Of a stretch of 64,000 nucleotides of DNA, positions 1 through 64,000 are shown in pieces. The stretch covers positions 5,146,001-5,210,000 of the forward strand of contig NZ_AP024702.1 of the NCBI RefSeq assembly GCF_037076345.1, read 5' to 3'. Position 1 is the stretch's first letter, and each line of letters starts with the position of its first letter. The position numbers and the translations under genes are program-made. Under the pieces are notes generated by a model. The model was not told the origin of the DNA. It worked only from the letters and a program-made list of their open reading frames with translations, and ran no database searches. This stretch comes from Haloferula helveola. Lineage in GTDB: Bacteria; Verrucomicrobiota; Verrucomicrobiia; Verrucomicrobiales; Akkermansiaceae.

Positions 1-151
1 CATCGAGCCCGACACAAGTGAAGCCTGACGGCAAAATCACGGCGGCAGCCGAAACCGGGCCGGCGAGTGGTCCCCTTCCCGCTTCGTCGATTCCGGCGAC
101 CGTCTTCAGGCCGCGCGACCAGCAGGTGGCTTCAAGCGAGAAGTCGGGCAC
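1..151 (-). CDS. rnhB: Ribonuclease HII, N-terminal part (cut by window edge)
   Basis: RNase HII cleaves the RNA strand of RNA-DNA hybrids and removes misincorporated ribonucleotides. Reading the minus strand from a GTG at 151, the frame begins [11 protein letters not shown] and continues with [16 protein letters not shown], the diagnostic N-terminal RNase HII motif. It holds the first two acidic catalytic residues (Asp22 and Glu23). Fifty codons are visible before the frame leaves the window at base 1. The start lies 6 bp after the stop of the CAP lipoprotein gene, so the two are probably co-transcribed. The GTG start fits the usual family N-terminus (M-PDF-LE). The family call is firm; completeness of the gene cannot be judged here. 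Confidence 0.9.
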
Positions 152-157
152 GCAGCA

Positions 158-754
158 TCAAAACCCGCCGAGATGCTCCCGGAAAGCCATCTTTGTCGGA
201 GCCGAGAGACCTTTCGTCGCAAAGATCTGGGTCGCATAGACCATCCCGTCTGCGGCGACGTAGACGCCGAGTCCGGAAGTGTGCCACTTCTGCTTCAGAT
301 TGAAGCGGTGGCCTTTCGATCCGGTCCACGCACTGGTGAGCTGGCTGGCGATGTCTCCTTGGATGACTCCGCCGGCGACATTCTCGGCGACCGATCCCAT
401 CCCGTAGGTGCGCTGTGCGACCATGGTCCGCTGTTCAAAGCCGTAGTGGCTGATGTTCTGCGAGCCGACCGAGAACTTGCCGCGATTTCGGGCCATGAAC
501 TCGCAGTGCTCCTGAGCCATCCGATCGAGACCGGAGTGACGTTGGAGCGGTTCACGGCCGATCGAACGCCGGTAGGCATTGATCGAGGCATCCAGTTTGC
601 GGACAACTGCGGATTGCGAGATCGACTTGGATGGCGTCGAGTGGCTGGCCGTGGCCGACATCGGCACACGGGTGGTGTCGAGGCTCGAGGAGCAGGATGC
701 CAGAAGGAGCATGCCCCCCAAACCGACCCATGGAAGCAGGCTGGTTGTTTTCAT
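158..754 (-). CDS. CAP/SCP-domain lipoprotein
   Basis: 198-residue exported protein. The N-terminus is a lipoprotein signal (hydrophobic stretch ending LLASC, lipid-anchored Cys about residue 21), followed by a short Ser/Thr-rich linker. The rest is a CAP (cysteine-rich secretory/PR-1) domain: an INAYR helix, an AENVA motif, and the late GHRFNL motif followed by GLGVYV and a final YATQIF strand. Bacterial CAP proteins are envelope proteins of mostly unknown activity, some of them lipid-binding or peptidase-like. The gene sits between acpS and rnhB on the same strand. An AT-rich stretch upstream probably carries its promoter. The fold call is confident; the function is not known. Confidence 0.85.
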   Translation of the reverse strand: MKTTSLLPWVGLGGMLLLASCSSSLDTTRVPMSATASHSTPSKSISQSAVVRKLDASINAYRRSIGREPLQRHSGLDRMAQEHCEFMARNRGKFSVGSQNISHYGFEQRTMVAQRTYGMGSVAENVAGGVIQGDIASQLTSAWTGSKGHRFNLKQKWHTSGLGVYVAADGMVYATQIFATKGLSAPTKMAFREHLGGF

Positions 755-785
755 GTGGGTGTGGGACGGGGGTGTGAGCGGGCCC

Positions 786-813
786 CATATACTCCAATCG
801 ATGGAAAAGTAAA
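786..813 (-). promoter_or_regulatory. Candidate sigma-70 promoter of the CAP lipoprotein gene
   Basis: On the minus strand TTTACT (808-813) and TATATG (786-791) are separated by 16 bp, each matching four of six consensus bases. They lie about 30 bp before the ATG of the CAP gene, in an unusually AT-rich stretch (about 790-850). The palindrome CGAATTT-TAA-AAATTCG (814-830) sits just upstream of the -35 on that strand and could instead be the terminator of acpS. Confidence 0.35.
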
Positions 814-868
814 CGAATTTTAAAAATTCGAATTCTTTTACAAAATACGTATTTCCCCCACTAACGGC

Positions 869-1258
869 TCAAAGTGAGGCAGTCATCGCCACCGCATTTG
901 CCGCCGCATAGGACTTGGCATGCGTCAGACTGATCAGGACTTCGACAATCCCCTGGCTCTCGGCGAAACGCTTGCCGGCACCGCTGAGGACCAGCTGGGG
1001 AGCCCCGGATGAGCGGCGCCGGACTTCCATGTCCAGCCACTCCAGATCCTTGCCGATTCCGGTTCCGAAGGCCTTGGCAACCGCCTCCTTGGCGGAAAAG
1101 CGGGCGGCGTAGTGGAGTCCGGGGCGGCTCTGGGCGTCGCAATACTCCCTCTCCGTCCGGGTGAATACCTTCTCCGCGAATTTGCCGCCGTAGCCTTCGA
1201 GCAGGCGTTCGATGCGCTCGACCTCGATCACATCGATTCCGATCCCGAAAATGCTCAT
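869..1258 (-). CDS. acpS: Holo-[acyl-carrier-protein] synthase
   Basis: AcpS transfers 4'-phosphopantetheine from CoA to a Ser of acyl carrier protein, activating fatty-acid synthesis. The 129-residue product has the family hallmarks: GIGIDVIEVERIE at the N-terminus (Mg-binding Asp) and the FSAKEAVAKAFGTGI core with the conserved Glu and Lys. The length is normal. The start is the ATG at 1258, whose ATGA overlaps the stop of pdxJ, so the two genes are translationally coupled. The pdxJ-acpS pairing is common in bacteria, which supports the call. A longer frame upstream of this ATG is only the shadow of pdxJ. Confidence 0.95.
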   Translation of the reverse strand: MSIFGIGIDVIEVERIERLLEGYGGKFAEKVFTRTEREYCDAQSRPGLHYAARFSAKEAVAKAFGTGIGKDLEWLDMEVRRRSSGAPQLVLSGAGKRFAESQGIVEVLISLTHAKSYAAANAVAMTASL

Positions 1259-2001
1259 TGCGGATAGGCTCCCATCGCGGTCTTCATCTCCCGAACCGCG
1301 GTCGGTAGCCCGACCCGCATCGCCCGCGCCACGACGGAGTGGCCGATGTTCAATTCGGTCAGGTAAGGCACGGGGAACAACTCCGGCAGATTGTCGTAGT
1401 TGATGCCATGGCCGGCATTGACTTGGAGGTCCATGCCGGCGCCCGCCCTTGCCGCATCGACGAGACGCTCGACCTCCATGCTGCGGTCGGCTGTCGAAGC
1501 ATTGGCAAAGCAACCGGTGTGAAGCTCGACCATCTGGCCACCAGCTTCCGCCGATGCCTCGACCTGCGCCGCGTCCGGGTCGATGAAAAGCGAAACCTTG
1601 ATTCCGGTCTCCCTGAGTGCGGCAACGCACCGTTTCACCTCATCGAGGCGACCGGCCACATCAAGCCCGCCCTCGGTCGTCACCTCTTCCCGGGTCTCCG
1701 GGACCAAGCAGACGAAGTCCGGGCGCACCTTCAGGGCCAGAGCCAGCATCTCCTCGGTGACTCCCATCTCGAGGTTGAGGGGAAGGCCGCAGCGTTCGCG
1801 GATCTCGAATGCATCCCGATCCTGCATGTGGCGACGGTCGCCGCGAACGTGGATCGTGATCGAGTCCGCACCTCCCTTGGCGGCATCCAGCGCCGCGGTC
1901 AGTGGCGACGGTTCCGCATTCGGCGAATCCGGCAGCAGTGCGTAGCGAGCCTGCCGCAGCGTCGCGACATGGTCGACATTGACTCCCAACAGCAGGCTCA
2001 C
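1255..2001 (-). CDS. pdxJ: Pyridoxine 5'-phosphate synthase
   Basis: PdxJ condenses 1-deoxyxylulose 5-phosphate with 3-amino-2-oxopropyl phosphate to make pyridoxine 5'-phosphate, the last ring-forming step of DXP-dependent vitamin B6 synthesis. The product (248 residues from this start) is a TIM barrel beginning LLLGVNVDHVATLRQAR, with conserved GADSITIHVRGDRRHMQD and NAGHGINYDN segments. The start could be GTG at 2001 or TTG at 2007. I chose GTG because it gives the usual short N-terminus before the first strand. The end overlaps acpS by four bases, and purH lies 48 bp upstream on the same strand. Identity is firm; the start is the only uncertainty. Confidence 0.95.
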   Translation of the reverse strand: MSLLLGVNVDHVATLRQARYALLPDSPNAEPSPLTAALDAAKGGADSITIHVRGDRRHMQDRDAFEIRERCGLPLNLEMGVTEEMLALALKVRPDFVCLVPETREEVTTEGGLDVAGRLDEVKRCVAALRETGIKVSLFIDPDAAQVEASAEAGGQMVELHTGCFANASTADRSMEVERLVDAARAGAGMDLQVNAGHGINYDNLPELFPVPYLTELNIGHSVVARAMRVGLPTAVREMKTAMGAYPQ

Positions 2002-2049
2002 CGGCAAAGCATCGCTGAAAACTCGGAACTGAAAACCTGAAACTCTCCG

Positions 2050-3591
2050 TCAGTGGCGGAAGTGCCGGTGGCCGGTGAAGACCATCGCGAGACCGGCTTC
2101 GTCGGCTGCGGCGATGACTTCCTCGTCGCGGATCGAGCCGCCGGGCTGGATGCAGGCGGTCGCTCCGGCGTCAATGGCGGCCTTGAGGCCGTCGGCAAAC
2201 GGGAACATCGCATCGGATGCGATCACCGAGCCATCGAGCGGCAAGCCTGCCTCTTCGGCTTTCCAGACCGCGATGCGCGAGCTGTCGACGCGGCTCATCT
2301 GGCCGGCGCCGATTCCGAGGGTACGGTCGGCACGGGCGTAGACGATGGCATTCGACTTCACGTGCTTGACCACCCGCCAGGCGAAGCGCATGGCGCGCAT
2401 CTCTTCCTCGGTGGGCGGACGCTTCGAGACGACCTTGCTCTCGAGATCATCGAGACCAAGCGCGGTATGGTCGCGATCCATCACCATCAGCCCTCCCGGA
2501 CAGGACCGGAGGAGCGGAGCCTTCTTGGCCGACAGATAAGCCTCGTTTAGCTTCATGAGGCGGAGGTTCTTCTTCTTCTGCAGCACCGCCCTCGCCTCGG
2601 GTTCGTAGTCGGGCGCGATGATGACGTCGGTGAAGATCTCCGAGATGATGCGCGCGACGCCTTCCGTCAGCGGCCGGTTGCACACGATCACACCTCCGAA
2701 GGGTGCCTGGCGATCGGTTTCGAACGCCTTCTTCCACGCCTCGCGCAGGTCGTCGTCATCCTGCCCGACGCCGCACGGGTTGGTGTGCTTGAGGATGCCG
2801 ATGGTCGGCCGGACGAAGTCGAGGATCAGGTCGGCCGCCGCCTCGATATCGAGGATGTTGGTATAGCTGAGCTCCTTGCCTTGGAGTTGGCTGAAGCAGC
2901 TACTAAAGTCACCGTAGAGAGCCGCTTTCTGGTGCGGGTTGTCTCCGTAGCGGAGTTCGCGGTCGAGCGGCAGGCTCACCGTGTAGGTGCAGCGTGTGCC
3001 GTCCTCGCACTTGCCGAGGAAGTTCGAAATCGCTCCGTCGTATTCGGAGGTCCGGTGGAAGACCTTGACCGCGAGTTCCTCACGGAAGCCGAGGGTGGTA
3101 TTGCCATCGTGATCCTTCATCTCGTCAATCACCCGGGCGTAGTCGCCCGGATCGGTGACGACCGTGACGTGGGCGTAGTTCTTCGCCGCGCTGCGGAGCA
3201 TCGAAGGGCCTCCGATGTCGATGTTCTCGATTGCCTCGGCGAGAGTGACGCCCTCCTTCGCCACCGTTTCCTCGAAGGGGTAGAGATTCACAACGACCAG
3301 ATCGATCGGCGGGATGTCGTGTTTCGTCGCCTGTGCGAGATGCTCCTTGTCGTCACGCTTGTGAAGCAATCCTCCGTGGACCTTCGGGTGCAGGGTCTTC
3401 ACCCGGCCCTCGAAGAGCTCGGGGGCGCCCGTGTAGTCGGACACATCGGTCACCGGCAGCCCGGCTTCCCTGAGTGCCTTGGCGGTGCCACCTGTCGAGA
3501 GCAGTTGGACGCCGAACTCATGGAGTTCCTTGGCGAATTCGGCGAGGCCGGACTTGTCGGATACGGAGAGAAGCGCGCGCTGAATGGACAT
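2050..3591 (-). CDS. purH: Bifunctional AICAR transformylase/IMP cyclohydrolase
   Basis: Catalyses the last two steps of de novo purine synthesis: formyl transfer to AICAR, then ring closure to IMP. The 513-residue protein has both domains. The N-terminal IMP cyclohydrolase (about 1-190) starts [16 protein letters not shown] and contains the [13 protein letters not shown] motif. The C-terminal transformylase contains [21 protein letters not shown] and [11 protein letters not shown], and ends FTGHRHFRH. Start ATG at 3591 was chosen because cyclohydrolases begin immediately before this strand; 19 extra upstream codons are not family-like. It leads the purH-pdxJ-acpS cluster. Confidence 0.97.
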
Positions 3592-3667
3592 CAAGAAGGG
3601 TGTGTTCGGATTGGGAACTCGCGTACCCCTGACCCCCGCCACCGGCAAGCCCCAATGTGGGCCGGTA

Positions 3668-4519
3668 TCAACCCTCGACCACCCGCTGGCGCATCTCGCC
3701 GAGTCCTTCGATGCCGCAAATCACCGAGTCCCCCGGTGTCAGATAGCGCGGGGGCTTCATGCCCATCCCGACGCCGCCGGGGGTGCCGGTCGCAATCACG
3801 TCGCCTGGCAGGAGGCTCATGAAGCGGCTGATGTAGCTCACGAGGAAGGCGACACCATTCATCATGTCTCCCGTCCAGCCGTTCTGGCGGATCACGCCAT
3901 TGACCTTGCACCAGAGCCGGAGGCCTTGGGGGTCGGGGATCTGGGATGCCGGTGTCAGTGCAGGCCCCATCGGGCCAAACCCGTCGCAACTTTTGCCCTT
4001 CGTCCACTGACCGCCCATCTCTTTCTGGTAGGTGCGCTCCGAGTAGTCGCAGAACACCGAGTAGCCGGCTACGTGGTCGAGGGCGTCCAGTTCCGAGACG
4101 CGGCTCGCGGTCTTCCCGATGACCACGGCCAACTCGACCTCGTAGTCGAGTTTCTTGGATCCGGGCGGGCGGGTCACATCATCGAAAGGACCGCTCCAGG
4201 CCGAGTTGGCCTTCATGAAGAGCACCGGCTCAGACGGGATCTCCTCGCCGAACTCCTTCGCATGATCGAGGTAGTTCTTACCGACGCAGACGATCTTCGA
4301 CGGGCGATCGATCGGTGGCCCGATGCGCGCGGTTGGCGGGATCTCCTCGCCGTCGGGGCAGCCGTCGGCGACCCACGACTCAAGCGCGTCCATGCCGCCG
4401 AAGGCGAAAAACCCCTCGTCGTAGTCGTGGAATTGCCCGCTGGCGTCGATTCGGCGCCCGTCATCCAGCAGCACTCCCGGCTCCTCGCGGCCCGGTTCCC
4501 CGAAACGGATCAGCTTCAC
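3668..4519 (-). CDS. Fumarylacetoacetate hydrolase family protein
   Basis: 283-residue FAH-fold enzyme, a family that hydrolyses C-C bonds or decarboxylates 2-oxo acids with a bound Mg or Ca ion. An N-terminal cap of about 65 residues is followed by KIVCVGKNYLDHAKEFG. The metal ligands fall in LDYEVELAVVIGK and VFCDYSER, followed by the GKSCDGFGPMGP substrate loop and the late IATGTPGGVGMG motif. The overall form matches the 2-hydroxyhepta-2,4-diene-1,7-dioate isomerase/fumarylpyruvate hydrolase subgroup, but substrate cannot be assigned. Translation probably starts at GTG 4519 since no ATG fits. It is separated from purH by 76 bp and divergent from tgt. Confidence 0.88.
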   Translation of the reverse strand: MKLIRFGEPGREEPGVLLDDGRRIDASGQFHDYDEGFFAFGGMDALESWVADGCPDGEEIPPTARIGPPIDRPSKIVCVGKNYLDHAKEFGEEIPSEPVLFMKANSAWSGPFDDVTRPPGSKKLDYEVELAVVIGKTASRVSELDALDHVAGYSVFCDYSERTYQKEMGGQWTKGKSCDGFGPMGPALTPASQIPDPQGLRLWCKVNGVIRQNGWTGDMMNGVAFLVSYISRFMSLLPGDVIATGTPGGVGMGMKPPRYLTPGDSVICGIEGLGEMRQRVVEG

Positions 4520-4631
4520 GCCACGGTGTCTAACACCATCATTCCCCCGAAGTCAAAGCTCCACGGCGGCGGAACGAGGCGAACTCGGGGCTTTGCGGGA
4601 CGGCAGTCATCGGCTATTCGGCGCCCCCGCC

Positions 4632-5753
4632 ATGTTCGAAGTCCTTCACCGTGACCCAGCCAGCAAGGCCCGTTCCGGGGTCATGCAGCTGGCCCATGGC
4701 GCGGTCGAAACCCCGATTTTCATGCCGGTGGGAACCCAGGGTTCGGTGAAAACCCTGCATCCGGATGAACTGGACCTGCTCGGGGCTCAGATCATTCTCG
4801 GAAATACTTACCACCTCTGGCTGAGGCCCGGACACGAGCTGATCCGCGACTTCGGCGGGCTCCACGGATTCGCCTCTTGGGACAAGCCGATCCTCACCGA
4901 CTCCGGTGGATTCCAAGTCTGGTCACTCGCCAAGCTCCGGAAGATCACCGAACAGGGCGTCCGGTTCCAAAACCACCTCGACGGCGCGAAGATGCTGCTC
5001 ACCCCCGAGCTCAGCATGGAGATCCAGGCCGGCCTCGGATCGGACATCGCGATGCTCTTCGACGAGTGTCCCCCCTACCCGTGCGAGAAACGTTACGCCG
5101 CCGAGTCTTTGGGGCTGACCACCCGTTGGGCACGGCGGTGCAAGGATTGGGTCAGCGAAAACCAGCCCCGCTCCGGCGATGGTCCGCAGCGCCATTTCGG
5201 AATCGTGCAGGGCTCGATCTGGGCGGAGCTGAGGGAGCAGTCGGCCCGCGAACTGGTTGAATTGGACTTTGATGGCTACGCCATCGGCGGGGTATCGGTC
5301 GGTGAGCCGGAAGAGGAGATGTTCCGTGCCATTGACCACTCCGTGCCCTTCCTGCCCGAGGACAAGCCGCGCTACGCGATGGGTCTTGGCACCCCGCCGC
5401 AGATTCTCGAGATGATCGGGCGGGGCGTCGACATGTTCGACTGCGTCATGCCGACCCGGGTCGCCCGGCATGGACAGGCGTTCACACTCGACGGTCCGAT
5501 CCACATCAAGAATCTGGAATTCGAGCGCGACTCCGGCCCCCTGTGCGAGTCGGCCGACCCCCATGTGGCGCGCTTCTCGCGGGCCTATATCCGGCACCTT
5601 TTCCGTGCCGGGGAAATCCTCGCTTTGCGGTTGCTTTCCTTTCACAATCTGCATTTCCTCCTCCGCCTCACAGCCCTCGCGCGCGAGGCAATCCACGACG
5701 GGAACTTCCTTGAGTTCAAGGAGTCCTTCACCCGGCGCTACACCAAGGCATGA
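4632..5753 (+). CDS. tgt: tRNA-guanine transglycosylase with altered zinc site
   Basis: Exchanges the wobble guanine of GUN anticodons for preQ1 in queuosine synthesis. 373 residues. The acid/base Asp90 in LTDSGGFQV and the nucleophile Asp270 in MFDCVMPTR are both present, as are the preQ1 loop (IVQGS, usually VQGG) and AIGGVSVGEP. Unusually, the C-terminal zinc motif CxCxxC, expected between GPL and SRAYIRHL, reads ADPHVA (308-313). All three Cys are lost, while the fourth ligand His338 (FHNL) remains. The start ATG 4632 precedes the usual FEVLHRD strand. The stop overlaps the yajC start (ATGA), the common tgt-yajC-sec arrangement. Confidence 0.95.
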   Translation: MFEVLHRDPASKARSGVMQLAHGAVETPIFMPVGTQGSVKTLHPDELDLLGAQIILGNTYHLWLRPGHELIRDFGGLHGFASWDKPILTDSGGFQVWSLAKLRKITEQGVRFQNHLDGAKMLLTPELSMEIQAGLGSDIAMLFDECPPYPCEKRYAAESLGLTTRWARRCKDWVSENQPRSGDGPQRHFGIVQGSIWAELREQSARELVELDFDGYAIGGVSVGEPEEEMFRAIDHSVPFLPEDKPRYAMGLGTPPQILEMIGRGVDMFDCVMPTRVARHGQAFTLDGPIHIKNLEFERDSGPLCESADPHVARFSRAYIRHLFRAGEILALRLLSFHNLHFLLRLTALAREAIHDGNFLEFKESFTRRYTKA

Positions 5754-6103
5754 CCGACCTCATCCCCGACATCGTTTCAATTCTGGCTGAAACCCCCGCC
5801 CCGAAACCCGGCAGCGGCGGTCTCATGGGCAATCCCCTCATCTTCTTCGGCCTGATCTTCGTGATGATGTATTTCCTCATGATCCGGCCGCAGCAGAAGC
5901 AGCGGAAAGAGCTTCAGAAGCGGATCGATGCCCTGCAGACCGGAGACCGGGTCGTCACCACCGCGGGCATTCACGCCATCGTTCACAACATCAAGGACAA
6001 GAGTGTCGTTCTCAAGGTCGCCGAAGGCACCATGATCGAGTTCGACAAGCAGGCCGTCGCCAGCGTGCAGAAGAAGGACAGCCCTTCCGGCGCGGCCAAG
6101 TGA
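5750..6103 (+). CDS. yajC: Preprotein translocase subunit YajC
   Basis: YajC is a small inner-membrane partner of the SecDF complex that assists Sec-dependent export. 117 residues: a short N-terminal tail, one transmembrane helix (IFFGLIFVMMYFLMIRP, about 32-48) and a cytoplasmic domain with the family pattern RPQQKQRKE then LQTGDRVVTTAGIHA. The gene begins inside the tgt stop codon (ATGA overlap) and is followed 41 bp later by secDF, so the three genes probably form one operon. Confidence 0.95.
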   Translation: MTDLIPDIVSILAETPAPKPGSGGLMGNPLIFFGLIFVMMYFLMIRPQQKQRKELQKRIDALQTGDRVVTTAGIHAIVHNIKDKSVVLKVAEGTMIEFDKQAVASVQKKDSPSGAAK

Positions 6104-6144
6104 GCTGAAGCTCCGGCCCATCATTGTTCCCCACTTTCCGACCC

Positions 6145-8595
6145 ATGATCCCATCGATCCTCGCCCTTGAAGTCGTCTCCGACCCGCTGGTTCTTTTCCT
6201 CTCGGGCCTTGCACTGCTGATTCTGTTCATCTGGTACTTCGCGACCGAGTCGGAAGTCCGCAAACGCAATGTCGGCACCATTCTCGTGCTCGGTCTCTGC
6301 ACCCTCTGCATCCTTGCCCTGATCCCGCCGGACAAGACGCTGAAGCGGGGTATCGATATCGCGGGCGGCTCGGCGTTCACGCTTCGAGTCCAGCCCAATG
6401 TCGACCCGACGACCGGGCAGGTCATCCCTCTCACCGCCAAGGATCTCGACAATGCGATCGAGACGATCGAGAAGCGCCTCAACGCGATGGGCACGAGCGA
6501 CATGCTCATTGCCAAGAGCGGCGACGACACGATCATTCTGCAGATGCCGGGCATGGACCCGGAGACTGCCGACGACATCCGGGAAACGCTGCAGAAGGTC
6601 GCCAAGCTTGAGCTCCGCGAGGTCAGTCCGCAGAGCCCGATACTCGCCGAGAAGGTGTTCAACGGCGAGGAAGTCGTTCCCGGCTACCGGGCCTACAAGC
6701 ATGAGGGAGAGAATCGCAAGGGCGAGCTCTTCACCGAGTATCTCCTGCTCAGCCGACGGACAGCGATCGACGGCGCCGATATCGCTGACGCCTGGCCTCA
6801 AACCCAGGGCAGCGATCACCAGGTCGGGATCAAGCTGACCGGCGAAGGTGGCGACAAGATGACCAACCTCACGAAGGACATGCGCGCCGGTGCTGACCGG
6901 ATCGCGGTGCTTCTCGACAACGAAGTGATCACCGCTCCCGTGGTGCAGAGCGTGCCCCTTGGCCGCAACTTCGTCATCATGGGTCAGGACAGCTTTGAAG
7001 AAGCGGGCACGCTCGCCAGCCAACTCCTCAATCCGCTCAAGAATGCCCTGGTCATTGACGAAGAGAGAACCGTCTCTCCGAGTCTGGGTAGCGCGGTGGT
7101 CGAACAAGGGGTGACATCAGCTTTGATCGGTCTCTCGCTGACCGCCTTGTTCATCCTGATCTACTACCGGACGGCGGGCATCATCGCTCTGATCGCGCTG
7201 GCCGTGAACTCGGTCCTGATCTTCGGCGGCATGGCGATGTTCGGCTTCACATTCACCCTGCCGGGGATCGCGGGCATCATCCTGACGATCGGTATGGCCG
7301 TCGATGCGAACGTCCTGATCTACGAGCGATTGCGTGAGGAACTCGAGCACGGCAAGTCGCTGGCGAATGCGATCAACACCGCCTACGAGAAGGCGTTCTC
7401 GGCGATCTTCGACTCCAACATCACTTCGCTTCTCACTGCGGTCATCCTGTTCTGGAAGGCCAGCGGCACGGTGGCCGGCTTCGCGGTTACCCTGACCATC
7501 GGTCTGCTCGGTTCGATGTTCTCGGCGATTCTCGTGACGCGCGTGTTCTTCCGCTGGGGCACCGACTCGGGAATGCTGAAGAACCTTTCGCTGCTGAACC
7601 TCTTCCGCTCGACCCACTGGGACTTCCTTGGCAAGCGCCGGATCGCCCTCGTGATTTCCACACTGCTCTTCGTCGCGGCAATTGGCGGGTTTGCTTGGAA
7701 ACGCTCTGCTGCCCTCGGTGTCGACTTCACCGGTGGCACCCTGCTGACCCTCAAGTTCGATGAAGACGCGGAAGGTATCCGTCGCGCCGATGCCGAGAAC
7801 GCGCTGAAGGATCTCGATACGGCCGCCAAGCCGATGGTTCAGGAAGAGAACATCCCGAACAGCGGCGAACTACTCAGCATCCGCTGCGCCACGGAAGATG
7901 CCGAGGAGGTTGAGGCAACCCTGCGTGCTGCCTTCCCGGTTCTCCAGGAGCGCGTGCCGGTCGTCGTAAACGGTGAAGACACCGGTGACACGAAGTTCGC
8001 GGTGGACGTGACGACCGAAAGCGTGTCCGCAACCGCCGGCTCGGCGTTCCTCGTCAACTCCTGCATCGCTCTCGGGCTCGGGCTGGTCGCGATCATGCTC
8101 TACATCAGCATCCGCTTCGAATTCTCCTTCGCGATCGGAGCGATCGTTGCGGTGGTTCATGACGTTGTCATCGCGGTCGGATTGATCGTGCTCTTCGGAG
8201 GCGAGCTATCGCTGATTCATGTGGGTGCGATCCTGACGATCGCGGGTTACTCGATCAATGACACCATCATCGTCTTCGACCGGATCCGCGAATCGCTGCT
8301 CACGGAGCGCGGCAAGGTGAAGGATCTCATGAACTCGGCGATCAACGCGACCCTCTCGCGTACCTTGCTGACCTCCATGACGACGATCTTCACGGTCGCG
8401 ATCCTCGCCATCTTCGGCGGCGCTGCCCTGCGTGACTTCTCGACGATGATTCTCGTCGGCCTGATCGTCGGCACCTACTCGTCGATCTTCGTCGCCTCGC
8501 CGATCGTCTACTGGTGGAGCCGTGGCAAGGGTCGCAACCTCCGTCGCGAGGTTCTCGACGCCAGCCTCGCCGGCGAAACCGCCGCGAACACCTGA
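6145..8595 (+). CDS. secDF: Protein translocase SecDF, fused
   Basis: SecD and SecF, usually separate, are joined in one 816-residue membrane protein that uses the proton gradient to pull preproteins out of the SecYEG channel. The SecD half has a first transmembrane helix, a periplasmic P1 region (about 60-290) and an RND-type helix bundle with GMAVDANVLIYERLREE. The SecF half starts about residue 490, has FKRSAALGVDFTGG-like features (GVDFTGGTLL), and ends with a second bundle containing AGYSINDTIIVFDRIRE. Start ATG 6145 was chosen; a TTG 21 bp upstream is possible but less likely. The fused form also occurs in other phyla. Confidence 0.95.
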   Translation: MIPSILALEVVSDPLVLFLSGLALLILFIWYFATESEVRKRNVGTILVLGLCTLCILALIPPDKTLKRGIDIAGGSAFTLRVQPNVDPTTGQVIPLTAKDLDNAIETIEKRLNAMGTSDMLIAKSGDDTIILQMPGMDPETADDIRETLQKVAKLELREVSPQSPILAEKVFNGEEVVPGYRAYKHEGENRKGELFTEYLLLSRRTAIDGADIADAWPQTQGSDHQVGIKLTGEGGDKMTNLTKDMRAGADRIAVLLDNEVITAPVVQSVPLGRNFVIMGQDSFEEAGTLASQLLNPLKNALVIDEERTVSPSLGSAVVEQGVTSALIGLSLTALFILIYYRTAGIIALIALAVNSVLIFGGMAMFGFTFTLPGIAGIILTIGMAVDANVLIYERLREELEHGKSLANAINTAYEKAFSAIFDSNITSLLTAVILFWKASGTVAGFAVTLTIGLLGSMFSAILVTRVFFRWGTDSGMLKNLSLLNLFRSTHWDFLGKRRIALVISTLLFVAAIGGFAWKRSAALGVDFTGGTLLTLKFDEDAEGIRRADAENALKDLDTAAKPMVQEENIPNSGELLSIRCATEDAEEVEATLRAAFPVLQERVPVVVNGEDTGDTKFAVDVTTESVSATAGSAFLVNSCIALGLGLVAIMLYISIRFEFSFAIGAIVAVVHDVVIAVGLIVLFGGELSLIHVGAILTIAGYSINDTIIVFDRIRESLLTERGKVKDLMNSAINATLSRTLLTSMTTIFTVAILAIFGGAALRDFSTMILVGLIVGTYSSIFVASPIVYWWSRGKGRNLRREVLDASLAGETAANT

Positions 8596-8671
8596 TCCGG
8601 CTTTCCGGTCTCCCCACACCTGCGTGATTCGGTCTTTCCCTCGAAAGGCCGATCGCGCAGCATCCTCCGGC

Positions 8672-9355
8672 ATGAGGCGCCTGCTTCCCCTCCTGCTGCT
8701 TCCGGCAACCGCGGTTGCCCAAGATGACGACGAACTGACCTACGGCATCGAGGTCCTTACCGGTTTCCGCAGCGAGTTCATCGACCGAGGGTTCTCGCTC
8801 TCGCAAGGACTCGTGGAGGTCCAACTCGGAGCGGAGGTCGCGCTCAGTGACGAGTGGCTGCTCGAGATCGGCGGTTGGTATGGAACCGGAACCGGCTCGG
8901 GGGACTTTGAGGCCGCTTCGGCATTCTTCGGCATCGTCTACGAGGCCGAGTCGTGGGACGCCGGCATGGATCTCTCGCTATCATCTTACGACCACCGGAT
9001 CTTCGACGACGGTGTCGCTGTCGGGCCATTCTACAATTGGTATCCGAACGACGACTGGCGGATCGGCGGAGCCTTTCAATACGACAGTGGGGCGAGTGGC
9101 TGGTATGGCAAAGTCGAGGCCGCATGGTCGAAACCCACGGGAGACGATTCGTTCATCACCCTTCTGGGCGGTATCAGCGGCACCTCGGGCTTCTACGGGC
9201 GCAGCGGGGCCAATGATCTCTTTGCCCGGTTGAGCTGGACCTACGGCGTCAACCGCCACGTCGCGTTCACCCCCTTCGTCGGCACCTCCGTGGCGCTGGA
9301 CTCGGATGCCTCGACCCGTCTCTACGCCGGGCTCTGGTTCGAGGTGAATTTCTGA
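8672..9355 (+). CDS. Outer-membrane beta-barrel-like protein
   Basis: 227-residue exported protein. The start at ATG 8672 gives a clear signal peptide (MRRLLPLLLLPATAVAQ, cut after AVA-Q). The mature part alternates aromatic and polar residues in short strands separated by acidic turns (GFRSEFIDRGFSLSQG, GGWYGTGTGS, LYAGLWFEVNF). It ends in Phe, a typical outer-membrane barrel terminus. The pattern suggests a small barrel of eight to ten strands, perhaps a porin-like or TorF-like protein, but no family was recognised. It lies 76 bp after secDF; linkage to that operon is possible but unproven. Confidence is high that it is real and exported, low on function. Confidence 0.7.
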   Translation: MRRLLPLLLLPATAVAQDDDELTYGIEVLTGFRSEFIDRGFSLSQGLVEVQLGAEVALSDEWLLEIGGWYGTGTGSGDFEAASAFFGIVYEAESWDAGMDLSLSSYDHRIFDDGVAVGPFYNWYPNDDWRIGGAFQYDSGASGWYGKVEAAWSKPTGDDSFITLLGGISGTSGFYGRSGANDLFARLSWTYGVNRHVAFTPFVGTSVALDSDASTRLYAGLWFEVNF

Positions 9356-9411
9356 GCGGAGCCCGGGGTTTGGCAGGCCTCCGGCGACTCCCGGGGGCGG
9401 TTCGGGCCTAC

Positions 9412-9431
9412 TTTGTGAAAAATTTCACAAA
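9412..9431. promoter_or_regulatory. CRP/FNR-type operator upstream of nuoD
   Basis: A 20-bp palindrome with 9-bp perfect arms, TTTGTGAAA and TTTCACAAA, separated by AA. It contains a perfect TGTGA-N6-TCACA, the consensus of CRP-family regulators. Its centre is about 62 bp before the nuoD ATG, in a 128-bp intergenic gap that is otherwise GC-rich. Sequence match is exact; which regulator binds, and whether it activates or represses, is not known. Confidence 0.6.
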
Positions 9432-9483
9432 CCCCTTGCCCGGACCCCGGTCTTGGGGCCTCATTTCTCCCGCCGGGATCCTT

Positions 9484-10734
9484 ATGAGTAGCTCTTCCAC
9501 GACCGATTATCAGGCGCCGGATGTCGCCTCGAAAGCCGCAGATTATCACGCGGAGACGAGCGATATGATGGGTGAGAAGATGGTCCTGAACATGGGGCCC
9601 TCCCACCCTGCCACCCACGGCGTGCTGCGGCTCGTGCTCGAACTCGACGGCGAGGTGATCGAGAAGGCGGATCCGGATATCGGCTTCCTGCACCGCGGCG
9701 ATGAGAAGATCGCGGAAGCGATGCACTACAACCAGTTCGTGCCCTACACCGACCGGCTGGACTATCTCGCGCCCTTGGCGAACAATGTCGCCTACGCTTG
9801 CGCGGTCGAGAAGCTGATGGGATGGGAGCTCCCGCCCCGCGGTCAGGCCTTGCGGGTCCTTTGCTGCGAGCTGGCCCGGATCTCCTCGCACATGCTTGGG
9901 GTCGGAGTCTGCGCGATGGACGTCGGCGCGATGACCGTCTTCCTCTACACCTTCACCGAGCGCGAAAAGGTCTACAATCTCTGCGAGCAGCTTACCGGCG
10001 CCCGCTTCACCACTTCCTACACCCGCGTCGGTGGACAGCTGCGCGACATGCCCGACGGTTTCGAGGCATCCGTGCGCAAGTTCCTCGACGAGTGCTCGGT
10101 GACGATCGACGAGGTTGGCAAGCTGCTCGACAAAAACCGGATTTTCATCGAGCGGATGGCCAACATCGGCGTGATCCCGGCCAAGGACGCCGTGTCATGG
10201 GGGATCACCGGCCCGAACCTGCGTGGCTCAGGCGTCGCCCGCGACCTGCGGAAGGACAATCCGTATCTTGGCTACGAGAACTACGATTTTGATGTGCCGA
10301 TCGCCGAAGAGGGCGATTGCTACTCCCGCTACCACGTCCGGATGGAGGAAATGCGGCAATCGATCCGGATCTGCCGCCAGGTTCTCGACACGATGCCCGA
10401 CGGTCCGGTCAATCTGGCCCACACCAAGGGCATGCTGCCTGAGAAGGAGCGCGTGTTGATGTCGATGGAGGAGTTGATCCACCACTTCATTGTCGCCACC
10501 CAGGGCATCGACGCCCCGGCGGGCGAAGTCTATTTCGGTGCCGAGAATCCCAAGGGCGAGCTCGGTTTCTACATCCATTCCACCGGGGGCGGAGTTCCGA
10601 ACCGCCTGAAGATCCGCAGCCCCTCCTTCTGCAACCTGTCGATCTGCTCGAAGCTGCTCCCGGGGCACATGGTTTCTGACATTCCCGCCATATTGGGCTC
10701 TCTCGACTTTGTGATGGGCGAATGCGACCGCTGA
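9484..10734 (+). CDS. nuoD: NADH-quinone oxidoreductase subunit D
   Basis: The 49-kDa subunit of respiratory complex I, which lies at the quinone-binding site of the peripheral arm. 416 residues. It has MGPSHPATHGVLRLVLELDGE (quinone-site His pair), GFLHRGDEKI, YTDRLDYLAPL, and the C-terminal IPAILGSLDFVMGECDR ending typical of NuoD. Start ATG 9484 was chosen; the upstream frame only reads through the intergenic region and the palindrome. Other nuo genes before D (A-C) are not here, so complex I genes are split in this genome. A thioredoxin-like gene separates nuoD from nuoE. Confidence 0.97.
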   Translation: MSSSSTTDYQAPDVASKAADYHAETSDMMGEKMVLNMGPSHPATHGVLRLVLELDGEVIEKADPDIGFLHRGDEKIAEAMHYNQFVPYTDRLDYLAPLANNVAYACAVEKLMGWELPPRGQALRVLCCELARISSHMLGVGVCAMDVGAMTVFLYTFTEREKVYNLCEQLTGARFTTSYTRVGGQLRDMPDGFEASVRKFLDECSVTIDEVGKLLDKNRIFIERMANIGVIPAKDAVSWGITGPNLRGSGVARDLRKDNPYLGYENYDFDVPIAEEGDCYSRYHVRMEEMRQSIRICRQVLDTMPDGPVNLAHTKGMLPEKERVLMSMEELIHHFIVATQGIDAPAGEVYFGAENPKGELGFYIHSTGGGVPNRLKIRSPSFCNLSICSKLLPGHMVSDIPAILGSLDFVMGECDR

Positions 10735-10753
10735 CGCCGCTATCTGTCGTGAC

Positions 10754-11440
10754 ATGAAAACGTACCCCATCCTCGCCTTTCTTTTCGCCAGCTCTTTGGC
10801 TGTATCGGCCGAAACCTGGACCAGTGCTGACGGCCGCACGGCCAACATGACCCTTGTCGAAGTCGTCGAGGAAGGCGGCGAGAAGGTTGGCGTTTTCCGT
10901 CTGAACAACGGTAAGACCGCCCGGCTCAAGGCCTCCCAACTGTCCGACGAGAGCGCGGAGCGGCTCGGCGAGTGGGTGGATCCCAATGCGCCGAAGAGCG
11001 TGTTCGACGAAACGCTCGAGGGAAACCTGCTCCGTCTCGATGGCGATAAGCTCGCTCCGTGTGAGGACGCCACGAAGCCGACGAAGTACTATCTTTTCTA
11101 CTACACCGCCTCGTGGTGCGGGCCCTGCCAACGATTCACCCCGTCGCTGGTGCAGTTCTACGACGAGAAGAAAAGCGACGAGTTCGAGATCATTCTCGTC
11201 ACTTCCGACCGGGACGAGGCATCGATGACGAAGTATGCCACGAGCAAGAAGATGGCGTGGCCGCATCTGAAGCTCTCGAAGGTCGGCAGCTTCCGTTCGA
11301 AGTTCAAGCACCCTGGTGGCGGCATCCCCAATCTCGTCCTTACCGACCTCGAAGGGAATATCATCAAGTCCAGCTACGAGGGCAAAAACTACATGGGGCC
11401 GACCGTGGTGATGCAGCACCTCGGCTCGTTGCTGAAGTAG
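10754..11440 (+). CDS. Secreted SHD1-thioredoxin-like protein
   Basis: 228 residues with a signal peptide (MKTYPILAFLFASSLAVSAE). Residues about 20-72 resemble an SHD1 (SLA1 homology) domain: RTWTSADGR-type start, then a strand with LNNGKTARLKASQLSD. Residues about 85-225 form a thioredoxin-like domain closest to nucleoredoxin/TlpA type, with a CGPC active site at 122-125 and the cis-Pro loop GGGIPN. It likely reduces or isomerises disulfides in the periplasm. Placed 19 bp after nuoD and 25 bp before nuoE, it is a non-complex-I gene inside a nuo operon. A role in complex I maturation is only a guess. Confidence 0.85.
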   Translation: MKTYPILAFLFASSLAVSAETWTSADGRTANMTLVEVVEEGGEKVGVFRLNNGKTARLKASQLSDESAERLGEWVDPNAPKSVFDETLEGNLLRLDGDKLAPCEDATKPTKYYLFYYTASWCGPCQRFTPSLVQFYDEKKSDEFEIILVTSDRDEASMTKYATSKKMAWPHLKLSKVGSFRSKFKHPGGGIPNLVLTDLEGNIIKSSYEGKNYMGPTVVMQHLGSLLK

Positions 11441-11465
11441 CCCCGCCCGCCCGCCAATCACCGTC

Positions 11466-12041
11466 ATGTCATCGTCCATTCTCGAAGAGAACACCGCGTC
11501 GCCGGAAACACCCGGCACCAAGCATTTCCCTCCCTTCGCAGCAAGCGAGGGACTTGAGGCCGAGGCCGCAAAACGGCTGGCGCAATTCCCCGATGACCAG
11601 AAGCGATCGGCAGTGCTGCCCATCCTCCACTACATCCAGCACCACCACGGTTTCCTGTCCGCCGAAGCGATCCGTTGGACGGCCGACCGGCTTGGCATCG
11701 AGCCGGTCAAGGTGCTTGAGGTAGTGACCTTCTATCCGGGCTTCCGACAGTCGGCTCCCGGCAAGTTCCATGTGCGTGTCTGCCGCACGCTGTCGTGCGC
11801 GATGGGAGGTTCGTACGAACTGATGGACAAGCTTTGCGAGATCACCGGCATCGACCGTGAGTCGCTGGATCCCCATCACCATCCGATTGCGGTTTCACCG
11901 TGCGGAACCTGGTCGGTCGAGTTCGCCGAGTGTCTCGCCTCATGCGGCACGGCGCCGGTTTGCCTGGTCAATGACGACTTCCATGAAGGGGTCGGTGCCG
12001 ACAAGGCCCAGGACCTGCTCGACCGCTACTCGAAAGCATAA
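11466..12041 (+). CDS. nuoE: NADH-quinone oxidoreductase subunit E
   Basis: The 24-kDa subunit of complex I, which carries the N1a [2Fe-2S] cluster in the NADH dehydrogenase module. 191 residues. The four cluster ligands are Cys106 and Cys111 (CRTLSC) and Cys156 and Cys160 (AECLASCGTAP). The region before them has the usual helical HYIQHHHGFLS and the VTFYPGF motif. The N-terminal 25 residues are extra and low-complexity. It is followed 14 bp later by nuoF, its partner subunit. Confidence 0.96.
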   Translation: MSSSILEENTASPETPGTKHFPPFAASEGLEAEAAKRLAQFPDDQKRSAVLPILHYIQHHHGFLSAEAIRWTADRLGIEPVKVLEVVTFYPGFRQSAPGKFHVRVCRTLSCAMGGSYELMDKLCEITGIDRESLDPHHHPIAVSPCGTWSVEFAECLASCGTAPVCLVNDDFHEGVGADKAQDLLDRYSKA

Positions 12042-12055
12042 GACCTCTCTCCAAC

Positions 12056-13468
12056 GTGAGCGATATCCGATACACCGAAGGCAAGCAGCCTGACTCGCGG
12101 GAATACCGCATGATCTTCCGCAACGTCGATCGCGAGGGCTGGGATCCGTCGATCGACTGCTACCTCAACGACGGTGGCTACGAGGAGTTGCGCAAGGCGT
12201 TCGGCATGGAGCCGAAGGCGATCACCGAGGAGGTGAAGAAGTCCGGCCTGCGCGGTCGCGGCGGAGCCGGTTTCCCGACCGGCGTGAAGTGGACCTTCAT
12301 CCCGCCGAACAACACCAAGCCGGTTTACCTGATCTGCAACTGCGACGAGTCGGAGCCCGGAACCTTCAAGGACCGCTACATCGTCCACCAGGATCCGCAC
12401 CAGCTCATCGAGGGCATGGTCATCTCCTGTTTCGCGGTTGGAGCCAAGGTCGCCTATATTTACATTCGGGAGGAGTTCCCGGAGGCCGCCCAGATCCTTG
12501 AGAAGGCGATCGAGGAAGCTCGCGAGAAGAACTTCGTCGGACAGAACGTCCTCGGCTCCGGATTCGATGTCGAAATCTACGTTCACCGTGGGGCGGCCGC
12601 CTACATCTGCGGTGAGGAGACCGGCCTGATCGAGTCGCTCGAAGGCAAGCGGGCGTATCCGCGGATCAAGCCTCCCTACTTCCCAGCAGCGCTCGGGCTC
12701 TACATGTGCCCGACCATCGTCAACAACGTCGAGTCGCTGTGCCACGTGAAGCACATCGTCAAGATGGGTGGCGAGGAGTATGCGAAGCTTGGTGTGCCCC
12801 GGAACACGGGCACGCGGATTCTTTGCGTCTCCGGCGACGTCAAGAAGCCCGGTTATTTCGAAGTCGAGGTCGGCAAGGTCACGATGCGTGAGCTGCTCTA
12901 CGACATGTGTGGCGGTCCGAAGGACGGTCGCGAGTTCAAGGCAGTGATTCCCGGCGGATCATCGGCCAAGATCCTCCGGTGCGATGAGACTTTCACTTTG
13001 AAAGGCCAGGGGCCCGATGGATCCGACAAGGAACTCGGCTTCTGGGACATCCCCATGGATTTCGACTCGCTCGCCGCGTGCGGTTCCATGGCCGGTTCCG
13101 GTGGTGTGATCGTGATGGACGACTCGCGCAAGATGTCGTGGGTGCTGAACAACATCAACCAGTTCTACGCTCACGAGTCCTGCGGTCAGTGCACCCCGTG
13201 CCGCGAAGGTTCCACCTGGATGCGGAAGATCTCGGATCGTCTGGTCGCAGGCGAAGCGTCGCCGGAAGACATCGACACTCTCGAGAGCGTCGCCTACCAA
13301 ATCGACGGCAAGACCATCTGCGCGTTCGGTGAAGCGAGCTCGTGGCCGGTCGAGGCGATCATCGCCAAGTTCCGCGAGGAACTGCTCGCCGACACGAAGG
13401 CCGAGAACGCATCCGTGGCGCACAACGCGGAGGCCGAGGCGCAGCGACGCTATTTGCAGGAAGCCTGA
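12056..13468 (+). CDS. nuoF: NADH-quinone oxidoreductase subunit F
   Basis: The 51-kDa subunit of complex I that binds NADH, FMN and the N3 [4Fe-4S] cluster. 470 residues. The FMN/NADH glycine-rich loop is GLRGRGGAGFPTGVKW, then CNCDESEPGTFKDR, with the second nucleotide segment AAAYICGEETGLIESLEGK. The cluster ligands are Cys376, Cys379, Cys382 (SCGQCTPCREG) and Cys422. Translation starts at GTG 12056. It is the last nuo gene of this stretch; its stop codon lies in a perfect palindrome shared with the convergent gene. Confidence 0.97.
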   Translation: MSDIRYTEGKQPDSREYRMIFRNVDREGWDPSIDCYLNDGGYEELRKAFGMEPKAITEEVKKSGLRGRGGAGFPTGVKWTFIPPNNTKPVYLICNCDESEPGTFKDRYIVHQDPHQLIEGMVISCFAVGAKVAYIYIREEFPEAAQILEKAIEEAREKNFVGQNVLGSGFDVEIYVHRGAAAYICGEETGLIESLEGKRAYPRIKPPYFPAALGLYMCPTIVNNVESLCHVKHIVKMGGEEYAKLGVPRNTGTRILCVSGDVKKPGYFEVEVGKVTMRELLYDMCGGPKDGREFKAVIPGGSSAKILRCDETFTLKGQGPDGSDKELGFWDIPMDFDSLAACGSMAGSGGVIVMDDSRKMSWVLNNINQFYAHESCGQCTPCREGSTWMRKISDRLVAGEASPEDIDTLESVAYQIDGKTICAFGEASSWPVEAIIAKFREELLADTKAENASVAHNAEAEAQRRYLQEA

Positions 13469-13478
13469 TCAGGCTTCC
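13459..13478. terminator. Palindrome spanning two convergent stop codons
   Basis: GGAAGCCTGATCAGGCTTCC is a perfect 20-bp palindrome whose centre is the junction between the TGA of nuoF (plus) and the TGA of the zinc-ribbon gene (minus). RNA from either strand would fold the same hairpin (about 8-bp stem). No T-run follows on either side, so it is not a classical intrinsic terminator, but it may limit read-through or stabilise both 3' ends. Confidence 0.45.
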
Positions 13479-14005
13479 CGCTTGGCCTCCTCGAGTTGCC
13501 GGAGCTTCTCGTTGCGACGTTTCGTGAAATCCGCCTCGGCGGTTTCGTATCGGGACGCTTTGCTTGTCCCGTGGATCATCGAGGCAACACCGATTCCGAT
13601 GATGATGAGCGGGACGAGGACGGTGAACCCGGACTGTGAGATGTTGGACAGGGCGGTCATCGCGATGATGCCGACGACAATCATCATGCCTCCTGCGAAC
13701 AGCGAACCAGCAACCGATGGGACGGAGCGGTTGCCGTTCTTTCCGGTGATCATCAGCCCTTCGCGGGCCGACTGCCATTCCCGCTCGAGTTGCTCGAGTT
13801 CGTTCTGAAGACGGAGCACCTTGATCTCCCCTGCCATGCGATCGGTCTTTTCACCGAGTTCCTGAAGGAGGCGCGAGTGGGTGGTGGTCTCGTCGTGGAC
13901 GATCTCCAACCGTGCGCCGCAGAAGTTGCAGGTGACGAGACGGATCGATTCATCAACGTCGAGATCGGCGCCGCAGCTCTGGCAGCAGACTTTGGTGACC
14001 TTCAT
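13469..14005 (-). CDS. Zinc-ribbon membrane protein
   Basis: 178-residue protein starting at ATG 14005. An N-terminal zinc ribbon (Cys8, Cys11, Cys26 and Cys29; CQSCG and CNFCGARLE) is followed by a predicted coiled coil (about 45-80, rich in Leu, Glu and Arg). Two hydrophobic segments follow (SLFAGGMMIVVGIIAMTAL and VLVPLIIIGIGVASMI), then a charged C-terminal tail. The zinc ribbon is of the type seen in TFIIB-like or double-zinc-ribbon membrane proteins with unknown function. The gene converges on nuoF with no gap, and the RNA methyltransferase gene lies 44 bp upstream on the same strand. Function is unassigned. Confidence 0.75.
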   Translation of the reverse strand: MKVTKVCCQSCGADLDVDESIRLVTCNFCGARLEIVHDETTTHSRLLQELGEKTDRMAGEIKVLRLQNELEQLEREWQSAREGLMITGKNGNRSVPSVAGSLFAGGMMIVVGIIAMTALSNISQSGFTVLVPLIIIGIGVASMIHGTSKASRYETAEADFTKRRNEKLRQLEEAKREA

Positions 14006-14049
14006 GGGGATGAGCGGAGGATTCCAATGGAGAAGCCTTTCCGCAATCC

Positions 14050-15225
14050 TCAACGGGCCCGCAGCCGTGCCATGAAGAAACCGTCGAAGTCATGTTCTCC
14101 CGGGTGGACGGCTCTCGAGGCCTCGGTTTCCCAGCGTCCGTCCCGTTCCAACAGGTTGCCAATCTGCGTCTCGTTCTCGGACGGAAGCACCGAGCAAGTG
14201 GCGTAAACGAATGATCCCCCCGCCCTCAGCAACTCCGGGTAGTGGTCGAGCAGGCGACGTTGAACCCGGATGACCTTCCCAAGCCCCTTCTCATCGAGCC
14301 GCCACTTGAGGTCCGGCTGACGGCGGATTGTTCCGAGGCCCGAGCAAGGGGCGTCGATCAGTACGCGGTCCGCCCATCCGGTCCACTTCGACAGGCCCAT
14401 GTCGCTCCACTTCTCCACCTTCAGGTTTCGCAAGCCGGCCCGTTTGGCCCGTCTCCACAGTTCGTCGAGGCGGCGCTGGCTGACATCGAGCGCGACGATC
14501 TCCCCCTTCCCTTGCATCAGCGAGGCAAGGTGCAGGGTCTTGCCTCCGGCACCCGCACACGCGTCGATGACCCGCATTCCGGGTTGGATGTCGAGAAACG
14601 GCGCGATCAGTTGGCTGCCGCCGTCCTGAATCTCAAAACGCGGATCCTGGAACAGGGCCCGTGGCAAACTGTCATCGAGCTTCAATGCGTCCGGTGCCTC
14701 CGCGACCTCGCTGCAGCCGACACCTTGCTCGTTCAGCCATTCGCGAACTTCCGCGCGACCGGATTCCGCCCGGTTGACCCTCAGGAACACCGGAGCCTTT
14801 CGGTTCAGGGCCGAGGCGATCGAACTCCAACTGTCCCCGATCTCCTCTTCGGCACGTGTGTCGAGCCAATCCGGATACGACTCGCGGACTGCCCTTGGTT
14901 GCTCTCCCAGCGCGGCTCTCCGCTCCGCCATCTCCTCGAGCGTAGCGCCCTCCCACTGCCACCATTCCGGACACTCGTATCCGCTCTGCTGCCAGAAGGC
15001 CGCAAGCCAGCCCGCGGGATCCTCGGTGTCCGCCAGGAACGAAAACACCCGCTTCCAACGAACCACTTCCCAAACCGACTCGGCAACGAAGTGGCGGTCG
15101 CGCTTGCCCCATTTGCGGTTCTCCCGAAACGCTTGGCCCATGACGCGGTCCAGCACTTCGTTCCGGTCGAAGACGCTATCAAGCAACGGAAGGCATGCTT
15201 CCGCCAATGGTCGATGGATGCGCAC
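14050..15225 (-). CDS. RsmB/NOP-family rRNA cytosine-C5 methyltransferase
   Basis: 391-residue AdoMet-dependent RNA m5C methyltransferase. The N-terminal 190 residues form a helical RNA-binding domain (NusB-like position, weakly conserved). The catalytic domain has motif I VIDACAGAGGKTLHLA, motif IV DAPCSGLGTIRRQPDLKWR (with the releasing Cys) and motif VI VYATCSVLPSENE (nucleophilic Cys). The order and the two Cys are as in RsmB, which methylates 16S rRNA C967, so rRNA is the likely substrate though not provable. The start codon is GTG at 15225. It ends 44 bp before the zinc-ribbon gene. Confidence 0.88.
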   Translation of the reverse strand: MRIHRPLAEACLPLLDSVFDRNEVLDRVMGQAFRENRKWGKRDRHFVAESVWEVVRWKRVFSFLADTEDPAGWLAAFWQQSGYECPEWWQWEGATLEEMAERRAALGEQPRAVRESYPDWLDTRAEEEIGDSWSSIASALNRKAPVFLRVNRAESGRAEVREWLNEQGVGCSEVAEAPDALKLDDSLPRALFQDPRFEIQDGGSQLIAPFLDIQPGMRVIDACAGAGGKTLHLASLMQGKGEIVALDVSQRRLDELWRRAKRAGLRNLKVEKWSDMGLSKWTGWADRVLIDAPCSGLGTIRRQPDLKWRLDEKGLGKVIRVQRRLLDHYPELLRAGGSFVYATCSVLPSENETQIGNLLERDGRWETEASRAVHPGEHDFDGFFMARLRAR

Positions 15226-15234
15226 GGGACGTCT

Positions 15235-15978
15235 TTACCGGTGCTGCGTGATGATCCCCGCCGTGCTGCTGTCGCGGAGTTGGTCGAGATCGCGAAGAAC
15301 CTCGCTGACCGTGCAGATTCGCGCGTAGCGGTCACGCAGCGTTGCAAGCGATGCTTCATGGAGGCGCGGGGTTACCGTGGCGCAGGCGTCGTCGACGACT
15401 GTCACGAAGTAACCGAGATCGCAGGCGTCACGAGCGGTCGTCTCGACACACTCGTTGGTGTAAACGCCGCACATGTAGAGCGAGCGGATGCCAAGGTTGC
15501 CGAGAACGTAGTGCAGGTTCGTGGCCGAGAAGACGCCGCTCGCGGTCTTGTCGATGATGATCTCGTCTCCGACCGGTGCGACTTCCTCGATGAACTCCGC
15601 CTCCTTGCTCCCCTTGGCCGCCAGAAGATCGAGGCGGCGATGGCCGGCGCCGCGATCCCGGCCGTCGCGGGTCAAAGCACAGATCCTGCAGTGAATGACC
15701 TCTAGCCCGCTTCCGCGGAAGCCTTCCTGCAGCCGCCGCATGCCCGGCAGCACGGTCGTCTTCAAACGGTCGAAGTAGTAGCGGCGCCCCTCCTCCGGCA
15801 CCCCGCTCTTGTCCGGATCGGCGAATAGCCCCCAGCCTTCCGCGGCGTCGAGATACTGGACGTCGATGCACAGAAGCGCGACGCGCCCGTCGGCCAGATG
15901 CTCTTCCCTCCGGGGGTTGGTGATGAAGGCCTCACGGTAGTTGTCGCGCAGTGGGTCTTTGATGGCTGCAACCGTCAT
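15235..15978 (-). CDS. Isochorismatase-fold cysteine amidohydrolase
   Basis: 247-residue cysteine hydrolase of the isochorismatase superfamily. The catalytic triad can be seen: Asp in ALLCIDVQYLD, Lys in IIIDKTASG, and Cys in CGVYTNECVETTARDACDLGY. The last motif, with the ECVETTARDA run, resembles amidases of ureido compounds (biuret and ureidoacrylate hydrolases) more than true isochorismatases. That would fit the neighbour, an M20 carbamoyl-amino-acid amidohydrolase 54 bp upstream on the same strand. Start ATG 15978 is preferred over a GTG three codons earlier. It lies 9 bp before the methyltransferase start. Family firm, substrate inferred. Confidence 0.85.
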   Translation of the reverse strand: MTVAAIKDPLRDNYREAFITNPRREEHLADGRVALLCIDVQYLDAAEGWGLFADPDKSGVPEEGRRYYFDRLKTTVLPGMRRLQEGFRGSGLEVIHCRICALTRDGRDRGAGHRRLDLLAAKGSKEAEFIEEVAPVGDEIIIDKTASGVFSATNLHYVLGNLGIRSLYMCGVYTNECVETTARDACDLGYFVTVVDDACATVTPRLHEASLATLRDRYARICTVSEVLRDLDQLRDSSTAGIITQHR

Positions 15979-16032
15979 GCCGTCCACGCTAACACTCCGT
16001 GGGGCCGCGACAACCCTCTGAATGGAATCGCT

Positions 16033-17286
16033 TTACGATTCCCCGAAGGCGAGGCGCTCGATGGCCCCAAGCATTACCTTGGCGCCCGCTTCGATGTCGT
16101 CGTAAGGCGTCCATTCCGCGGGCGAGTGGGACTTTCCGTCGACCGAGGGGACGAAGATCATGGCGACCGGACAGACCGAGGCCATGATCTGGGCATCGTG
16201 GGCGGCGCCGGACTCCATGTGCCGGTAGCGGACCCCGGCCGCCTGAGCTGCGGCATCGACTTTCTCGACCAAACGCGGATGGCAGGCGACAGGTTTGATC
16301 CAGCTCTCGACATGGTAGGTGAACCGGAGTCCGCGGCGTCTTGCGATCGCCGCCAACGCCTTGCGAATTGCTCCGGCCAACTCATTCATCACGGTTTCGT
16401 CGGTGTCGCGGACATCGATGGTGAACACCGCTTCACCCGGAACCGTGTTGGGAGAGCCGGGAGTCAATTCGACCCGGCCGATGGTCGCGCGGGAACAATC
16501 GGATCCGTTCTCATCGAGGATGCGCGGGATCTCATGGGCGAAGTCCGCGACGCCCATGAATGCGTCGCGGCGGAGCGGCATCGGCGTCGTGCCGGCGTGG
16601 TTGGGTTCTCCGGAAAAGGTGATGCTCCACTTGAAGAGTCCGGTGATGGCATCGACCACAGCTACCTGTTCCTCGGCTGTGCTAAGGACGGGACCCTGTT
16701 CGATGTGAAGTTCAAGGTAACCGCCGACGGTCTTCGGATCGCGGCGCGCCTGCAGTGCCTGCCACGGATCAAGCCCCACTTCCTTCATGGCGTCCTCAAG
16801 GCGAACTCCTCCCGGGTCGGTGGCGCTGTGGATCGTATCGGGCGTGATCTGCCCGGCGAAGGCTTGCGAGCCGAACATGCCGCCAAAGCGACCTTCTTCG
16901 TCGGAAAATGCCACGAGCTCGATATCGCATGCCGGCGTTCGCCCGCTTTCTACGATCACCCGGAGGCACTCGAGACCTGTGAGAACGCCGAGCGTGCCGT
17001 CAAGAATGCCGGCGCACGGGACCGTGTCGATGTGGGAGCCCACAAGTAGCGCGGGCGCATCCGGATCCGTCCCCCTGAGCTTGCCGATGACGTTGCACGC
17101 ACCATCGCGGCTCGTTTCCAGTCCGGCATCCTTCATTTTTTCCTCAAGCCAGCTCTTGCCGACCATGTCGGCCTCGCTGAAGGCCATCCGGTAAACACCT
17201 CCGTCCTCGGCGCGCCCGATCTCGGCGAGGGCGCGCAGGTCCGCGCCAAGTCTGTCGATGGAAATTCCTGCTTTGGTGGCAACCAT
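16033..17286 (-). CDS. M20 amidohydrolase (N-carbamoyl-amino acid/allantoate type)
   Basis: 417-residue metal-dependent amidase. Metal and active-site motifs: GSHIDTVPCAGILDGTLGVL (first ligand and the catalytic Asp), FSDEEGRFGGMFGSQAFAG (Glu base), LELHIEQGPVL, and dimerisation-domain GEPNHAGTTPMPLRRDA. This set is typical of beta-ureidopropionase, N-carbamoyl-L-amino acid hydrolase and allantoate amidohydrolase, enzymes that release carbamate or ammonia from ureido groups. The exact substrate cannot be told. Start ATG 17286. It diverges, with a 154-bp gap, from an FN3-symporter operon. Together with the isochorismatase-fold gene it suggests ureide use. Confidence 0.88.
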   Translation of the reverse strand: MVATKAGISIDRLGADLRALAEIGRAEDGGVYRMAFSEADMVGKSWLEEKMKDAGLETSRDGACNVIGKLRGTDPDAPALLVGSHIDTVPCAGILDGTLGVLTGLECLRVIVESGRTPACDIELVAFSDEEGRFGGMFGSQAFAGQITPDTIHSATDPGGVRLEDAMKEVGLDPWQALQARRDPKTVGGYLELHIEQGPVLSTAEEQVAVVDAITGLFKWSITFSGEPNHAGTTPMPLRRDAFMGVADFAHEIPRILDENGSDCSRATIGRVELTPGSPNTVPGEAVFTIDVRDTDETVMNELAGAIRKALAAIARRRGLRFTYHVESWIKPVACHPRLVEKVDAAAQAAGVRYRHMESGAAHDAQIMASVCPVAMIFVPSVDGKSHSPAEWTPYDDIEAGAKVMLGAIERLAFGES

Positions 17287-17440
17287 TGCTCCCACCCAAA
17301 GCCCGGGAACGTCAGCGATCCAGAAAGAATTTGCATTCGATACGGTCTGCCCCAACCCTTGCCGCGCCTTTTTCCGGCTCCCCAAGCCCATTCGGAGCTA
17401 CGAACAACCACCCGGAGACATCCGCTTTTCTTTCCCCAAC

Positions 17441-17923
17441 TTGAGAATCTGCAGGTCCGTCTTTGCCGGCCTCTTGCTCGGTGGATGGGTGGCCCATGCC
17501 GCTCCTGCGGCGCCCCTGTTGGAAGCGGATCACATGCCCGACGCCGAAACGGGTCTGCGTGTCAGTGACGACGGGACCGTCGATCTCTCGTGGTCGGTCC
17601 CCGGAGCGAACGCACCGGCCGAGGCCGATCCCGCTTTAACCTACCTGCTTGAGCAGTCTCCAGATGCCGCCTTCTCGGAATCCAAGGTGCGCTATGAAGG
17701 TCCGGACATGGCCAGCGTGCTGACCGGCTTGCGGGAGGGTGAATATCATTTCCGTGTGCGGGCGGTCGATTCGCAGGGTGAAGCCAGCCCGTGGTCCGAG
17801 CCCCTCGTTCTGAACGTGAAGTTCATGGATCGCGGACAACTCACACTACTCTTGGTTACGGGCGCATTGGTCGCAACGATGACCGTTGTCGCCATCATCT
17901 CCGGCTTCCTGAAGAACCGATGA
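17441..17923 (+). CDS. Membrane-anchored fibronectin type III protein
   Basis: 160 residues from a TTG start at 17441, the first that gives a signal peptide (MRICRSVFAGLLLGGWVAHA). Residues about 32-125 look like a single fibronectin type III domain: LSWSVPG, LTYLLEQSPD, and the diagnostic YHFRVRAVDSQGEASPWSEPL. A C-terminal transmembrane helix follows (LTLLLVTGALVATMTVVAIISGF), then a basic tail. The domain would face the periplasm. The stop codon overlaps the start of the symporter gene (ATGA), so this protein is made together with the symporter and may serve it as an extracytoplasmic subunit. That role is inference. Confidence 0.75.
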   Translation: MRICRSVFAGLLLGGWVAHAAPAAPLLEADHMPDAETGLRVSDDGTVDLSWSVPGANAPAEADPALTYLLEQSPDAAFSESKVRYEGPDMASVLTGLREGEYHFRVRAVDSQGEASPWSEPLVLNVKFMDRGQLTLLLVTGALVATMTVVAIISGFLKNR

Positions 17924-19341
17924 CCCTTGCCGTTTCGCTCAGTTCCGAAAGCGCATGGTCGATCGTCGTCGGCCTCGGCGTGCTGTGGGTGGCTCTTGGT
18001 ATTTGGTGGGGCCGGAAGGCCAAAACCAGCGAGGGTTTCATGCTGGCCGGCAGGAATGTCGGACTGTCCCTCGGCGCCGCCACGGCGATGGCGACCTGGG
18101 TGACTTCGAACACCACGATGGTCGCACCGCTTCTGGCTTATGAGAAAGGCGTGTGGGGTATGCTTGCCTATGCTTCGGCCTCCTTCGGTCTGCTGTTGTT
18201 CGCACCACTGGCATTCCGAATTCGCAGGCTTCTACCGGAGGGGGTTACCGCCGGCGACTTTTTCCGGAAACGCTACGGCCGAGTCGGTTGGGCGGTGTTT
18301 CTGATCATCACCTTGGTCTACTCGATCACCTGGCTGGTCACGATGGCGATCGCGGGTGGAAAGCTGTTGGAGGCGCTCGGTGGCATTCCCTACGCCCAGG
18401 GCATGACGCTGATCATGGTGGTCTGCGTCCTCTACACCCTCTTCGGAGGATTGTATGCGGTCATCGGAACCGACTTCATCCAAAGCCTGATCATCCTTAT
18501 CGGCATCGTCTTCATCGGCTTTACGGTGATCAACCACATGGATGTCTCGACTGTGCACGAGGAGATCTCACGCGATCAGCCGGCGCTACTCGACGTCATG
18601 ATGCCGGCCGCCATGCTGGCGATCTTCAACAACATGCTCTTCGGCTTCGGCGAGGTGATGCACAACAACGTCTGGTGGTCCCGGGCTTTCGCCATGCGCG
18701 AGAAAGTGGCGCCCAAGGCGTTCTTCCTCTCGGGCGTCTTGTGGTTCCCCATTCCGATCGCCGCCGGTTTCATCGCCCTCGCCGCCGGGCCGCTCGGCGT
18801 CAACGTGACGGATCCGTCCAAGGTCGGGCCCGAGGTCGCGGAGCATGCCCTTGGTCTTGCGGGCCTCGGGTCGTTTGCCGGGGTGATCATCCTCATCGTT
18901 CTTTTCTGCTCGATGGCGTCGTCCATCGATTCGCTGCTCGCCGCGACTTCCGACCTACTGGTGCGCGACATCTACGAGGGTCTGTTCGGACAGGAGTTGA
19001 ACCCTCAGAAGTTCCGTCCGGTTGCCGCGACGAGCATCATTGCCGTCTCGGTCATCGCGTGGTTTCTCGCCCTCAGCGGCTGGAACGTCGACCAAGTGCT
19101 GTTCAGTGCCGGCGCGCTGGTGGCGAGCCTGATATGGCCCGTGATCGCTGGCCTGTTCTGGAAACGCCTGAACCGGACTCTCGTGGTTGTCGGCATTCTT
19201 GCCGGGTGCACGACCGGGATGTTCTGCTACTTTGAGGTCCAAACCTACACCGGAGCGCTCGTCGGAGCCGCCGTTTCGATGGTGTTCACCCTTGCGGCCC
19301 GCTGGATCCGGCCGTCCGAGCTAGATTCCACCACCGTCTGA
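17920..19341 (+). CDS. Na+/solute symporter (SSS family), possibly ureide- or urea-type
   Basis: 473-residue integral membrane protein with about 13 hydrophobic segments. The N-terminal motif FMLAGRNVGLSLGAATAMATWV and LFAPLAFRIRRLLPEGVTAGDFFRKRYG are typical of sodium/solute symporters. The second resembles the DUR3 (urea) branch, but this is weak evidence of substrate. It starts within the stop codon of the FN3 gene (ATGA) and is followed 6 bp later by a 39-residue membrane protein. Divergent neighbours encode two amidases that act on ureido compounds, which again points to a ureide or carbamoyl substrate. Confidence 0.85.
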   Translation: MTLAVSLSSESAWSIVVGLGVLWVALGIWWGRKAKTSEGFMLAGRNVGLSLGAATAMATWVTSNTTMVAPLLAYEKGVWGMLAYASASFGLLLFAPLAFRIRRLLPEGVTAGDFFRKRYGRVGWAVFLIITLVYSITWLVTMAIAGGKLLEALGGIPYAQGMTLIMVVCVLYTLFGGLYAVIGTDFIQSLIILIGIVFIGFTVINHMDVSTVHEEISRDQPALLDVMMPAAMLAIFNNMLFGFGEVMHNNVWWSRAFAMREKVAPKAFFLSGVLWFPIPIAAGFIALAAGPLGVNVTDPSKVGPEVAEHALGLAGLGSFAGVIILIVLFCSMASSIDSLLAATSDLLVRDIYEGLFGQELNPQKFRPVAATSIIAVSVIAWFLALSGWNVDQVLFSAGALVASLIWPVIAGLFWKRLNRTLVVVGILAGCTTGMFCYFEVQTYTGALVGAAVSMVFTLAARWIRPSELDSTTV

Positions 19342-19347
19342 CCCTCC

Positions 19348-19467
19348 ATGTTCTCGGAAAGTTTCCTCGAATCACTCGTCCTGCTGGGCCTCGTCTGGAC
19401 CGGACTTGGCGCGCTGGCCCTGATCGTGCTGCTACTGGTCGATTGGAAACGCGGCAACCTGTGGTGA
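19348..19467 (+). CDS. Symporter small accessory protein (39 residues)
   Basis: A small open frame of 39 codons: one transmembrane helix of about 25 residues (ESLVLLGLVWTGLGALALIV), then a short tail DWKRGNLW. Its place (6 bp after the SSS symporter stop), size, single helix and the terminal [D/N]WxRG pattern match the symporter small accessory proteins found behind SSS transporters in many bacteria. It probably binds or stabilises the symporter. There is a 40-bp gap to pyrB. It is easily missed by gene callers because of its size. Confidence 0.7.
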   Translation: MFSESFLESLVLLGLVWTGLGALALIVLLLVDWKRGNLW

Positions 19468-19507
19468 GCCGATTGCTCCGCCGCCTGAATTCCCGACACC
19501 ACCTGTC

Positions 19508-20593
19508 ATGCCTGAAGACTTTGAACCCAACCCGGCAACGCCGTATCTGACCCCTCCGCGGGACTCCGATGCGACCCGTCCGGAACCCCGCAACCTATTC
19601 CAGTCGTCTCCTCCCGACCTCAAGGTGCTGGCCCAACTCAGCGGGCAAAACGTGCTTTATGCACGACAGTTCAGTTTCGAGCTTGTTGCGGAGCTTTGCA
19701 AACTCGCGGCGGTCCTCGAGCAGATCGAGATCTGGCCTTACCACCCGCTGGATGGCAAAATCGTCACCACCGCCTTTTTCGAGGCGTCGACGCGCACCCG
19801 GACCAGCTTTGAGAGCGCGGTCCACCGACTCGGTGGAAAGGTGATTTCGATCCCGGACGGATCGATCACCGGAGCGAAAAAGGGTGAGTCGCTGCAGGAC
19901 ATCGGCGAGATGTTCAACGCCTACTGCGACTGTGTCGTGATGCGTCACACCGATACCGATGCTCCGAAGCGGATGCTCGAGAATCTCCGGGTGCCGCTGA
20001 TCAATGCCGGTAACGGTTCCGGCGAGCATCCGACCCAGGCCCTCGCGGATTGGTATGCGCTCCTGAAGTGGAATCCCCGTCTCGCCGCGCCCTTCGAGAC
20101 AGGCGACCGTCGGCTCGAATTGGGAATCCTCGGCACCCCGGGTTCGATGCGCGCGGTGAAGTCGTTCCTACTGATGTCGCTCCTGTTCAGCGAGCACATC
20201 GCGAAGGTCACCGTGATTTCCGAAATGGCTGACCCGTTCGGCAAGGACGTGATCGACGCGCTCAACCGTGCCGACATCGACTACGAGGTCACCAATGACA
20301 TCCGGGAAAACCTCCCGCGCCTCGACGTGATCTACATGAACTCGATTGCGTTCCTCGGTGACTCCTACAAGGCGCTCGATTCGCGCTACAAGCTCGACAG
20401 CGACAGTCCGCTCAAGGAGGACGCTGTGATTCTCCACCCGCTTGCCCGTCTCGACGAGTTGGACACCTCTTTGGACAAGACACCCCACAATCTCTACTTC
20501 TCCCAGGCCCACGGCGCCGTGTTCGTGCGCCAGGCCCTTCTGCTCGCCGTGCTCGGCCGTCTTGACCGGCTTCCCGAGCTGAAGAGCAGCTAG
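19508..20593 (+). CDS. pyrB: Aspartate carbamoyltransferase catalytic chain
   Basis: Second step of de novo pyrimidine synthesis: carbamoyl phosphate plus aspartate gives carbamoyl aspartate. The 361-residue protein has the carbamoyl-phosphate site FFEASTRTRTSFE, the mobile loop GSITGAKKGESLQD, HPTQALADWY, and the aspartate-side HPLARLDELD. It carries an extra N-terminal tail of about 45 residues, so it is longer than the usual 305-315. No pyrI regulatory chain is nearby. It lies 40 bp after the symporter accessory gene and 33 bp before asnB, so it may share their transcript. Confidence 0.93.
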   Translation: MPEDFEPNPATPYLTPPRDSDATRPEPRNLFQSSPPDLKVLAQLSGQNVLYARQFSFELVAELCKLAAVLEQIEIWPYHPLDGKIVTTAFFEASTRTRTSFESAVHRLGGKVISIPDGSITGAKKGESLQDIGEMFNAYCDCVVMRHTDTDAPKRMLENLRVPLINAGNGSGEHPTQALADWYALLKWNPRLAAPFETGDRRLELGILGTPGSMRAVKSFLLMSLLFSEHIAKVTVISEMADPFGKDVIDALNRADIDYEVTNDIRENLPRLDVIYMNSIAFLGDSYKALDSRYKLDSDSPLKEDAVILHPLARLDELDTSLDKTPHNLYFSQAHGAVFVRQALLLAVLGRLDRLPELKSS

Positions 20594-20626
20594 TTCGATT
20601 TTCAATCCAAATACCACCCATCACCT

Positions 20627-22576
20627 ATGTGCGGCATTGCCGGCTCCTTCTCCGCCCGTCCCCTTCCCGACAATCGCGAATCCGTCCTGAACGAACAGTT
20701 GCAGGCGATCCTGCATCGGGGACCCGACGCGCAGACTACCTATCTCGAAAAGGCGAAGGGACTCGCCCTCGGCCATACCCGGCTTTCGATCAACGACCTC
20801 GAGCATGGCTGCCAGCCGATCCACTCGCTCGACAAGCGTTTCGTTTCAACCGTCAACGGCGAGTTCTACGATTTCAAGAAGCACCGCTCGCTGTTGATGG
20901 CCGAAGGCCAAAGGTTCTCTACAAAGTCTGACTCGGAGATCGCTCATGGGCTTTACCGGAAGCACGGCTTGGATTTCCTCAAGCACCTCCGCGGTGAGTT
21001 CGCGTTCGTGCTCTATGACCGGGAGAAGGATGAGCTGCTTCTGATTCGCGACCGCTGGGGTATCCGTCCGCTGTTCATCCACGTGCAGGACGGCCATACC
21101 ATCCATTGGGGGTCGGAAGTTAAGGCATTGCTGGCGCATCCCGAGATTCCCGCCGAACTCGACGAGAAGGCTGCGCTGCACCAGTTGATGCAAACGATCG
21201 CGCCCGGGATGAGCGCGTTCAAGAACATCGAGTCGCTGTCCCCGGGACATGTGCTTCGCGTCCGCCGCAAGGGCGAACGCCTGGAGATCGAGAAGTTCAA
21301 ATACTGGGACCTCGACTTCCCGGAGCAAGGCGGACACGACCGGCCGGACGACGAGGAATACCATGTCGATCGGATTCGTGAAGAACTCACCCAAGCGGTG
21401 GTTCTGCGGCTTGAGGCCGACGTCCCGGTCGGTTGCTACCTGTCCGGCGGAATCGACTCATGCTGCATCCTTGGTCTTGCGACGGGAGCAATGCAGTCGC
21501 CGGTCAAGGCGTTCACGATCGCCTTCGACAACGACGACTACGACGAGTCGAGCATCGCCAAGGAGATGGCGGTCTCGATGAATGCCGACCAGGAGATGAT
21601 CACGCTGGCGGCGGACGACCTCTACGGTGAGAACTACATCGACACCGTCTGGCATGCCGAGCGGACCTTCTACAACACGCTCGGGGTTGCGAAGAACCTG
21701 ATGTCGAAACGGGTCTGGGAGTGCGGCTATCGTTGCGTGGTGACCGGCGAGGGATCGGACGAATTGTTCGCCGGATATCCCGGCTTCAAGCGCGACATGT
21801 TCCTTCACGGCATTGCCGACGAACCCGAGCACATCCGGGCCGAGTACCAAGCGGCGCTTGAGAAGACGAATTCGATCTTCAAGGGAGCGATCCTTTCGGA
21901 AAACGAGCGGCATCATCCGGCGTTCGACGCGATCTGCGGATTCACGCCGTCATGGATTCAGCCATGGATGGAGACGCTGGATCTCGCGCGTCCGCTGCTG
22001 GGCGACGACGTGGCCCATGAGCTCCGCGACTACGATCCGATCGAGGAAATCGCGAGTCGAATCGACGGCTCGATGATGGCCGGACGTCATCCCCTCGACC
22101 GGGCCCAGTACACCTGGGCGAAGTGCCAGCTCGAGGGGCAGATCCTCAACTGGGGTGGCGACCGCGTCGACATGGCGAACAGCATGGAAAGCCGGCCTGC
22201 TTTCCTGGATCACCACCTCGCGGAGATGGCTTTCAAGGTCCCTCCCCATTTCCGCATCAAGGGGAACATCGAGAAGTATGTGCTTCGAGAGGCGGTCCGC
22301 GGTGTGCTGCCGGAGGTGCTCTACAAGCGCGAGAAGTTCGCCTTCATGGCACCACCCGCGCATACAGACGAGAAGAAGAAGGCGCGCGTTCGCGAGTTGA
22401 TCGGATCGTTCCTGAATCGGGATGCGGTGGCGGCTTGCGGGATTCTCTCACCCGACAAAGTCGAAACTTTCCTTCGGGACTACGAAGCCGACACGGATCC
22501 GACCTCGCTGGTGCGCAAAGATGCGTTGCTGAATCACCTGCTCGGGCTCCACATCCTTCATCACAAGTTCTGTTAG
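20627..22576 (+). CDS. asnB: Asparagine synthase (glutamine-hydrolysing)
   Basis: Makes asparagine from aspartate, ATP and glutamine. 649 residues. The N-terminal class II glutaminase domain begins with the catalytic Cys2 (MCGIAGSF) and includes LGHTRLSIND and VNGEFYDF. The synthetase domain has the ATP pyrophosphatase loop YLSGGIDSCCILG, followed by TGEGSDELFAGYP. About 95 residues longer than E. coli AsnB, which is common in asparagine synthases of amidotransferase type outside proteobacteria. It is the last gene of the plus-strand run and is followed by a large hairpin. Confidence 0.93.
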   Translation: MCGIAGSFSARPLPDNRESVLNEQLQAILHRGPDAQTTYLEKAKGLALGHTRLSINDLEHGCQPIHSLDKRFVSTVNGEFYDFKKHRSLLMAEGQRFSTKSDSEIAHGLYRKHGLDFLKHLRGEFAFVLYDREKDELLLIRDRWGIRPLFIHVQDGHTIHWGSEVKALLAHPEIPAELDEKAALHQLMQTIAPGMSAFKNIESLSPGHVLRVRRKGERLEIEKFKYWDLDFPEQGGHDRPDDEEYHVDRIREELTQAVVLRLEADVPVGCYLSGGIDSCCILGLATGAMQSPVKAFTIAFDNDDYDESSIAKEMAVSMNADQEMITLAADDLYGENYIDTVWHAERTFYNTLGVAKNLMSKRVWECGYRCVVTGEGSDELFAGYPGFKRDMFLHGIADEPEHIRAEYQAALEKTNSIFKGAILSENERHHPAFDAICGFTPSWIQPWMETLDLARPLLGDDVAHELRDYDPIEEIASRIDGSMMAGRHPLDRAQYTWAKCQLEGQILNWGGDRVDMANSMESRPAFLDHHLAEMAFKVPPHFRIKGNIEKYVLREAVRGVLPEVLYKREKFAFMAPPAHTDEKKKARVRELIGSFLNRDAVAACGILSPDKVETFLRDYEADTDPTSLVRKDALLNHLLGLHILHHKFC

Positions 22577-22583
22577 GAGGGGC

Positions 22584-22645
22584 AAGGAGCGGCGTCTTTC
22601 AGGCGCCGTCCCCTCCCGCCCGGCGCCCGAAGGACGCCGCTCCTT
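22584..22645. repeat. 25-bp inverted repeat between convergent genes
   Basis: The left arm (22584-22608) and right arm (22621-22645) are reverse complements at 23 of 25 positions, separated by a 12-base pyrimidine-rich loop. The arms begin AAGGAGCGGCGTC. It fills the gap between asnB (plus) and the PQQ protein gene (minus). It could act as a bidirectional terminator or be a dispersed palindromic repeat (REP-like); copy number in the genome would decide. No T-run follows. Confidence 0.7.
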
Positions 22646-22648
22646 GGG

Positions 22649-24088
22649 TTACCCCTTCACGTCGTAGCAGAACACGAGGTCCTGGTCGCGGAGGTAGAGT
22701 CTGCCGCCGATGATTACCGGGTGGGTCCAGACCTTGCCCTGTGTGCCTTCGCGGAGCTTGGTCTCCCTCGGGAGCGAAAACCGGCCGAGCTCCTTGAATC
22801 CGTCGGAGGACGCTTCGGCGAGGAAGACCGATCCGTCGTGTTCGTCGAGACCGAAGAGCATTCCGTCGGCGTAAGACACGGCGCCCTTCTGAAGCCCCTC
22901 GCCCTTTTCGCTCCAGACCCTGTCTCCCGACTCAAGGTTCTGGCAAACGAGCCCGGCACCATCGGAGAACCCGTAAACGTGCCCGTCGACACGGACCACG
23001 CCGCCGTGGTGGTTCTTCATCACCTTGTTTTCCCAGACGTCCTTTGCGCTGTCGGCGCCGATCTCGACCAGCTTGCAACCCGCTCCGTAGCCCGAGGTCA
23101 TGTAGACCTTGTCGTCGAAACAGATCGGTGTGGGAATCACCGCGGTCCGCCCGGGCGGCCACTCCGAGGTCCAAAGCAGGTCACCCGATTCGCCGTCAAC
23201 GCCCGCGAGCTTGTTCATGAAGAGCTGGACGTATTGGCGCTTGCCACCGGCATTCGAGATGACGAGTGAGGAATACTGCGCGTCCTCGGTGAGATCCTTG
23301 CTGCGCCAGAGTTCCTTCCCGCTTTTCTTGTCGAAGGCAACGATCGCTCCCTGCTTGCCTCCCGGTGTGACGACCAGCTTGTCTCCGTCGACCAAGGGCG
23401 ACTCGGAGTAACCCCATCCCGGCACCTTTCCGCCGAAACCCTTCACGAGGTCCTTCTTCCAGACCCGCTTGCCATTGGTGATATCGAAACAACCCAGTTC
23501 GCCGTTCGCGCTCATCGCGTAAACGTGTCCCTCGCTGACCGTCGGGGCCCCCCGGGGACCGCCGCCCCATCCGGTGTTGTAGCCCTTCTCCGGATCATCG
23601 CCGATCGCGGCGCTCCACAGTTCCTTTCCGGTCGCGGCGTCGAGACAGATGATTTCCGCCATTCCCTTTCGGCTGCCCGTGAAGAACAGCTTGCCGCCCG
23701 CGATCGAGGGCGAGCTGTAGCCTTTGCCTCCTTGGTCGAAACTCCAGACGAGCTTCGGTCCTTCCTTCGGCCACTCCTTCAGGAGGCCCGTGTCCGGCGA
23801 GATGTTGTCACGCGCGGGCCCCTGCCAGGTCGGCCACTCCGCCGGAGCTTTGGCGGTCTTGAGGAAGGTCTGGTCAGCGGAGGAAAGACTGGTGGTCGCG
23901 AGCTCGAACGTTTTTCCGTAACTCCTGCGCAGGGTGACCTTACCGTCGCTCACCCTGACCAGATCCGCCTCGACGGTCCTGCCGCTTTCCGCCTCGGTCC
24001 AGGTTCGTCCGGCAAGGTCCGGGGATACGCAAAGGATCGCAGCCGTCAGTGCGGCGGCCAGCAGGCGGGATTGAGGTGCGTTGGGCAT
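22649..24088 (-). CDS. Secreted SHD1 and PQQ-like beta-propeller protein
   Basis: 479-residue exported protein. A signal peptide (about 1-26) precedes an SHD1-type region (about 27-80, RTWTEAESGRTVEADLV then LSSADQTFL). A beta-propeller of PQQ-like repeats follows from about 90: WPTWQGPARDN, then blades with pattern LDAATGKELWSAAIG, FDKKSGKELW and LESGDRVWSE. Such proteins are common and mostly uncharacterised in Planctomycetes and Verrucomicrobia. Blade residues that bind PQQ in true quinoproteins were not recognised, so enzymatic activity is doubtful. It lies 50 bp after the symporter gene on the same strand. Confidence 0.85.
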   Translation of the reverse strand: MPNAPQSRLLAAALTAAILCVSPDLAGRTWTEAESGRTVEADLVRVSDGKVTLRRSYGKTFELATTSLSSADQTFLKTAKAPAEWPTWQGPARDNISPDTGLLKEWPKEGPKLVWSFDQGGKGYSSPSIAGGKLFFTGSRKGMAEIICLDAATGKELWSAAIGDDPEKGYNTGWGGGPRGAPTVSEGHVYAMSANGELGCFDITNGKRVWKKDLVKGFGGKVPGWGYSESPLVDGDKLVVTPGGKQGAIVAFDKKSGKELWRSKDLTEDAQYSSLVISNAGGKRQYVQLFMNKLAGVDGESGDLLWTSEWPPGRTAVIPTPICFDDKVYMTSGYGAGCKLVEIGADSAKDVWENKVMKNHHGGVVRVDGHVYGFSDGAGLVCQNLESGDRVWSEKGEGLQKGAVSYADGMLFGLDEHDGSVFLAEASSDGFKELGRFSLPRETKLREGTQGKVWTHPVIIGGRLYLRDQDLVFCYDVKG

Positions 24089-24138
24089 CGGGAACCATAC
24101 GAGCCGCCGTTCGTCCCCGTTTCAATCTCCAAAGTGCA

Positions 24139-25737
24139 TCAGCGGAATACCCAGACGAGCAGGGCGGTCACAATCAGGAGCACAATCGACCAGATGCGGT
24201 AGTTCCGATGCCACGGACTGCTCGCAAGACTGGCGCTCTCGGCCCGGAAGGCATCGGGTGTCCACCTCGTCGGGAGATCCTCGGTGGGGGGAGCCGTGCC
24301 GAGCCGGTTGCCGATCAGAAGCGCGGTCCACGCCACCAGGCAGCCGATCGGGGCGACGTAGAGGAAATGGATGTGCGTCTTCTCAAGAACGACGTTCAAC
24401 ACGAAGAGGACGGCTCCTGAAAGGGTGCCGGCGATCATGCAGGCCATCGCACCCGCATGATTCGCACGGGCCGAGAACATGGCGGCGAAGAAGAGTACGA
24501 CGACTGGCGGAATCGTGTAGGCGAGGACCTGCTGGAGATACTTGAAGAGTGATTCGAAGCGATCGATTTCCGGTGCCCAGAACGCAGCCAGCGCCATGAA
24601 GGCGACTGTAGCGATGCGACCAACCCTCATCAGACCAATTTGGGTTAGCTGAGGCCGGAGCGGACGGATGAAGTCCATGGTGACCAGTGTCGATGCGGCG
24701 TTGAGCGTGGAATCGATCTGGGACATCAGTGCGGCAATGAATCCCGCGAGGCACAAGCCGAGCAAGCCGGTCGGCAACAGGTCGAACATCAGCGTCGGAT
24801 AGACGAGGTCGGGTCGGGGCAACTCGGGATACAGGTGGATCGCCATGGTGCCCGGGAGGACCATGATAAATAGGACCGGCAGCTTCAGCGCGGCTGCGAC
24901 GAGAAGGCCACCCCTCCCATGATCGAGGGACTTCGCGCTCAGGGCCCGCTGGGCCATGAACTGGTTGGTGCACCAAAAGTAGAATCCGAGAATCGGCACT
25001 CCGAAGAGCAAGCCGGGCCACGGTACAGAGGCATCGTCCGCCGGACGGATCAGGCTGAGACGATCATGGCTCAGGCCTTCGGTCATCCCTTCCCAGCCGC
25101 CAACCCTGCCGAAGGCGATCCAACTGATCACACATGCGCCGACGAGCAGGAAGAGGGTCTGGACAAAGTCGGTGTAGATCACCGCCGCCAGTCCCCCGGC
25201 CATGGTGTAGATCCCCGCGAAGATCGCCAACGCGGCAATGATCATGCCGAGGTCGACATCGGGAAAGAGGAGCTTCAGGACCACGCCGCCGGCGTAGAGG
25301 CTCCCGGCGGTGTCGACGACGATGTTGAGAAACAGGGTGAGGCCCGAGAAGTAGCGTCGGACGCCCATCCCGAAACGCAGTCCGAGGAACTCGGGAAGTG
25401 TGTAGACCTTGCTGCGCAGCAGCGCCGGAAGCAGGAAGCTGGCGAAGAAGACGAGCACCACCGAGGCCATCCACTCGTAGTTGAAGACCGCGATGCCTGT
25501 GCTGTAGGCATCGCCGGCGAGACCGATCAGTGTCGTGCTCGAAATGTTCGAGGCGAACAGCGACACCCCGATGAACAGCCAGGTCATCGACCGCCCTGCG
25601 AGAAAGTAGTCTTCCGCCCCCTCATGCTTGCGGCCGATCCAAAAGCCCAGCCACAGGACAAACACCAAATAGCCGCCGATCACCGCCCAGTCCGCCGCAT
25701 GCAGCGAGGCGTCGGCTCCGATCTGTGCCAAAATCAC
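24139..25737 (-). CDS. Na+/solute symporter (SSS family, SGLT-like)
   Basis: 532-residue membrane protein with about 14 hydrophobic helices. Family features: YFLAGRSMTWLFIGVSLFASNISSTTLIGLAG (the sodium site region of SGLT-like carriers), LPEFLGLRFG, and AVIYTDFVQTLFLLVGA. This branch usually carries sugars, inositol or related polyols. It is a different subfamily from the symporter at 17920 and has no small accessory gene beside it. GTG at 25737 is the only fitting start. The gene follows engB by 52 bp; the sulfatase nearby suggests sugar scavenging, but that is a weak inference. Confidence 0.9.
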   Translation of the reverse strand: MILAQIGADASLHAADWAVIGGYLVFVLWLGFWIGRKHEGAEDYFLAGRSMTWLFIGVSLFASNISSTTLIGLAGDAYSTGIAVFNYEWMASVVLVFFASFLLPALLRSKVYTLPEFLGLRFGMGVRRYFSGLTLFLNIVVDTAGSLYAGGVVLKLLFPDVDLGMIIAALAIFAGIYTMAGGLAAVIYTDFVQTLFLLVGACVISWIAFGRVGGWEGMTEGLSHDRLSLIRPADDASVPWPGLLFGVPILGFYFWCTNQFMAQRALSAKSLDHGRGGLLVAAALKLPVLFIMVLPGTMAIHLYPELPRPDLVYPTLMFDLLPTGLLGLCLAGFIAALMSQIDSTLNAASTLVTMDFIRPLRPQLTQIGLMRVGRIATVAFMALAAFWAPEIDRFESLFKYLQQVLAYTIPPVVVLFFAAMFSARANHAGAMACMIAGTLSGAVLFVLNVVLEKTHIHFLYVAPIGCLVAWTALLIGNRLGTAPPTEDLPTRWTPDAFRAESASLASSPWHRNYRIWSIVLLIVTALLVWVFR

Positions 25738-25789
25738 CGTTCGACCCTACGGCACCCGTCAAATGGACGGGGTTATTTGGCAAAGCTGC

Positions 25790-26386
25790 CTAACAGGACT
25801 CGAGGACCTGCCCGATGAATTCGAGCATTTCTTCCCTGCCCTTGCTCTCCGGGGCGGAGGTGACGAACCACCGGGGCTCGCCCTCCACCCGATCCGCCAG
25901 CTCGGCGAGGAAGGCCTCGACATTCGACTTCAGCTTCCCGGCCTTGGTCTTGTCCGCCTTGGTGAAGGCGATCACGAAGGGCACGCCGCCGACCGCGAGC
26001 CAGTCGCAGAAATCGAGATCGATCTTCTGCGGTGTCAGTCGGCCGTCGATCAGGACGAATACGCAGCTCAGGCTCTCGCGGTTGGCGAGGTAATCGGAAA
26101 CCGCCTTCTGGAAATTCTCGCGCACCGCCTGCGGAGTCTTCGAGTAGCCGTATCCGGGCAGATCGACCAGTGACCAGTTGCCGTTGATCGTGAAAAAGTT
26201 GATCATCTGCGTGGCGCCGGGCCGGGCCGAGACCCTGGCCAGCGCCTTGCGGCCGGTCAGCATGTTGAGCAGCGATGACTTGCCGACGTTCGAGCGCCCG
26301 ATGAACGCGAACTCGGGCAAGTTCGGCGGCGGGCACAGCTCATACTCGGGAGCGCTGGTTTCGAAATCTGCGGAGCGGACTTTCAT
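25790..26386 (-). CDS. engB: Ribosome biogenesis GTPase EngB (YsxC/YihA)
   Basis: Small essential GTPase needed for large ribosomal subunit assembly. 198 residues with G1 GRSNVGKSSLLNML, G2 PGATQMINFF, G3 DLPGYGYSK and G4 FTKADK. The length and N-terminal extension are typical. It is placed between the FecR-LamG protein and the symporter, all on the minus strand with gaps of 69 and 52 bp, so it may be co-transcribed with the sigma factor. No reason to doubt identity. Confidence 0.96.
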   Translation of the reverse strand: MKVRSADFETSAPEYELCPPPNLPEFAFIGRSNVGKSSLLNMLTGRKALARVSARPGATQMINFFTINGNWSLVDLPGYGYSKTPQAVRENFQKAVSDYLANRESLSCVFVLIDGRLTPQKIDLDFCDWLAVGGVPFVIAFTKADKTKAGKLKSNVEAFLAELADRVEGEPRWFVTSAPESKGREEMLEFIGQVLESC

Positions 26387-26455
26387 CGGCGTTGCACGAC
26401 CGTTAGTCGGCCCCTTTTGCCGTCCCGGTCAATGCGCAATCTCCGCTTTGTCCGT

Positions 26456-28006
26456 TCAGCGGGCCGGAAGCCGGTTTTCCGACTTCAGGCTCAGGATCTC
26501 ACGCTGGCTCAGTGCTCCGTGGAAAATCGAGAGTTCATCGACTTCCCCCCGGAAGAACGAACCATGAGAAGCGAAACGCCCATCCGCAGTGGTCACGTTT
26601 CGCCCGACCCAGACTCCGTGGGTCGCGGTGTTGATACGGGTCTTCACCTTCTGCAACGTGCGGCTGGAAAGGGATTCCAGTTCGCCGTCGATGTAGACCA
26701 CGACATGGGTTCCGACGTCCGGCTGCGAGCCTTCGTAGAGAACCACCGCGACATGATGCCACTCGCCATCCCGCAGGTCGGTGGCACCCACGATCTGCCC
26801 TCCGTGCAGGCCGACGCGGAGTCCGCCGACGAGGCCCTCCTCTTCCAGCGGATTCACGGAAATCTGCCAGACCTCACCCCATCCTTCGCTGCGCCAATGA
26901 CCCCAGGAGACGATTCCGAAACCCTGCTTGATCGAGAAGTCCTCGGGAACCTTGACCCAGAAGCAGACGGTCCGCGGATCCGCGCCTCCGATGCCACGGA
27001 AGCCTGACTCAAGGTATCCGCCCTTGCCGTCGAGTGCCAGCGCCTCGCCGAAAACGCCGTCCACCCACTCGGGTGACTGCCCGTGGCTCTCCGCGTGGAA
27101 GACCATCGGATCACCTTCGGGATCGGACTCGGAGAAGTGCCCATTGCCCTCGTCGAACCGCCAGAGGATGCCGGAAGGAGTCTCGCGGTGCAGTGGCGGA
27201 AGCTTGGTGTAGAAGGCGGTGCTATCGGCCACCATTGTGGTGGCATCCCCGAAACGCAGCGCGTTGGCCTTGGTCAGACGGACCTTCGGACCGCTATCCG
27301 GCACCGCTTCGACCTCGCCGTCGAGAACGTGGGTTTCAACCTCACCGTCATCGGTCACGGCAACGCCGAACTCGGTGCCGAGATCGATCACCTTGCCCTT
27401 GGGAGTTGCGACTTCGAAGCCATGACCGGCTTCAGTGACCCGCATCACGACGCGGCCACGATTCAGGACCGCACGCATCGGTCCGTCGAAACGAAGCTCG
27501 GCTGGGCCCTCAAGAACCATCGTCCCCTTGTCTCCAACCTGAAGCTCGGCAAGTCCGGATTCGAAGATCACCGAGTCCCCGGCGACGAGTGCGGTGCCCG
27601 CCTTTACGAGTGATCCTTCGGGAACACTCTCGGTGCGTTGGATGGTTGCCATCACCGGGCCGCGGTTCTCAGGCAGAAGAAGCCACGAGAGAAAGAGTCC
27701 GATCACCACGGTAGCGGCGACCGCCATTCCATAACGGGCCGCCTGGCGGATGCGGATGCGCTGACGGACGCCTGCGACAAAATCCTCGCGGTCGGCGTGT
27801 CGGACCGCACCCTCGACCGCTTGGAAGCGGCGCTCCCTTCTGAGGTCGTCTTCGAGGGCCGGACCGATGAGGCCGTCGATCTCCGCGAGTTCGACGAAAC
27901 GGCGGAGTGCCTCCGGATCCGCCTTGAGTTGACGGATGACCTCCTCAACCTCGCCGGGATCAGCGGTGTTCGCGAGGATTCGTGCAATGGCTTCCTCCGG
28001 TTTCAT
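26456..28006 (-). CDS. FecR-LamG putative anti-sigma protein
   Basis: 516 residues from ATG 28006. The cytoplasmic N-terminus (about 1-90, helical, rich in Glu/Arg) could bind the sigma factor. It is followed by one transmembrane helix (YGMAVAATVVIGLFLSWLLL), then a FecR-like domain (about 140-240, GKVIDLGTEFGVAVTDDGEVETHVLDGEVEAV) and a LamG/concanavalin-like domain (about 300-500, LALDGKGGYLES, WHHVAVVLYEG, GEVDELSIFHGALSQREIL). The sigma factor stop overlaps this start (ATGA), so the pair is coupled. The gene combination is a hallmark of PVC bacteria. The domain layout suggests a membrane-bound sigma regulator that senses a polysaccharide; the ligand is unknown. Confidence 0.88.
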   Translation of the reverse strand: MKPEEAIARILANTADPGEVEEVIRQLKADPEALRRFVELAEIDGLIGPALEDDLRRERRFQAVEGAVRHADREDFVAGVRQRIRIRQAARYGMAVAATVVIGLFLSWLLLPENRGPVMATIQRTESVPEGSLVKAGTALVAGDSVIFESGLAELQVGDKGTMVLEGPAELRFDGPMRAVLNRGRVVMRVTEAGHGFEVATPKGKVIDLGTEFGVAVTDDGEVETHVLDGEVEAVPDSGPKVRLTKANALRFGDATTMVADSTAFYTKLPPLHRETPSGILWRFDEGNGHFSESDPEGDPMVFHAESHGQSPEWVDGVFGEALALDGKGGYLESGFRGIGGADPRTVCFWVKVPEDFSIKQGFGIVSWGHWRSEGWGEVWQISVNPLEEEGLVGGLRVGLHGGQIVGATDLRDGEWHHVAVVLYEGSQPDVGTHVVVYIDGELESLSSRTLQKVKTRINTATHGVWVGRNVTTADGRFASHGSFFRGEVDELSIFHGALSQREILSLKSENRLPAR

Positions 28007-28542
28007 GACAGGCTGCTTCGGGTTTGCTTCTTCACGCACTCGGCAAGCGACTCCCGGAGGCGGTGGAGTTGCATGGTGAGTGCCGAATACCCCCTGCCGC
28101 TCTCCGATGCCAGTTCGCGCACCGTCTGTCCGACCACGTAGCGCTGCTGGAGCAGTTGGCGCGCCGGGCCGTCGACGCGACTGAGGCACTCGCGCAGGGC
28201 GTCGAGCCGCCCTCCTTCGTGGCGCTCCGACTCACGGGCTTCGACCGGATCCATCAATAGTTGGAGTTCCTCACTGCCGCCGATGCACTGCTCTCGGCGT
28301 TTCCGGATGAAATTTCGGAGGTGATTGACTGCAATTCCACGAAGCCAGGTTCCGACGCTCGAGTCGCCACGGAATTTCCTGAGTCCACGGTAGGCGGTAA
28401 CGAAAACGTCCTGAGCCAGGTCATCGGCCGCGGTCCAGTCGCGCACCCGCGCCCGGAAAAAGCCCCGGATCCAGCCCTCGTGCTCGCGGACCAGGTCATT
28501 GAAGTCCTCCGGACGGAGGGGTTTTCGGGGCGTCGGACTCAT
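28003..28542 (-). CDS. ECF sigma factor, Rhodopirellula/Verrucomicrobium type
   Basis: 179-residue RNA polymerase sigma factor from ATG 28542. Region 2 reads LAQDVFVTAYRGLRKFRGD then VGTWLRGIAVNHLRNFIRKR, and region 4 is RQLLQQRYVVGQTVRELASESG then ALTMQLHRLRESL, with the -35-binding helix-turn-helix. It is coupled to the FecR-LamG gene and divergent, over 179 bp, from the sulfatase gene. A two-part motif occurs before both the sulfatase gene and the next secreted-protein gene, a plausible regulon of this factor. That link is inference from motif and position. Confidence 0.9.
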   Translation of the reverse strand: MSPTPRKPLRPEDFNDLVREHEGWIRGFFRARVRDWTAADDLAQDVFVTAYRGLRKFRGDSSVGTWLRGIAVNHLRNFIRKRREQCIGGSEELQLLMDPVEARESERHEGGRLDALRECLSRVDGPARQLLQQRYVVGQTVRELASESGRGYSALTMQLHRLRESLAECVKKQTRSSLS

Positions 28543-28653
28543 GGATTTGCGGAAGGAAACTCCCTCCACAGAACGAGTGTGGCGGGCAGCGCAAAGTAAC
28601 ACCCGAAAAAACCAGTGATGACCGGCCTGCTTGAATCGGGCGGCCTCCTGAAG

Positions 28654-28690
28654 TTTGCAGTGCTAAAAACGACGAGACGCGACACCTAGG
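28654..28690 (+). promoter_or_regulatory. Promoter-like two-part motif before the sulfatase gene
   Basis: TTTGCAGTG (28654-28662), 13 bp, then GACGCGACACC (28676-28686) followed by TAGG, about 35 bp before the sulfatase ATG. The same two parts at the same spacing recur at 30323-30355 before the next gene. The layout fits a -35/-10 pair with the start site near the end of the motif. Whether the adjacent ECF sigma factor reads it is not shown. Confidence 0.45.
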
Positions 28691-28721
28691 TTCCAAGACC
28701 CGCCTTCAGACCCCAAAACCC

Positions 28722-30299
28722 ATGATTTCCTCCTGTCTCCGTCTTCTGGCCGCTCTGGCGCTGGCCGTTCCCATCGTTGGACCGACTTTGGCGCGACCGG
28801 CGCGACCGAACATCCTCTTCATCTTCTCGGATGATCACAGACACGAACTGTTGGGAAAGGTGAACCCTTCGATCCGGACCCCCGCGCTGGACGCGCTGGC
28901 CGACTCCGGCGTCCGGTTCTCGCACGCGTTCGCAACCACGGCGATCTGCTCCCCCGCCCGCGCGGCCGTTCTTTCCGGGCTCTACGGCACTCGAAACGGC
29001 GTGCCGACCCTGTCGGATCCGCTGAAGTATCCGGCCGCGACCTTCGTTCACGACCTGGCTGAGGCCGGTTATCGGACCGCGCAGGCAGGCAAGTGGCATC
29101 TCGGCACCACTCCGCAAGCCGCCGGCTTCGCCCAATGGGCACGGATCAATTCCAACGGGTCGTGGTTCAACCGGAACATCAATACCAACATCCCCGGGGT
29201 CGCGGGAGGACTTGGAGGAACCTTTTACGAAACCTTCATGGCGGATGTCGTGATCGACTGGATCGCCGACCACACCGCGAACCATGCCGACGAGCCGTTC
29301 TTCATGTGGTGGTGCAACCAGGTGCCGCATGTCGACGGATCTCTCAAGTATCCGGATGTCAAAACCGATCCCGCCAACAAGGTCCAGCATACCCCTTGGG
29401 GCAGCTCTGGCGGATTCCGGGCAACTTACGATGTGGGCGACATGACGGTTCCCGGGAACTGGAGTGATAGCCTTTCGACCAAGCCGCCCTATCTCGCGAC
29501 CTCACGATTTGTCACCAAGTCGGCAACCGAGGATTACGGTGGTCCGGGTGGATACACGAATCCCGCCGCAGGGGTCCGCAACGCGACCGTCGGAGAGGAC
29601 AACGTCCAGCAGCACCAGCTGGAATACAACGCGGCGATCACCGCGCTCGATGCCGAGATCGGACGGGTGCTCTCGCGTCTCGACGATCCGAATAGCGATG
29701 GCGACAGTTCCGACTCGATCGCGAACAACACGTGGATCGTCTTCATGGGCGACAACGGATGGCAGACCGGTCATCACAAGTTCACCTCCAAGGTGCTCGC
29801 CTACGAGGAGGCGTGCCGGATTCCGCTTCTCGTCAAAGGTCCGGGAGTGACGCCGCGGGTCGAGTCGAAGATCACGCTGAACATCGATGTGACTCCGATG
29901 TTCTACAGGATCGCGGGTCTCGATGTCCCCGGGTATCTGCAGGGAAAGGACCTGAAGGAACTCGTTGCGGATCCCGGCGTTCCGTGGCGAGAGCGCTTCT
30001 ACTACGAGGCGGTGGTCGATGAGTCGTCGCTCGACGCCGAGCCTCACGACGCGGTCCGGACGGAGCAGTTCAAACTGATCCGCACCTATGCGTCGCGCAC
30101 GGATGCCGCGAACAACACGAACGTGACGTTCGAGGAGTTGTACGATCTCGATACCGATCCGGGCGAACTCGTCAATCTAGCGAGCGACCCCGCCTTTGCC
30201 ACGGTGAAAGGCAATCTCGTCACCGCACTGGAAGAGGAGAAGGCGGCGATCGCTTCGAGTCCGGCGCCGATTGCGAGGCGGAATCGGTCCGCGGAGTGA
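28722..30299 (+). CDS. Secreted S1-type sulfatase
   Basis: 525-residue sulfatase with a signal peptide (LAALALAVPIVGPTLA). Metal ligands Asp37 and Asp38 (NILFIFSDDHRHELLG), formylglycine site Cys76 in CSPARAAVLSG (the C-x-P-x-R form), GKWHLGTTP, and a late MGDNGWQTGHHK. The Cys type needs a formylglycine-generating enzyme, none of which is in this window. Substrate unknown; S1 sulfatases of this kind desulfate algal or animal polysaccharides. No carbohydrate-active partner except a distant malQ. It diverges from the ECF sigma gene and precedes an 800-residue secreted protein by 119 bp. Confidence 0.92.
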   Translation: MISSCLRLLAALALAVPIVGPTLARPARPNILFIFSDDHRHELLGKVNPSIRTPALDALADSGVRFSHAFATTAICSPARAAVLSGLYGTRNGVPTLSDPLKYPAATFVHDLAEAGYRTAQAGKWHLGTTPQAAGFAQWARINSNGSWFNRNINTNIPGVAGGLGGTFYETFMADVVIDWIADHTANHADEPFFMWWCNQVPHVDGSLKYPDVKTDPANKVQHTPWGSSGGFRATYDVGDMTVPGNWSDSLSTKPPYLATSRFVTKSATEDYGGPGGYTNPAAGVRNATVGEDNVQQHQLEYNAAITALDAEIGRVLSRLDDPNSDGDSSDSIANNTWIVFMGDNGWQTGHHKFTSKVLAYEEACRIPLLVKGPGVTPRVESKITLNIDVTPMFYRIAGLDVPGYLQGKDLKELVADPGVPWRERFYYEAVVDESSLDAEPHDAVRTEQFKLIRTYASRTDAANNTNVTFEELYDLDTDPGELVNLASDPAFATVKGNLVTALEEEKAAIASSPAPIARRNRSAE

Positions 30300-30322
30300 C
30301 AGCGGCTTCTGGGTGCAAAAGT

Positions 30323-30359
30323 TTTGATGTGTCACATTAATCTGGACGCGACACCGTAG
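30323..30359 (+). promoter_or_regulatory. Promoter-like two-part motif and 17-bp palindrome
   Basis: TTTGATGTG (30323-30331), 13 bp, then GACGCGACACC (30345-30355) and GTAG, about 60 bp before the ATG of the 800-residue protein gene. Part and spacing match the motif before the sulfatase gene. Overlapping it, 30324-30340 reads TTGATGTG-T-CACATTAA, a palindrome with seven of eight arm positions matched, so a dimeric regulator may also bind here. Confidence 0.45.
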
Positions 30360-30418
30360 CAGTGTCCGGAGCGCCGCAGTGTTTGCCCGGATGGCAACGA
30401 CCCAAATCCCTCACGACC

Positions 30419-32821
30419 ATGCTTCGTCATACAGTCCTTCTCCTCGCATCGAGTTTCGCCATTGCTGAGCCGGTCCATTTGTCCGGGATCTACCCGCAGC
30501 TGGCCATGTTCAACGAGGAGGGTGAGTGTGGCACCGGCGCGGTGGTTCCGTGGGCCGACCGGCTATGGGTGATCACCTACGCGCCCCACTATCCGAAGGG
30601 GTCGACCGACAAGCTTTACGAAATCACCCCGTCGCTGGAGCAGATCATCCGACCGGAGTCGATCGGAGGAACCCCTGCCAACCGGATGATCCACAAGGAT
30701 TCCGGGCAACTCTTCATCGGTCCTTACGCGATCGACTCGGATCGAAACGTTCGCACGATTCCCTACTCGGAGATGTTCGGGCGGCCAACCGGCAACGCGA
30801 GGCATCTGACGGATCCCCAAGGCAAAATCCTTTTCGCAACGATGGAGGAAGGAATTTACGAGGTGGATGTGAAATCGCTCGAGGTGACCGAACTCTGGGG
30901 CGACGAAGCGATGAAGGACAGCCCGCGAAAGGCCGGGCTGCCGGGATACCACGGCAAAGGTTTCTACTCCGGCCAAGGTGTCTACGTTTATGCAAACAAC
31001 GGGGAGCACGGCCCCGGCGCCCGCAAGCGACCAGACGTGTCGTCGGGCGTGCTCGCCGAGTGGGATGGTGTGGCGGATCACTGGAAGATCGTCCGTCGCA
31101 ACCAGTTCACCGAAGTCACCGGTCCCGGAGGCATCCACGGCAATTCCGATCCGGCGACCGACCCGATCTGGGCCGTGGGTTGGGATCACAAATCGCTGCT
31201 GCTCGGGCTGCGCACGGCGGACGAAGGCTGGCGCTTTTTCCGGATGCCGAAAGGCTCGCACTCCTACGACGGCGCCCACGGGTGGAACACCGAGTGGCCG
31301 CGAATTCGAGATATCGGTGAGGACGAACTCCTGATGACGATGCATGGCACGTTCTGGAAGTTCCCGAAGGACTTCGGAGCGGGCACGTTGACCGGGATCC
31401 GACCGCGATCGAACTATCTCAAGGTCATTGGCGACTTCTGTCGGTGGAACGACCGGTTGGTTTTCGGCTGCGACGACACCGCGAAAAACGAATTCCTGAA
31501 CAAGCGAAAAGCGAAGGGCGAAGTGGCGGCTCCGCAGTCCCAGTCGAACCTGTGGTTCGTCGAACCGGAGCAACTCGACCAACTGGGTCCGGCAATCGGA
31601 CGCGGGGCGGTGTGGCTGGATGAAGATGTCGCAGCGGGCAAAGCCTCTGACCCTTACCTTTTTGCCGGGTATCCGATCCGCGGGCTTCACGTCCATCATC
31701 GATCCGACAAGCCCGCCACGATTTTCGTCGAGACTGGTGACGGATCCGGCGAGTGGACGGCGGAACGGGAGGTCGAGGTCGCTCCCAACGGCTATCGCTT
31801 CGTCAGCTTTGACCGGAAGGTAGAAGGCGAGTGGATCCGGCTTCGAAGCGAAACTCCGCTCGTCGGGTGCTCCGCCGTTTTCACCTATCGTTCGGAGGAT
31901 TCCCGCGAGGACGAGGCCGATCCGATGTTCGCGGGCTTGGCGAAGTCTGGAGAAGCCCACACGGGTGGGATCGTGCGTGCGCGTGGCGGAGGGATGAAGA
32001 CGCTGTCCTTCGCGGCGCTCGGCTCGAACGGTAAGCCCGCTGGCTACTACGAATTGAACGCCGAGTTGAAGCTGAAGCGTGTCGATGATACTGAACTCGA
32101 TGAGTACACGCGCAACCGGGCGGCGATTCCCAAAGATGTCCTATCCATGGATGCCGCATCCGTGATCTACACCGACGATGAGGGCAAGCGCTGGCGCCTG
32201 CCGAAGGGCGCAGCCCCGGAGGATGGCGATCCATTTTCGAGCTATCGCATTGCCCGGGAAGTGGCGACCGAGCGCGACCTCCTTCATGTTGAGGGAAGCT
32301 TTTATGAGCTGCCCGCGCGCAATGCCGGGGGCATCTCGAAGGTTCGGCCGGTCGCGACGCATCACCGCCGGGTTCACGATTTCTGTTCCTATCGGGGGCT
32401 CTTCATCATGTCCGGAGTGGCGACTGATGCTCCTGCCAACAATCCGCACATCCTTCGCTCCGACGATGGCAAGGTGGCCTTGTGGGCCGGCGCGATCGAC
32501 GACGCTTGGAAGCTTGGAAAGCCGCGTGGCGAAGGCGGGCCTTGGGCCGATTCGGAGGTGAAGGCGGGTGTCCCTTCGGACCCCTACCTCATTACGGCTT
32601 ATGACCGGAAGTCGTTGGAACTCGCACTTGCCGAAGGCTCGGCAACCATCACGGCGCAGATCGATGTTCATGGCGATGGCACCTGGGTTCCTTACGAAAG
32701 CTTCAGCGTGAGCGCAGGAACGTCCGCGCGCCACGAGTTCCCGGAGGCCTTCTCTGCCTACTGGATCCGCTTTGTTGCCAACAAGGACTGCCGCGCGACC
32801 GCGCTGCTGAGCTACCGTTGA
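30419..32821 (+). CDS. Large secreted protein, function unknown
   Basis: 800 residues from ATG 30419 with a signal peptide (MLRHTVLLLASSFAIAEPVH). No family was recognised. The first 400 residues show repeated short blades with Trp/Gly turns (LWVITYAPHYPKGS, IWAVGWDHKSLLLGLRT, ELLMTMHGTFWKFP) that suggest a beta-propeller. The middle and end contain two similar blocks ending in sandwich-like strands (DPYLFAGYPIRGLHVHH and DPYLITAYDRKSLELAL; FRVSFDR- and WIRF-type strands). The two blocks look like an internal duplication of a propeller-sandwich unit. It is linked to the sulfatase by position and a shared motif, so a role in glycan binding or cleavage is possible but unproven. It converges on malQ with no gap. 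Confidence 0.75.
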   Translation: MLRHTVLLLASSFAIAEPVHLSGIYPQLAMFNEEGECGTGAVVPWADRLWVITYAPHYPKGSTDKLYEITPSLEQIIRPESIGGTPANRMIHKDSGQLFIGPYAIDSDRNVRTIPYSEMFGRPTGNARHLTDPQGKILFATMEEGIYEVDVKSLEVTELWGDEAMKDSPRKAGLPGYHGKGFYSGQGVYVYANNGEHGPGARKRPDVSSGVLAEWDGVADHWKIVRRNQFTEVTGPGGIHGNSDPATDPIWAVGWDHKSLLLGLRTADEGWRFFRMPKGSHSYDGAHGWNTEWPRIRDIGEDELLMTMHGTFWKFPKDFGAGTLTGIRPRSNYLKVIGDFCRWNDRLVFGCDDTAKNEFLNKRKAKGEVAAPQSQSNLWFVEPEQLDQLGPAIGRGAVWLDEDVAAGKASDPYLFAGYPIRGLHVHHRSDKPATIFVETGDGSGEWTAEREVEVAPNGYRFVSFDRKVEGEWIRLRSETPLVGCSAVFTYRSEDSREDEADPMFAGLAKSGEAHTGGIVRARGGGMKTLSFAALGSNGKPAGYYELNAELKLKRVDDTELDEYTRNRAAIPKDVLSMDAASVIYTDDEGKRWRLPKGAAPEDGDPFSSYRIAREVATERDLLHVEGSFYELPARNAGGISKVRPVATHHRRVHDFCSYRGLFIMSGVATDAPANNPHILRSDDGKVALWAGAIDDAWKLGKPRGEGGPWADSEVKAGVPSDPYLITAYDRKSLELALAEGSATITAQIDVHGDGTWVPYESFSVSAGTSARHEFPEAFSAYWIRFVANKDCRATALLSYR

Positions 32822-34453
32822 TTAGCGATTCCCCTTCCGGATGGCCTCCGCAAGTCGTGCCCACTCGGAGCGCCCGGCACAGTCCTTGGCGCTCCATGGC
32901 AGGTAGAAGGTCCAGTTGGCCGATCCGACGGTGCCCGGGCTGTTGATCCGGTCCGTCATGCCGAACAGGTCGGTGACCATGATCGCGGCGTAGCGGGAGT
33001 TGCAGGCCATCAATGCGTCGATCAGGGCCCACAACTTGTCGTCATCGAACTCTCCGAGACCCTCGATGCCGCCGAAGTCGGCAAGGCGCTTCAATCCGGC
33101 AGCGGTCTCGATCCGGTCGTCCTCGTCGTCATTGGCGGCGGAGGCACGACGATGGAAGTCCGCCCACATGGCCGGAATCGAGTCATGGTCGTGGGTCGCA
33201 TAGGTGGCGAACGAGGTCTCGGGGATCTCGTCACCCGGGATGACCTTGCCTTTCTTGTCGAAGTCCCAATGCGGAATGCGGAAGCCACAGATGCCGAGGG
33301 AGTAGAGATGTGGCCGCACGTAGTCAGGCACGCATCCGAGGTCCTCACCGACTACTTCGCCGTCGCCAGCGGCCTGCTGCACCATCTTCAATCGCGTCTC
33401 CCCCTCCGCACGGTTCGCGGCGCAGTGCTTTTTCGTATCGTCGGGTCGTGGAACCCACCGTGGCAGGACTCCCCCGGTTCGCTTCTTCGCCTCTTTCTCG
33501 GAAAGCGGCAGGAACTCCGCATTGCGCTCGGGTTGCCAGGGGAAACCGTAGATGCGGTAGAATCCCAGCACGTGATCGATCCGGAACACGTGGAAGATGT
33601 CGACCAGCTTGCTCACGCGCTGTCGCCACCATGGGAATCCTTCGCGTTCCATCTTGTCCCAGCGGTAGAGTGGAATGCCCCAGTTCTGGCCCCACTTGCG
33701 GATGAAGGCGTCGTGCTTGAAAACCGTCTCAGGCGGCGCTCCTCCGCACCAGTCGAGGTCGAAGTCGTCACGTCCGAAGAACACATCGGCCGAGTTGCGG
33801 CTGACCCCGATCGGGATGTCCCCCATCAGGCGCACGCCACGGCTGTCGGCGAATGTCCGGACCTCCCGCCACTGTCGGAAGCACAACCACTGGATCCACG
33901 CATAGAACGCCCGGAGATCCTCGTGGCCGTCAGCGGCGGCGTTGGCACCATCGACCTGCTGCCACCCTTCGGGCCAGTCTCCCCACCTTTCGGTGCCGGC
34001 CAACTGAACCAAGCTACGAAAGATGCAGTAGTTCTCGAGCCACCCCGATTCCTCCTTGTGGAAGGTGGCGAACTCCTCGTGCAGCGCGGATTCGGCATCA
34101 GGCCACGAATTCCACGCACCCTCAAGCAGAGCCCGCTTCCATTGGCGGGCGTAGTCGTAGTCGACCCGTTCGGAACTCGGAGGAGCCGGGGCCTTGGCAA
34201 GCGATTCCGATGTCACGCCCGGCACGTCCTCCATCGCGAGGTAGACCGGATCCAGCGCGACCGATGAGATCGCATTGTAGGGGCTGTCGTCGCTGCCGGT
34301 CTCGTTGATCGGGAGCAGTTGGATCAGCTTTACCCCGTGAGCTGCGACCAATTCGATCCATTCCCGCATCGAGCGGGTGTCGCCAATTCCCAGTCCCCCT
34401 TCCCGCCTCAGCGAAAAGACCGGCAAGAGCAGGCCTGCGGTGCGGTCGGGCAT
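32822..34453 (-). CDS. malQ: 4-alpha-glucanotransferase (amylomaltase, GH77)
   Basis: Transfers alpha-1,4-glucan segments in maltodextrin or glycogen metabolism. 543 residues. It has GGLGIGDTRSMREWIEL and LLPINETGSDDSPYNAISS at the N-terminus, the nucleophile Asp in FRIDHVLGFYRIYG, the acid/base Glu in VGEDLGCVPDYVR, and the transition-state residues in YATHDHDSIPAMW. The length and motif order are those of bacterial MalQ. No glycogen genes are beside it. The stop codon abuts that of the convergent secreted-protein gene. It follows a methyltransferase gene by 10 bp. Confidence 0.95.
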   Translation of the reverse strand: MPDRTAGLLLPVFSLRREGGLGIGDTRSMREWIELVAAHGVKLIQLLPINETGSDDSPYNAISSVALDPVYLAMEDVPGVTSESLAKAPAPPSSERVDYDYARQWKRALLEGAWNSWPDAESALHEEFATFHKEESGWLENYCIFRSLVQLAGTERWGDWPEGWQQVDGANAAADGHEDLRAFYAWIQWLCFRQWREVRTFADSRGVRLMGDIPIGVSRNSADVFFGRDDFDLDWCGGAPPETVFKHDAFIRKWGQNWGIPLYRWDKMEREGFPWWRQRVSKLVDIFHVFRIDHVLGFYRIYGFPWQPERNAEFLPLSEKEAKKRTGGVLPRWVPRPDDTKKHCAANRAEGETRLKMVQQAAGDGEVVGEDLGCVPDYVRPHLYSLGICGFRIPHWDFDKKGKVIPGDEIPETSFATYATHDHDSIPAMWADFHRRASAANDDEDDRIETAAGLKRLADFGGIEGLGEFDDDKLWALIDALMACNSRYAAIMVTDLFGMTDRINSPGTVGSANWTFYLPWSAKDCAGRSEWARLAEAIRKGNR

Positions 34454-34463
34454 GACACCTTCT

Positions 34464-35066
34464 TCAGGAGAGCTTCGGAGCGATCCGGATGCAGTCCATC
34501 TCGACCTCGAGGCCGAGATCGGGACGCTCTTGCGCGACCCAGGCTTCGATGTCGCTCACCGCCGGGTAGTCCTCGCCTCCGACATTCCGGAAGCAGCGCG
34601 CATCGTCGATGAGCACCACGAAACGCTCCTTCATGCCCGCGAAGATCGCGCGGAGTTCGGGCCATACCGGGGCCTTGAGCTCACCCTGGGCCGTGTCGCC
34701 GCCGGAATAATGACCGTCGAGCCAGAACAAGGTCGGCGCATCCAGCTTGGCCACCACCTCGGGCATCAGCTTGCCGCTGTCGCCGTGGAAAAGTTCGATC
34801 TTCGAAACACCGGCGAAGCGCTTCTTCGCCTCCCCGTAAAACTTGTCGGCCAGCTCGATCGAGTAGATCCGCTCGAAGTACGGGCGCATCATCTCGACGG
34901 TGTCTCCCTTGAAGGTGCCGGTTTCGACAAAAAGCTTCAGGTCGAACCTTTTGGCGTAGTCGAGGTGCATCTCCTGCTTCGCCAGCGGGGGCGGCGGTAC
35001 CGGGCGGCCGTCGGCGATCCACTTCTTGTATTTGCGGCGCTCCTTGAGCTGTTTGAACCAAGCCAT
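34464..35066 (-). CDS. Class I AdoMet-dependent methyltransferase-like protein
   Basis: 200 residues. After a basic helix (AWFKQLKERRKYKKWI) comes a Rossmann core of methyltransferase type: motif I LFVETGTFKGDTVEMM, acidic loop YSIELADKFY, motif II-like IELFHGDSGKLMPEVV, and a metal-binding-like LFWLDGHYSGGDTA with later VLIDDARCF. The D-G-H and D-D-A motifs recall macrocin O-methyltransferase and sugar O-methyltransferases (Methyltransf_24 group). Substrate unknown. It overlaps no gene but is 10 bp from malQ in the same direction. A 230-bp stretch upstream (35067-35296) holds no gene that I can see. Confidence 0.72.
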   Translation of the reverse strand: MAWFKQLKERRKYKKWIADGRPVPPPPLAKQEMHLDYAKRFDLKLFVETGTFKGDTVEMMRPYFERIYSIELADKFYGEAKKRFAGVSKIELFHGDSGKLMPEVVAKLDAPTLFWLDGHYSGGDTAQGELKAPVWPELRAIFAGMKERFVVLIDDARCFRNVGGEDYPAVSDIEAWVAQERPDLGLEVEMDCIRIAPKLS

Positions 35067-35296
35067 CTCTTCCCGGGAAAGCTACGGACCGGCCGCGAGA
35101 CGTCCAAGCGCATTCTCCACAAGCCGATCCCGGTCCTGCCCGTTACGTGCGGAGACGGATGGGGCGCTCCGGAGCGCTTCTCCGGCATGGCCGCTTCCCG
35201 GCCCGACAGTCCAAAGATCCGCCCCGTTTTTCATCGCAACTTCATCGGACCTTCCAATAATCGGCCCCGAATCGTCCTCGTTAGATCCCTTTTACC

Positions 35297-36313
35297 ATGG
35301 AATTCGCCTCCGAAACCGAAGTCTCCGAAGCCGGCAAGCACGTCCGCTCGCTGAGCGCCGCCCTGAATCAGGTCCTTTTCGGTCAGGAGGAGCTGATCGA
35401 GCTGGTCCTGACCGGGATCCTCGCGCGGGGCCACATCCTTCTCGAGGGCCTGCCGGGACTCGGGAAAACCGAGCTGGTCAAGGGGCTCTCGAAGACGCTC
35501 CGGCTCGGCACCAAGCGGGTCCAGTTCACACCGGATCTCCTGCCCGGCGACATCACCGGCAACCCCGTCCTCCAGGAAGTTGACGGCCGACGGTCCTTCG
35601 TCTTCCAGCCGGGACCGCTGTTCACCAACATCGTGCTCGCCGACGAAATCAACCGGGCCTCGCCGAAGACGCAGTCGGCTCTCCTCGAGGCGATGCAGGA
35701 GCGCCGCGTCACGGTGCTCGGCGAGACCCACGACCTGCCGAAGCCGTTTTTCGTGCTGGCGACCCAGAACCCGATCGAGCTCGAGGGCACCTACCCTCTT
35801 CCGGAGGCCCAGCTCGACCGCTTTCTTTTCAAACTCGAGGTGACCCGCAACGACGTCGCCACCCTCGAGCGCATCGTCAACCACCGCGAACTCGGAACCG
35901 AGCCGACGGTCGAAGCAATCATGGACCAGTCGACCCTGCAGTCGACGCTCGACCTGGTGCGCCGAATCTTTCTTCCGGAGGTCGTCGGCAACTATATCGC
36001 CCGTCTCGTCGACGCGACCCATCCGGGACAGTCGGCGGCCGCCCGTGGAATCCGCTACGGTGCCAGCCCCCGTGCCGCGCTCTCGCTGGCCTCGGCGGCC
36101 AAGGCCCGTGCCCTGATGAACGAGCGGACGAACGCATCGTTCGAAGATGTCCGTTTCGTCGCCCCGGCGGTGCTGCGGCACCGGATCGTTCTCGAGTACA
36201 ACGCGCGGGTCGAAGGCCTGACCAACAACGATGTGGTTCGTTCGATCCTTGAAGAAGTTCCGGCGCACTCCGGAGCGACGCCGAAGACCATGAGCACCGC
36301 CACCCCCGCCTGA
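35297..36313 (+). CDS. MoxR-family AAA+ ATPase
   Basis: 338-residue AAA+ chaperone-like ATPase. Walker A GLPGLGKTELVKG, Walker B VLADEINRASPKTQSALLEAMQE (with the characteristic MoxR insert), sensor 1 FVLATQNPIELEGTYPLPEAQLDRF, and the C-terminal lid with RYGASPRAALSLASAAKA. MoxR proteins usually insert metals or mature partners together with von Willebrand A proteins. Here the partners (DUF58 and two VWA membrane proteins) are downstream in one operon, with an ABC transporter in between. It starts 8 bp before the next membrane-protein gene. Confidence 0.95.
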   Translation: MEFASETEVSEAGKHVRSLSAALNQVLFGQEELIELVLTGILARGHILLEGLPGLGKTELVKGLSKTLRLGTKRVQFTPDLLPGDITGNPVLQEVDGRRSFVFQPGPLFTNIVLADEINRASPKTQSALLEAMQERRVTVLGETHDLPKPFFVLATQNPIELEGTYPLPEAQLDRFLFKLEVTRNDVATLERIVNHRELGTEPTVEAIMDQSTLQSTLDLVRRIFLPEVVGNYIARLVDATHPGQSAAARGIRYGASPRAALSLASAAKARALMNERTNASFEDVRFVAPAVLRHRIVLEYNARVEGLTNNDVVRSILEEVPAHSGATPKTMSTATPA

Positions 36314-36320
36314 CCGGTTT

Positions 36321-38102
36321 ATGTTCCGACGATTGTTGCTCGCCGGATTGGCCCTCGGGTCACCGCTGCTCGCCCAGGAGAACCTTTTCATCCAGGCGCC
36401 CCGTCCGACCCATCCGAAGGACAAGACGCGCATCGAGGTCGAGGCGCTCTTCAGTATGGCGCCGCCGACCGGTTACCTGCCGGTGCGGGTCAGCGTCGTC
36501 AACCAGCGGAAAACCAACGGACAGCTCAATTTCGACACCCTGTCGTCGACCGGCTACGACGAGGCAGGAAGCCAGCTCGAGTCCGAGTTCACGGTTGGCA
36601 GTGACGCAGGTACAGCGAGGTCGACCGATCTCCTGATCCCCCTGACGACCGAACTCGACAGCACCGGTGGATACGGATCCACCACGGTCGAGGTCTCGAT
36701 GACGGGATCTTTCGGCGGGAACCGGGGCTCGATCCCATCGAATTTCCATCCGGAGGGTCCGGCGACCCTGATGAGCGAGGTGCTCTACACGCCGAACTCG
36801 TCGGCCCTCGACGCGGCGCTCAACAGCACCAGCGGCGGATACGGCAGCCATTCGTTCGCGGCCCGATTCACACCGTCGAAGATGCCGGAGGACTGGCGGG
36901 CCTACTCCGGCTACGACCTGATGATGCTGACCCCCGACGACTGGCGCAAGATGTCGCCCGGGGCGACCAGTTCGATTCTCCAGTGGATCCGCCTCGGTGG
37001 CCGGATGGTCTTCTATGCGAGCGGCAGCGCGCCGACATTCGGGGCGCTCGGGATCGAGGGGGAAACCAAGGGCAACGATCTGGACTACGGTTTCGGCAAG
37101 GTGTCGATCAGCACCATTTCCGGGCCCACGGCGTTGAACGCGAATGATACCGTCCGACGATTTCATCGGGCGGGCGCGACCAAGATCCGCGGGCTGAACG
37201 AATGCATCAGCGAGGACTTCTCCGTGCGCTGGCCGCTGCATGAGGAGTTCGGCAAACAGACTTTCGATTACGCGATCTTTGTCGTCGTGCTGATCGCCTT
37301 CGGGGTGCTGGTGGGTCCGATCAACCTGTTCGTGTTCGCGAAGTCAGGAAAGCGTCACAAGCTGTTCATCACCACTCCGGTGATTTCCTTGGCAACCAGC
37401 GCGCTGCTGATCGCGCTCATCCTGCTGCGCGACGGTGTCGGCGGGCGTGGCGCCAGAATCGCGCTGATCGAGGTGCGGCCTGAAGCGGGCGAGAACCGGG
37501 CCTACGTCCTGCAGGAGCAGATTTCCCGCACCGGCGTTCTTCTCGGAGGCGGATTCCAAGTGGATGAGGATGTCGCGATCACGCCCGTACCGATCGCCGA
37601 CAGTCCTTGGGCGCGACTCACCCCCCGCACCGGAGGTGGCGGGATGCGCTACACTGCGTCCTTCGGCGATGAAGGCCTCAAGGTCACCGGCGACTGGTTC
37701 CAGAGTCGCTCCGAGCAGGGGCAGCTGGCACGCGCTGTTGTTCCGACCCGCGGGCGGATCGAACTCAAGGGCGAAACGGGGCCGCCGAATTTCGTCTCGA
37801 CCTTCGACTTTCCGATCGAGCGTCTCTACTACGCGGATCGTAGTGGTGGCTGGTGGATGGCCAGTGACCTGAAGGCGGGCAGCCCGACGCAGGGCACCCC
37901 GATCAGCGAGGCCGACTACAATAAGGCAATTGGCGATCAGGGGATGTTGCTCGCGGCACGTCATCGCAGCCAGTTGGACCGCTGTGCCGAGCGTTCCGGC
38001 CACTACGTCGCCATCGCTTCCGAGGCACCGGCGATCGAGACCTTCGATTCGATTCGCTGGTCCGATACCCACACCATTCTCACCGGGCCGGCCGTCCGAT
38101 GA
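36321..38102 (+). CDS. Signal-peptide membrane protein of MoxR operon
   Basis: 593 residues: a signal peptide (MFRRLLLAGLALGSPLLAQ), a large extracytoplasmic domain (about 20-310, beta-rich, with LSTTSS-like repeats of Ser/Thr/Gly) and two transmembrane helices (about 313-336 and 350-368; YAIFVVVLIAFGVLVGPINLFVFA). A second large beta-rich region follows. No named domain was recognised. Its TGA at 38100 lies inside ATGA, and this ATGA is repeated 453 bp further at the start of the ABC ATPase gene. Before an insertion the two genes may have overlapped by 4 bp. Function unknown; context suggests a partner of MoxR and the transporter. Confidence 0.8.
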   Translation: MFRRLLLAGLALGSPLLAQENLFIQAPRPTHPKDKTRIEVEALFSMAPPTGYLPVRVSVVNQRKTNGQLNFDTLSSTGYDEAGSQLESEFTVGSDAGTARSTDLLIPLTTELDSTGGYGSTTVEVSMTGSFGGNRGSIPSNFHPEGPATLMSEVLYTPNSSALDAALNSTSGGYGSHSFAARFTPSKMPEDWRAYSGYDLMMLTPDDWRKMSPGATSSILQWIRLGGRMVFYASGSAPTFGALGIEGETKGNDLDYGFGKVSISTISGPTALNANDTVRRFHRAGATKIRGLNECISEDFSVRWPLHEEFGKQTFDYAIFVVVLIAFGVLVGPINLFVFAKSGKRHKLFITTPVISLATSALLIALILLRDGVGGRGARIALIEVRPEAGENRAYVLQEQISRTGVLLGGGFQVDEDVAITPVPIADSPWARLTPRTGGGGMRYTASFGDEGLKVTGDWFQSRSEQGQLARAVVPTRGRIELKGETGPPNFVSTFDFPIERLYYADRSGGWWMASDLKAGSPTQGTPISEADYNKAIGDQGMLLAARHRSQLDRCAERSGHYVAIASEAPAIETFDSIRWSDTHTILTGPAVR

Positions 38103-38131
38103 AACTTGAAACTCCAAACTCGAAATTCCAA
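38099..38131. repeat. Left arm of imperfect inverted repeat
   Basis: AT-rich, A/C-patterned arm (units of GAAACTT and GAAACTC) that overlaps the stop codon of the upstream gene. It pairs with 38521-38553 at 24 of 33 positions. The right arm reads TTGAGTCTTAAAGTTTAGAG and onwards. In RNA the two arms could form a long stem around the gene, as in intervening sequences of 23S rRNA. Confidence 0.6.
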
Positions 38132-38551
38132 GCACGTGACTTCAGGGCGTCAGATCGAGGCAAAACCCTACGACCTTGAGGAGCGAACCTATCGCTTCGC
38201 TCTGGTCACGCGCCTGTTTCTCAAGAGACAATCGTGGGATCCGGCTTCGTGGCCGGATGTCAGGCAGCTGCTTCGTTCGTCGGGGTCCGTTGCTGCGAAC
38301 TACGTGGAGTTCATTGAAGGGTTGAGCGGGGACGACAAGACCTACCGTCTCCGTATCTCAAAAAAGGAAGCAAGGGAGTCGGGGCTGTGGCTGCGGCTGC
38401 TGTCGGACTGCAACAGCCTGCCGCCAGAGTCGGCGGCGGAGTTGCGCGAGCTGAAACAGGAGTCTGATGAATTGGTCCGCATTCTTGCTGCAATCATTCG
38501 AAAGCGCGTCTCCTGAGTTATTGAGTCTTAAAGTTTAGAGTTTCAGATTTC
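38103..38551 (+). mobile_element. Candidate mobile insert carrying the four-helix-bundle gene
   Basis: This 449-bp stretch lies between two copies of ATGA (38099-38102 and 38552-38555): the first ends one operon gene, the second starts the next. Removing the stretch with one ATGA would leave a 4-bp stop/start overlap like others in this operon. Imperfect inverted repeats flank it (38099-38131 and 38521-38553, 24 of 33 positions matched). It holds only a four-helix-bundle gene, no transposase. Mobility is inferred from the junctions. Confidence 0.5.
38136..38516 (+). CDS. Four-helix-bundle protein (23S rRNA IVP/S23 type)
   Basis: 126 residues from GTG 38136 (a TTG ten codons earlier is possible). 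It is helical, basic, and matches the four-helix-bundle family found in 23S rRNA intervening sequences and, as Avd, in diversity-generating retroelements: YRFALVTRLFLK, SGSVAANYVEFIEG, KTYRLRISKKEARESGLWLRLL, LKQESDELVRILAAI. Its function is unknown in most contexts; Avd binds nucleic acid. It is placed inside a MoxR/ABC operon in the same direction, fits no function of that operon, and is flanked by inverted repeats. No reverse transcriptase or variable repeat is near. Confidence 0.85.
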   Translation: MTSGRQIEAKPYDLEERTYRFALVTRLFLKRQSWDPASWPDVRQLLRSSGSVAANYVEFIEGLSGDDKTYRLRISKKEARESGLWLRLLSDCNSLPPESAAELRELKQESDELVRILAAIIRKRVS

Positions 38552-38553
38552 AT
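38521..38553. repeat. Right arm of imperfect inverted repeat
   Basis: Reverse complement partner of 38099-38131 (24 of 33 positions). It begins 5 bp after the four-helix-bundle stop codon and overlaps the ATG of the ABC ATPase gene. The mismatches are largely transitions, some giving G-U pairs in RNA. Confidence 0.6.
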
Positions 38554-39580
38554 GACCGACTCCACCAGCGCCATCCGCGTCCACAACCTCTACCGCTACT
38601 TCGGGCAACTGAAGGCGGTGAACGGCATCTCTTTCGAGATTCCCCACGGCTCCGTCTGCGGGTTCGTGGGTGCCAACGGTGCCGGAAAGACGACGACCAT
38701 GCGGATTCTCGCATCCCTCGACTACCCGACCATGGGGTTGGCGGAAGTCTGCGGGATCAATGTCGTGCATCATCCGGAAGAAGTTCGGCGGCTGATCGGA
38801 TGGATGCCCGACCACTTCGGCAACTACGAGCACATGACCGTGCTCGAGTATCTCGACTTCTACGCACGTGCCTTCGGTTACTCGGGCAAGGAACGTCGGA
38901 TGAGGGTGCAGGAAGTGATGGAGTTCACCGACCTGATTCCGCTTGCCGAGCGATTCTCGAACAAGCTGTCGAAGGGCATGACACAACGTCTCTGTCTGGG
39001 GCGTGCGCTGCTGCATGATCCGCAAGTGCTGATCATGGATGAGCCTGCGGCGGGGCTCGATCCGAAGGCTCGGGTCGAACTGAAGCACCTCATCCGCGTT
39101 CTCGCGGACGAGGGGAAAACGATCTTCATCTCTTCCCACATCCTCTCCGAGCTCGGCGAGATGTGCGACTCCCTCCTCTTCGTCAACGCGGGTCGGATCG
39201 TCCACCACGGCGACGCCGACTCGCTCAAGCACGGCACCGATATCACCGGTGGGTTGCTCTACGACGTTCAGATCGTCGGTGATCCCGGCAGGGTTTCCGA
39301 GTGGTGCATGGTCAATCCCCATGTCGAGTTCATGGAAAGCCGGAAGCTGGGCGGACGGATCCGGATCGAGGCCGGCGACCCCGAAAAGGCGGCTGACGTG
39401 CTGGCCCGGATGATCCGCGACGGACTCAAGGTCGTCGAGTTCCACCGGGAGCAGCGGAATCTCGAGGATGCGTTCATCGACATGCTCGGCAGGCTCGACC
39501 GCGGCGAGGATGCGCAGCCTCCGGCGATGCCCCAACAGGAAGCCGAACCGGCATTCACTCCGCCAGCAGGCACCAACTGA
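38552..39580 (+). CDS. ABC transporter ATP-binding protein
   Basis: 342-residue ATPase. Walker A VGANGAGKTTTMR, Q-loop MPDHFGNYEHMTVLEYL, signature KLSKGMTQRLCLGRAL (variant of LSGGQ), Walker B VLIMDEPAAGLDPKAR, and the H-loop ISSHILSELG. This is the GldA/CcmA-like class of exporter ATPases with a C-terminal extension (about 240-342) that ends in a Pro/Ala-rich tail. It works with the permease encoded 14 bp downstream. The start ATG lies in the right inverted-repeat arm of the four-helix insert. Substrate not known. Confidence 0.93.
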   Translation: MTDSTSAIRVHNLYRYFGQLKAVNGISFEIPHGSVCGFVGANGAGKTTTMRILASLDYPTMGLAEVCGINVVHHPEEVRRLIGWMPDHFGNYEHMTVLEYLDFYARAFGYSGKERRMRVQEVMEFTDLIPLAERFSNKLSKGMTQRLCLGRALLHDPQVLIMDEPAAGLDPKARVELKHLIRVLADEGKTIFISSHILSELGEMCDSLLFVNAGRIVHHGDADSLKHGTDITGGLLYDVQIVGDPGRVSEWCMVNPHVEFMESRKLGGRIRIEAGDPEKAADVLARMIRDGLKVVEFHREQRNLEDAFIDMLGRLDRGEDAQPPAMPQQEAEPAFTPPAGTN

Positions 39581-39594
39581 ACGGAACCCGTTGC

Positions 39595-41082
39595 ATGTCA
39601 GAAGCCGCAGCCACCGCCCCGGAACCCGCAACCGAGCCCGCCCCACCGGCTCTTGTTGCCGACCGGCTGGCGGATTTCAGTGACAAGCTATCGCCGATGC
39701 TGGTGAAGGAGCTTCGCCAGGGATTGCGCGCGAAGACCTTCGTCATTGTCTTCCTCACCCTGCAGGGGCTGCTGCTGCTGGTGCTGCTGTCGGCGGTGGC
39801 GGGCTCCGCCAATCCCCAGCGGGCCGGCGACACGATTTCGGGCATCATCTTCATGTTCTTCGCCCTCGCCGTGCTGGTAATCCAACCGGTCCGCGGCATT
39901 GGTTCACTCCATCGCGAGGTGCAGGCAAGGACGATCGAGTTGATGGTCCTGACCCGTCTCAGCGCGTGGAAGATCGTGCTCGGCAAATGGATCTCGATCG
40001 TCAGCCAGTCCGCGCTGCTGCTGGCGGCGATCATTCCCTACCTCATCCTCCGCTACTGGTTCGGCGACATGAACCTGTTCGGTGAGTTATCGCTGATGGT
40101 GCTCACCTTCATCGCCTCCGCGGTTCTTACGGCTGTCATTATCGGGATATCCTGCGTGCCGTCCGTGCTGCTCCGCGGATTGGTTCCGCTCATCGCCGCC
40201 GCTTTCGGTCTTATCCTGATTCCGCAGCTGTGCTTCGACCGTGAGTTCGACGAGATGATCGACTTCGCGGCGATGCAAACGCCCGCGTCATTCTGGGGAG
40301 TGCTGCTGACCGTTCTGTCCGCGCTATATCTCGGGTGGACCGCTCTCGGCATCGGTGCCTCGATGATCGCACCCGCCGCCGAAAACCACACCACGATCAA
40401 GAGGTTGGTCAGCGCGCTGCTCCTCATTCTGCTGATCCCCGTCGCGGCTTACGCGCCGATCCCTCAGGAGGCGGTGGCTCTCCTCGTCTGCATCCTCGGG
40501 ATTCCCGCTTTGGTTCTGGCGTTGACCGAACCCTTCATGCTGCTTCCGCCGGTTTGTGCGCCGTTCCTCAAACGGGGACCCTTCGGATTGCTCGCCGGAC
40601 GGGTCCTCTATCCCGGCTGGCCCTCCGGGGTTTTGTTTTCGTTGATCGTGGTCGGGTTGGCTGCGGCGTCCGTCTATTTCGCGGTGCGGGGCGGATCGTA
40701 TCCGGGCTTTGATCTGGTGCTCTTCTCCATCCTTGGCGCACTCCTGATGCCTGCGGCCATCATCTCCTTCTTCGATCGAAAGCTGAAAAACCGCCTGACC
40801 ACCTACCTGCTCGTTCTGGCGGCCTCGACCATTGTCGCGTTTGTCGTGGCGTTTATCGCCGGGTCGCTCCCGATGGGGCAGCGCGGATTCCTGTGGTTCT
40901 TCGCGTGGCTTCCGCAGACGGGTATCGTGATGGAATCGTTGGAGCCGGAGTTTGATGTGTGGAAGGTTCGGTTGACCATGATCTGGGTTGCTTCCGGATA
41001 CGGTCTACTGCTTCTTCCGGCGGCATTCCTTCGCTTCCGGGAAATCCGGAAAATTGAGTCTGAACTGATTGAGCGAGGATGA
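39595..41082 (+). CDS. ABC transporter permease (GldF/ABC-2 type)
   Basis: 495-residue membrane protein with about 12 hydrophobic segments, N-terminal cytoplasmic part (about 1-45) and a first helix pair (TFVIVFLTLQGLLLLVLL). The motif LSAWKIVLGKWISIVSQSALLL is typical of ABC-2 or gliding-type (GldF) permeases. It carries no nucleotide-binding domain. The stop codon overlaps the start of the DUF58 gene (ATGA), tying the transporter to the MoxR partners. Substrate unknown. Confidence 0.88.
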   Translation: MSEAAATAPEPATEPAPPALVADRLADFSDKLSPMLVKELRQGLRAKTFVIVFLTLQGLLLLVLLSAVAGSANPQRAGDTISGIIFMFFALAVLVIQPVRGIGSLHREVQARTIELMVLTRLSAWKIVLGKWISIVSQSALLLAAIIPYLILRYWFGDMNLFGELSLMVLTFIASAVLTAVIIGISCVPSVLLRGLVPLIAAAFGLILIPQLCFDREFDEMIDFAAMQTPASFWGVLLTVLSALYLGWTALGIGASMIAPAAENHTTIKRLVSALLLILLIPVAAYAPIPQEAVALLVCILGIPALVLALTEPFMLLPPVCAPFLKRGPFGLLAGRVLYPGWPSGVLFSLIVVGLAAASVYFAVRGGSYPGFDLVLFSILGALLMPAAIISFFDRKLKNRLTTYLLVLAASTIVAFVVAFIAGSLPMGQRGFLWFFAWLPQTGIVMESLEPEFDVWKVRLTMIWVASGYGLLLLPAAFLRFREIRKIESELIERG

Positions 41083-41960
41083 CTCCCGAGGAATTGACAT
41101 CAGCCCATGGCAAGGCTCTGGCAGCGGCCGGGCGGCTGCGCCTTCCCCTGCGATCGAAAGTCTGGAAAGGACAGGCGGGCGAGTTCCAAGGGGCGGGAGT
41201 CGGGTCATCCTTGGACTTCCAGGATCACCGGACCTACGTGCCCGGTGACGACCCGCGCCACATCAACTGGCAGGCCTACGCCCGGACCGGAACCTACACG
41301 ATGAAGCTGTATCGGGAAGAGGTGAGGCCGGTGGTGGACGTCGTGCTCGACGCGTCGGATTCGATGTTCTTCGAGCCTGAGAAGGCGCAGCGGACCTGTG
41401 AGCTCTTTTACTTCGCGGTGGAATCGGCGAGGCGTTCCGGCGCCGCCACGACCGTGCATCTCGTTCGGGGTGATGCCATCCGGCCGACCGCCTCGGAAGG
41501 GATCGCCAGCCATCGCTGGTTCGATGAAGCGAAGAGTCTTCCGTCCACCGACCACGCGGCGGTCCCGGATCTCTCGCGAATCCCCTTCCGCCAGAATGCG
41601 ATCCGCGTGTTGATCTCGGATCTCCTGTTTCCCGGGAACCCGGATCCGGTCCTGCGCTTGCTGGCCGCGCGTCAGGGCTCCCCGGTCCTGCTGGTGCCTT
41701 ACTCGCAATCGGAGGCCGACCCCGAGTGGAACGGCAACTACGAGTTCATCGATGCCGAGCGCAAGAGCCGCCACCCGCATCGCGTCGAACCATCGGTGCT
41801 GCGACGCTACAAGGAGACCTACGGTCAGCACTTCGCGCTTTGGAAGAATGCCACCCGGCGCCACCAAAGCGCGCTTGCGCGCATCCCGTGTGGGACTGAC
41901 CTGCAGACCTCGCTTTTTGCCGAAGCGGTGCCGATGGGTGCCCTCGAAATCATTTCCTGA
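41079..41960 (+). CDS. DUF58 protein (von Willebrand A-like)
   Basis: 293 residues. The DUF58 signature is GAGVGSSLDFQDHRTYVPGDDPRHINWQAYARTG, followed by VDVVLDASDSMFFEP (MIDAS-like DxSxS) and the end part with LLVPYSQSE. DUF58 proteins are regular partners of MoxR ATPases. It overlaps the permease gene by four bases and is followed 3 bp later by a BatA-like gene, so it belongs to one transcript. No signal peptide or membrane helix seen, so it is probably cytoplasmic or peripheral. Confidence 0.9.
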   Translation: MTPEELTSAHGKALAAAGRLRLPLRSKVWKGQAGEFQGAGVGSSLDFQDHRTYVPGDDPRHINWQAYARTGTYTMKLYREEVRPVVDVVLDASDSMFFEPEKAQRTCELFYFAVESARRSGAATTVHLVRGDAIRPTASEGIASHRWFDEAKSLPSTDHAAVPDLSRIPFRQNAIRVLISDLLFPGNPDPVLRLLAARQGSPVLLVPYSQSEADPEWNGNYEFIDAERKSRHPHRVEPSVLRRYKETYGQHFALWKNATRRHQSALARIPCGTDLQTSLFAEAVPMGALEIIS

Positions 41961-41963
41961 CCC

Positions 41964-43781
41964 ATGCTGACTCTCGCCAATCCTGCCGGACTCTGGGCGC
42001 TGCTCGGCATCCCCGCCGTGCTGGCGATCCATTTCCTGCAGCGGCAGGCGAAGAACCTTCCGATCTCGACGCTCTTCCTCCTCGAGAAGACGCAGCGGGA
42101 GTCGATCAGCGGCCGCCGATTCGACCGCCTGATGAATTCGGTGCCTCTGTGGATGCAGTTGCTGGCGGTTCTGCTGCTGGCCTGGGTTCTTTCCGAGCCT
42201 CGTTATCAGAAAGCACGGAGTACCCAGCGGGTCGCCGTCGTGCTGGATGGTTCGGCGTCGATGAGCGTCTTTCGCGAAGAGCTCAAGGAGGAGTTGCTCG
42301 AGGTGTTGCCGGATCTTCAGGGGCCCGCCTCCGTTTTGGAACTGGTCGTCATGGAGTCCGGCTCGTTGCACCAGCGTCTCTACGGTGGCGACTCGATCGA
42401 AGATGCCGTGGCGGCGCTTGACGAATGGAATCCCAGCGATGGCGTCATTGATCCGACTCCGGCGATCCGGATAGCCCGGTCGCTGGTCGCACGTGAGGGC
42501 ATTGTGGTCTTCGCCACGGACACTCCACGCGAGGGTTTGCCCTTCGAGGCGCGGCTGTTGTCGGTCGGCGACAAGATCGAGAACGTGGGCATTACCGGTA
42601 TCCGGTTCGAGAACAAGGAGGGAGCGCTGGTATGGAACGCGGTGGTCAGGAACTACTCGGACAGCACCGTCAGCCGGACATGGTCACTGCGGTTCCCCGA
42701 TGGCAACCGCAGCGAGCCCAAGTCCTTCGAGATCGGTGCCGGTGCATTGGTGTCTCTGCAGGCGGCGTTCCCGAAAGAGCGGGAGCGAGCGGTCTTGGAG
42801 CTCTCACCCGATCGCTTCACGCTGGATGACGCGGTGCCGATCGTTCCTCCGGCGCCCAAGCGGCTCTCGTTGTTCTCCGCGACCTCGCCTGAATTCGAGA
42901 AGCTGGCGGAGCGGATGGTGCACTCGCTTGAGAATGTCGAACCTACCAATGATGCGGCTTCCGCCGACCTCTCGCTGGTGGCCTACGATCCGCTCGACCC
43001 GGGACTGCCCGACGGCAACGCGGCGGTCTTCGTCAACGACACGACCAAACCCGGAGCCTACCTCAAGGGTGGGATCGTCGCCGAAGCGCACGCTCTGGTA
43101 GCCGGACTCAACTGGCAGTCGCTGCTGGTTCGGGAGTCGATCCAGCTCGAGCGCCTCACCACCGACGACGTCGTCCTGTGGCAAGAGCGGAGGCCGCTGA
43201 TCTTTCTTCGCGAGGTTCCGGCCACCGAGGAGCGCCCGGCCAGCCGCCAGCTCTGTTTCAATTTCGACCTCCGCCGCTCGAACGCCCTTCGTCAGCCCGC
43301 GTTCATCGTTTGCCTCCACCGTTTCACGGAAAGCATCCGCCAGGAAAAGGTCGCCGCGGTCCGCGAGAATCTCGAGAGCGGCCAGCCGATCGAGATCGCC
43401 GCCAATGGCAATTCGGCCGAACCGGTTCTGATGCGCCGCCTCGAACTTGATGGTGAGGAAAGCGAGACGACCGAGTTCAAGGCGGCCGACCTCGTCCGCT
43501 TCAAAGCACCCAAGACTCCATGTTTCATCCGGGTGCGTCAGGGCGAGAACGAACTGCTTGATGCTTCCGTGTTCTTCGCCGATACCCGCGAGGCCGATTT
43601 CAGTGCCTGCGCCGAAGACAGCACCGTCGATGAAGTCACCGCGGGTGTTGTCGAGCGTCACACCGAGGAGGATCACTGGTGGCGCGCCTGGATCCTGCTT
43701 CTGGTCGCCGCGCTCGGAGTCTCGTGGTATTTCACCAAGGACGGCCCGGCCGAACCCAAAGCTGTCGAGAAACCCGCCTGA
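41964..43781 (+). CDS. BatA-type membrane protein with VWA-like domain
   Basis: 605 residues. The N-terminus is the BatA/aerotolerance pattern: a helix (NPAGLWALLGIPAVLAIHFL), a linker ending with RRFDRL, then a second helix (PLWMQLLAVLLLAWVLSEP). A VWA-like domain follows with DxSxS (AVVLDGSASMSVF, about 90-100). A large middle region (about 230-560) has no named family. A final helix (RAWILLLVAALGVSWYF) and basic tail anchor the C-terminus. It sits 3 bp after DUF58 and 3 bp before the last gene. Role: membrane partner of MoxR, unclear. Confidence 0.85.
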   Translation: MLTLANPAGLWALLGIPAVLAIHFLQRQAKNLPISTLFLLEKTQRESISGRRFDRLMNSVPLWMQLLAVLLLAWVLSEPRYQKARSTQRVAVVLDGSASMSVFREELKEELLEVLPDLQGPASVLELVVMESGSLHQRLYGGDSIEDAVAALDEWNPSDGVIDPTPAIRIARSLVAREGIVVFATDTPREGLPFEARLLSVGDKIENVGITGIRFENKEGALVWNAVVRNYSDSTVSRTWSLRFPDGNRSEPKSFEIGAGALVSLQAAFPKERERAVLELSPDRFTLDDAVPIVPPAPKRLSLFSATSPEFEKLAERMVHSLENVEPTNDAASADLSLVAYDPLDPGLPDGNAAVFVNDTTKPGAYLKGGIVAEAHALVAGLNWQSLLVRESIQLERLTTDDVVLWQERRPLIFLREVPATEERPASRQLCFNFDLRRSNALRQPAFIVCLHRFTESIRQEKVAAVRENLESGQPIEIAANGNSAEPVLMRRLELDGEESETTEFKAADLVRFKAPKTPCFIRVRQGENELLDASVFFADTREADFSACAEDSTVDEVTAGVVERHTEEDHWWRAWILLLVAALGVSWYFTKDGPAEPKAVEKPA

Positions 43782-43784
43782 TCC

Positions 43785-46478
43785 ATGCATTTCAATTCGC
43801 CCGAGTGGTTCCTCCTGATTCCCGCGGTCCTGTTTGTCGGTTGGTTCTGGAAGCGTCTGCGGATCTTCTCGCCGCTGCGTCTGATCCTCGTGCTGCTGGC
43901 CGCATTCACGCTGGCTGACCCGCGAGTGGTGCTGAAGGACGACTCGCTCGATCTCTGGGTGCTGCTCGACCGGTCGGACTCGACCGAGGATCTCGTCGAT
44001 CTGGGTCTTCCGGAATGGGAGCGGTTGCTGGAGAAATCGAAGCCGTCGCGTCGGGACCGGATGATCCTGCTCGATTACGCCGCCGAGATTGTCGAGCACG
44101 GCAAGGACGGCGCAACCTTTACTGGCTCGCGCAAACTGACCCGCACAGAGTTGGCTCTTTCCCATGTCTCCGCCTTGGCCGAGCCGGACCGGCCATCGAG
44201 GGTACTGCTTTTCACCGACGGATTTTCCACCGAGCCGCTGATCGAAGCCGCCGCGCGATTGGAGACGCAGGGCATCCCCCTCGACTTCCGTTTGATCCGT
44301 GACGAGACGCTTGACGACTACCGGGTGTCCCGCATCGAGTTGCCTGAGCGGGTCCAGGCCGGAGAACCCTACCTGCTCGCGGTGACGGTCCGCGGATCCC
44401 TCGATGGCAAGGTGCCGCTGGTCATTCGTCGTGCCGGCCAGACACTGATCGAGACCGAGGTCGACCTGACCAACGGCGTCGGGCGGGCCGAGTTTACCGA
44501 CCGGATTCCGGTGGGCGGATCGTTCGAATACGAGGCCGAGGTGCAGCCGGAGACCGACGCGCATCCGGGTAATAACCGGGCGGCGCGATGGATCGAGATC
44601 ACCGGTGGTCCCAGAGTCCTTGTGGTCACCAATTACCAAGATGATCCGATCGTCGATGTCCTGTCGGCCCAGGACTTCACGGTGGACGTCGAGACCGACT
44701 CCCAGAACCTCAAGCCCGGTCGCCTATCGGGGGCACGGGCGGTGATCTTCAACAATGTTCCCGCTCACGAGGTTCCGCAGGACTTCCTCGATTCGCTCGA
44801 CTTCTTCGTTCGGGAGCAGGCGGGCGGCTTCCTGATGGTCGGCGGCAAGCATTCGTTCGGCTCGGGCGGATACTTCCAGTCGTCGATCGATCCCCTGCTG
44901 CCGGTTTCGATGGAGCTGAAGAGTGAGCACCGCAAGCTGGCGGTGGCCCTCGCGGTGGTCCTCGACCGGTCCGGTTCTATGTCGGTCGGTGTCGCCGGAG
45001 GGAAGACCAAGATGGATCTCGCGAACTCCGGCGCGGCGAACGCGATCGATCTTCTGGGACCGATGGATCACGTCACGGTCTTCGCGGTCGACAGCGCTCC
45101 GCACACGATCATTCCGCTCACCCAGATCAAGAACGACAAGGTGAAGCTGATGGGCCGTGTCCGGAAGGTGCAGTCGCAGGGTGGCGGCATATTTGTCTAC
45201 GAAGGGCTCAAGGCCGCGTGGGACGAACTGAAGAAGGCGAATGTCGGAACCCGGCACGTCATTCTGTTCTCCGATGCCGCCGACTCCGAGGAGCCCGGCG
45301 ACTACAAGCGGCTCCTCGCCGCGATGAAGAAGGAAGGAGCCACGGTTTCGGTGATCGCACTCGGCACCAAGGCGGATCCGGATGCGAAGCTGCTCGAAGA
45401 CATCGCCAAACGCGGTGACGGCCGGATCTTCTTCTCGGACCGTGCGGTGGACATTCCAAAGATCTTCGCCCAGGAAACTGTCACCATCGCGCGCTCCGCC
45501 TTCGTCGAAGAACCTGTCGGCGCCCAGCCATCGGGTCGTTGGGCGGAGGTCTCGCCGAAGATGCTGCCATGGCTGAAGGAGGTCGGCGGCTACAACCTCT
45601 CTTACGCCCGCGAGGACGCGTCAACGTCACTTCTGACGACCGACGAGTATGTGGCGCCGTTGGTGGCCCACGCACGTCGCGGACTCGGCCGGACCGCAGC
45701 CGTCAGCTTTCCGCTTGGCGGTGAATTCTCGAACCAGTCGCGTGACTGGGAAGGCTACGGCGACTTTGTCCAGACCCTGACCCGCTGGCTGATGGGGCTC
45801 GAACTGCCGCCGGGGATCGGGTTGCGCCACAAGCTCGACGGAACCCGCCTGACTCTGGATCTGCTCTACGACCCGGAATTGTGGGCAGACAAACTCGCTT
45901 CCCGTCCCCCGACCATCCGCTTGCTCGAGACGGGCGCCGGTGAGGCCGCTTACGAGGTCCCGTGGCGCCGCATCGAACCCGGGCATTTCTCGGTGTCCCG
46001 CGATCTCGACGAAGGTTCGGTGATCCGGGGTGCTGTCCAGGTCGCCTCGCATGCGATCCCCTTCGGTCCGCTGACGGTCGGAAGCTCGGTCGAGTGGGCA
46101 TTCGATCCGGAGCGGCTTGAAGAACTCCGCGTTGCTTCGCTGCAGACCGGAGGTCGTGAGTTGCTCGATCTCTCCGAAGCGTGGTTGCGGCCGCCCCACG
46201 ATCATGAGCTCGGGTTGCGGATGTGGCTTTCGCTGGCGCTGCTGGTCCTGATGGTTTCGGAAGCTCTCCTGACGCGAACCGGCTGGAAGTTGCCGATCCC
46301 CGCGATGCCGACTTTCCGTCGTGAGGTGACCGAGAAGCCGGCGAAGGAGAAGAAAGCCAAGCCGGTGAAGCCGAATATCCCCCGACAGCCCGAGCCGAAA
46401 GCGGCGGCGAAGCCGGAGCCCGAGAAAGAGTCGTCGGAACGTCGTTCCCGCTACCAGCGGGCGAAGGGTCGCAAGTAG
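43785..46478 (+). CDS. Large VWA membrane protein with two MIDAS-like sites
   Basis: 897 residues. Two N-terminal hydrophobic helices (about 7-24 and 30-45) precede a first VWA-like domain (about 55-200, VLLDRSDSTEDL). A beta-rich spacer follows, then a class I glutamine-amidotransferase-like region (about 275-375, VLVVTNYQDDPIVDVL, GGFLMVGGKHSFGSGGY) and a second VWA domain with VVLDRSGSMSVG (about 390-560) and ILFSDAADSEEPG. After another large region there is one late transmembrane helix (about 808-825, LSLALLVLMVSEALL) and a Lys/Pro/Glu-rich tail. The domain order resembles the large VWA proteins of PVC and Bacteroidetes MoxR operons. It ends the operon; the next gene converges after 9 bp. 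Confidence 0.85.
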   Translation: MHFNSPEWFLLIPAVLFVGWFWKRLRIFSPLRLILVLLAAFTLADPRVVLKDDSLDLWVLLDRSDSTEDLVDLGLPEWERLLEKSKPSRRDRMILLDYAAEIVEHGKDGATFTGSRKLTRTELALSHVSALAEPDRPSRVLLFTDGFSTEPLIEAAARLETQGIPLDFRLIRDETLDDYRVSRIELPERVQAGEPYLLAVTVRGSLDGKVPLVIRRAGQTLIETEVDLTNGVGRAEFTDRIPVGGSFEYEAEVQPETDAHPGNNRAARWIEITGGPRVLVVTNYQDDPIVDVLSAQDFTVDVETDSQNLKPGRLSGARAVIFNNVPAHEVPQDFLDSLDFFVREQAGGFLMVGGKHSFGSGGYFQSSIDPLLPVSMELKSEHRKLAVALAVVLDRSGSMSVGVAGGKTKMDLANSGAANAIDLLGPMDHVTVFAVDSAPHTIIPLTQIKNDKVKLMGRVRKVQSQGGGIFVYEGLKAAWDELKKANVGTRHVILFSDAADSEEPGDYKRLLAAMKKEGATVSVIALGTKADPDAKLLEDIAKRGDGRIFFSDRAVDIPKIFAQETVTIARSAFVEEPVGAQPSGRWAEVSPKMLPWLKEVGGYNLSYAREDASTSLLTTDEYVAPLVAHARRGLGRTAAVSFPLGGEFSNQSRDWEGYGDFVQTLTRWLMGLELPPGIGLRHKLDGTRLTLDLLYDPELWADKLASRPPTIRLLETGAGEAAYEVPWRRIEPGHFSVSRDLDEGSVIRGAVQVASHAIPFGPLTVGSSVEWAFDPERLEELRVASLQTGGRELLDLSEAWLRPPHDHELGLRMWLSLALLVLMVSEALLTRTGWKLPIPAMPTFRREVTEKPAKEKKAKPVKPNIPRQPEPKAAAKPEPEKESSERRSRYQRAKGRK

Positions 46479-46487
46479 CGCGTCGGC

Positions 46488-48191
46488 TCAGCCGATCTTC
46501 CGGATCGCTTGGCAAACGGCCGGGAAAATCTGCTTCTTGCGGCTCACCACACCCGGGGCCTCGTAGTAGCCGGTCTCGACCCTCTCGAACGGAAGCGCAT
46601 CGACGATGCGGCGATCACCTGCTGCGAGAACCAGGCTGTGGTGGCGTGCGATATCCGTCACGGCAAGTACCGCGAGATCGTAACCCTCAGACTTGGCAAG
46701 ATCCCTCAGCGCTTCTTCAAGCTCGGTCCTGCGCCCGTCGAACGCCTGCAATCCGAGTTCCTCGATCTGGGCGATCGTGATGCGGACGCCGTCGTCATCG
46801 AATTCCTTGCGGTCGGCATTCAGAACGTCATCGGCGGTTCCCGATGCGAGCAGCGAGCCAACCGCGAAAAACTCGCTCTTGAACCGCTCGGGGTCGATGC
46901 CGGCAAGTCCGCTCAGCCACTTGAGCATCTTGCGGTCGAGGTCGGTCGTGGTCGGTGAAGTCAGACAGAGCGTGTCCGAAATGATTCCTGCACAGAGGCA
47001 GAGCGCCGTGCCGGGAGTCGGCTCGAGATCACGGTGATCGAACTTCCGTCCGACCAGTGTCGAGGTCGAACCGACCGGTTCGTTGAGAAAGCGGATCGGC
47101 TCGCGGGAAACCAGATCGCCCGCAAGTCGGTGGTGGTCGATGACCTCGACGATGTGAGCCTCCTCGACGCCTTTGACGGCCTGTGCGTACTCGTTGTGGT
47201 CGACCAGTGCGACCCGGGTCCTCGGGGGATCGACCAGATCGGACTTGGAGAGCACGCCGACCATGCGGTCGGTCACCGGGTCGGCCACCGGGAAGAGGTC
47301 CTGATCGAGCGCGGCAAGGGATTTCCGCAATCGAGAGATCGGTTCGCCGAGCTTCACAGTCTGGAACTCGGTTTCCATCACCTGGTCAACCGTCCTTGAA
47401 CATCGGATGAGCGTAGTGGAGCTGGCCGTGTCCTGGGAGCAGCGGAGGATGACGACACCCTTCTCTTCCGCCATGGTGCGGAGGGTCGCATCGACATCGT
47501 TGCCTCCGGTCACCAGCAGCGCGCGGGCGCCGTGTTCGATGGCGTAGTGCTGGACCACCGGCCGATCGCCGCAGACGACCAGATAGCGTCCGACATTTCC
47601 CTCCTTGGCCGCGGTCTTGAGGCGGCGGCCGATCGTTGCCTGCGAGGAGGCGCCGACAAGCATGACAAGGTCTTCCTTGGCGTCATCCTCCGGCAGCGGC
47701 GCGCCTACCGACTCGGCATGCAAGGTGGTGGCAATTTTGCCGAGCGATACATGGACGGTGCGGACCATCATCTCGCTTCCGTCACCGGGCAGAAGAAGCT
47801 CGAGCAAGTCAAGGTAGCGGAGCATGCCGGTGGCTTTGCCCTCGTTACTGACGACGGGAACGCAGCGGACGCCGCTTGCGAGCATGCTGCGGTATGCCTC
47901 GAAGAACGTGTCGTCGGCTTTGGCGCAGATGACATTGCGGCGGCAGATCATCCCGGCGGTCGCCCGTACATCAGAGACCAGCGGAGGCTCCGGCACACCG
48001 GCCTTTTCGAGTACCCACGCGGTCCGCGAGGGCACCACACCGCACCGGGCGGCGATCGCGTCGGGCTCGCTGGTCCGACGCAGGAGCTCGGCGTGCCCGA
48101 TGGCCGAGCAAATGGCGTCGGTATCCGGATTCCGGTGGCCGATCACATAGAACGGCAGGCGCGGGGCGTCCATGGTGGCAACGGCGTTCAC
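46488..48191 (-). CDS. Manganese-dependent family II inorganic pyrophosphatase with CBS and DRTGG domains
   Basis: 567 residues, about 250 more than a plain family II pyrophosphatase. The DHH half has GHRNPDTDAICSAIG (metal ligands) and, after the insert, VALVDHNEYAQ and VEVIDHHR. The DHHA2 half has ISDTLCLTSPTTTDLDR. Between the DHH parts lie CBS domains (about 70-130 and 245-310) and a DRTGG-like domain (about 130-240), which bind nucleotides such as AMP, ADP or diadenosine polyphosphates and regulate activity. The argS stop overlaps the GTG at 48191 (GTGA); the ATG six codons later is an alternative start. Confidence 0.92.
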   Translation of the reverse strand: MNAVATMDAPRLPFYVIGHRNPDTDAICSAIGHAELLRRTSEPDAIAARCGVVPSRTAWVLEKAGVPEPPLVSDVRATAGMICRRNVICAKADDTFFEAYRSMLASGVRCVPVVSNEGKATGMLRYLDLLELLLPGDGSEMMVRTVHVSLGKIATTLHAESVGAPLPEDDAKEDLVMLVGASSQATIGRRLKTAAKEGNVGRYLVVCGDRPVVQHYAIEHGARALLVTGGNDVDATLRTMAEEKGVVILRCSQDTASSTTLIRCSRTVDQVMETEFQTVKLGEPISRLRKSLAALDQDLFPVADPVTDRMVGVLSKSDLVDPPRTRVALVDHNEYAQAVKGVEEAHIVEVIDHHRLAGDLVSREPIRFLNEPVGSTSTLVGRKFDHRDLEPTPGTALCLCAGIISDTLCLTSPTTTDLDRKMLKWLSGLAGIDPERFKSEFFAVGSLLASGTADDVLNADRKEFDDDGVRITIAQIEELGLQAFDGRRTELEEALRDLAKSEGYDLAVLAVTDIARHHSLVLAAGDRRIVDALPFERVETGYYEAPGVVSRKKQIFPAVCQAIRKIG

Positions 48192-49936
48192 ATCCTCTCG
48201 GGGCAGCGGATTCCAAGCAGTCCCAGCCCATGGCTGAGCACCCGGGAAGTCAGCTCGCAGAGTGCCAAACGGCTGTCGCGGACGGAAATCTCTTCCGCCT
48301 TGAGAACCGGACAGGCTTCGAAGAACGAGTGGAAGGCGCGCGCGAGTTCGAGAAGGTAGTTCGCGAGAAGATTCGGACGGTGATCCTCGAGAATGGTTGG
48401 AAGCAGCTCGCCGTAGCGGATCGCGAGGCGGGCCAGGTGCACCTCCTCGTCGGCCTCCAGCAACAGGTCGACTCCGGCCGGGTCGAAAGCGCCATCCAGC
48501 TTGCGGAAAATCGACCGGATCCGGACGTAGCTGTATTGGAGGTAGGGCGCGGTGTCACCCTGCAGGGCCAGCATCCGATCCCAAGAAAAGACATAATCGG
48601 TCAGCCGGTGCTGGGACAGCTCCGCGAACTTCACCGCACCGATGCCGACGATCTCGGCCACTTCCCGACCTTCCTCACCATCGAGTTCCGGATTCTTTTC
48701 CCGAATGGCTTGGGCGGCCCGCTCGATCGCCTCGTCGAGAACGTCGACAAGCTGCACGTTGTCGCCCGAACGCGTCTTCATCAGCTTCCGATCCTCTCCG
48801 AGAATCGATCCGAAGGCGATGTGGTGGAAATCGGCATCCTTCCCCCAGCGGTGGCTTGCATCGAATATCTGGCGGAAGTGCAGCTGCTGGGGAGCCCCGA
48901 CGACATACCAGATTTCGTCCGCCTTCCACTCGTCGATGCGGTACTCGACCGTGGCCAGGTCCGTCGTCGCATAGAGGAAGCCTCCGTCCGCCTTGCGAAT
49001 GATCGCCGGATTGTCGGTCCACCCGTTTTCCTTGTGGATTCGGAAAGGGTCCTTGTCGTCGGAAAGTTCACCGCTCGAGAAAACGCAGACCGCCCCGTCG
49101 CTTTCCCGGGCAAGGCCCTTGTCGAGAAACTCGTCGACCAGTCCGGGCAAGCGCTCGTTGTAGAAGCTCTCACCGAGCCAGTGATCGAAGGAGACATCGA
49201 GACGGTCGTAGATTTTCTGTAGGCCCTTCTTCGACAGCTCGACGCAGCGCTCCCAGATTTGGAGGTTTTCCGGATCGCCGCCCTGCAGCTTGACGAGCTC
49301 GCCCTTGCAGGTCTCCAGAACCGCAGGGTCCTGCTTCGCCAAGGCGTTGACCTCGCGGTAAACCCGCAGCAATTCGGCGACCGGGTCCGACTCAAGTTGG
49401 TCCTGATCGAGGATGGTCTTCCAGCCGTGAAGGATCATCCCGAACTGGGTTCCCCAGTCGCCGATGTGGTTGTCGCGGATCACGTCGTAGCCGAGAAAGC
49501 CCGCGATCCGTGCCAACGAGTCGCCGAGAATGGTCGATCGGATGTGTCCGACATGCATCGGCTTGGCGACATTCGGAGCGGAGAAGTCGATGACGATCTT
49601 CCTTCCTTCGCCGGTTGTCGGGACGCCGAGGCGCGGATCGGCGATCTGCTCGGCAGCTTTTCTGGCGAAGCAGGAAGGCGAGACCCGGAAATTGATGAAA
49701 CCAGGTCCGGCAATCTCCGCTGTCGCGAGGTCGCCGAGGTCGACGGTGTCGATCACCTCTTGCGCAAGCGCGCGGGGGTTGGTCCGGCGCTGCTTCGCCA
49801 GTGCCATCGCGGCGTTGCTCTGGTAGTCACCGAACCGCAGGTCTCCCGACGGGACGACCGGAGTTTCCACCGGTTCACCGACCACTTTCGCGAAGGCGGA
49901 CCCAAGTGCGGCCTCGATTTCCTGCAGCAGCGTCAT
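48188..49936 (-). CDS. argS: Arginyl-tRNA synthetase
   Basis: Class I synthetase that charges tRNA-Arg. 582 residues. The N-terminal additional domain (about 1-100) is followed by the HIGH motif in APNVAKPMHVGHIRSTILGDS, the KMSKS-like loop (LMKTRSGD, degenerate as usual in ArgRS), and the DALR anticodon domain with YSYVRIRSIFRKL. A typical bacterial ArgRS. The start is 8 bp after the stop of the PTS IIA gene; the end overlaps the pyrophosphatase gene. Confidence 0.97.
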   Translation of the reverse strand: MTLLQEIEAALGSAFAKVVGEPVETPVVPSGDLRFGDYQSNAAMALAKQRRTNPRALAQEVIDTVDLGDLATAEIAGPGFINFRVSPSCFARKAAEQIADPRLGVPTTGEGRKIVIDFSAPNVAKPMHVGHIRSTILGDSLARIAGFLGYDVIRDNHIGDWGTQFGMILHGWKTILDQDQLESDPVAELLRVYREVNALAKQDPAVLETCKGELVKLQGGDPENLQIWERCVELSKKGLQKIYDRLDVSFDHWLGESFYNERLPGLVDEFLDKGLARESDGAVCVFSSGELSDDKDPFRIHKENGWTDNPAIIRKADGGFLYATTDLATVEYRIDEWKADEIWYVVGAPQQLHFRQIFDASHRWGKDADFHHIAFGSILGEDRKLMKTRSGDNVQLVDVLDEAIERAAQAIREKNPELDGEEGREVAEIVGIGAVKFAELSQHRLTDYVFSWDRMLALQGDTAPYLQYSYVRIRSIFRKLDGAFDPAGVDLLLEADEEVHLARLAIRYGELLPTILEDHRPNLLANYLLELARAFHSFFEACPVLKAEEISVRDSRLALCELTSRVLSHGLGLLGIRCPERM

Positions 49937-49944
49937 GCCGGCAC

Positions 49945-50418
49945 TCAGGCGACGTTCTTCGAGGCCTTACCAGCCAAAACATTCAAAATCTCCGTCCGGC
50001 ACTCCGCCGCCGACAGCTGCTTTCGGATCTCGCAGTTCGTGAACATTTTCGCGATCGCGGCGAGGGTTTGCAGATGGAGGTGGTAGTCCTTCTTCGGAAC
50101 GATGAACAGAACGACGAAGTGCACCGGACAGTGGTCCAGCGCCTCGAAATCGATGCCCTTGCTCGAGCGGCCAAAGACCGTCACCACGTCGGACAGATTT
50201 TCCGAAAAGGCATGAGGGATCGCAACTCCGTAGCCAATGCCCGTGCTGACCTGCTCCTCGCGGGTTCTCAGGGAATCGACCACCTCGTCGCGCAGGTCGG
50301 TCGAGAGTTTACCGACCTCGATCAGATGGTCGACAAGCTCGACAATTGCCGGGAAATGCTCCTCGGATGCCATGTCCAGGACGACCTGGTCGGGTGTGAG
50401 CAGAGAGGCGAGCTTCAT
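49945..50418 (-). CDS. PTS IIA (PtsN-like, fructose/nitrogen type) protein
   Basis: 157 residues from ATG 50418. A PTS EIIA type 2 domain: KLASLLTPDQVVLDM, LRTREEQVSTGIGYGVAIPHA with the phosphorylatable His69, and VVLFIVPKKDYHLHLQTLAAIAKMF. Its kind (nitrogen-type PtsN) usually regulates rather than moves sugar, and no sugar permease is beside it. It leads the ptsN-argS-pyrophosphatase minus-strand run. The final residues (GKASKNVA) are basic. The upstream 143 bp (50419-50561) form the divergent promoter region with the lipoprotein gene. Confidence 0.9.
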   Translation of the reverse strand: MKLASLLTPDQVVLDMASEEHFPAIVELVDHLIEVGKLSTDLRDEVVDSLRTREEQVSTGIGYGVAIPHAFSENLSDVVTVFGRSSKGIDFEALDHCPVHFVVLFIVPKKDYHLHLQTLAAIAKMFTNCEIRKQLSAAECRTEILNVLAGKASKNVA

Positions 50419-50561
50419 GCGGGGAACCACCGTCCGGATTACCGGGCGGGCCGGGTGATTACTCGCGGCAGGTCGCTGATGCAAGTCGCTTTTGCGCGTG
50501 CCGGCGGGGCGGTTTGGCACTTGCCGCAGGTGGGGCGGACTCCTAGCCTCCCGGCAAATCC

Positions 50562-51059
50562 ATGATCGTCCATCTCCATCGTTTGGTTCCTTTCGCACTC
50601 GTCCTCGTGATCTGCCAGTGTGCGGGGCCTTTGGGTGGCGGGAACATGGGCGGGCCCACGGTCGAGGAGCGCAAGGCGGCGATCGCCTCGGAATCCTCCG
50701 GAGACTACTTTGTTGGCCGACGCTACTACGTCCAGAAGACGCGTTTCTGGGGCTACGTGAGACGCCCCAAGGAGTCTTGGAACCGGTCGAAGCTCGTTGT
50801 GATGCGCGAGGACAAGAAGCGCACGCCGGATCGCTACCCCGAGTATGGCTCCGGAAACCAGCGCTACGGATTTGACCAGAACTACGAGTACAAGCTCCGC
50901 GGCTACTACACCGGGAAAAAGGTCTACGATCCGAACAGCAATCAGATCCTGCCCGAGTTCATGCTGACGGGCTACGAGGTCCTGAACCGCCAACCGGGCT
51001 GGCTGTTCCGGCCGGACGACCGTTACGATCCCTACCGAATCACCCTGTATTCCCGGTGA
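50562..51059 (+). CDS. Putative lipoprotein, function unknown
   Basis: 165 residues. The N-terminus is a hydrophobic stretch (FALVLVICQC) that ends in Cys, so a lipoprotein is likely, although the lipobox (VICQC) is not ideal. The rest is polar, rich in Tyr, Arg and Gly, with repeated Y-containing turns (GDYFVGRRYYVQKTRFWGYVRRP, YEYKLRGYYTGKKVY). No family is recognised; related genes occur in Verrucomicrobia as far as I recall. A membrane protein gene follows 10 bp later, so the two may work together. Confidence 0.65.
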   Translation: MIVHLHRLVPFALVLVICQCAGPLGGGNMGGPTVEERKAAIASESSGDYFVGRRYYVQKTRFWGYVRRPKESWNRSKLVVMREDKKRTPDRYPEYGSGNQRYGFDQNYEYKLRGYYTGKKVYDPNSNQILPEFMLTGYEVLNRQPGWLFRPDDRYDPYRITLYSR

Positions 51060-51069
51060 TTGAGATCCG

Positions 51070-52155
51070 ATGAGCAAGATTCCACCCCGTCCCAACCGAT
51101 CGTCCGGCCGCGTCGAGTCGCGGGTCGCGGGGGCACCGCCGGATATCGGCAAGCTTGACCGCATTACGAGGGATTCTCGCAGCCAGCCGGCCCGTTCTCG
51201 ATCGGGCCGCAAGCGGCGTCGCGTGACCCGCGAGCCGAAATATGGAGCCGGGGCCAGTAACGAGGGCGCGGTCATGCGCCGCTGGCTCATGTTCGGACTT
51301 GGCTTGGCAGGAGTGGTTTTTTGCAGCCTGCTCGTCTGGTCACTCGTCCGGCAAACCGGAGCCGAGGAGGATCCGTCGACAACAGTTTCCGGAACCGGCG
51401 GCACGGACGGGTCGCCTGGATTGGCTCCTCTGCCCGCCTCGGAGGCCACCGAAATCAGCAAGTCTCTCCTAGCGGCCGAGGAGGCCTTCCAGATCGAACC
51501 TTTGATTCATCCCGGCGAGCTTTCCGCTGTGGAAGCGCTCCGTCTCCTCGAACGCTACGAAGAGGAGGGTGAAGGCCATCGAGATCCGGTTTGGCTGGGT
51601 AGCCTCGACAGCTTGGGTAAGCCGATTGAAGGCGTCGTGGTGCGCTACAACATCGGTTCGCCCCGCCTGATCTGCTTGACGCCGAATGAACAAGGCCAGT
51701 GGCGGGTCGACTTCGATGCGTTCGCCCAGCACTGTTCCCCTCCGGTGGAGGTTCTCGCCAGCGGCAAGGCGCCGGAAGGCACCGTGAGGGTCTTCGCCGC
51801 GACCGACACGTACTACAACGGCACGTTCAGCGACGAGTCGAAATGGGCGTGCTACTCACTGAGGCATCCGGCAATCGACGAAACCCTGTATGGGTATTGT
51901 GAGCGGGGCGGGCCGCAGGAAGCGGCTCTTGAAGCGATCCAAAGACGGATGGAGCGCAATCGCAACAAAAAGACTTCCAGCGACTTGGGGCGAAGCGGAG
52001 CCGAGTCCAAGGCTCCGCCTTCGCGCGTCACGCTCCGGCTCAAGCGGCCGATCGGTGCGGCGGATCGGCAATTCCAGATCGAGACGGTTTTGTCGGACGA
52101 CTGGGTGATTTCCGACCCGCCGTTGGATGAGGTCCTTCGGGCCCGCGGAGAATAG
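51070..52155 (+). CDS. Single-pass membrane protein, function unknown
   Basis: 361 residues. The N-terminal 68 residues are very basic and disordered (SRSGRKRRRVTREPK), then one transmembrane helix (WLMFGLGLAGVVFCSLLVWSLV, about 72-92), then an extracytoplasmic part with a Ser/Gly/Thr linker and a compact domain (about 130-300; YNIGSPRLICLTPNEQGQWRVDFDAFAQHC, VFAATDTYYNGTF). Near the end there is a low-complexity stretch. No named domain. It follows the lipoprotein gene by 10 bp, likely the same operon. The stop is 20 bp before the convergent TPR gene. Confidence 0.65.
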   Translation: MSKIPPRPNRSSGRVESRVAGAPPDIGKLDRITRDSRSQPARSRSGRKRRRVTREPKYGAGASNEGAVMRRWLMFGLGLAGVVFCSLLVWSLVRQTGAEEDPSTTVSGTGGTDGSPGLAPLPASEATEISKSLLAAEEAFQIEPLIHPGELSAVEALRLLERYEEEGEGHRDPVWLGSLDSLGKPIEGVVVRYNIGSPRLICLTPNEQGQWRVDFDAFAQHCSPPVEVLASGKAPEGTVRVFAATDTYYNGTFSDESKWACYSLRHPAIDETLYGYCERGGPQEAALEAIQRRMERNRNKKTSSDLGRSGAESKAPPSRVTLRLKRPIGAADRQFQIETVLSDDWVISDPPLDEVLRARGE

Positions 52156-52175
52156 GTCTCTCGGGTTCGCGGAGT

Positions 52176-53570
52176 CTAGTCGCCGTAGGAAGACTCGACT
52201 CGCTCTGCCACGTCACGGTAGCCGTAGTCGACCTCGTAGATCTCCTTGAAGGCTTCAATCGCGGCCTGCTTGTCGCCCATCTCATCGTGGAGCAGCCCCT
52301 TTTCGTAGAGCACCTCCTTCTTGGTGGCATCCATGCCGACGAGGTCCTCAAGCGCCGTTTCCAGCTGCTTGACGCCCATGTCGAGCATGCCCTTCGCCTT
52401 GAAGGTCCGGCCGAGAAGCAGAAGCACTTTGGATTGGATGTGCGGATTCCGCTTCGCCTGCTGGAGTTGCGGAATCGCGGCACTGAAGTCACCCGCATTG
52501 AAAAGGGCCCTGCCGAGTTCGAAGCGAAGGACGGGGTCGGTCGGGTTCTGATCGACGCGACGCGTTGCCTCGGCAACGGCTTCGGCCATCCGCTCCTTCT
52601 TCCGCTCCTCGAGCATCGCCTTGACCTCAGGGTCGTCGGGATTGTTCGCGGCAGCCTCTTCAAGTTGCTGCATCTCGAGCTCCTTGAGACGGTCGCTCAT
52701 GGCGTCCGCCTTGCCGCGAAGGGCGACGTCGCCGTTGCTTAGTGAGAAAGCCCATTCGTAGAAGCCGAGCGCCTGTTCCCAGTCCTCGAGTCGTTCGAAG
52801 ACTGAAGCCAGGTCCTTGACCGTGGCGAGGTCGTTCTGGTTCTCCGCGTATTTCGCAGAGAGCTGGTCGCGACGTTCCTCAAGCTGGTCTCGGGTCAGGC
52901 CGGTGCGGCTCGCCTTTTCCTGCGCTTCGGCCTCATCGGCATCCTTCCGTAGTGACCGGATATCCGCGTCTTCCCCCCACTTCTGCTTCTCCATCGAAGC
53001 GCGGGCGGTGCAGTCCTTCTCGCCCTTGATCGCGGCCGAATCCGTCGGGTCATGCTTGAGGATGTCGCGATAGACCTCAGCGGCCTTCAGGCTCTCCGAG
53101 TGGGTGATGTAGAACTCGGCAAGCTTGTGAAGGAACTTGGTTTCCTCGGGGTGTCCGCTGCGGACGGTCTCAAGAGCGAAAGCGGCGCTTTGCTCCCAGC
53201 CAAGAGCGAGGAAGGCCTCGAAAAGCTGGTCGTTGATCTCGGGGCTGTAGGGGTCCTTCTCCAGTTCGGCCTCGATCTGCGGCAGGGCCGCCAGCGGATC
53301 CTTCTTCACCTGTCCGGCGAGTTTCATCGAGCCAAGGCCTCCTCCGGTCTTCATGCCGAAGATGGTCGCCTTTTTCTTGGGACCACCGGTGACGTTGCCG
53401 GCGCACTTCCGCAGCAGGCGGCGACCGTCGAGAAAGCCGGGAGCCTCCTTCAAGACGCTTTGGATCAGCTTGACCGCGTATCCGTAGTTCTTGGTCTGAA
53501 CGGCGGTCATTGCCTTCAGCCAGAGGGGTTTGACGGACGGATCGAGATCAGCTTCGGTAATTTCGGACAT
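52176..53570 (-). CDS. TPR-repeat protein of the secretion cluster
   Basis: 464 residues, mostly helical. Tetratricopeptide-type repeats are visible from about 15 (PLWLKAMTAVQTKNYGYAVKLIQSVLKEAPGF, a first TPR pair) and throughout the remainder (GRALFNAGDFSAAIPQLQQAKRNPHIQ; KGLLHDEMGDKQAAIEAFKEIYEVD). A charged helical region lies between (about 195-245). It has no signal peptide. It is the last gene of the gsp run, 189 bp after gspD but beyond a hairpin terminator, so it may have its own promoter. TPR proteins often assemble complexes; a link with secretin biogenesis is possible but only inferred. Confidence 0.8.
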   Translation of the reverse strand: MSEITEADLDPSVKPLWLKAMTAVQTKNYGYAVKLIQSVLKEAPGFLDGRRLLRKCAGNVTGGPKKKATIFGMKTGGGLGSMKLAGQVKKDPLAALPQIEAELEKDPYSPEINDQLFEAFLALGWEQSAAFALETVRSGHPEETKFLHKLAEFYITHSESLKAAEVYRDILKHDPTDSAAIKGEKDCTARASMEKQKWGEDADIRSLRKDADEAEAQEKASRTGLTRDQLEERRDQLSAKYAENQNDLATVKDLASVFERLEDWEQALGFYEWAFSLSNGDVALRGKADAMSDRLKELEMQQLEEAAANNPDDPEVKAMLEERKKERMAEAVAEATRRVDQNPTDPVLRFELGRALFNAGDFSAAIPQLQQAKRNPHIQSKVLLLLGRTFKAKGMLDMGVKQLETALEDLVGMDATKKEVLYEKGLLHDEMGDKQAAIEAFKEIYEVDYGYRDVAERVESSYGD

Positions 53571-53702
53571 GGTGAGGGTTCTTTAAGAATCGTTGGCAGG
53601 CCGTTCCCGGCCGGTGTGTGCGAAGAAAATGCTCACTGGCCCCTGCCTTGGCAAGTCCCCGGTCCGACCATGTCCCAGGTCGGGTTCCTCGGTGCGCATG
53701 AG

Positions 53703-53740
53703 CAAGAAAAAGCCGGCTCCGCGTGGGCGCGGGCCGGCTT
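53703..53740 (-). terminator. Intrinsic terminator after gspD
   Basis: On the minus strand an inverted repeat AAGCCGGC / GCCGGCTT (arms 53733-53740 and 53710-53717) is extended by CCGCG pairs around a TGGG-type loop, and is followed by TTTTCTTGC. The strong GC stem plus T-run downstream of gspD (stop at 53760) fits a rho-independent terminator, separating the gsp operon from the TPR gene. Confidence 0.8.
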
Positions 53741-53759
53741 GAAAAACAAGGGATCGGAC

Positions 53760-56186
53760 CTAGCGGCGCCGCCACGGCGATCCGGGGCGTCCAAGGAGTC
53801 GGCGTGCGGAGCGCTCGTCATCATCGCCCCCGTTGTCCTGGATGACCGGCGTCTGCTGACCTTTGTCGCCCGCCGGCACTGAACCGCGATCCGGCAGCAC
53901 GGCCGGGCCCTCGGCGAAGGACCTCGTGTCGCGGCTGACGTCATAGCGGTTGTCCATGTCGACCTGAGCATCGTAGAGGGACGCGGCGTCCTTCACGATC
54001 CGGGGCTGGATAAAGATCATGAGCTCCTGGCGATCATCTTCGGTTGTGGTCCGGGAAAACAACCGTCCGAGGCCGGGAATGTCACTGAGCAATGGAACGC
54101 CCGTGACCGACTCCCGCTCGGTCGAACTGATCAGGCCGCCGAGGACAATCGTCGAGCCGTCGGGAACCGTGACCGTGGTGAGAACCTCACGGCGACCGAT
54201 GGTCGGAACATCGCCGACGCCTTCAATGGTCTGACTGCCGACAATCTCGTCATTGAGCAACGCGATCTGCAACGTCACCTCATCGTCCGAGTTGACCAGC
54301 GGAATGACCTCGAGACTGAGGAGCACGTCCTGGTATTCGATATTCGTCGAGATACCGGTATTGACTCCGCCCTGATAGCTGTTGGTCGGAACAGCAATCC
54401 GCTGACCTGCCGAGATTACGCCCTTCTGGTTATTTGCCGTGTAGATGGTGGGCCGGGACAGGACCTTGAAGCGGGTGTCCGACTCCAAGGCATTGAGATA
54501 CACGTTCCAGTGGTCTCCGATCGCGCCATAGAGGCTGAGGCCGGCATTCGCCGGAAAGTCGCCGGGTGTCAGAAGATCGAATGGATTCGGAAGAGGAGCG
54601 GTGCCCGGGCTGGTCCGGATGCTTCCGGGAAGGGCTCCATTGCCCCGCGCGGCCGAAGCAGGATCGACCGTCCGGAGATAGTCGAGGCCGAAGTCGAAAT
54701 CATCGGTCAGGGCGAGCTGTCCAAAGACCGCGGAAATCATGACCTGCTCAGCCTTCACGTCGATCTGATCGAGAAGATTGGTGATGATCTCGACGCCTGA
54801 GGGAGGGCCCTGCACGACAAGCGAGTTGGTGATGTTGTCGGCCACGAGGAGTGTGCGTCCGACCAACCGGGCTTCAGGGGCGGTGTTCACCGATGGATCG
54901 CCAAGGCTGGAGCCACCGCCGGAGAATCCGCTGCCGCCGCTCGATCCTCCGAAACTGCTGTTCGAGAAATTGCTGTTACGGGAATTGCTGGTGGAGTTCC
55001 GGCTCGATGTCCGGTTGCTGCTTGAGTTCCCAAAGTTGGCCCCCGTGCTGCGGCCACTGCTCGAACCACCACCACCACCGGCACTGGAAGACTCCGATGA
55101 GCCGAAAGCGCGCTGGAGTGCGGGCTCGGCGATCTCGAGGAAGTCGGCGACTGCGACGAAGCGAAGCTTGCGACGCAGGAAATTCCGCTCGTCCGTCTTG
55201 GTGTCGAACTCACGGACAAGTCCTTCGATGAAGACGATGTCGACCGGTCGGCCCATCGCGAAGATCCGGTTGGTGCGGGTGTCGGGCACGATCTGGATCG
55301 GCACGTCTTCGGCGGCACTGCTGGCACCGCCGGCCGCCGCTGCGTTTGGTGTCGTGGCTCCACCAGGTAACACCACGCCTCCCGGCGTGGTTGAAGCTGA
55401 GTTGTTCTGAACTCGCTGCACCCCGGCAGATCGCTGGCTTTGCTGTTGGGTGTTGAGAATTTCATTCAGCGTGTCAGAGAGTTCTTGAACATCCGCGTAC
55501 TGCACTTTGATAAAGCGGGTCGCGATCGACGCGGACACGTCGATCTCTTCGACAAGTTCGATCAATCGGCGAATGAGGGAAGTTTTCTCCGTGATCACCA
55601 CCGCCCCGGCATTCGGAATCGGTGTGATTGAACCATAGGACCCGAACTGCCCGATGATGGTGGTGAAGGTTCGGACGATCTCGTCGGGTTTGATATACTT
55701 GAGATTCATCACGTACATCACCACCCGGTCGTCGTTGGGGAGATCGGCCGGATCAATGATCAGTTCCAAGCCCTCGCCCTTGGGATTGGCGCCGCCGGTG
55801 CCGACGACCAAGACGTCGTGGCCCACCATGTTGGCGTCGGGAACGAAGACGAAGCCCTCCAGTAGGGCTGCCTTTTTCAACAGCTGTGCGGCTTCACCGT
55901 AAGTGAGCGGGGCCGGCTGGATGAAGCGGAACTCGGCGGTCGAAGCCGCTACACTGACCGTGACCCGTCGCCCGGTGAACTTCCGGTAGAGGTCGGCGAG
56001 CTCATCACCGGTGAGCTTCGGGAAGATCTGGTCTTCTTGGAGCGCTTGGTCCGGATTTACGGCCTGTCCGACAGCTGGCGCCGGGGCGACGGGAACTCCG
56101 GGAGGAACCGGCGCTCCGGGGCGCTCGGGCTCCTGTGCCGCGGCTGCTGCAATTGCTGCTAGAAGGATGGAAACAATACGTTGCAT
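53760..56186 (-). CDS. gspD: Type II secretion secretin GspD
   Basis: Outer-membrane secretin pore of the type II secretion system. 808 residues, with a signal peptide (MQRIVSILLAAIAAAAAQ), then N0 and N1-N3 domains (about 55-460, e.g. VVVGTGGANP, YADVQELSDTLNEIL). The conserved secretin domain follows (about 480-745, VQGPPSGVEIITNLLDQID, VPLLSDIPGLGRLFSRTT, then LMIFIQPRIV). A Ser/Asn/Gly-rich low-complexity stretch of about 75 residues (about 380-455) separates N3 from the secretin domain. A short tail follows. It is the last structural gene of the operon, ending in a hairpin terminator. Confidence 0.94.
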   Translation of the reverse strand: MQRIVSILLAAIAAAAAQEPERPGAPVPPGVPVAPAPAVGQAVNPDQALQEDQIFPKLTGDELADLYRKFTGRRVTVSVAASTAEFRFIQPAPLTYGEAAQLLKKAALLEGFVFVPDANMVGHDVLVVGTGGANPKGEGLELIIDPADLPNDDRVVMYVMNLKYIKPDEIVRTFTTIIGQFGSYGSITPIPNAGAVVITEKTSLIRRLIELVEEIDVSASIATRFIKVQYADVQELSDTLNEILNTQQQSQRSAGVQRVQNNSASTTPGGVVLPGGATTPNAAAAGGASSAAEDVPIQIVPDTRTNRIFAMGRPVDIVFIEGLVREFDTKTDERNFLRRKLRFVAVADFLEIAEPALQRAFGSSESSSAGGGGGSSSGRSTGANFGNSSSNRTSSRNSTSNSRNSNFSNSSFGGSSGGSGFSGGGSSLGDPSVNTAPEARLVGRTLLVADNITNSLVVQGPPSGVEIITNLLDQIDVKAEQVMISAVFGQLALTDDFDFGLDYLRTVDPASAARGNGALPGSIRTSPGTAPLPNPFDLLTPGDFPANAGLSLYGAIGDHWNVYLNALESDTRFKVLSRPTIYTANNQKGVISAGQRIAVPTNSYQGGVNTGISTNIEYQDVLLSLEVIPLVNSDDEVTLQIALLNDEIVGSQTIEGVGDVPTIGRREVLTTVTVPDGSTIVLGGLISSTERESVTGVPLLSDIPGLGRLFSRTTTEDDRQELMIFIQPRIVKDAASLYDAQVDMDNRYDVSRDTRSFAEGPAVLPDRGSVPAGDKGQQTPVIQDNGGDDDERSARRLLGRPGSPWRRR

Positions 56187-56261
56187 GGAAATCAGGAAGT
56201 CGGAAAATCGGTCGGGGTCTGAATCGTCTGGGCGGCGATACGCGGATGCCGATGGGGCGGG

Positions 56262-56822
56262 TCAACGGCCGCGACCGCCCGAAGAGTCCCTGCTGGGCGT
56301 AGGCGGTCGAACGATTCGAGGGCGCGGTTGGCGCCCGCCGGCAGAAGCTGGCTGAGCTGGCTGAGCTGGAGTCGCAGGTCGCGCAGCAGGTTGCTGCGGC
56401 TTCTGCGGGGTTGCAGGAGCAGCGGTCTTGACCGCCAGAAGTTTGTCCTCGAAGGCGACGGTGCCGCGTTGGCTGCCAGATTGCACCGTAACGACGGTGT
56501 CCTTCCAGTTACCCTCGGACCACTGGACATCAACGACCTTATAGTCGCCGTCCGAGCCTGGTCGGATAACCACTTTGTCGCTTGGATCCTTCTTGTTGAG
56601 GAGAATGGCGTAGTAGCCGTCGGCCAGCTTGCTGATACCACCCAAAGCATAATCTTCGAGAGGATTGGGCGGTGCGTCCGGCGGCGGTGGTGGCGGCGGC
56701 TTGCTGGTGAACGGCGAATCCGTCCACAGTTTCTGATAATCCGTCAGTCGGAGCTGGTTCGGCGCGTCAGCCAGCACGGAGGCGGCGAACAGCAGACTCA
56801 GGAGCAGAATGGCGTGCTTCAT
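56262..56822 (-). CDS. Pro-rich periplasmic protein of T2SS operon
   Basis: 186 residues from ATG 56822. A signal peptide (MKHAILLLSLLFAASVLA), then a Pro-rich linker (SKPPPPPPPDAPPNPLEDYALGGI), a small beta domain (about 60-130, GYYAILLNKKDPSDKVVI, VVTVQSGSQRGTVAFEDKLL) and a Pro/Ala/Gln-rich tail ending in basic residues. The position, between gspM and gspD, and the beta domain suggest the role of GspC or PilP (linking pilus or inner-membrane proteins to the secretin). The similarity is weak, so this is inferred. The start overlaps gspM by four bases. Confidence 0.6.
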   Translation of the reverse strand: MKHAILLLSLLFAASVLADAPNQLRLTDYQKLWTDSPFTSKPPPPPPPDAPPNPLEDYALGGISKLADGYYAILLNKKDPSDKVVIRPGSDGDYKVVDVQWSEGNWKDTVVTVQSGSQRGTVAFEDKLLAVKTAAPATPQKPQQPAARPATPAQPAQPASAGGRQPRPRIVRPPTPSRDSSGGRGR

Positions 56823-57373
56823 ATGGTTGGCTCGGCGTCCGGGTTGTCGGAAGAAACGGGCAGATACCACTGCTCAATCTGCACTTCGGCGTCGATCAAG
56901 GTGTCGTCTTCCCGGTTCGGTTTGAGTTGGAGTCCGGTGATCGCCCTGAAATCCTTCGGGCTGTGCAGCTGCACCAGCCAGCGGTAGAGGGCGTCCTCCT
57001 TACCTGATACGTTGATCTGGAAAATCGCGCGATGGTAGAATTCGCCCCGCTCATCGTTCGGCAGGATCTTGGGCCGGTCGACCGTCAGCCCGGACGAACG
57101 GGCGCGACTGGAGACGAAACTCTCAAGTTGCGACTGGGCGGCTCCGCCCTCCATCGGATCGGGTGTCGTCCGGTTCAGCCAGTCGATCTCCTTCTGCTTG
57201 CTGTCACGCTCGTCGAGGTTGCCGAGCGCCACGCGCAACTCCAGTTCCTTGGTCGTGATGTCCTTCGCGACCTTGGCCTTCTTTTCCGTGTAAACTTTGT
57301 AGCCGTAGAAATTCACCATCGCAAAAAGGATGACGGCGAAGGCGATCAGCAGGCGTTTCTCGCGGGGTTTCAT
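56819..57373 (-). CDS. GspM/PilO-like inner-membrane protein
   Basis: 184 residues. One N-terminal transmembrane helix (LLIAFAVILFAMVNFYGYKVY, about 8-28), a coiled coil (about 30-65, KDITTKELELRVALGN) and a ferredoxin-like domain with RAIFQINVSGKEDALYRWLVQLHSPKDFRAITGLQL, the pattern of GspM and PilO. The partner GspL-like gene lies 61 bp upstream. The stop overlaps the start of the next gene (ATGA). Family inferred from order plus this pattern. Confidence 0.75.
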   Translation of the reverse strand: MKPREKRLLIAFAVILFAMVNFYGYKVYTEKKAKVAKDITTKELELRVALGNLDERDSKQKEIDWLNRTTPDPMEGGAAQSQLESFVSSRARSSGLTVDRPKILPNDERGEFYHRAIFQINVSGKEDALYRWLVQLHSPKDFRAITGLQLKPNREDDTLIDAEVQIEQWYLPVSSDNPDAEPTI

Positions 57374-57434
57374 GCAGGAGGCGTGTCAGAAGAATGCCGT
57401 TGCGGTCGGGGTTTGTCGGTTGGAATCGATGAAG

Positions 57435-58691
57435 TCACTCCTCAATTGCCTTGGGCGGAGCCCCTTTGATCCGGAAGTCCCAGCCCTGTTTGCCGCTGGC
57501 GGGCGGCTCCTCGTCCCACTCCAGCCAGCTGAGATTGGGATTTCGCTTGAGCGCCGCGTAGAAGGTCGTGACCGGCGCCGAAGCCGGTGCATTGCCGATA
57601 ATCTGGATTTCTCCGGCCGCTACATTCAGATCCGCGGTCTTCAGTCGCAAGCCGGTGTTCTTGGGGATCGCCACATGGACGGAAGTCATGATTTGCAGCG
57701 GATTCAACTTCGCATCGACGACCGCGCCGAGTTCTTCCCACCGGGCATTGTGTTCGCCGACGACCGCGGCACCTCCGGATTCCGCCTCAGCGACCTCCTT
57801 CGAGAGTTTCTTGAGCTTACGGGTCTCCTGCCAATGCCCGTAGCCGAGCCAGCCGACGACTCCGAGGTAGGCAAGCGCGGCCATGGCGGCGAGTGCGACC
57901 CGCTGGTTCCGCTGCTTCCTCTGGGCCCGTGCCGCGCGGACGTCGGCCGGTAGCAAGGAGCTCAGATGTTCCGGCAGCCGGGGATCAGGCCGTCGAGAGA
58001 CCTGCGGGGTCACCCGGAATGCCTGGGCGAGCTCACCGGCTTCGCCCAGTTCGCCCTCCGGCGGCCAGATGTGGATCGCGGACGGCTCGAATTTCAGCCC
58101 CTGCATTCCAAGTTGGCCAACCGCCAAGCGGATCTCCTGCAACACATCGCGGTCCGGTGCGGATGCCGTCGAAGACGTGCCCTGACAGTAAAGCAGCTTG
58201 CCGCTCGAGTAGCAGGCGAACACCCAGCGCCCGAGTTCCTTCCAGACGCAGAGCGCATTTCCCTGCACGTCGTAGGCCCGTGGCGACAGGTCGAACTCCT
58301 TCGGCGTCCGCAGGGGGAGTTCGCCCTCTGCCGGCTTCCTGAGCACCGCGTGAAGCAGCACTGTCGATTCCTCTTCCTTCCAGACCTCAAAGGTGTCGCT
58401 GAGTTGGCCGGCCATCGGGTCGGCCCGCACCCCGAGCCTTTCGGCATGCATGGTGGCGAGGTCTTCGAAAAGTTCGTCATCCGTGCTGGCCGCCTTGAAG
58501 GGCAGAGCATGAAAAGCCCGTACCGGGAATAGCATCGCCAGATCGCCGCCCGGCAGACCGGTCAGTTCACCCAGCACTTGGGGGCCATCTTCGGATCCGG
58601 CACGTTCGAAGGCACCGTCCGCCTGACGTTTCCAGATTTCCCACCCGAGCGGGCCCGGGACCAACATCGACCATTCCGCTTGTTTGCTCAC
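57435..58691 (-). CDS. gspL: GspL-like inner-membrane protein
   Basis: 418 residues. The N-terminal 250 residues have an actin-like (PilM/GspL) design, though poorly conserved. One transmembrane helix (about 262-282, VALAAMAALAYLGVVGWLGYG) is followed by a coiled-coil segment and a C-terminal ferredoxin-like domain (about 330-418, ADLNVAAGEIQIIGNAPASAPVTTFYAALKRN). The start is GTG 58691, overlapping the stop of gspK (GTGA). GspL links the ATPase GspE to the inner-membrane platform. GspE and GspF genes are not in the window. Confidence 0.78.
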   Translation of the reverse strand: MSKQAEWSMLVPGPLGWEIWKRQADGAFERAGSEDGPQVLGELTGLPGGDLAMLFPVRAFHALPFKAASTDDELFEDLATMHAERLGVRADPMAGQLSDTFEVWKEEESTVLLHAVLRKPAEGELPLRTPKEFDLSPRAYDVQGNALCVWKELGRWVFACYSSGKLLYCQGTSSTASAPDRDVLQEIRLAVGQLGMQGLKFEPSAIHIWPPEGELGEAGELAQAFRVTPQVSRRPDPRLPEHLSSLLPADVRAARAQRKQRNQRVALAAMAALAYLGVVGWLGYGHWQETRKLKKLSKEVAEAESGGAAVVGEHNARWEELGAVVDAKLNPLQIMTSVHVAIPKNTGLRLKTADLNVAAGEIQIIGNAPASAPVTTFYAALKRNPNLSWLEWDEEPPASGKQGWDFRIKGAPPKAIEE

Positions 58692-59629
58692 GGGATCACC
58701 TCCTCGGTTCGTTCCAAAATCGCGGGCTGCCCGGTACGGTTGCGCACGACCAGGGTGATCTTGCGCTTCGCGCCGGGTGCGCTGCCAATGCTTTCAATGC
58801 GGGTGGTCGTCTCGTTCACGCTGAATCGGGCCGAAATATCGCCGCGGAGACTGCCGTCCACGCCGATGAGTGCAAGCGCTTCCTGCGCATTCTGGAAAGG
58901 CGTGTCGTCGTCGGTGTCGCGTTCGCCGTCCGGCCCGCGCACCGTTTCCGGAATGATCAGCGCCTCCTCGTAACTCACTTCAGCCGCCACCGCGATCATC
59001 TCGGCGGGCGCTTCGTTGATGTCGAGTCCGCCGGAACTCCAGATGGTAAACCAGCTCCGCCAGTCGGGCTGGTAGGCTTCGACAAGGTCCATCCCCTTCA
59101 CCAACCGCATTTCGTCGAGACTGTAGAACGGCCGGTTAAACGGCTGATTCACTCGTCCAATGTCCTCGTAGTAGGTAATCTCCGCGCCGTTCAGAGCGAC
59201 TTCGTCGTCGCCGTCGATCCAATCGCCCAGCGCATCGGCGACCTCGGCCGCCTGGTCGATGTCGAGACCCCAGTCGGCGAACATCATCTTCAGCAGGTTC
59301 TTGTCCTCCTTGAGAAGGATCTGGTTGATGTTGAATTTGCCACCCTCGGAGGTGAGCCGGACTTCGAATCCCTCCCCGTTCTCCTCCGACCACTGGTTCA
59401 GGATCGGGTCGCCACGCTCGACCACCGGATTCGCTCCAACGGCGACTCCCATCTCGGCGAGCTGCTTGGCCCGGAAGCCGTGAATGTTGGCGGCGGCAAC
59501 ATCGAGATCAAACCCCACCACCCGGATCGTCGCCACGGTGATGAACGAAAGCAATGCGATCAGCCAGATCACGGCGACCAGCGAGGAACCGCGCGGGCGT
59601 GCGGGAATGGCGCGAGTGGGACGATTCAT
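58688..59629 (-). CDS. gspK: Type II secretion minor pseudopilin GspK
   Basis: 313 residues from ATG 59629. The N-terminus has the GspK-type signal (basic RPRGSSLVAVIWLIALLSF, with no Glu5). The later part has features of the large GspK domain (WGLDIDQAAEVADALGDWIDGDD, EMRLVKGMD and the Asp-rich metal loops). It caps the pseudopilus with GspI and GspJ. Start overlaps the gspJ stop; the stop overlaps the gspL start. Confidence 0.88.
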   Translation of the reverse strand: MNRPTRAIPARPRGSSLVAVIWLIALLSFITVATIRVVGFDLDVAAANIHGFRAKQLAEMGVAVGANPVVERGDPILNQWSEENGEGFEVRLTSEGGKFNINQILLKEDKNLLKMMFADWGLDIDQAAEVADALGDWIDGDDEVALNGAEITYYEDIGRVNQPFNRPFYSLDEMRLVKGMDLVEAYQPDWRSWFTIWSSGGLDINEAPAEMIAVAAEVSYEEALIIPETVRGPDGERDTDDDTPFQNAQEALALIGVDGSLRGDISARFSVNETTTRIESIGSAPGAKRKITLVVRNRTGQPAILERTEEVIP

Positions 59630-60486
59630 CGGCCACCTCCTCCCTGTCCTCTGCCGCCCGGACCGCCGGACGGTAATCCGGGGCGCACGGAAACACCGGG
59701 AACACCGGGAACGGTAACGGAGGGCGGCTGCCCTTCGGCGCCCTCGCCCCCTTCGGCTGGATTGCCACCAGGTGTCGCGGCGCCTCCCCCTTGCCCCTGC
59801 TGCTGCAGCTGGCGCATCAGGACCGAGGGATCCTGTTTCGGAGTGATCCAGAAAACATGCCGAATCGGATCGGTGCCGGGCAGGGAGTCCGGAACATAGG
59901 TCAGCGCGAGCTGGAGCGGAAGGCGTCCGACGTAATCCCATTTGTAGTCCCACTCCATCATGCGGCCGTCGAGGGCCTCCCATTCGAAGATGTAGACGTC
60001 CTCCATCAGGACGATTTCCGCGAAGGGCTCGGCATCGCCGAGTGTGGAGGAAGAATCACCGACCTCGGTGGTCTCTTCGAGAATCTCCTCGTCGAAGTAT
60101 CGAAGGACGATGTCGAGGAAGCCGTCGCGCCGCCGCTCGGTCGAAATCTGGACCGCCTTCGCGACCCTTTCCGTCCCGCCCCAGGTGAAGGTCAGCGGGA
60201 CGTTCTGGATCGTCAGGTCGGAAAGGTACTGGGCTCCCGAGTCTTCGGAAACCAACTCCATACGGGCGTTCCCGGGCAGGGAGGCGAACTGGCTGCCCAG
60301 AAGATCGAAGAACGCGGTCTGGGCGCTCACCTCGTTCTGCTGCTCCACCACCGTGTTGGCGAGGCGCAGGTTCTGCGTGGCGATCGAAAAAATCATTCCC
60401 ATGAGCAGCGCGACCAGGCCGATCGCGATGACCAATTCCAGAAGGGTGAATCCCCTGCTCCGGCGGATGGATGAGGAAACCGTCAT
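59626..60486 (-). CDS. gspJ: Type II secretion minor pseudopilin GspJ
   Basis: 286 residues from ATG 60486. Prepilin signal SRGFTLLELVIAIGLVALL (cut after Gly, Glu5 present). The globular domain has FTWGGTERVAKAVQIS and VYIFEWEALDGRMMEWDYKW typical of GspJ, but the C-terminal about 60 residues (QGQGGGAATPGGNPAEGGEG and beyond) form a Gly/Pro-rich tail not seen in most GspJ. The ATGA overlaps at both ends join it to gspI and gspK. Confidence 0.88.
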   Translation of the reverse strand: MTVSSSIRRSRGFTLLELVIAIGLVALLMGMIFSIATQNLRLANTVVEQQNEVSAQTAFFDLLGSQFASLPGNARMELVSEDSGAQYLSDLTIQNVPLTFTWGGTERVAKAVQISTERRRDGFLDIVLRYFDEEILEETTEVGDSSSTLGDAEPFAEIVLMEDVYIFEWEALDGRMMEWDYKWDYVGRLPLQLALTYVPDSLPGTDPIRHVFWITPKQDPSVLMRQLQQQGQGGGAATPGGNPAEGGEGAEGQPPSVTVPGVPGVSVRPGLPSGGPGGRGQGGGGR

Positions 60487-60908
60487 GGTTGATACAGCCT
60501 CCCGTAGCGCCATGTCTCGGCGATCTCCTCCTGCCACTCCCCATTCTCGAACCAGTGGGCGCTGATCTCGATGCGGAACATCTGCTGCAGCAATTGGCCG
60601 TCCTGATTCTCCATTTCCTCCATCGGCTCGATCAGGGTGTCGACCTCGACCGACGCGCCGCCGATCTCCTCGTCCAGCGTGACCGACTCGGAGCCCTCTT
60701 CGAGGACCGGAAGGGAAACCGCCTCGTTCAACGCACTCTCGAGGATCCGATTGATCTGCATCCGTCGCTGGGCCATCGAGGCCGCGTCGGCCGTCCGCTG
60801 CAGAGCGATCGCGAAGGCCGTGGCCGCGATCGAGAAAATCCCCAGAGCGAGGATCACCTCCAACAGCAGGAAACCGCGCTTCTTGCGGGGATTGGAGCGG
60901 GATCTCAT
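60483..60908 (-). CDS. gspI: Type II secretion minor pseudopilin GspI
   Basis: 141 residues. The prepilin signal is KKRGFLLLEVILALGIFSIAA (cleavage before Phe, Glu5). The remaining beta-rich domain has FRIEISAHWFENGEWQEEIAETWRYG as in small minor pseudopilins. Overlaps with gspH and gspJ by four bases at each end. Identity by order and size; GspI and GspH can be confused, but this shorter one follows H. Confidence 0.83.
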   Translation of the reverse strand: MRSRSNPRKKRGFLLLEVILALGIFSIAATAFAIALQRTADAASMAQRRMQINRILESALNEAVSLPVLEEGSESVTLDEEIGGASVEVDTLIEPMEEMENQDGQLLQQMFRIEISAHWFENGEWQEEIAETWRYGRLYQP

Positions 60909-61492
60909 CGGATTTCGGATTCGGTTTCGGCGATCGAGGCGGTCAGCGGATGGAACAGAACCGCGATCCAGTTGCCGTTCTCAAGTTCGAGCCGGACGCC
61001 GCAAGGCTCGCTGATGCCCTGCGGGTCGAACCGCCAGATCTGCCGATCGTTGCGATTGATTTCCGACCATTCGCCATCCGCCCATCGGCGGACCAGCAGG
61101 AGCATGTCCGGGTCGGGTTGCCAAGCATCACGGACGACAGGAAGATCGGCGCTTTCGCCTTCGAACTCCGCGAGTTCCTCAGCCTCCCGGATCTGCTCCC
61201 GGACATCATTGTCGAGAAGTGCCTCGCCGAAGGGCATGAGACGTACGCCGTCGTAGGTGAACTCAAGGGCGTAAGGCTTTTGCTGGAGGGTGGCGATCGA
61301 TCGGGCGCGCTTCGCGAGCACCTCAATCTCGCCGACTGCGTCACTCAGACGACGTTCGTCGCGATTGAAGTAGAGAGCACCGACGCCGATCCCAACGATC
61401 AGCATCGCCAACGAGAGGACGATGACCATCTCGAGGATCGTAAATCCCCGAGACGGAAGTCGGTTACTCGTCCTTCTGGCTGCTGATGTCAT
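60905..61492 (-). CDS. gspH: Type II secretion minor pseudopilin GspH
   Basis: 195 residues. Prepilin signal SRGFTILEMVIVLSLAMLIVG (Glu5). After the helix come the LAKRARSIATLQQKPYALEFTY pattern of GspH/FimT and later DPQGISEPCGVRLEL. The gene starts 29 bp inside the end of gspG and ends overlapping gspI. It is a minor tip pseudopilin. Confidence 0.85.
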   Translation of the reverse strand: MTSAARRTSNRLPSRGFTILEMVIVLSLAMLIVGIGVGALYFNRDERRLSDAVGEIEVLAKRARSIATLQQKPYALEFTYDGVRLMPFGEALLDNDVREQIREAEELAEFEGESADLPVVRDAWQPDPDMLLLVRRWADGEWSEINRNDRQIWRFDPQGISEPCGVRLELENGNWIAVLFHPLTASIAETESEIR

Positions 61493-61916
61493 CCTCGTTG
61501 CCTTCGATGCCGTCGGGGCCCTTGCTGATGATCTCGAACGTGGTCTTGTCCGAGCTACCCGGGAACTTGTAGCCGTAGGTGTTCTGCCACGGGTCCACAG
61601 GCACTTCGTCGAGCAGCTTCACCCAACGCTTCGGTCGCGGCTCGCTCGACGGCTTGTCGACCAGGGCCTCGAGCCCTTGGGAAGTCGAAGGGAAACGTCC
61701 GTTGTTGGTCTGGTACATCCGGAGCGCGGCGCCGATCGAATTGAAGTCACCACTGACCCGGGTGCGCTTCGCACCGTCGCCCACCCGGCCCATCACGGTG
61801 ATGGCGCCTCCGATGATCACGGCGATGATGCCGAGGACGATCACCATTTCGAGAAGCGAGAAGCCGGCGCGGACCCGGCGGGTGCGGAGGAAATTCTGAC
61901 GATTGCTGGATTTCAT
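61464..61916 (-). CDS. gspG: Type II secretion major pseudopilin GspG
   Basis: 150 residues from ATG 61916. Prepilin signal RAGFSLLEMVIVLGIIAVIIGG (cut before Phe, Glu5). Diagnostic core MYQTNNGRFPSTSQGLEALV, VDPWQNTYGYKFPG, and the calcium loop GPDGIEGNEDDISS. This is the first gene of the gsp run. Its promoter must be in the 186-bp gap (61917-62102) shared with the divergent dehydrogenase gene. Longer upstream frame is antisense noise. Confidence 0.95.
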   Translation of the reverse strand: MKSSNRQNFLRTRRVRAGFSLLEMVIVLGIIAVIIGGAITVMGRVGDGAKRTRVSGDFNSIGAALRMYQTNNGRFPSTSQGLEALVDKPSSEPRPKRWVKLLDEVPVDPWQNTYGYKFPGSSDKTTFEIISKGPDGIEGNEDDISSQKDE

Positions 61917-62102
61917 ACGTTTGTTTGCTTTCGGAACCCTTACGCGGGAGTGAACGCCGTGCGACTGAAAAGTTGTCGGAAAAATCCCGCGAAAGCGGCG
62001 AAATCCAGCCTTTCTGGCCCCTTCTGGCAAGCCTGCAGGCCATTGGATCCCGTCAGCGCGCACTTGGCACCCGCCGGTCCCGGCGCTAAGCCACGCGGCA
62101 GC

Positions 62103-63326
62103 ATGAAGAAGGTTCTCATCATCGGCGCCGGCGGAGTCGGCAATGTCGTCGCCCACAAGTGCGCCATGGTCCCCGAGGTATTCGGTGAAATCACCCTCGC
62201 TTCTCGGACGGTTGCGAAGTGCGAGGCGATCGCCGCGGACGTCAAGGCGCGCACCGGCCGGGACATCGCAACCGCTGCGGTCGACGCCGACAATGTCGCG
62301 GAAACGGCCGAGCTGATTCGCAAGACCGGCGCTACGCTGCTGATCAACGTGGCCCTGCCCTACCAGGATCTCAGCCTGATGGACGCCTGCCTCGAGGCCG
62401 GCTGTGATTATCTGGATACGGCGAATTACGAACCCAAGGACGTGGCGAAATTCGAGTATTCCTGGCAGTGGGCCTACCAGCAGCGCTTCCTCGATGCGGG
62501 CCGCTCCGCCCTGCTCGGCTCCGGATTTGATCCCGGGGTGACAAACGTCTTCACGGCTTGGGCTCTGAAGCACCACTTCGACGAGATCCACACGCTCGAC
62601 ATCATCGACGTCAACGGTGGCGATCACGGTCACGCCTTCGCGACCAACTTCAATCCGGAGATCAATATCCGCGAGGTGACCGCCGAGTGCCGTCACTGGG
62701 AGGACGGCGAGTTCGTGGAAACCGCTCCGATGTCCAAACACCAGGCATTCACTTGCCCGGAAGAAGTCGGCACCTACGAGATTTACCGGATGTATCACGA
62801 GGAACTCGAGTCGCTCGTGAAGCACATTCCATCGATCAAGCGGGCACAGTTCTGGATGAGCTTCTCGCCGAACTACCTCAAGCACCTCGAAGTGCTCCAG
62901 AACGTCGGCATGACGCGGATCGACGAAGTCGAGTATCAGGGGCAGAAGATCATTCCGCTCCAGTTCCTCAAGGCGGTGTTGCCCAATCCGGGCGATCTCG
63001 GTGAGCGGACCAAGGGACGGACCTGCATCGGGAACGTGATCACCGGGATCAAGGACGGTCAGCCAAAGGCGGTCTACGTCTACAACATCTGCGATCACGA
63101 GAAGTGCTTCGAAGAGGTCGGCAGCCAGGCGATCAGCTACACGACCGGAGTGCCCGCGATGATCGGCGCCAAGCAGATGCTTGAAGGCGCATGGCGCAAG
63201 GACGGCGTCTGGAACATGGAGCAGCACGACCCGGATCCGTTCATGGCCGACCTGAACGAGCACGGTCTGCCGTGGACCTGCATCGAGCTGACCCCCGAGC
63301 AAGCCGCGAGCTTCGCCGTGGCGTAG
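62103..63326 (+). CDS. Carboxynorspermidine dehydrogenase (saccharopine dehydrogenase family)
   Basis: 407 residues. NAD(P)-binding loop KKVLIIGAGGVGNVVAHKCA, then FGEITLASRTVAKCEAIA, and CDYLDTANYEP and LGSGFDPGVTNVFTAWA in the substrate region, with the saccharopine dehydrogenase-like C-terminal half. The full-length pattern is that of carboxynorspermidine synthase, which reduces the Schiff base of aspartate semialdehyde with a diamine in polyamine synthesis. The decarboxylase partner (nspC) is not in the window, so norspermidine or spermidine cannot be chosen. It diverges from gspG. Confidence 0.88.
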   Translation: MKKVLIIGAGGVGNVVAHKCAMVPEVFGEITLASRTVAKCEAIAADVKARTGRDIATAAVDADNVAETAELIRKTGATLLINVALPYQDLSLMDACLEAGCDYLDTANYEPKDVAKFEYSWQWAYQQRFLDAGRSALLGSGFDPGVTNVFTAWALKHHFDEIHTLDIIDVNGGDHGHAFATNFNPEINIREVTAECRHWEDGEFVETAPMSKHQAFTCPEEVGTYEIYRMYHEELESLVKHIPSIKRAQFWMSFSPNYLKHLEVLQNVGMTRIDEVEYQGQKIIPLQFLKAVLPNPGDLGERTKGRTCIGNVITGIKDGQPKAVYVYNICDHEKCFEEVGSQAISYTTGVPAMIGAKQMLEGAWRKDGVWNMEQHDPDPFMADLNEHGLPWTCIELTPEQAASFAVA

Positions 63327-63331
63327 TGGGG

Positions 63332-63444
63332 ATGGGAGGCGGGACGCCCCCGTCCCGCAATCGTGCGGATGCGAAGCGCGCGAACGGACCTGCGAGGAGA
63401 CCGCAGCCTGAGATCGTGCGGGACGAGGGCGTCCCGCCTCCCAT
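63332..63444. repeat. REP-like inverted pair
   Basis: Two 28-bp arms (63332-63359 and 63417-63444) are reverse complements at 27 of 28 positions. Each arm itself contains a hairpin GCGGGACG...CGTCCCGC. A 57-bp spacer lies between, with ATCGTGCGG occurring at both inner edges (63360-63368 and 63413-63421). The design is that of bacterial REP doublets (BIMEs). It sits 5 bp after the dehydrogenase stop codon. Confidence 0.75.
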
Positions 63445-63515
63445 TTCCGCATCATCCGCACAGCCTCGCGCACGATGTGCGCAGCGGAATGGTGTGACAT
63501 CGGCATTCTCGCCCC

Positions 63516-64000
63516 ATGCAAGGCGAGTTCGGCACCCCGTCCATCCAGCTCCCGGATCTTCACCGCTGGCTTTTCCATGCCGACGCCGGCTCACGCTGGT
63601 CGATTCTCGTAAGCCGACCTGATCCGACCCTACTCGCGGCGGTCTGTCGGCAGATGAACCTCTGCTGCGACGACGGCAACACCTGCTGGATGGCCTTCGG
63701 TCCGGCAGATATCCATGTGATCGCAGCCGACGAGGCGACCCGCAACCTGCTCGGGATCGATACCTGCGCCAAGTGTCCTCCGACCGGTCCCTGCGGCCGG
63801 CGCAAGGTCATCCGCGCCTTGGCGGCGCGCGGGGATGCGATTCTCGGCGATCCCCTCGCCGATGCTGCCTTGGAAAACGAGCGCAACATCCTGCGACTCG
63901 AGGTCTGCGGTTCGAGCGGACTGATTTCCCTACGGCCGACCGACCAGCAACGCCATCTGCTGCCCGGCACCTTGCTCGCCAACCTCGCCGCCGACTGGCT
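63516..64000 (+). CDS. Cys-rich protein, unrecognised, cut by window edge
   Basis: An open frame from ATG 63516 continues to the window end (161 complete codons). The visible part has seven Cys, including C84xxC87PPTGPC93GRR and CxxxxxCC-type Cys44, Cys50 and Cys51. The Cys spacing could bind a metal. It has no signal peptide and begins MQGEFGTPSIQLPDLHRW. No family is recognised. The frame runs with good codon use (G/C third bases) and no rival frame, so it is probably a real gene. It lies 71 bp after the REP pair. Confidence 0.6.
   Translation, partial: MQGEFGTPSIQLPDLHRWLFHADAGSRWSILVSRPDPTLLAAVCRQMNLCCDDGNTCWMAFGPADIHVIAADEATRNLLGIDTCAKCPPTGPCGRRKVIRALAARGDAILGDPLADAALENERNILRLEVCGSSGLISLRPTDQQRHLLPGTLLANLAADW

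Follow-up and report, generated by a model that had tools for sequence, protein, structure and literature searches.

In the window analysed here, a stretch of 64,000 nt from the genome of Haloferula helveola, a gene of the 23S rRNA IVP/Avd family lies between two inverted arms, each made of five tandem 7-nt units, and most IVP genes examined elsewhere are associated with arms of the same anatomy. We refer to an IVP gene between inverted arms of about five tandem 7-nt units as an IVP element, and we consider it probable that the IVP protein is what spreads the arms. A first-pass annotation of this DNA had proposed an insertable unit at this position, an idea that proved largely right; it had not recognized that each arm is built of five tandem heptamers.

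The unit in the window

The upstream operon gene (36321..38102, forward strand, 593 aa, no Pfam or NCBIfam match at E 0.01) ends in CGA TGA, and the left arm (38101..38135, forward strand) begins within this TGA stop and runs to the GTG of the IVP gene. Its five heptamers, recognized from the sequence and its lag-7 identity, are GAAACTT, GAAACTC, CAAACTC, GAAATTC and CAAGCAC. The IVP / S23 four-helix-bundle gene (38136..38516, forward strand) encodes 126 aa from the GTG. The right arm (38517..38551, reverse strand) occupies the whole gap from the IVP stop to the ATG of an ABC transporter ATPase gene (38552..39580, forward strand), which follows immediately 3′ of it; its five inverted units, read inward, are GAAATCT, GAAACTC, TAAACTT, TAAGACT and CAATAAC. 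The left arm has the highest lag-7 identity (0.71) of all 35-mers in the 64-kb window, and the periodicity of the right arm is weaker (0.55 at lag 7, 0.53 at lag 8). A count by hand confirmed the imperfect inverted repeat (24 of 33) reported in the first-pass annotation. The best local block of arm pairing is 19 of 22 positions with a score of 29; none of 20,000 random placements of equal spacing within the window scored above 24. The RNA stem that had been suggested around the gene is also predicted by folding of the unit, in which the arms pair (−182.7 kcal/mol, z −2.5, 1 of 100 shuffles equally low). The IVP gene is the sole ORF of the unit, and neither ORF nor profile searches revealed a transposase gene within it, as had been reported.

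The assignment of the gene to the IVP/Avd family, already made in the first pass, rests on scores of 36.5 bits for PF05635 (cut-off 33.8) and 53.2 bits for TIGR02436 (cut-off 24), obtained with the ORF read from 38106, and on the predicted structure; the GTG was taken as the start in view of where the gene probably starts in two genomes of the same genus, G013 and G017. The predicted structure contains four helices (mean pLDDT 73), and its best matches are the four-helix bundles 2rld and 2gsc (TM 0.69–0.73 by query length), IVP-family structures from 2006 and 2007 releases that have five chains each. Avd structures appear among the matches from rank 16 down (TM 0.57–0.68 by query length, E 0.03–0.09), including Avd alone (4dwl) and Avd in a DGR ribonucleoprotein (8ub7). 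We know of no catalytic motif in an IVP protein. Its invariant polar residues include Y19, Q44, R47, S51, N55, E58 and E81, in the numbering used here. PADLOC gave no match, and a reading of the gene as an anti-phage defence component was dropped for this reason. A passage of PMC4990558 describes the IVP protein of X. campestris as a homopentamer and the proteins of the family as being without known function. Comparison of the window IVP gene with that of G013 gave pS 0.77 and pN 0.16. Of 54 pairs compared, the 27 without saturation had a median dN/dS of 0.11, indicating purifying selection.

Heptamer arms at IVP loci and away from them

Inverted arms were found at 192 of 221 IVP loci, compared with 6% of 798 random placements and none of 27 control-gene loci; the remaining 29 IVP loci fell below the arm score. 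At least one member had inverted arms at 111 of 124 independent IVP sites. Other copies without flanking repeats, which the first-pass annotation had named as evidence against the unit, were thus not what the survey returned. These loci span many phyla and were drawn from the matches listed, with several partial or contig-end matches outside the set. The arm survey covers 221 of the 222 loci of the periodicity analysis, from which L288 (near a contig end) and L251 (a near copy of L250) were left out. The identity of the left arms to themselves was 0.64 at lag 7, 0.61 at lag 14 and 0.57 at lag 21, compared with 0.25–0.34 at other lags, and lag 7 was the best of lags 3–12 in 139 of 160 arms. The number of units per arm, taken on the sites above the array threshold (98 of 127 for the left arm, 100 for the right), had a median of 5.1 on the left and 4.9 on the right and a mode of 5. 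GAAACTT-type flanks, proposed earlier for finding other copies, are not a general mark, because IVP lineages share the 7-nt period but differ in the sequence of the unit (comparisons of 133 of 134 loci and of 79 of 80, the second without L288, which lies too near a contig end).

At orthologous sites taken without selection on arm score, the arms of a locus scored 42.0 with each other and 26.9 with cross-species arms. Own arms were better in 235 of 281 pairs (15 ties) and in 20 of 24 site clusters, the other 4 clusters not showing this; within loci selected on arm score the values were 43.8 and 28.1, and 17 of 19 clusters agreed. The two arms of a site thus stay matched to each other as they diverge between species. 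Between different sites, similarity of proteins and similarity of arms were weakly correlated (r 0.18, null maximum 0.09), which is partly an effect of shared composition. Both neighbours were co-directional with the IVP gene at 52 of 70 sites and both were opposed at 4, as judged by genes called from codon usage rather than from annotation; some plasmid copies (L247, L254, L255) are antisense to their neighbours. One locus, L253, has ordinary inverted arms farther out and an additional inner array. More than one IVP gene per genome is common in the related set, among the matches listed, and many IVP genes occupy sites that are conserved between species or genera, so that movement of full units must be rare.

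Arms also occur without the gene, both as single arrays and as inward-facing pairs. Sixty stretches from G017 and X. arboricola, including four X. arboricola stretches picked for a listed pair, contained 20 inward-facing and 2 outward-facing gene-less pairs, whose loops were unrelated save for short pieces. Units change gradually from one end of an array to the other, and arrays differ in how many units they have. The IVP arms of Xanthomonas consist of GGGAATC in all five species fetched, and an excerpt of PMC4692102 gives GGGAATC as the dispersed heptamer of this genus. Across 119 genomes of the Xanthomonas family, the median number of array matches was 367.5 with a close IVP, 4.5 with a distant IVP alone and 1 with no IVP; these are overlapping pattern matches rather than distinct arrays, uncorrected for phylogeny. 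At least 30 matches were present in 31 of the 32 close-IVP genomes versus 13 of the 87 others. These 13 comprise 9 of the 65 genomes with no IVP (39–178 matches) and 4 of the 22 with a distant IVP alone (30–725 matches), and array-rich genomes of this kind require recent loss, missed genes or another partner. The close-IVP genome below 30, G104, has 5 matches.

Filled and empty sites

Eighteen same-genus genomes were searched, and the IVP gene occupies the window site in 3 of the 17 that have the ABC ATPase. The three carriers (the window genome, G013 and G017) form one clade with a support of 0.99, and the site is empty in their sister genome G014 and in G001. Sites in related cyanobacterial plasmids are likewise filled in some replicons and empty in others, with full units lying between stop and start codons and junctions at, or no more than about ten nt from, the outermost heptamers. 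These two sets of sites support the proposal that the unit is gained or lost between co-transcribed genes. The plasmid arms are G-rich and related to dispersed heptamer repeats. Junctions were read at four plasmid sites, three of which have a clean empty counterpart and one a counterpart with a different repeat in that position; they showed no consistent target duplication, the target being partly missing, with a possible TTAG at one site. The units have neither the consistent target-site duplication nor, in the window, the transposase of an insertion sequence or MITE.

The first-pass annotation had noted ATGA at 38099 and again at 38552, at a spacing of 453 bp, both of which are correct, and had taken them as a duplication made on insertion, so that excising 453 bp would restore an old overlap. 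The first ATGA (38099..38102, forward strand) consists of the end of the Arg codon CGA and the stop TGA. A clean ATGA overlap does exist at the empty site, as had been expected, in G006, G008, G009 and G012, but all four belong to another clade; G014 and G001 are empty without ATGA, and neither of the closest carriers, G013 or G017, has ATGA at both ends. As the same-genus sites and the plasmid junctions both disagree with a duplicated ATGA, we rejected it and regard it as extremely improbable.

The heptamer arrays at the window site vary between species. An apparent swap of arm orientation in G017 was rejected, because units taken in register give SAANNTC in all three carriers. The leuS loop in this genus contains different repeats in different species, which have replaced older sequence, and in G017 the heptamer array there lies within coding sequence.

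Spread of the arms and related systems

The 23S rRNA IVS of Coxiella, Leptospira and others resemble the window unit in that an IVP ORF lies within the complementary ends of a long stem, and a passage of PMC4990558 reports tandem GACAGAT heptamers, two or three depending on the strain, 5′ of the ORF in the Coxiella IVS. The window unit differs in lying between two protein-coding operon genes rather than inside a 23S rRNA gene, in having five-heptamer arrays as both arms, in the purifying selection on its IVP gene and in the gene-less arms dispersed in related genomes. The arms are like REPIN / RAYT systems in occurring as dispersed inverted pairs with unrelated, variable loops and as singlets, in their link to a protein gene that is inherited vertically, and in a number that goes with the partner gene (uncorrected for phylogeny); excerpts of PMC3116915 and PMC8049555 report REPIN / RAYT repeats to be more numerous in genomes having a RAYT gene. 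Unlike REPIN / RAYT, the partner is the all-helical, Avd-fold IVP and not a Y1/HUH tyrosine transposase, the arms are heptamer arrays, and related genomes commonly have several IVP genes each, among the matches listed. Dispersed heptamers of bacteria (GGGAATC in Xanthomonas, GGGGA(C/T)T in Nostoc, TAACTGA in Beggiatoaceae and the cyanobacterial STRR) share with the IVP arms the unit length, short arrays and, in Xanthomonas, inverted pairs. In Xanthomonas, where the link to IVP was checked, the dispersed heptamer is identical to the unit of the IVP gene arms. Term searches of passages of PMC4692102 and PMC4679880 found no naming of an IVP gene, and literature searches found no paper joining IVP genes to dispersed heptamer repeats. 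Avd of diversity-generating retroelements (DGRs) has a similar fold, and a passage of PMC10053308 describes PF05635 as resembling Avd. Unlike Avd in DGRs, the window IVP gene has no adjoining reverse transcriptase; RVT_1 has two matches in the genome, at 0.98 and 1.29 Mb, and the window covers 5.15–5.21 Mb.

The conservation of sites between species and genera, the dN/dS of about 0.1 and the position of arms directly 3′ of stop codons in operons would all suit a domesticated RNA- or DNA-binding host regulator, with the arrays at operon junctions as its regulon, its own arms for autoregulation and mobility as an incidental matter. An array inside the coding sequence of the G017 leuS loop, the differing arrays at the window site and the plasmid sites that have a full unit in one replicon and none in a related one make this reading unlikely. 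The absence of canonical junctions, the drift and variable unit number of the arrays, and the G017 leuS array, which on our reading of the sequence starts in a unit-like stretch, agree with heptamer hairpins that need only replication slippage and template switching to arise and spread; IVP genes would then simply be caught often between two arms. Such passenger genes would leave unexplained both the arms at 111 of 124 independent IVP sites and the relation of array number to the presence of an IVP gene, and we hold the explanation to be quite improbable.

We also give little credence to movement in trans, in which IVP would be an accessory and the copying would be done by a reverse transcriptase, as with Avd in DGRs, or by a Y1/RAYT transposase. 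The structural resemblance to Avd, both by itself and within the DGR ribonucleoprotein, points this way, but its E-values (0.03 and above) are weak. Among related genomes, RVT_1 occurs in 24 of 43 IVP-bearing ones (among the matches listed) versus 4 of 14 without IVP, and Y1 in 42 of 43 versus 9 of 14. However, by Pfam search of assemblies that may be incomplete, RVT_1 has no match in 19 of the 43 IVP-bearing genomes, including G013 with at least 14 IVP matches, and Y1 has none in 9 of the 32 close-IVP genomes of the Xanthomonas family, each of which has 36–716 array matches. On these grounds, a requirement for either enzyme was rejected.

We return to IVP as the probable driver of arm spread. 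An IVP pentamer, as suggested by the five-chain solved relatives of the Avd fold, would bind an arm, each protomer contacting one heptamer, and its target would be the hairpin into which the paired arms fold, as RNA or as single-stranded DNA. Binding may allow host replication or repair to copy the hairpin into new sites or to maintain it there. The gene would be expressed from the operon transcript, and insertion immediately 3′ of a stop codon would be the least harmful. By analogy, the system may best be read as REPIN-like, its partner being a pentameric protein of the Avd fold rather than a transposase. We put forward more tentatively, as a possibility short of an even chance, that a pentameric IVP ring with one 7-nt unit per protomer, by copying or maintaining hairpins with five-heptamer arms, is the missing cause of tandem heptamers in prokaryotes, and that these elements, including the rRNA IVS, make up an unnoticed class of mobile DNA that lacks a recognizable transposase.

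These results link the IVP family to dispersed 7-base repeats, so far unexplained, in many bacterial genomes. The link predicts a binding unit of 7 nt and an oligomer of five. If IVP does spread the arms, they would represent a system of mobile elements that lacks any known transposase, with loci from many phyla.

The window unit and its site among related genomes

The window sequence bore out the description in the first-pass annotation of ATGA ends, a small ORF and a bracketing inverted repeat, and a profile search assigned the ORF to PF05635/TIGR02436, the 23S rRNA intervening-sequence protein (IVP) family. With the units put in register, each arm consists of five heptamers (35 nt; left arm 38101-38135, right arm 38517-38551), and the IVP gene, from GTG at 38136 to TGA at 38516, fills exactly the space between them. 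The inverted repeat scored 29, whereas 20,000 random placements made in this window at equal spacing reached at most 24. No stretch of the 64 kb has a stronger 7-nt period than the left arm (lag-7 identity 0.71); the right arm repeats less evenly (0.55). In the predicted RNA fold of the transcript, the arms paired with each other. The IVP protein is under constraint, with a pS of 0.77 and a pN of 0.16 between the window genome, G000, and its congener G013.

Among the 18 genomes of the genus sample, the ABC ATPase gene that follows the unit was located in 17. The IVP gene is present at this site in G000, G013 and G017, while heptamer arrays without the gene lie just 5' of the ABC ATPase ATG in four genomes (G002, G005, G007 and G011), and six have other spacers. 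The proposal that removal of the gene would leave an ATGA overlap agrees with G006, G008, G009 and G012, where a clean, gene-less overlap was found, but not with G014, where the site is empty and lacks ATGA. In a FastTree phylogeny built from the ABC ATPase gene and the 1.5 kb that follow it, the three carriers form a single clade (support 0.99) with G014 as its sister. Because the carriers are one clade and this sister is empty, the gene was most simply acquired once at this site, before the split of G000, G013 and G017.

Other small palindromic repeats occupy the spacer before the ABC ATPase in G007 (L040; for example, GCCGGCTTCAGCCGGC) and G003 (L049), so small elements of several kinds collect here. 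G017 seems to have a tandem duplication that takes in the right arm and the beginning of the ABC ATPase gene (L036, 1311-1490). In the distant relative G051 (L088), the orthologous ABC ATPase is followed directly by an IVP gene, perhaps inserted independently into the same operon.

Inverted arms at other IVP loci, with filled and empty sites

The window genome contains three IVP genes, each with its own inverted arms, built of GAAACTC at the window site, GGAATATCCAATATCC at locus L002 and GGCCAGTGGTCGGTGG at locus L001. IVP genes were found in 43 of 57 genomes (G000 and its relatives); the median arm pairing at 133 loci of this set was 38 versus 16 for cross-genome arm pairs, with 114 loci above the 95% null and 84 above the 99% null. 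Among loci retrieved with the X. campestris IVP protein as query, 79 named ones from a wide range of phyla had a median of 35 versus 17 (56 and 33 loci above the respective nulls). Seven of ten cyanobacterial plasmid loci, nine of them distinct since L250 and L251 are near copies, had arm scores of at least 38, and L247 and L249 scored about 30. Overall, copies of the gene are generally flanked by inverted repeats, as expected of the unit first proposed: 192 of 221 IVP loci had arm scores of at least 24, as did a member of 111 of 124 independent sites, a score reached by 6% of 798 random placements and by none of 27 ABC ATPase loci.

Some loci differ in build. In Pseudanabaena galeata (L253), the IVP gene lies between cas6 and cas4 with inverted arms at 1281-1315 and 1895-1929; inside these, between the left arm and the gene, is an extra long AAAAGCT array (about 1364-1473) oriented like the right-hand array. 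In L155, L159, L161 and L163, the IVP reading frame is longer (187-198 aa) and the arms are shorter or differently built (AAATCTC/ATTTCAG).

A codon-usage gene finder, with the window as its training sequence, called both neighbouring genes co-directional with the IVP gene at 97 of 114 loci from the related set, which we take to be Verrucomicrobia. The stop of the co-directional upstream gene lay between 15 nt inside the left arm, the limit of the stop-codon search, and 22 nt before it in 95 of 103 loci. Counted as independent sites, 52 of 70 had both neighbours co-directional and 4 had both opposed (p = 1e-11), the rest being mixed or unclear. Antisense IVP genes are also present on cyanobacterial plasmids.

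Four sites on those plasmids could be compared. Between the integrase and hypothetical genes, the site is empty (stop, three bases, start) in N. carneum, Tolypothrix and Aulosira and holds a whole unit in Calothrix. At the TraM-like/hypothetical gene site, Nostoc C052 and N. edaphicum carry the unit, ATCC 53789 has gene-less arms, and two C057 plasmids have neither; the ribonucleotide reductase site carries an antisense unit in N. edaphicum and none in Calothrix 4105. At these three sites, the junctions lie at or up to about ten nt from the outermost heptamers and roughly 11 to 42 nt of the empty spacer are absent, although these figures vary with the alignment and the left TraM junction was read by eye; no consistent target duplication was found there. 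The cas6/cas4 site of Anabaena sp. 90 holds the unit, and translation of the annotated Cas4 takes in the right arm, in frame, close to the N-terminus (L246, 1881-1950). The counterpart site in Dolichospermum, with flanks 99.3% identical, holds a different palindromic repeat and is therefore not a clean empty site.

Period, co-evolution and gene-less copies of the heptamer arrays

Left arms showed identities of 0.64, 0.61 and 0.57 at lags 7, 14 and 21 and of 0.25-0.34 at other lags; control DNA 100 nt upstream showed only the codon period. Among the 98 left and 100 right arrays above threshold at 127 sites, the median number of units was 5.1 and 4.9; five was commonest (30 left, 31 right), and four was nearly as frequent (23 and 29). 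Each solved structure of an IVP relative contains five chains, and PMC4990558 reports a homopentamer for the X. campestris protein. From this match, we infer one IVP protomer per heptamer. A four-unit preference is reported for dispersed Xanthomonas arrays by Rehm et al. (PMC4692102).

Left and right arms co-evolve within a site. In 281 orthologous-site pairs chosen regardless of arm score, same-genome arms scored 42.0 versus 26.9 for cross-genome arms, with an own-arm advantage in 235 pairs (15 ties) and 20 of 24 site clusters; among loci selected by arm score, the values were 43.8 versus 28.1. Across different sites, related IVPs have more similar same-orientation arms (Mantel r 0.18; maximum of 500 permutations 0.09), which is weaker evidence because arm base composition contributes, and reverse-orientation similarity does not rise with relatedness (r -0.16).

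Arms also occur without the gene. With up to two mismatches, AACTTGGAACTTGGAACTT gave 71 matches in G017, overlaps being counted, and 0 control matches, and it was found in 15 of the 18 genus genomes. Single arms or inward pairs occur in 37 stretches of G017 and three of G000, some starting inside a stop codon (L225, L226 and L227 among others). In G017 leuS (L346-L362 set), an in-frame array of SAANNTC heptamers lies in one leucyl-tRNA synthetase loop; this loop is unaltered in 11 of 17 genus genomes and contains other repeats in five (CAATCGG heptamers in G010; other palindromes in G011, G013, G014 and G016), and tolerates the arrival of several repeat families. In X. arboricola (G057), GGGAATC arms occur in 20 stretches, frequently paired inward with G[C/T]AARAGC as an inner box; the IVP arms are also followed by a box of this type. 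Under a simple pattern rule, the G017, G000 and X. arboricola stretches together gave 20 inward versus 2 outward pairs, four of the X. arboricola stretches having been picked because a pair was listed. The loops of gene-less pairs are unrelated except for short stretches.

PMC4692102 reports unexplained GGGAATC heptamers from Xanthomonas genomes and counts 70 inverted pairs in Xcc; this led us to predict GGGAATC arms at the Xanthomonas IVP gene. All five species fetched have them, and arms in related genera are GGGAATC or GGGATTC. Three tandem GGGAATC units (up to two mismatches) matched G057 327 times; the genomes of loci L265 and L261 had 36 and 18 matches, and six further genomes 0-1 each. 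Across the Xanthomonas family (119 genomes), median counts, as overlapping pattern matches rather than distinct arrays, were 367.5 with a close IVP (E up to 1e-28; 32 genomes), 4.5 with a distant IVP only (22) and 1 with none (65). At least 30 matches occurred in 31 of 32 close-IVP genomes versus 13 of 87 others (Fisher p = 4e-17, kinship ignored). As exceptions, nine of the genomes that gave no IVP hit had 39-178 matches, and four of those with a distant IVP only had 30-725; a recent loss, genes that were missed or IVPs of a related type might account for them.

The IVP protein and its proposed role in hairpin maintenance

The best structure matches of the window protein model (mean pLDDT 73) were 2rld (E 2e-5) and 2gsc (E 2.5e-3). 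Avd, alone and in the DGR ribonucleoprotein, entered the ranking at position 16 (E of at least 0.03, TM 0.57-0.68), below some helical inhibitors of lower TM. The invariant residues across 35 sequences are all polar (Y19, Q44, R47, S51, N55, E58 and E81).

The mobility of rRNA intervening sequences is an older idea (Ralph and McClelland 1993, cited in PMC4990558). Beyond the Coxiella intervening sequence (PMC4990558), no link between IVP genes and heptamer repeats was found in the passages retrieved from the open-access PMC literature. By presence, neither of the two enzymes searched is required as a partner: 19 of 43 IVP-bearing genomes had no reverse transcriptase hit, and among the 32 close-IVP genomes, 9 had no Y1 transposase hit and yet 36-716 array matches. 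It is rather unlikely that IVP is a host regulator and the heptamer arrays its dispersed binding sites. On the simplest account, the protein that would bind the arms and keep or spread the hairpins is IVP itself.
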